DNA of 16,350 nt, from the NCBI GenBank assembly GCA_021157815.1, contig JAGGVT010000087.1, forward strand, positions 1 to 16,350. Reading direction: 5' to 3'. A program made the translations under genes and the position numbers. Origin of the DNA: a bacterium. GTDB taxonomy: Bacteria; JAJVIF01; JAGGVT01. Shown here one piece after another: positions 1 to 16,350 of the stretch. Under the pieces are notes generated by a model. That model was given only the letters and a program-made list of their open reading frames with translations, ran no database searches and was not told the origin of the DNA. Every line of letters starts with the position of its first letter. Position 1 is the stretch's first letter.

Positions 1-123
1 CTGTTGAAAAACCCCGTTTTGTCCCAGACCGTAGGGGCAACTCTCCGTGGTTGCCCTGTATTTATGCCAATATTTAGGGTAGGCACAGAGACCTACCCCC
101 TACATTCAGCCCTTTTTCAACAG
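1..123 (+). repeat. 123-bp interspersed repeat, left copy (MITE-like)
   Basis: The element is bounded by an 11-bp terminal inverted repeat, CTGTTGAAAAA at 1-11 and TTTTTCAACAG at 113-123. Inside are two hairpins: GGGCAAC 35-41 pairs with GTTGCCC 50-56, and GGGTAGG 77-83 pairs with CCTACCC 92-98. The reverse complement of 16224-16346 is identical to it at every base. It has no coding capacity. The form suggests a non-autonomous interspersed element; no transposase is present to confirm mobility. Target-site duplication cannot be judged because the window begins at its first base. Confidence 0.85.
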
Positions 124-156
124 CCCCTTTCGCGGGAATGACGGAATTTTGTTTCG
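124..156 (+). repeat. Extension of the end repeat, with CGCGGGAATGACG half-palindrome
   Basis: This stretch continues the similarity with the right end of the window: it matches the reverse complement of 16191-16223 with two mismatches, then the two ends diverge. It contains CGCGGGAATGACG at 131-143, the same sequence that returns inverted at 234-246. It resembles the common intergenic CATTCCCGCG-type repeats of many bacterial genomes. Confidence 0.7.
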
Positions 157-169
157 CTGGAAGTCATTC

Positions 170-237
170 AGAGCAAATCTCACGTCAGAGCAAATCTCAC
201 GTCAGAGCAAATCTCACGTCAGAGCAAATCTCACGTC
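170..237. repeat. Tandem array, four 17-bp units
   Basis: AGAGCAAATCTCACGTC is repeated four times without interruption or mismatch at 170-186, 187-203, 204-220 and 221-237. There are no spacers, so this is not a CRISPR array. The array sits exactly between the two inverted CGCGGGAATGACG copies (131-143 and 234-246). The last four bases of each unit, CGTC, are also the first four of the right-hand CGTCATTCCCGCG copy. That suggests the array grew by slippage inside an older palindromic repeat. Confidence 0.93.
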
Positions 238-257
238 ATTCCCGCGAACGCGGGAAT
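234..257. repeat. Short palindromic intergenic repeat (ATTCCCGCG type)
   Basis: ATTCCCGCG at 238-246 and CGCGGGAAT at 249-257 form a perfect 9-bp stem with a two-base AA loop. The left part, CGTCATTCCCGCG 234-246, is the exact inverse of 131-143. Hairpins of this type are frequent intergenic repeats. Between here and the first gene at 469 (258-468) I see AT-rich sequence without a convincing promoter, hairpin or short gene. Confidence 0.8.
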
Positions 258-468
258 CCATTTTCTTCTTTAACCGAAACAGAATAATTTGGAAACACAT
301 AAAATGACTTTATACGATTGAATCTATCGATGAAAAATTGCATACTGTAAAAACTATAGTTGCATAAGACCTGTGAAAAGGGAAATTGATTGTAGCCAGA
401 TTTATCATTAACCAGGGTAGTGGGAATAAATCCATGGAAATAAGATTATCCTCATCAGGAGAGCTTTT

Positions 469-1023
469 TTGGATATATACACTGTAATTCACAATCGCAG
501 GAGCATAAGAGCATTTAAACCGGACAGCATCGATGACGTTGTTTTAAATCGCATTATGGATGCCGCTTTGTGGGCGCCAAGCGCGTTGAATTCGCAAAAC
601 TGGATTTTCCATGTCCTTACCGGCAAAAACCGGGATGGATTCGCCAAACTCCTTACGCCTGTTTTTGAGGAAATGAAAGACACAATCCTTGAAAATTACG
701 GATCGGAAGCGGTTGAGGTAAGGCGTAAATTATATACAAACGCCGGCGGCGCTCCTGTTATTATTGTGGTTTATGTGGAAAATGGGGCATGGAATTGGGA
801 TAAAATCGGGCCAGGCATGGCTTGCATGAATATTTTGTTAGCCGCTGAATCGGAAAGGCTCGGCTCGCTTTTCATGGGCGCTCCGATATATGTTAAAGAA
901 AAAGTAAACGAGTTTCTTGGTGTGCAAGACGCCGAACTTCTCGGAGCGATTTTACTTGGCTATCCAGATGAGGAAGTTGCCCCTAAACCTCGTCTTGATA
1001 ACCGAATAATCAGGTTGAAATAG
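469..1023 (+). CDS. Nitroreductase family protein (FMN-dependent)
   Basis: The 184-residue product has the usual length and the landmarks of the nitroreductase family: an N-terminal RRSIR segment (residues 10-14) that contacts the FMN phosphate in family members, APSALNSQNW at 36-45 (family pattern APSxxNxQPW), and a C-terminal LLGYPDEE block before a basic tail. Such enzymes are usually cytoplasmic FMN oxidoreductases using NAD(P)H; the substrate cannot be told from sequence. The start is TTG at 469, supported by AGGAGAG at 457-463. The next gene follows after three bases, so it should be cotranscribed with the SbcD/SbcC-like pair. Nothing in the protein shows a link to DNA repair; the association may be only positional. 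Confidence 0.93.
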   Translation: MDIYTVIHNRRSIRAFKPDSIDDVVLNRIMDAALWAPSALNSQNWIFHVLTGKNRDGFAKLLTPVFEEMKDTILENYGSEAVEVRRKLYTNAGGAPVIIVVYVENGAWNWDKIGPGMACMNILLAAESERLGSLFMGAPIYVKEKVNEFLGVQDAELLGAILLGYPDEEVAPKPRLDNRIIRLK

Positions 1024-1026
1024 GCA

Positions 1027-2112
1027 ATGGCAATCAAATTCCTGCAGACAGCCGACTGGCATCTGGGAGCGAAATTAACCTCGCTCCCTGAGGAAATCGC
1101 TGATTTACATCGACTCGATGCTATAAACGCAATCAGCCGCATGATTAAAAGCGCTGTCGATGATGATGTGAATTACATTCTCCTTCCCGGCGACCTGTTT
1201 GATAACGTGAAGCCATCTCAGAAAAAAAAAGCAATCCTGACAAGAATTCTCAATTTAATTCCCAAATCGACAAAAGTTTTCATTCTACCCGGAACACACG
1301 ATTACTACATCGAGGATGGAATCTGGCATGAGAATATTTTTTCACATATAAATATCTTCACTGATGAGGGTTTTTCCTGTTTCGATTTCGATGAGGACAA
1401 CGTTTCAATATGGGGTGTTCCTGTTTTTAAAAGCGGACGGGATAAAAACTGGCTGGCATCCAAACAGGAACTTCGCGATGACAGAATCAACATTCTTCTC
1501 TATCATGGTGATTATCGCGGCACGGGCAGAGAGTATGAAAAGTGGGATTATCCTTTTGAATTAAACGACATTGTGGATTCAGGATTCGATTACATCGCGC
1601 TGGGACATCACCACAGGCAAAATGTAATTTCCAATGGCGGCAGAACGATTGCGGCATATTCCGGCTCGCCCGCAGGATGGAGTTACAGAAAAAGCGAACT
1701 TGGAAAACGTCATTTTATAATCGGTGAAATCGATAAATCAGGCGTTAAGGTTGAATTGAAAGAAGTTGGCTGCCCGTTAATTCACAGTTACCAAATTGAC
1801 CTCTCCAAAATGGTGGAATCTGAAAAGATGCTTAAAGAGATAGGGGATTTTGATAAATCAGATATTGTCAGGATGTTTATTTCACCGGGGGATGACACTC
1901 TTAATCTGCGTGTGCGGATAGACGAATTAAAAACAGAATTCAGATATTTCGATCTGGTTGAGGATGAACTGGAGCAGATATCCGTTGACCCGTCAGATAA
2001 TTACCATTTGAAACGTCTCATTCAGAAAATTGACACCAAACGGGATGATGGCGAAATCGATGATGAATTCCACAATCGCCTGATTAAAAGGGCTTTGAGA
2101 ATATTCATGTAA
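1027..2112 (+). CDS. SbcD/Mre11/YhaO-like DNA repair exonuclease (metallophosphoesterase)
   Basis: The 361-residue protein carries the calcineurin-like metallophosphoesterase motifs in order: DWH at residues 10-12 (DxH), GDLFDN at 55-60 (GD), GTHD at 89-92, YHGD at 159-162 and GHHH at 193-196 (GHxH). The family uses two Mn ions to cut DNA ends, paired with an SMC-like ATPase, and the next gene encodes just such a partner. Motif III is normally GNHD; here the metal-binding Asn is replaced by Thr90. The C-terminal 130 residues are helical and charged and would bind the ATPase coiled coil in known complexes. Its TAA stop is directly followed by the ATG of the partner, implying translational coupling. 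It could be called SbcD or YhaO; the partner's architecture favours YhaO. Confidence 0.92.
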   Translation: MAIKFLQTADWHLGAKLTSLPEEIADLHRLDAINAISRMIKSAVDDDVNYILLPGDLFDNVKPSQKKKAILTRILNLIPKSTKVFILPGTHDYYIEDGIWHENIFSHINIFTDEGFSCFDFDEDNVSIWGVPVFKSGRDKNWLASKQELRDDRINILLYHGDYRGTGREYEKWDYPFELNDIVDSGFDYIALGHHHRQNVISNGGRTIAAYSGSPAGWSYRKSELGKRHFIIGEIDKSGVKVELKEVGCPLIHSYQIDLSKMVESEKMLKEIGDFDKSDIVRMFISPGDDTLNLRVRIDELKTEFRYFDLVEDELEQISVDPSDNYHLKRLIQKIDTKRDDGEIDDEFHNRLIKRALRIFM

Positions 2113-4611
2113 ATGAAATTTATCAACCTGAACATAGAAAATTTCAAATGCTTTGACTCCTTTTTCTGGGAGTTTTCTAAAGGCCTGAATATTGTTTATG
2201 GCCCCAATGAAAGCGGGAAAACATCGCTTTATCAGGCGCTTGTGCTAAGTTTGTTCGGACCTCACACAACTCGTGAAAAACATTTCGGCGATCTTGGCAA
2301 GGATGATTTCACTCCTCTTGGCACTGACACCAAGCCTATACTCAAAGTAACGTTTAAAATCAAAGATGAGACTGTATCTATTATTCGAGACTTTGCGGAA
2401 TCGAAAGTACAGATATCAGGCGAGGCAAACACAAACGATACGCAAACATTTCAGGCAAGAAATGCAAGGGATTTTATCAAGGAAAAACTGGGCGGAATTG
2501 AGGAGGAGATGTTCACTAAATACGCCTCGATTAACCATGCTGAACTAGCTCGCCTTGACGCCGCGAAATATGAAAAAGAAAATATCGCAATGGAGAAATC
2601 ACTTTTGAGAATTGTCGAATCAAGGCATGGAGCGACTATTCTTGATGTAAACAAGAAAATCGAAAAAGATTTGGCAAGCAACAAAAAGCTCAAGGGTGAA
2701 ATTAAATCAAGGCTTGATGGCCTTAAAAAGAGATTGTCCGATTGCATGGATGCGGATGCCCAACTGTCTGGACTGAAAAATATATCAAATGAGAAATCTG
2801 AGATTCTGAAGATCAAACTTGCTCGCCAGGATGAGCTGGCAACTGTTGTAAACGCGATGTCCTCCCGCCGTAAAAAGAAAGAGCAAATCAAATCCCTGGA
2901 AGAAAAAGTTGAGCAAAGCAAAAAAGAATGCAAACTATGCCAGAACGCGATTGATGAGAGGAAAGAACTTATTGATAAACTTGATAAGTATCCCTCTGTG
3001 ATTGTTAAGGAAAGAGATTCAATATATAAGAAAACCGTTGACATTCAGAAAAGACAGGACACACTTTCGGGAAAACTCGAATCTGTATCTGAAAGATACA
3101 AGTCGCAATCCGAGAAGCTTACGGATGTGGAAAAACAGTTTGAGGAGCATCACGGGGTTATAAAGCAAGGCGCTGATGATGTTGAAAATTTCAAGAAACT
3201 GGACAATGAAAAAAAAGCAAAGGAGCAGCGTATCAATGATGTTGAGATAGAAGCGGATGCCCTGAATCGTCAGAAAGCGGACGGCATAAAGCGCAAGACG
3301 TGGTTGAATCGCGCCGGTTTTGGATGCCTTTTCCTTGGCGCTGTCTTTCTTGTTTTTGGACAAATATATGGATTGCAGCTTCTATGGTCAATACTCTTGA
3401 TAACGGTTCTTGTTACACTGGTATTTTCAACAACGTTTTTTATTCTTGCTATCAGAGCGATTGATAAAACGGTCATCGATGACCTTAAAACGCTTGGTGA
3501 AGAGAAGGACGCTTTTCTCAAGGAACTCGCAAATGTTGAATCTGTTATGACACGGTTGTCGGATAAACTCGGATTTAGCAGTCGTGATGATCTTGACAGG
3601 CGATATGAGGCATTCAAAACAGAGGAAGCAGGTTTGGCCGAGCTTCGCAATCAGGTGCGGGAACTTAACGAGGAGCAAAACCTGTCCACGGAGAACATTG
3701 CCTCTCTTGAAAAGGATTTGGATAAGCTCCTTGATGAAACCGGCTACCGCACTTTGACTGAATTAACGGAGTCCATTAATCGTGTTTCCGATATAAGCCA
3801 TTCCATACACATTTTGAGCAGCCGTATCGAAAGTGAGAATATCATTGAAAGGTTGAACAAATCTCAAAGCGAGTTGGCCAGCAACACAATTTTGCTCAAT
3901 GACACTAAGACTAAATTCAGCGATGAATATGTTGCGGAACCGCTCAGCGAGGATGAGTTCATACTGAAAGAAAAGGAATTGGCTGAACTTCAGAATTTAA
4001 TTCCGCAACTTGAGCTCGAAAAGGCAACGATTGATGGCCAGATAAAGTCCGGTGAGGAGCATTCTGACGAGGGGCATGAAATCCTTGAGGAGCGTCTTGA
4101 GCGTTTTAACTCCACGCTTCATGAACTTAACCACGAAAAAGAGGAACTCGAATTTTTAAAGATATTGCTTGAACAACTTGAGACAACCTATAAATCTCAG
4201 TTTCTTCCCGACCTCGAGGAAAGAGCGCTTAATCTTTTCAAATCGTTTGCACAAACAAGCGATAAAACATTTTCGCTGGAGAAATGGCCGTCGATTTCAA
4301 TTACATCAAACCAGCTCGCTGATTTCGATGAGCGGCATCTTTCGCAGGGAACACGTGACCAGTTGTATTTCGCATTGCGAATAGCGTGGAACGATATTCT
4401 TTCACCCGGAGATTTGAAACTGCCCCTTATCTGGGATGACCCATTTGTATATTGGGATGATCCCAGAACACAGGGTGCTTGCGATATCGCACAAACGCTT
4501 GTTGAGGCGGGGCATCAGCTGATTGTGTTCACTCACCGCGAGGAACTCGTTGAAATATTCCAAAGAGGCTTCGATGAATCGAAAATGCTTGTCACGTCGT
4601 TGAATACCTAA
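2113..4611 (+). CDS. YhaN/SbcC/Rad50-like AAA ATPase with central membrane hairpin
   Basis: This 832-residue SMC-like ATPase is the likely partner of the preceding nuclease. The Walker A motif GPNESGKTS is at residues 30-38, the ABC-type signature LSQGTRDQL at 743-751, Walker B LPLIWDDP at 770-777, and a switch His at 808 in VFTHREE. Between the ATPase halves are long charged coiled coils, roughly 165-395 and 450-720. They are interrupted by two adjacent hydrophobic segments (about 401-418 and 424-447), predicted to form a membrane hairpin. A central hairpin is a feature I associate with the YhaN branch rather than cytosolic SbcC, so the ATPase heads would be tethered to the inner membrane. 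A CKLC motif lies at 273-276 in the first coiled coil, resembling a Rad50 zinc hook but away from the apex. Expected role: processing of DNA ends or hairpins. No clear terminator follows it. Confidence 0.9.
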   Translation: MKFINLNIENFKCFDSFFWEFSKGLNIVYGPNESGKTSLYQALVLSLFGPHTTREKHFGDLGKDDFTPLGTDTKPILKVTFKIKDETVSIIRDFAESKVQISGEANTNDTQTFQARNARDFIKEKLGGIEEEMFTKYASINHAELARLDAAKYEKENIAMEKSLLRIVESRHGATILDVNKKIEKDLASNKKLKGEIKSRLDGLKKRLSDCMDADAQLSGLKNISNEKSEILKIKLARQDELATVVNAMSSRRKKKEQIKSLEEKVEQSKKECKLCQNAIDERKELIDKLDKYPSVIVKERDSIYKKTVDIQKRQDTLSGKLESVSERYKSQSEKLTDVEKQFEEHHGVIKQGADDVENFKKLDNEKKAKEQRINDVEIEADALNRQKADGIKRKTWLNRAGFGCLFLGAVFLVFGQIYGLQLLWSILLITVLVTLVFSTTFFILAIRAIDKTVIDDLKTLGEEKDAFLKELANVESVMTRLSDKLGFSSRDDLDRRYEAFKTEEAGLAELRNQVRELNEEQNLSTENIASLEKDLDKLLDETGYRTLTELTESINRVSDISHSIHILSSRIESENIIERLNKSQSELASNTILLNDTKTKFSDEYVAEPLSEDEFILKEKELAELQNLIPQLELEKATIDGQIKSGEEHSDEGHEILEERLERFNSTLHELNHEKEELEFLKILLEQLETTYKSQFLPDLEERALNLFKSFAQTSDKTFSLEKWPSISITSNQLADFDERHLSQGTRDQLYFALRIAWNDILSPGDLKLPLIWDDPFVYWDDPRTQGACDIAQTLVEAGHQLIVFTHREELVEIFQRGFDESKMLVTSLNT

Positions 4612-4637
4612 AGTTATATATTTACGTTATCGCGAAT

Positions 4638-4664
4638 AGATTCTTCGCTATGCTCAGAATGACA
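4638..4664. repeat. Common intergenic repeat (TGTCATTCTGAG...GAAGAATCT type)
   Basis: On the - strand this reads TGTCATTCTGAGCATAGCGA and then AGAATCT. Very similar short repeats occur in intergenic regions of many bacterial genomes, and translated by chance give peptides such as VILSIAKNL, visible here on the - strand. It is non-coding. Confidence 0.7.
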
Positions 4665-4711
4665 AAAACCGTAACCCTGTCATGCCATCCCGGACAAAAG
4701 CAACAATTATC

Positions 4712-4783
4712 TATAATGTGAATCAGGCATTCCGTGGTGGTGGCTAGATATGCGAAACCCCGGAATGCCTGATTCACATTGTA
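4712..4783. repeat. Perfect 20-bp inverted repeat (large hairpin) after the SbcC-like gene
   Basis: AATGTGAATCAGGCATTCCG at 4715-4734 and its exact reverse complement at 4761-4780 enclose 26 bases. With one G-U pair the stem extends to 4712 and 4783. A flanking pair, GTAACCC 4671-4677 and GGGTTAC 4817-4823, lies outside it, and GGCATTCCGG recurs at 4809-4818. No run of T follows, so it is a poor Rho-independent terminator; a repetitive element or an mRNA-protecting hairpin is more likely. The rest of the 4612-4944 gap is AT-rich and holds the probable leader of the next gene. Confidence 0.88.
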
Positions 4784-4892
4784 AAATATTGGCAGGTTTA
4801 TGCGGATCGGCATTCCGGGTTACTGTGGAAATTGTGATATTTCATAAACGAACAATTTATATTTATTTGAATATTGTTGATATTTCATGAAT

Positions 4893-4921
4893 TTGACGAT
4901 ATTATAAATACGGCTAATTAT
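4893..4921 (+). promoter_or_regulatory. Possible promoter of deoC (weak)
   Basis: TTGACG at 4893-4898 matches the -35 consensus at five of six bases and is followed after 17 bases by AATTAT (4916-4921), a four-of-six match to the -10 box. The ribosome site AAGGA at 4930-4934 lies just downstream, so the leader would be short. The region is very AT-rich, so chance matches are likely. Confidence 0.35.
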
Positions 4922-4944
4922 CAAATATAAAGGAAATAGAGAAA

Positions 4945-5640
4945 ATGGTTAAAATCGACGTTGAAAGCATTATTGACCAATCAATACTTCGACCGGATGC
5001 GACGGAAAAAGAACTTATCGAATTCACGGAGAAAGCAAAAAAATATCAATTCCCAGCGATATTCATTCCTCCTACTTTTGTGCCGAGAGCCGCGTTTATG
5101 CTGAAGAAGCATCCCACTCTGATAGGCAGTATAATCGGATTTCCCCTTGGATATCACACGTCCACAATGAAAATCCAGACAGCGCGATATCTTTTCCATC
5201 ACGGATGCGATGAGATCGATGCTGTCATGCACATTTCATATTTAAAAAGCGGGGAATACAAATACGTTGTAAGAGAGATAAACGCTCTTACAAAGATTCT
5301 TCTACAGCACAAGAACAAGCACGGGCAGGTCCCGATTCTCAAGGTGATTATTGAAGCTTGTTATCTTACGAAACACGAAATTGAAATGGCCGTTAACGCC
5401 ATTATCGAGGGTGGAGCGGATTTTGTGAAAACAAACACCGGATTCGGTCCCAAAGGCGCTGAAATTAAAACGGTTAAATTCCTTTCCGATATCGCGGGGG
5501 ACAAGATAAGAATAAAGGCATCAGGTGGTATTCGAACTTTGGCGGAAGTGAAAGAATTCCATAAGGCAGGAGCTGACAGGATTGGAACATCCAACGGATT
5601 TGAAATTGTCAATGAGTGGAAAAAATCAAAGAATAAGTAG
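4945..5640 (+). CDS. deoC: Deoxyribose-phosphate aldolase
   Basis: The enzyme splits 2-deoxyribose-5-phosphate into glyceraldehyde-3-phosphate and acetaldehyde, the last step of deoxynucleoside catabolism in the cytoplasm. The 231-residue protein has the DeoC pattern: IGFPLG near residue 66, CDEIDAV with Asp92 (equivalent to the proton-relay Asp102 of the E. coli enzyme), LKVIIEACYL, FVKTNTGFG with the Schiff-base Lys162, and KASGGIR with the second catalytic Lys191. Family members read KTSTG and KPAGGVR at these places, so the residues that matter are kept. The ATG at 4945 has AAGGA ten bases upstream. A strong terminator follows, so it is probably a single-gene unit. No nucleoside phosphorylase or deoR-type regulator is adjacent. 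Confidence 0.95.
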   Translation: MVKIDVESIIDQSILRPDATEKELIEFTEKAKKYQFPAIFIPPTFVPRAAFMLKKHPTLIGSIIGFPLGYHTSTMKIQTARYLFHHGCDEIDAVMHISYLKSGEYKYVVREINALTKILLQHKNKHGQVPILKVIIEACYLTKHEIEMAVNAIIEGGADFVKTNTGFGPKGAEIKTVKFLSDIAGDKIRIKASGGIRTLAEVKEFHKAGADRIGTSNGFEIVNEWKKSKNK

Positions 5641-5663
5641 GTGAGTTTGTGGTTTTGAATTGT

Positions 5664-5696
5664 AATAGCAGAGGGTCTAAAACCTCTGCTATTTTT
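5664..5696 (+). terminator. Rho-independent terminator of deoC
   Basis: AATAGCAGAGG 5664-5674 and CCTCTGCTATT 5683-5693 form a perfect 11-bp stem with an eight-base loop. The stem ends in a T run (five T, 5692-5696). It lies 23 bases after the deoC stop and separates deoC from the recO operon. Confidence 0.92.
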
Positions 5697-5722
5697 ATCA
5701 TTTTCTATTGATTCATAAATTC

Positions 5723-5731
5723 TGGTATCAT
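5723..5731 (+). promoter_or_regulatory. Extended -10 promoter element for the recO operon
   Basis: TGGTATCAT matches the extended -10 form TGnTATAAT at all but one base. There is no good -35 box at normal spacing, as is usual for extended -10 promoters. It sits just after the deoC terminator. Transcription would start near 5738, only about three bases before the ATG at 5741, giving a nearly leaderless mRNA. No Shine-Dalgarno sequence is visible before that ATG, which fits. Confidence 0.5.
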
Positions 5732-5740
5732 TACCATCTG

Positions 5741-6499
5741 ATGAGATTCAATGCAAAAGCGATAATCCTACGTGGCATGAATTACGGTGAAAGCGACCGT
5801 ATAATCAGGATACTTGTTGAAAATCGCGGTAAAGCAAGCGCAATTGCGAAGGGAGCCAGGAAGGAAAAAAGCAAATTGCGTGAGGCGGTCGAGCCGTTGA
5901 CGCTTGGCATGTACCAGTTAAACACCGGGCGCAATATGTACATAATCTCGCAGGCGGATATCATTGACACCTTCCCGGCAATAAAAGATTCTCTTGAGAG
6001 CCTTATGACATCCATCTTCTTAAGCGAACTTGTGGATGAATTCATGGAGGAGGGGAATCCTGATATAAGTACATTTGAATTATTCATATCAGCCATGAAT
6101 TCTCTTGAGGCGACCAATGCCAAATGGGAACAGACGGCTGTCTATTTTGAGGTTCAACTTCATGTTATAAATGGAATTTTCCCTGACTTGCATCAATGTG
6201 TTTTATGTGGAAGCACAAAAAGCGCTGCCGATATCAAACTTGATTTGGAAAATGGGGGCGCGTTATGTTCTGTCTGTTCTGCTCATCAGACAGGTGAGGA
6301 ATCGTATCCGATGAATTCTCTTTTCATTCTGGATATGGCATCAGAACTTCCATTGGATAAATTCCTGCAAATGGAATTTGATGAAAACAATTTGAACGCA
6401 GCTGGAAGGATTATCTCACGCTTTACCTCCCATTATTTGTGTAAACAGCTCAAGAGCCGCGCAATCATGGATTCCACTTTGAAAAATCGGCAATCGTAA
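5741..6499 (+). CDS. recO: DNA repair protein RecO
   Basis: RecO anneals single strands and, with RecR (and RecF), loads RecA on SSB-coated DNA. The 252-residue product begins with the family's OB-fold signature (KAIILRGMNYGESDRI), continues with KGARK and the EPLTLG segment, and has a four-cysteine zinc site CVLC (153-156) and CSVC (176-179), as in many bacterial RecO proteins. The frame is open upstream to a TTG at 5708. I prefer the ATG at 5741 because family proteins begin close to this point and the likely promoter (5723-5731) lies inside the longer version. It heads a six-gene operon; the dGTPase frame opens two bases after its stop. Confidence 0.93.
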   Translation: MRFNAKAIILRGMNYGESDRIIRILVENRGKASAIAKGARKEKSKLREAVEPLTLGMYQLNTGRNMYIISQADIIDTFPAIKDSLESLMTSIFLSELVDEFMEEGNPDISTFELFISAMNSLEATNAKWEQTAVYFEVQLHVINGIFPDLHQCVLCGSTKSAADIKLDLENGGALCSVCSAHQTGEESYPMNSLFILDMASELPLDKFLQMEFDENNLNAAGRIISRFTSHYLCKQLKSRAIMDSTLKNRQS

Positions 6500-6501
6500 A
6501 T

Positions 6502-7635
6502 TTGGCTGATAAAGGACATCGGGAGTATAATCAATCCGCCAGAATGAACATGGACAGCAAAGAAAATACCGGAGATAGAAAATCCTTCAGGGAAAGGTAT
6601 GAAGCGTGGGAATGTGAGTACCTTGTTCCTAACGCAATGAAAAGCGTTGATTCAAAGGGACGCCAGCACGATGACAAGCCATGCTCTATCAGGACGATTT
6701 TCCAACAGGATCGTGACAGGATTCTCCACTGCAAGGCTTTCCGGAGACTGAAACATAAAACCCAGGTGTTTATCGCGCCGGATGGCGATCATTACCGAAC
6801 AAGATTGACACATACTCTTGAGGTTGGTGCGATTGCACGGACAGCATCAGTAGCGCTTCGGTTGAATGAAAACCTGACAGAGGCGATTGCGCTTGGCCAT
6901 GATATTGGACACCCGCCTTTTGGACATTCAGGTGAGAAATTCCTTAACCAGATTATGGTGGATAGAGGATTCGATCCGGGATTTCTCCATAATATCCAAT
7001 CGGTGCGCATTGTCGAGAAAATCGAGAACGATGGTCGTGGTTTGAATCTGGCATTCGAAACACGGGATGGAATCGAATTTCACACCAAGGGCATGGATGA
7101 TATTTCGACAGGAATATCGGAAGGTACATTACCATGCACTGAAGAGGGCAGGCTGGTGAGAATCGCGGACAGGTTCGCATATTTATATGCGGATATTGAG
7201 GATGCAATAAGAGCTGAACTGATCAGCCTCAATGAAATCCCGCTTTTATTCGACGAATGGCTAAGAGAGAAACCATCCAGAATTCTAGACCGCCTGGTCG
7301 AGCAGCTTATAGAACATTCATATAATGCAGGCTGCATCTCGCTTTCCGATGAAACCATCGATTTTATGGATAACCTTAAGGATTTTTTACTCGACACGGT
7401 TTACAATCATCCGAAGGTCAGGGAGATGGAACCGCAGGTTAAAACGCTTATTTACTCGCTTTTCGAACGGTTTGAAACCAATCCTGACCTGTATGATGAA
7501 TATGTAAAACTGGAATATGCAAATGAGGAGAAGCGCCAGAGGAATATCTGTGATTACATTGCCGGAATGACAGACCAGTACGCGATAATGATATTTCAGC
7601 GCCTGTTCGTTCCGAGAACCTGGGAGCATTTTTGA
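6502..7635 (+). CDS. dgt: dGTPase-like HD-domain triphosphohydrolase
   Basis: The family hydrolyses dGTP or other dNTPs to the nucleoside and triphosphate, controlling dNTP pools. The 377-residue protein shows RTIFQQDRDRILHCKAFRRL followed by KHKTQVF, the family hallmark, and the complete HD metal site: His104 (in THTLEV), His133-Asp134 (in GHDIGHPPFGH) and Asp223 (in IADRFAY). The length fits the shorter, non-enterobacterial class of dGTPase-like proteins. The start is uncertain: TTG at 6502, two bases after the recO stop, or the ATGs at 6544 and 6550, which would drop a poorly conserved N-terminus. None has a convincing ribosome site, so coupling to recO is likely. Substrate preference among dNTPs cannot be read from sequence. 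Confidence 0.93.
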   Translation: MADKGHREYNQSARMNMDSKENTGDRKSFRERYEAWECEYLVPNAMKSVDSKGRQHDDKPCSIRTIFQQDRDRILHCKAFRRLKHKTQVFIAPDGDHYRTRLTHTLEVGAIARTASVALRLNENLTEAIALGHDIGHPPFGHSGEKFLNQIMVDRGFDPGFLHNIQSVRIVEKIENDGRGLNLAFETRDGIEFHTKGMDDISTGISEGTLPCTEEGRLVRIADRFAYLYADIEDAIRAELISLNEIPLLFDEWLREKPSRILDRLVEQLIEHSYNAGCISLSDETIDFMDNLKDFLLDTVYNHPKVREMEPQVKTLIYSLFERFETNPDLYDEYVKLEYANEEKRQRNICDYIAGMTDQYAIMIFQRLFVPRTWEHF

Positions 7636-7646
7636 GGGACTAAACC

Positions 7647-8090
7647 ATGCTTGAACTAGCGATGTTCATTTCGATTACCGGATTTCTGTGGGGGTTGGGA
7701 CCGATTTTCGACAAGGTTGCACTCAATTACTTCTCATCGGAAAATGCTACATTCCTGCGTGCGGTAGTCGGAGCGATTTTTGTATCGTTTTTCATTTTGA
7801 TTGCAGGAAATCCAAAGGCAATTATAAGTGAGTTTAATATCAGGGGATTTGCCGCTATAATTGGTTCCGCCGTGGTAGGATTTGGCGGTGTATATACTTT
7901 TTACAGGGTGATTAACCTGCCGCAGTCGCAGGTTTCAACCGCTTATGCCATCGCGCTTGCAATATGCCCTGTCGTAACAGCGATTCTGGCTCATATATAT
8001 TTTGGTGAGAATCTATTTAAATTAACTAAAATATCAGGATTACTCTTTATCGTAGTTGGCATTTTTCTTGTGGCAAATCAAAAATTATGA
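7647..8090 (+). CDS. Single EamA-domain membrane protein (DMT superfamily)
   Basis: The 147-residue protein has five hydrophobic helices, at about 4-21, 39-54, 67-87, 95-117 and 127-143, with the EamA landmark FGEN (119-122) between helices 4 and 5. Most EamA transporters carry two such units in about 300 residues; this is one unit and, like small drug/metabolite transporters, would need to dimerise. It is not an obvious truncation: it has its own ATG, GAGGGA at 7632-7637 as ribosome site, and a normal stop overlapping the next start. Substrate unknown. Its place between dgt and a zinc-ribbon membrane protein gives no clear clue. Confidence 0.88.
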   Translation: MLELAMFISITGFLWGLGPIFDKVALNYFSSENATFLRAVVGAIFVSFFILIAGNPKAIISEFNIRGFAAIIGSAVVGFGGVYTFYRVINLPQSQVSTAYAIALAICPVVTAILAHIYFGENLFKLTKISGLLFIVVGIFLVANQKL

Positions 8091-8575
8091 GTGCATCATA
8101 CAAAGATATGGAATTGAAACTATCGAAAAACATCGCTTTTCCGGATAAATGTGTTTTCTGTGGCAGAGAGAATCCGGATATCACTGTCCCGCTTTCACCA
8201 CCGGAGAACAACAACGGAAATGGCGATCAAATGGTGCTTTTCGCGGTGCCATCATGCAAATCATGCATGTATGCCTTTAATGACCAGAAAAGGCAGATTT
8301 CAATCATTGCGTTTACGCTGTTTATTGTCATTTTCACAGGCGCAGCATCCTATCTTCTAAACGGTTATGCTGTTTTGTTTTACATCGCGATTTCAGCTTT
8401 TCTTATCGCTCTTTTTTCATCTCGAGATGCTCTTAAAGGTATGAAGAAAGTTATTTCAATTAGAAAAGTCAATTCATCCACAATAAGTTTCAGAATATTA
8501 AGCGATGAATATCTAAATGAGTTTCTTGCGTTGAATGAAGAACTACGCATCGAAAACTCACCGGAGGGTAACTGA
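8087..8575 (+). CDS. Unknown zinc-ribbon membrane protein
   Basis: I do not recognise this 162-residue protein. Its N-terminal part has two CxxC pairs, CVFC at 22-25 and CKSC at 57-60, a likely zinc-binding ribbon with a polar NNNGNGD loop between them. Two hydrophobic helices follow, at about 70-90 and 93-111, then a basic stretch (KGMKKVISIRKV) and an acidic C-terminal tail. By the positive-inside rule both soluble ends should face the cytoplasm. The ATG overlaps the previous stop (ATGA), and the next gene begins four bases after its stop, so it is translated as part of the operon. A sensor or adaptor of a membrane complex is possible but unproven. Confidence 0.8.
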   Translation: MSASYKDMELKLSKNIAFPDKCVFCGRENPDITVPLSPPENNNGNGDQMVLFAVPSCKSCMYAFNDQKRQISIIAFTLFIVIFTGAASYLLNGYAVLFYIAISAFLIALFSSRDALKGMKKVISIRKVNSSTISFRILSDEYLNEFLALNEELRIENSPEGN

Positions 8576-8579
8576 ATAA

Positions 8580-9272
8580 ATGGAAATCTTTATTGTCCGA
8601 CATGGATTATCCGAGGGAAATGAGAAAATGATCTTCCAGGGCAGGATTGATTTCCCACTTGCAAAAGAGGGTAGAAAACAAGCGGAGCATCTTGGTCGAT
8701 TTTTTAACCAGAGGGAATTGAATTTCGACCGTATTATTACAAGCCCTTTGAAAAGAGCAAGTGAAACAGCCGAGTCGATAGCGTCCCAGATTGATAACCA
8801 TCCTGAAATAGAGACAGAGGACGCCTTTCAGGAATTAAGAATAGGCAAACTGGAGGGAATAAAAAGCGCTGACGTTAAAGAACTATTCCCGTCATACTAC
8901 AAACGCCCTCCAACCGGATGGCTTGATTTTGCTGAATTCGACGGCGAATCGTGGGACGAACTCCAGCAGAGAGTGGACGCTGTCATGCATAAATACGCTC
9001 CTGAGGATAAACTGCTTTACGACGGCAGACTGCTAATCGTAACGCATGGGGGAGCGATTAGAGGAATACTCAGAAATCTTTTGGGTGTTGATTCCGGATT
9101 CATGTATATACGAGTGGAGAATTGCTGCCACTTCAAGATTAACTTTGTGATGACAAGAGGGTTTCTCAGGCGGTATGTCGAGTATGTCATGCCGCTGACA
9201 GCCGCTCTTGTCGATGGAAAACCATACAAGTATGGCACCAGTGCGGAACAGAGAGCCAAATCTGTGTCATAA
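8580..9272 (+). CDS. Histidine phosphatase (phosphoglycerate mutase-like)
   Basis: The 230-residue protein belongs to the histidine phosphatase superfamily. RHG at 7-9 supplies the phospho-accepting His8; Arg59 (in SPLKRASET), Glu85 (in QELRIGKLEG, the likely proton donor) and His156 (in THGGAIR) complete the pocket. Related enzymes include cobalamin-pathway phosphatase CobC, broad phosphatases such as PhoE, and cofactor-dependent phosphoglycerate mutases. The length and the absence of mutase-specific insertions favour a phosphatase, but the substrate is open. GGAGG at 8562-8566 serves as ribosome site, at a rather long spacing. The last 25 residues are not part of the catalytic core. Confidence 0.9.
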   Translation: MEIFIVRHGLSEGNEKMIFQGRIDFPLAKEGRKQAEHLGRFFNQRELNFDRIITSPLKRASETAESIASQIDNHPEIETEDAFQELRIGKLEGIKSADVKELFPSYYKRPPTGWLDFAEFDGESWDELQQRVDAVMHKYAPEDKLLYDGRLLIVTHGGAIRGILRNLLGVDSGFMYIRVENCCHFKINFVMTRGFLRRYVEYVMPLTAALVDGKPYKYGTSAEQRAKSVS

Positions 9273-9284
9273 AGAAGCTATTTC

Positions 9285-11084
9285 ATGGACCCCAATTGGG
9301 ACAGATTCGTACAGGAGGTCATCGAGAGGGTTGACCTCGTTGAGTTTATCGGACGTTACACCACACTTAAAAGCAGTGGTTCCCGATACATGGGGTTATG
9401 CCCTTTTCACGGTGACAACGATCCAAGTTTCAGCATCAGCCCCGATGTCTCGCTCTGGCATTGCTTTGGATGCAAGAAAGGCGGGAATATTTTCACCTTC
9501 GTCATGGAGAAGGAAAATCTTAGTTTCATGGAAGCCGCTGAAATGCTGGGCGAAATGTGCGGGCTGGAACTGCCGTCACGGGATGCGAAAAAGCGGGATA
9601 AATCCAACAGAAAAGAATTTCTCGATATGCACGCAATCGCTGAGAGATTCTATGCGGATTTCATCAGAAGCGACAAAGCTGAACGTTTTAAAAATTATTT
9701 AAGGGAAAGAAATATTGTCAAGCGAGTTGTAAAAGACTTTAACATCGGAGCATCGCCTGATTCATGGGATTCGTTGCTAAACCACCTTAAGAAAAAAGGA
9801 TACAGTGAGGATTTAATTATCAAATCAGGCCTTGCGATTCGTGGTAAAACAAACAAGCCGTATGACCGTTTCAGAAACCGGCTGATGATTCCGATTCGCG
9901 ACCACCTTAACAGAACGGTTGGATTCGGCGGGCGTGTAATTGATGACAGCGAGCCGAAATACCTGAATTCATCGGAAAGTGAGATATTCAAAAAAAGCGA
10001 TCTGCTCTTCGCTTTTTACCAGGCAAAGAACGCGATTAAGGAAAGCGATTCGGTAATAATCATGGAGGGTTATACCGATGTAATGCGCGCGCACCAAAAT
10101 GGAATCAATAACGCGGTGGCATCCATGGGCACCTCGTTGACATCACTTCATATAAAAAGGCTAAGCAGGCTGACAAGTAAATTCTATCTCGCATTCGATT
10201 CAGATGAAGCCGGAATTAAAGCGGCGGTACGTTCGACGGAAGAACTTATCAAAGCGGAACTTCAAGCCAGAATTGTCAGTTTTGGCGAGGGTCTCGACCC
10301 GGAGGATTATATCCGTGAGAAGGGCAAGGATGCCTTTATTGAAAAACTAGGCAGTGCGGAAGAGGGTATCTGGTTTTTAATTAACCGGAAGATACCTGAA
10401 ACACTGCCTGAACATGAGGATGAGCGAATCGCGATTCTTAAGGAAGTAATTAAATATATATATATCGTTCCTCATAAAGCAAGTCGAATGATGATACTTA
10501 AAAATGCATCAATTAAGTGCGGAGTTCTATCATCCCTTGGAAAAGAAATTTATTTTAAAGCTGGTAAAGGATTTGATAATACAAAAGAAAAAACACAATC
10601 TACTGATGTGAAAACACTTGAAACGCCTGACAAATATGAAAGAGAAATAATGAAATATCTTATCTGCTTTCCTGCAATACGGGCAGCTGTGAAGCAACAT
10701 GTTGAGCCATCGGAATTTACATATATGCCATATCGTAAAATTCTAACCATACTTTTTGATTCCAGCGCTCCCCTTTCTGAGTTAAACATTGAGAATCATC
10801 CACAAGTAAATACTGATAACAATCTTGTATCAGTTATAAGCGAATTGGCAAACTCGTTTGATGCCACACATGAATACACTGATGTTGAACTTGCATTGGC
10901 AATCTGCCGATTCAAGAATAAATCAATTGACAAGCAACGCAAGAATAACAGGCAAATGCTTGAAAAGGCAGTTCATGAAAATAACGATGAGTTAAAAAGC
11001 AGGCTATCAAAAGAAAATGCAGAACTTGCTCGTTTGAAGGATAAGTATAAGAAAGGTATTACTCTTGATTTATCAAGGATATGA
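9285..11084 (+). CDS. dnaG: DNA primase
   Basis: DnaG makes the RNA primers for replication. The 599-residue product has the three standard parts. The CHC2 zinc domain uses Cys39, His42, Cys60 and Cys63 (CPFH and CFGC). The TOPRIM catalytic core has EGYTD at 261-265 and DSD at 305-307, which bind metal. A helical C-terminal region from about residue 385 should bind the DnaB helicase. Length is normal for the family. It is the last gene of the recO operon; the common partner rpoD does not follow. The C-terminal third is much poorer in GC than the core, with 18 G/C of 60 at both 10501-10560 and 10561-10620, against 27 and 34 of 60 at 9481-9540 and 9541-9600. It also contains a short TA run near 10457. 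Confidence 0.96.
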   Translation: MDPNWDRFVQEVIERVDLVEFIGRYTTLKSSGSRYMGLCPFHGDNDPSFSISPDVSLWHCFGCKKGGNIFTFVMEKENLSFMEAAEMLGEMCGLELPSRDAKKRDKSNRKEFLDMHAIAERFYADFIRSDKAERFKNYLRERNIVKRVVKDFNIGASPDSWDSLLNHLKKKGYSEDLIIKSGLAIRGKTNKPYDRFRNRLMIPIRDHLNRTVGFGGRVIDDSEPKYLNSSESEIFKKSDLLFAFYQAKNAIKESDSVIIMEGYTDVMRAHQNGINNAVASMGTSLTSLHIKRLSRLTSKFYLAFDSDEAGIKAAVRSTEELIKAELQARIVSFGEGLDPEDYIREKGKDAFIEKLGSAEEGIWFLINRKIPETLPEHEDERIAILKEVIKYIYIVPHKASRMMILKNASIKCGVLSSLGKEIYFKAGKGFDNTKEKTQSTDVKTLETPDKYEREIMKYLICFPAIRAAVKQHVEPSEFTYMPYRKILTILFDSSAPLSELNIENHPQVNTDNNLVSVISELANSFDATHEYTDVELALAICRFKNKSIDKQRKNNRQMLEKAVHENNDELKSRLSKENAELARLKDKYKKGITLDLSRI

Positions 11085-11093
11085 TTGAAAACA

Positions 11094-11180
11094 GAGCCTC
11101 GAACGTTAGTGAGAGGTAGGTGCGATAATCTATAAGCTTGATACTTAATCCGAACTACCCCTCACTCACGTTCGGGGCTC
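11094..11180. repeat. Long imperfect inverted repeat after dnaG
   Basis: The 26-base arms 11094-11119 and 11155-11180 are inverse complements except at three positions, one of which would be a G-U pair in RNA. They enclose 35 bases. Each arm contains a GAACGT/ACGTTC core. The hairpin begins ten bases after the dnaG stop and lacks a T run, so it may be a processing or mRNA-stabilising structure or a repeat element rather than an intrinsic terminator. Confidence 0.8.
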
Positions 11181-11210
11181 GGATAATTCTGTTTATCCCC
11201 AATGAAAATA

Positions 11211-11237
11211 AGAAAAACCCTCCCGGATGGGAGGGTT
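11211..11237 (-). terminator. Rho-independent terminator of the lipoprotein gene
   Basis: AACCCTCCC 11216-11224 and GGGAGGGTT 11229-11237 form a perfect 9-bp GC-rich stem with a four-base loop. Read on the - strand the stem runs into TTTCTTATTTTC, a typical tail. It lies 40 bases after the stop of the - strand lipoprotein gene. The + strand tail is less T-rich, so it would stop dnaG transcription only weakly. Confidence 0.88.
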
Positions 11238-11277
11238 AGTGTTTCTAATCTTTTTCCTTCGACTTTGCGGTGCAACA

Positions 11278-13242
11278 TCAGAAATAATCGTACTTCGTTA
11301 CTTGTGGACCATGCTGAGTAATATGAATTGAGTATTCAGTATCGTCCGTGTCCAAATAAGCAGGTTTATTTTCCACAGCGGGCTGTGTGCTATCGCCAAT
11401 ACGGTCCACAAAAGCGCCGTTTAAAGCGTCATAAATATAAACAGAACCACCATAACCAGGAGGCGGATAGGGGAATTCCTCGTTGTCAATAAGGACACAT
11501 AGTACTGGATTAATGGTGGCGGGTTCATAGTCAGGATTTATCGGCAGCAATTCGCAGTCAATTGGTGATGCCCGGTTGCCATCCTCATCAACCACCCACA
11601 TTGTGAACATGTGTCCAACATAATCATTGGGGCCAGGACCGGTATCGCAAATCATGAAGACCTCGACTCTCATGTTGTTTTTAAGCGCGACATAAAGCAT
11701 GATGCAGTCTTGTTCATAATCAGCCCAGCAGTCAATTCCAGCAATGTCAGCAGGATCAATCTGTCCGTTGTCCGGACCGACAAGTGCTGGTGGGAAATAA
11801 GCCTCCCAAATCATGTCAGCATCTGTGTAATCGAATCCGAATTTCTCGCCGGGAATTCCCTGGAAACCGACAATTCCCTGATCGAGATTGACATAGAGGG
11901 CGCACTGGTCACCACGGAAGGTGTCGCAGCAGTCAACCGGTTCGAGGAAAAATTCCTGCAACCAATGCATGTAGTGACGGTGGTCATCGTTTTCAGGACT
12001 ATAGATGAACTTCGGCTGGTTGTCGAAATTACACCATGTGTCCTGATTTCTGATAGGAAAGGCGCGACCCCAATCGGCTCGATTATCGTTTGTCCATCCA
12101 AAAGCGCCATCGTTTGTGGCATCCAGACGAACTACCGGATATGGCTGAAAATTGAGATCAGTTGGATCAAGATTCACAAGGTCAGCATAGAGCGCTGATG
12201 GATTTCCCCAGCCGGGATATTTGTTTATCTTGTTGCAGACACCTAAGGCATCATCCATCGCCATAAGGATATGGCCACCTGGAATGTCGCCAATTACACC
12301 GAGATCGAGCGTGCATTGTCCCGCTGGAAGTCCCCATGTGCCATCCGGTTGCCAGCCAACCGGAGTCGGAATAACTTCGATATCAACATAGTTATAAAGA
12401 TCGAAATTCTGCGGGTTGGGTGATACCGCGGTAATCAGGCATGTGTAGATTCCAACAGGAGCTCCCATCGAGTTTGTCATACCTTGATACCAGTGATTTC
12501 CACTTAGGTTTGCCATGTAATTAACGCCGCCGTTTATCGGCGTGGCGTCAACTGAAACTGATGTTACATTCATCTGCCAGTCATCGACATAACATCCGAT
12601 ATTGGCAAAACCGCCAGATGGGTAAAGTTCGCCTGTCTGGTACATTCCGTTGATTTCGTAAGGGTCCTGGCAGTTCAGCCATAGCCATGCTGTAACTTTG
12701 AAATCCAGTGTAAACGGACTCATCGGAGGCCAGTAGATATCGACAGTTTCAGTAATCGAGCTGCCCGCTGCAAATTGACGATTGAATATTGTTTTTCCGA
12801 AAGCAATGAAAGGCTCGATTGTTCCAACAAAAGCACTCGTGTAACTGTCCGCATTAACGATTTCCTTTATGCCAAGATTATAGAAAATCATGCGGATATC
12901 ACTGGGTGTCCATGCTGATGGATTTGTGATTGTTACATCAAATGACGCGATGTGTGTCACAGCATCCCAACTATTGAGAGTCGCGGCGATACATCCAGAT
13001 CCGCCACATGCTGGTGGATTCAGGAAAGCTGATATTTCATAGTGAATTGATGATTCACGCTCATAGTTGATCTCTACCTCGCCAGTGGTCGGATCAAATA
13101 TCAGTCTGTAATCCCCCCAGTCCTGCGCGATTTGCTCATCAGCAGGAACAGGGGAGTCTGCCGGTGCCACAACGTTGCTTGATGAACATGCTGACAACAT
13201 CAGTACAGGCAGTAAAATCAGAAACAGGTAAAGTGTTCGCAT
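11278..13242 (-). CDS. Large secreted lipoprotein of unknown function
   Basis: The 654-residue product starts with a lipoprotein signal: MRT, a hydrophobic stretch, and the lipobox LSAC with Cys19 as the lipidated residue. Ser follows at +2, so sorting to the outer membrane is expected. The mature protein is acidic, rich in Asp, Pro, Trp, Tyr and Cys, and looks beta-rich. It opens with DWGDYRLIFDPTTGEVEINY, and a C-terminal segment, GSVYIYDALNGAFVDRIG, resembles a beta-propeller or NHL-type blade. I recognise no catalytic motif. The chosen ATG has GGAGG eight bases upstream (13251-13255); an ATG at 13257 in the same frame overlaps that ribosome site and is unlikely. A decayed paralogue lies upstream at 13553-13753, so it belongs to a gene family in this genome. 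A surface or binding role is only a guess. Confidence 0.85.
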   Translation of the reverse strand: MRTLYLFLILLPVLMLSACSSSNVVAPADSPVPADEQIAQDWGDYRLIFDPTTGEVEINYERESSIHYEISAFLNPPACGGSGCIAATLNSWDAVTHIASFDVTITNPSAWTPSDIRMIFYNLGIKEIVNADSYTSAFVGTIEPFIAFGKTIFNRQFAAGSSITETVDIYWPPMSPFTLDFKVTAWLWLNCQDPYEINGMYQTGELYPSGGFANIGCYVDDWQMNVTSVSVDATPINGGVNYMANLSGNHWYQGMTNSMGAPVGIYTCLITAVSPNPQNFDLYNYVDIEVIPTPVGWQPDGTWGLPAGQCTLDLGVIGDIPGGHILMAMDDALGVCNKINKYPGWGNPSALYADLVNLDPTDLNFQPYPVVRLDATNDGAFGWTNDNRADWGRAFPIRNQDTWCNFDNQPKFIYSPENDDHRHYMHWLQEFFLEPVDCCDTFRGDQCALYVNLDQGIVGFQGIPGEKFGFDYTDADMIWEAYFPPALVGPDNGQIDPADIAGIDCWADYEQDCIMLYVALKNNMRVEVFMICDTGPGPNDYVGHMFTMWVVDEDGNRASPIDCELLPINPDYEPATINPVLCVLIDNEEFPYPPPGYGGSVYIYDALNGAFVDRIGDSTQPAVENKPAYLDTDDTEYSIHITQHGPQVTKYDYF

Positions 13243-13330
13243 GGTAAATACCTCCATACGTATTTAAAATTGGTAATATTTCAAGAAACTACTATCTAGA
13301 ATCTTCTGAAAAAAGCTCATTCTATTGTAG

Positions 13331-13351
13331 CCCGGCTTCTCATTAGCCGGG
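13331..13351. repeat. Short GC-rich palindrome in the lipoprotein upstream region
   Basis: CCCGGCT 13331-13337 and AGCCGGG 13345-13351 make a perfect 7-bp stem with loop TCTCATT, next to GTAG and a run of A. It lies about 90 bases upstream of the lipoprotein start. It could be an intergenic palindromic repeat or, on the - strand, an upstream hairpin of the lipoprotein transcript. The rest of 13258-13488 is AT-rich with no clear promoter or gene. Confidence 0.65.
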
Positions 13352-13488
13352 GAAAAAGAGTCATTATCCTTGGAAATAATGTGGATATACCAACTGGTTT
13401 TTGTTAACCCCTTTGAATTTGGATCAAAATACAAATTCTAATATAGTGATTATACCAGAAAAGATAAAATCAAACAACGCTAACATCC

Positions 13489-13518
13489 AAAAAACACCTC
13501 CACATTTAATGGAGGGGT
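13489..13518 (-). terminator. Rho-independent terminator behind the lipoprotein remnant
   Basis: On the - strand CCTCCA and TGGAGG (13510-13515 with 13497-13502) form a stem with a seven-base loop, prolonged by two pairs past a mismatch, then TTTTTT from six A at 13489-13494 on the + strand. It lies 35 bases downstream of the stop of the remnant at 13553 and resembles in place and sequence the terminator of the complete lipoprotein gene. This suggests the remnant is the tail of a once complete gene. Confidence 0.75.
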
Positions 13519-13552
13519 AGGTATCTTTCAATTATTGCTTCAGGTTAAATTA

Positions 13553-13753
13553 TCAGGAATAATCGAAATTTGCAATCTCCTTCCCGCCAAGATTGTAGAA
13601 AATCATGCGGATATCGCTCGGAGTCCAGGCTGATGGATGAATAATTGTCACATTGAATCTGGCAATGAAAGTGACCGGATTCCAGACGACAAGTGTTGCG
13701 GTGATACATCCGGCGCCACCGCATGCAGCCACGGTGACAGCCCATATCGCATA
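13553..13753 (-). pseudogene. 66-codon remnant of a paralogous lipoprotein gene
   Basis: In one - strand frame, 13753 to the TGA at 13553 encodes 66 residues that match an N-terminal part of the neighbouring lipoprotein. Over 54 aligned residues starting at CGGAGC (CGGSGC in the full protein), 40 are identical by my count, including the 14-residue run SAWTPSDIRMIFYN. The frame is closed upstream by TAA (13754-13756) and has no start codon, signal peptide or ribosome site, so it is not a functional gene as it stands. An overlapping frame with an ATG at 13745 encodes unrelated sequence and is a by-product. The similarity ends after KEIANFDYS, where a stop replaces the remaining part of the full protein (about 500 residues). 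It is a duplication that has lost both ends. Confidence 0.88.
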
Positions 13754-13836
13754 TTATTAATTAACTTCGCTATAAGATTGCCATTCCGGCATGAAAATCT
13801 CAAAATTGATTAATTATTCAAACCCTGATTCAAATG

Positions 13837-13847
13837 GAACAATGTTC
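13837..13847. promoter_or_regulatory. Small palindrome upstream of the radical SAM gene, possible operator
   Basis: GAACA and TGTTC flank a single A, giving an 11-bp palindrome 46 bases before the radical SAM start. Its position would suit a transcription factor site, but it is short and could be chance. The 13754-13893 gap otherwise shows only AGGAG at 13870-13874 and GAGGG at 13877-13881, the latter 12 bases before the ATG. Confidence 0.25.
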
Positions 13848-13893
13848 TGTTTTGTGCGTCAAAATAGGCAGGAGATGAGGGTTTAACGCAAAT

Positions 13894-15093
13894 ATGAAAA
13901 GGCGAGAGTTCATAGCTAAAAGCATTCTGGCAGGTTCAGGAATTTATCTTGCATCCATACTTGCGGATATTTTCGGCCGTGATGTGCTGGATATAGCGTA
14001 CGCCAAATCGAAATATCCATCAAAACTGACCCCAGCAAGATTCTGGATTGAGGATTCCAACGGCAATTCCTCATGTACTCTTTGCCCGAATGGATGCCAT
14101 ACCGAGGGTGAGTATGGCATATGCCGTTCAAGAATTAAAAAGAACGGTAAGTTTTTCACAGAGGCATATAACCAGATAGCGGCGATACATGATGATCCCA
14201 TAGAAAAAGCGCCCCTTTACCATTTCATGCCGGGTTCAAGAACAGTATGCATGGCTGCAGCTGGATGTAACGCCAGATGCAAGTACTGCCAAAACTGGCA
14301 GTTAAGCCAGGAATCGCCATCGAATGTGAAAAATGATGAGATAACCCCTGAAAAAGCTGTTCAACTTACAAAAGAGAGGGGATTCGACTGCATCGGATTT
14401 TCATATACAGAACCTATGACATATATGGAATATGTAATAGATACATTCGAGGCTGCACATGCGCAAAATATAAAGACATATGTCGCATCCGCCGCATATG
14501 TGAATAGAACTCCGTTTAAGCAGCTTTCGAGCGTATGTGATGCTTTCGCGCTGGCGTTAAAAGGATTCGACGAGAAATTCTATCAGGACATGGTTGGAAT
14601 CAGGATGAATAGAGTATTAGATATTCTGGTTTATGCAAAAGAGCTGGGATGCCATCTTGAAGTGGTTAATTTAATTGTTCCTACATATAACGATGATGTA
14701 AGCAAGATAGGGGAAATGGCAAAGTGGATTGTGAAAGAACTTGGCGATGATACTCCTCTTCATTTTTTAAGGTTCTATCCGAAATTCAAATTGTCGAATC
14801 TGCCTCCAACGCCTATCAGCACGATGGAAGTAGCCCGGAAGGAATCGATTGAAGCCGGTTTGAAATATGTCTATCTCGGAAACGCGCCAGGGCATGAGGG
14901 CAACAGCACATATTGCCCGAGTTGTGGAAAAGTCGTGATAGGACGCATTGGTTTCAGAGTAGTGCAGAATAATATTAGTAACGGGAAATGTAAATTCTGT
15001 GGCGCTGAGATCCCCGGAATTCTGGATAAAATAACACTGGATGATTTCGAAAGCAGAAAGAATCCGATGAAGAAAATAAGAAAGAAGAAATGA
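13894..15093 (+). CDS. Tat-signal radical SAM protein, AmmeMemoRadiSam (AmrS-like) type
   Basis: The 399-residue protein starts with a twin-arginine signal (KRREFIAK, residues 2-9), a hydrophobic helix and a possible cleavage site after AYA (35-37). The mature part has CTLCPNGC (61-68) with Cys77 in GICRSR, then DDPIEKAPLYHFMPGS, the hallmark of AmmeMemoRadiSam-system radical SAM enzymes. The radical SAM cluster motif CNARCKYC follows (Cys125, Cys129, Cys132). A C-terminal zinc ribbon uses Cys341, Cys344, Cys366 and Cys369. Where the family usually has SxGTxGCN, this protein has CMAAAGCN. The signal is odd because SAM and reductant are cytoplasmic; it may reflect folding-dependent export or a membrane anchor. 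The other AmmeMemoRadiSam parts are not in the window. A gene for an exported helical protein follows 18 bases after its stop, so the two are probably cotranscribed. Confidence 0.9.
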   Translation: MKRREFIAKSILAGSGIYLASILADIFGRDVLDIAYAKSKYPSKLTPARFWIEDSNGNSSCTLCPNGCHTEGEYGICRSRIKKNGKFFTEAYNQIAAIHDDPIEKAPLYHFMPGSRTVCMAAAGCNARCKYCQNWQLSQESPSNVKNDEITPEKAVQLTKERGFDCIGFSYTEPMTYMEYVIDTFEAAHAQNIKTYVASAAYVNRTPFKQLSSVCDAFALALKGFDEKFYQDMVGIRMNRVLDILVYAKELGCHLEVVNLIVPTYNDDVSKIGEMAKWIVKELGDDTPLHFLRFYPKFKLSNLPPTPISTMEVARKESIEAGLKYVYLGNAPGHEGNSTYCPSCGKVVIGRIGFRVVQNNISNGKCKFCGAEIPGILDKITLDDFESRKNPMKKIRKKK

Positions 15094-15111
15094 AATACGC
15101 GGAGGTGCGTA

Positions 15112-16101
15112 ATGGCGTTTAATATCAACCATAAAACCATACTGATTGCAGTAGTACTGCTGGTAGGATCATTTGCGCTGATATCATCAGTTCCAACCAA
15201 TGCGGAGGGCAAATATCTCAAGGATTCGAAAAGGGGAAATGATTCGAAAGCTGTTTCCAAAGCTATTGAAGGTTCTCCGGAAAAGATCAGCATTGAAGAA
15301 TTCCATCGCCAGAGGCAGAAGATATCGGGACTGAATCTGCTTAACGGGCTTTATCTTACAGAGGAACAGATGGAGCAAATAATTCCACTGGCAAGGGAAA
15401 CTCGTGAACTCGAAGAGCAGGCTCTTGATAAATTAATTGAAATTAACAGCAATCCGGAATTCATCGCAGCTCTGGATGAGCATGTAGCAATGCTTCTCAG
15501 GGGTGACCAACCCGAAGGAAAGCTGGAGCAGACTCTTAATCGTTTCCATGACCAGGAAGTTGAAATTGGATATGGCCTTGATAAGAAGAGACAGGAATTG
15601 GGTTTGAAAGCAATCGAGATTTTTTCAAAGGAACAAATGGCTCTGATTGCTGAATTCAAGCCGTGCCTTATTGCGCCGCAGGATGAGAATTCGACACTTA
15701 CCGGGTCGGCATCGGGAGGGCTTCATGTCCATAATGCGTTGAAGAAAATAAGACGTATTCCTGACAGAATATGGGAAAAGCGCAAGGACAAGTACATGGA
15801 GAAAATCATTGAGCAGAACGATAAACACTCACCGGATTTTCTTGATTTTGACGCTGAAAAGAAACGCCTGGATAGGATAATTAACAAGGCAAGAAGCTAC
15901 AGCGATGCTGAGTTCGAACTTCATGTGCAGGATTTGGCGAATGAACTCCTTCTGGAACGTGGAGTTAGTTATGAACAGAAGTGGGTTGCAAAGAAGGTCG
16001 CGAACTTACTTTTGAATCGTGACATGGAAGCGGTTTATGTTGCGAAGCTTGATCAGCTAAAGAAAGAAAAGGCGCAGCTGGTTACATCGGGGAAAGAGTA
16101 G
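15112..16101 (+). CDS. Exported helical protein of unknown function (LTxxQ-like motifs)
   Basis: The 329-residue product has a Sec signal peptide (hydrophobic 10-25, likely cleavage after NA at 30-31). The mature part is almost entirely charged helix. LTEEQ at 82-86 and FSKEQ at 171-175 recall the LTxxQ motifs of Spy/CpxP-type periplasmic chaperones and metal sensors, though the spacing and length differ. After the second motif comes EFKPCLIAP with the only cysteine of the mature chain (Cys185), then a glycine-rich linker and HVH (205-207), then more helix to the end. Cys185 with His205 and His207 might bind a metal. GGAGGTG at 15101-15107 is a strong ribosome site. It should be made with the preceding radical SAM protein; a substrate or partner relation is possible but only inferred. 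Confidence 0.82.
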   Translation: MAFNINHKTILIAVVLLVGSFALISSVPTNAEGKYLKDSKRGNDSKAVSKAIEGSPEKISIEEFHRQRQKISGLNLLNGLYLTEEQMEQIIPLARETRELEEQALDKLIEINSNPEFIAALDEHVAMLLRGDQPEGKLEQTLNRFHDQEVEIGYGLDKKRQELGLKAIEIFSKEQMALIAEFKPCLIAPQDENSTLTGSASGGLHVHNALKKIRRIPDRIWEKRKDKYMEKIIEQNDKHSPDFLDFDAEKKRLDRIINKARSYSDAEFELHVQDLANELLLERGVSYEQKWVAKKVANLLLNRDMEAVYVAKLDQLKKEKAQLVTSGKE

Positions 16102-16190
16102 TTTTAATCAATGTAATGTTGCAATTGTGTGTAAATAGTATAGTACCATGCTAAAGAGCCTGTCTGGAAAGGTAAAAATCGCCATTCCCA

Positions 16191-16223
16191 CGAAACAAGA
16201 TTCCGTCATTCCCGCGAAAGGGA
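16191..16223 (-). repeat. Extension of the end repeat, right copy
   Basis: Reverse complement of 124-156 with two mismatches, again holding the CGTCATTCCCGCG sequence (16204-16216). To its left, 16102-16190 shows no gene, terminator or promoter that I can support. Confidence 0.7.
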
Positions 16224-16346
16224 CTGTTGAAAAAGGGCTGAATGTAGGGGGTAGGTCTCTGTGCCTACCCTAAATATTGGCATAAATACAGGGCAACCAC
16301 GGAGAGTTGCCCCTACGGTCTGGGACAAAACGGGGTTTTTCAACAG
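16224..16346 (-). repeat. 123-bp interspersed repeat, right copy (MITE-like)
   Basis: Inverted copy of 1-123 with no mismatch, bounded by the same 11-bp terminal repeats (CTGTTGAAAAA at 16224-16234, TTTTTCAACAG at 16336-16346). The window ends four C bases later. Complete identity between copies 16 kb apart points to recent spread, gene conversion, or the same repeat used to close both ends of an assembled contig. Confidence 0.85.
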
Positions 16347-16350
16347 CCCC

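Follow-up and report, generated by a model that had tools for sequence, protein, structure and literature searches.

Radical-SAM enzymes are generally assumed to depend on SAM and low-potential electrons from the cytoplasm. The 16,350-nucleotide stretch analysed here (the window), a single contig of a 91%-complete, 3.2-Mb draft genome, raises the question of why a gene for such an enzyme, preceded by a Tat-type signal, lies directly upstream of a gene for a second protein with an export signal, and what the two products could do together. The genes, named P1 and P2, are on the same strand and separated by 18 bases (15094-15111), as the preliminary description of this DNA had reported. The features that the text refers to are the following.

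13894-15093, + strand: P1, radical-SAM enzyme of 399 amino acids, TIGR04337 (AmmeMemoSam_rS / AmrS family) by profile match
13894-14004, + strand: putative P1 Tat signal peptide, residues 1-37, MKRREFIAKS...AYA, from the RREF motif, the cleavage-like AYA site and the invariance of the motif in the clade
14074-14124, + strand: P1 N-terminal Cys motif CTLCPNGCHTEGEYGIC (C61, C64, C77), Cys invariant in the clade
14266-14289, + strand: P1 radical-SAM 4Fe-4S motif CNARCKYC (CX3CX2C, residues 125-132), invariant in the clade
14914-15000, + strand: P1 C-terminal zinc ribbon (C341, C344, C366, C369), inside the TIGR04337 model, Cys invariant in the clade
15101-15105, + strand: Shine-Dalgarno-like GGAGG before P2, from the sequence
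15112-16101, + strand: P2, exported helical partner of 329 amino acids, family absent from Pfam and NCBIfam
15112-15204, + strand: putative P2 Sec-type signal peptide, residues 1-31, from the sequence and the signal-like N-termini of relatives
15292-15654, + strand: P2 LTXXQ-like N-terminal helical domain, residues 61-181, from hhalign and AF2 helices
15655-15714, + strand: P2 signature loop FKPCLIAPQDENSTLTGSAS (C185, G198 and A200 invariant), a degenerate form of FxPCLIPPxDLxNPVRxGQA
15721-16089, + strand: P2 C-terminal helical domain, residues 204-326, from the AF2 model; no relative found and no LTXXQ match in the control

The family that best describes P1 is TIGR04337 (309 bits against a cut-off of 220; 2.5e-92), the match spanning residues 48-392 and positions 1-347 of the 349 in the model; the Pfam Radical_SAM match scored 5e-17. 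The complete radical-SAM motif and the AmrS-type core recognized in the preliminary description are both borne out. The zinc ribbon, which had been taken there for an extra domain, is a regular part of the TIGR04337 model and was rejected as an addition. The radical-SAM cysteines are all invariant across the P2-linked clade defined below. The Tat signal noted earlier also holds up: P1 has a twin-arginine motif, a hydrophobic stretch and a cleavage-like site, TatC is encoded by the window's genome, and R3, R4 and F6 do not vary among 17 clade members, in contrast to the remainder of the signal. P1 shares the N-terminal Cys motif, the radical-SAM core and the zinc ribbon with the AmmeMemoRadiSam system (TIGR04335 A, TIGR04336 B, TIGR04337 radical SAM), but differs from it in being Tat-signalled, linked to P2, and without a MEMO or AMMECR1 neighbour. 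The search for AmmeMemo partners elsewhere in the genome, which the preliminary description had proposed, was half successful: a single MEMO gene, unsigned, is located on another contig (C2), away from P1 and P2, and no AMMECR1 was detectable in this 91%-complete genome, so that the three-part set is not found. MEMO was also rejected as a neighbour of the pair in general, since none occurs within 4 kb of the P2-linked genes. The genome encodes a second radical-SAM protein, on contig C161, which is unsigned and 33% identical to P1 (E 5e-57).

To what extent P1 and P2 belong together can be judged from other genomes. An initial search found P2 in 6 of 192 diverse genomes, in three of which (the window's, G121, with two pairs, and G173) it adjoins a P1 relative, and in the phylum of G121 a profile search detected it in 16 of 39 genomes. 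Scanning the GTDB genome collection with the window P2 alone yielded no matches because the family is divergent and this member degenerate. A scan of named genomes with a profile made from a closer set of P2 relatives returned 19 loci, distributed among Riflebacteria, one deltaproteobacterium, Aminicenantes, Planctomycetota and Verrucomicrobia/Spartobacteria, and a Tat-signal TIGR04337-type relative of P1 is adjacent to P2 in 17 of them. Of the other two, L110 lies at the end of a contig and L121 has no P1 relative in its 19 kb. The prospect raised in the preliminary description, that homologues of the enzyme gene might never lie beside this exported protein, is excluded by these counts. Adjacent pairs were also found in further Riflebacteria genomes. 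Both gene orders occur, P2 being second in Riflebacteria and in the window and first in nine other adjacent pairs. There are in addition P2 relatives away from any P1-clade gene, at L121 and in genomes G058, G097, G131 and G194, the latter four of which do carry other exported or TIGR04337-type enzymes. In G097 (L040:1745-8696) the genes around the P2 relative encode a sigma factor, an LTXXQ-like protein of shorter length and ABC/efflux-type proteins; genes for an exported radical-SAM enzyme and for a MEMO that bears a signal follow 5-8 kb downstream. One locus labelled Candidatus Methylomirabilis (L111, DYKG01000007.1, the same as G197 by position and length) has a P2 pair that groups inside Riflebacteria, and the label is therefore probably wrong.

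Trees were built by a quick method with SH-aLRT support and by FastTree. The 23 P2-linked radical-SAM cores form one side of a single branch among 97 cores (SH-aLRT 96); shuffling the P2-linkage labels on this tree gave a mean of 20.7 changes. When 20 further Riflebacteria loci, picked by the P1 profile and not by P2, were added, the clade stayed intact (FastTree 0.993) and only two of its members had no P2 beside them. One is G222:C320, from a genome with unlinked P2 genes elsewhere; the other is G218:C163, on a 3-kb contig from a genome in which P2 is at the end of another contig. Tree distances of P1 and P2 are correlated (r 0.86, 24 pairs; best of 2000 permutations 0.49). The correlation is weak for the 11 non-Riflebacterial pairs (r 0.38, p 0.05), as expected for very divergent sequences. 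The earlier idea, that an exported radical-SAM enzyme here has an exported protein of its own as partner, is strongly supported by the linkage across phyla in both orders, its restriction to one clade and the invariant RRxF, and on these sequence comparisons P1 and P2 almost certainly constitute a functional pair.

No family in Pfam or NCBIfam matched the window P2, and its 21 relatives gave scattered chance matches together with hints of LTXXQ/Spy; the PF07813 gathering cut-off was not reached by the window protein, and one of the 21 relatives matched at E 0.046. Profile comparison with hhalign was more informative: the profile-profile probability of a match to LTXXQ proteins was 97.9% for whole P2 and 96.9% for the N-terminal domain, with the LTxxQ motifs in register, against 0-0.6% for the controls (the reversed alignment, the P2 C-terminal domain and three unrelated families). 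The Sec signal, the LTxxQ-like motifs (LTEEQ at 82-86 and SKEQ at 172-175) and the lone C185 listed in the preliminary description are all present; several other family members likewise have a single Cys. The HVH sequence, offered there as a clue, does occur at residues 205-207; it is not conserved in the P2 family and was discarded as a metal site. AF2 models are all-helical (pLDDT 80.5 for the window P2 and 83.4 for L119, a canonical relative). Searches with Foldseek and VIA-align returned no convincing fold, the best Z of 6-7 being usual for helical bundles. The CnrX structures 4wwf and 2y3h match the model of a relative over 95-101 residues, nearly the whole CnrX chain, with Z 5.5-5.6, a weak match tied with unrelated helical proteins. 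Like the LTXXQ proteins of PF07813 (Spy, CpxP, CnrX), P2 is predicted to be exported and helical and has two LTxxQ-type motifs, but the window protein has no PF07813 match, and P2 adds a signature loop, a C-terminal domain and linkage to a radical-SAM enzyme. Judged by its sequence, P2 is a previously unclassified exported helical protein.

The loop lies between the two P2 domains, and no other 20-residue stretch in the family is as well conserved: the commonest residue has a share of 0.80 on average, compared to 0.44 overall, and the Cys and Gly are invariant in 21 aligned sequences. It is modelled without secondary structure and with low pLDDT in its second half, and in L119 the pLDDT is below 50 at residues 181-186, which is consistent with a flexible segment. 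In the window version, FKPCLIAPQDENSTLTGSAS, the C, G and A are kept, whereas NPVR and Q, and with them most of the NPVRxGQA half, have been lost. In planctomycetal/spartobacterial loci P2 is doubled, either as two domains fused in one protein (L120:8909-10870 and L123:6840-8633) or as two genes in tandem (L122:6575-8719), which hints that P2 may work as a dimer.

What P1 could do to such a loop is suggested by its relatives. Outside its own family the nearest characterised ones are pyruvate formate-lyase activating enzyme and the glycyl-radical activases (TIGR02493, 8e-18); among solved structures pyruvate formate-lyase activating enzyme comes first (PDB 3c8f, 6e-13) and the anaerobic sulfatase-maturating enzyme, a weak sequence match, second. 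Both of these enzymes act on proteins. Glycyl-radical activases target a Gly in a flexible protein loop, and in the cytosol the anaerobic sulfatase-maturating enzyme, also of the radical-SAM type, modifies a Cys or Ser residue in an export-bound protein. P2 is not itself a glycyl-radical enzyme, since no glycyl-radical domain was found by Pfam or NCBIfam in the 21 members; its R-V-G-Q-A is only loosely like RVxGY. The sulfatase system differs in that P1 scored no SPASM family in Pfam and P2 has no CxPxR sulfatase motif. Neither is this a sactipeptide/SPASM maturase pair, given the lack of SPASM in P1 and a partner that is a folded protein of 329 amino acids. The unstructured, conserved Cys/Gly loop, its tie to one enzyme clade and the action of the relatives on protein loops together lead us to read the loop as the place where P1 acts or binds.

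We propose, with a probability of about 0.4, a dedicated two-gene extracytoplasmic radical-SAM system in which P1 modifies the P2 loop in the periplasm; its location, substrate and chemistry, including the site and kind of the modification, are what we infer from the family membership, signals, genome linkage, clade specificity and loop conservation that the sequences support. P1 would fold in the cytoplasm with its 4Fe-4S cluster and zinc ribbon before export by Tat, and P2 would be exported via Sec. In the periplasm the LTXXQ-like domain of P2 would offer the flexible Cys...Gly loop to P1, which would use SAM to take a hydrogen from it. The resulting change could be a Cys-to-C-alpha thioether, an oxidation of the Cys or a Gly-centred change, and it would give P2 its mature function in the envelope. 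The assignment of P2 as the substrate is tentative. Several observations count against this proposal: the degraded loop half of the window P2, the P2 relatives that are not beside a P1-clade gene, and the weak correlation among non-Riflebacterial pairs. To our knowledge there is also no periplasmic source of SAM or of a strong reductant.

A somewhat less probable reading makes P2 a partner and not a substrate: as a periplasmic chaperone or adaptor of the LTXXQ type it would help exported P1 to fold, dock it or shield it, with the loop as docking site and another envelope protein, a lipid or a small molecule as substrate. Spy and CpxP are periplasmic chaperone or adaptor proteins, and the resemblance of the P2 N-terminal domain to LTXXQ proteins, with CnrX among the weak structural matches, fits such a role, as does a size and fold unlike those of most radical-SAM peptide substrates. 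Moreover, P2 is absent from the wider exported branch discussed below, the chemistry of which must then be independent of it. On the other hand, an invariant and often lone Cys in a flexible loop exceeds the usual needs of docking, and some P2 relatives have no linked enzyme to attend to.

A modification of P2 in the periplasm would require that P1 reach it, and here the larger family is instructive. The P2-linked clade sits, by its sequences, inside a wider exported branch of TIGR04337: 53 of 98 sampled proteins of this type look exported by a rule-based signal call, and 45 do not. A Tat signal is present on all P2-linked enzymes whose N-terminus is intact, while nearby and sister branches have Sec or transmembrane signals instead, which argues that location, and not route, has been selected. 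On its signal, P1 very probably ends up outside the inner membrane. MEMO-AMMECR1 proteins encoded next to exported enzymes mostly bear Sec or lipoprotein signals, whereas those next to cytosolic enzymes are mostly unsigned (exceptions L048, L072 and L129). At seven loci (L050, L052, L055, L057, L070, L077 and L078) there is a whole AmmeMemoRadiSam set in exported version, consisting of a Tat or Sec radical-SAM enzyme and a MEMO-AMMECR1 fusion with a Sec or lipoprotein signal, often accompanied by a Tat-like DUF362 protein and a polytopic spermidine-synthase-like protein.

SAM and low-potential electron donors such as ferredoxin are located in the cytoplasm, and the known maturases of exported sulfatases act before export. 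Both facts favour a reaction carried out in the cytoplasm, on the P2 precursor or another substrate, after which the enzyme would be carried out, or be merely anchored, by its Tat-like signal. We consider this unlikely, because the dedicated and invariant Tat motif, its exchange for Sec or transmembrane signals in sister groups and the signal peptides of the MEMO-AMMECR1 partners indicate that the exported location matters.

For a periplasmic reaction, possible sources of SAM and electrons come from the neighbourhood of the exported enzymes. A 12-TM spermidine-synthase-like protein is encoded within 4 kb of 20 of the 53 exported and none of the 45 cytosolic enzymes (Fisher 1e-6), and a DUF362 protein, mostly with a Tat-like N-terminus, within the same distance of nine and none, respectively; the sampled rows are related by descent, so that p-values overstate their independence. 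DsbD-like membrane proteins occur at some exported-enzyme loci, an enrichment that is not significant. The spermidine-synthase-like gene also adjoins several P2 pairs; in the window's genome it is located on contig C200. It is a speculation that membrane proteins with a SAM fold and electron-passing membrane proteins are the suppliers. In a more specific and less probable version of our proposal, P1 would be one module of a wider exported AmmeMemoRadiSam branch, to which the spermidine-synthase-like, Tat-signal DUF362 or DsbD-like protein would deliver SAM or electrons from the cell interior, and the change made in the P2 loop would be a protein radical or a Cys-to-Gly C-alpha thioether.

Slightly less likely than a cytoplasmic reaction is a periplasmic sensor, in which an exported Fe-S/SAM-type site would signal redox or metal state through P2, as CnrX does in CnrYXH. 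The LTXXQ-like domain and the sigma factors upstream of the G097 P2 locus and downstream of the G173 pair would suit it, but the window pair has no sigma factor next to it and the catalytic-type motifs are all kept. That P1 and P2 are functionally unlinked chance neighbours in an operon is effectively excluded by the linkage over several phyla, the two gene orders and the clade-specific association, with no supporting point found.

The recurrence of the pair in several phyla suggests that radical-SAM chemistry may extend to the cell envelope. A branch whose members consistently carry export signals and have exported partners of their own raises the question whether these enzymes work outside the inner membrane and who supplies their SAM and electrons. 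The AmmeMemoRadiSam family, for which we found no description of function in the literature searched, gains in P2 a specific partner protein in which a possible site of modification can be named. P1 falls in a known family; no description of the P2 family, of the pairing or of the exported radical-SAM/MEMO branch and its neighbours turned up in the searchable literature. An earlier mention of exported Memo-Ammecr1 systems is possible, and PMC7159879 cites a 2019 paper on Memo-Ammecr1 systems.

Two minor features of the window concern the surroundings of the pair. Positions 1-162 (- strand) and 16150-16350 (+ strand) are occupied by a dispersed repeat, about 130-200 bp long and with ...TTTTTCAACAGCCC at its end; about 40 longer copies are spread over the draft genome, several at contig ends, and its presence on both flanks of the contig probably explains the assembly breaks. 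Upstream of P1, positions 13570-13760 (- strand) are a duplicate remnant of the neighbouring gene for a 659-amino-acid lipoprotein (11278-13257), reading AACGGAGCITATL...HPSAWTPSDIRMIFYNLGGKEI with stops at either side.
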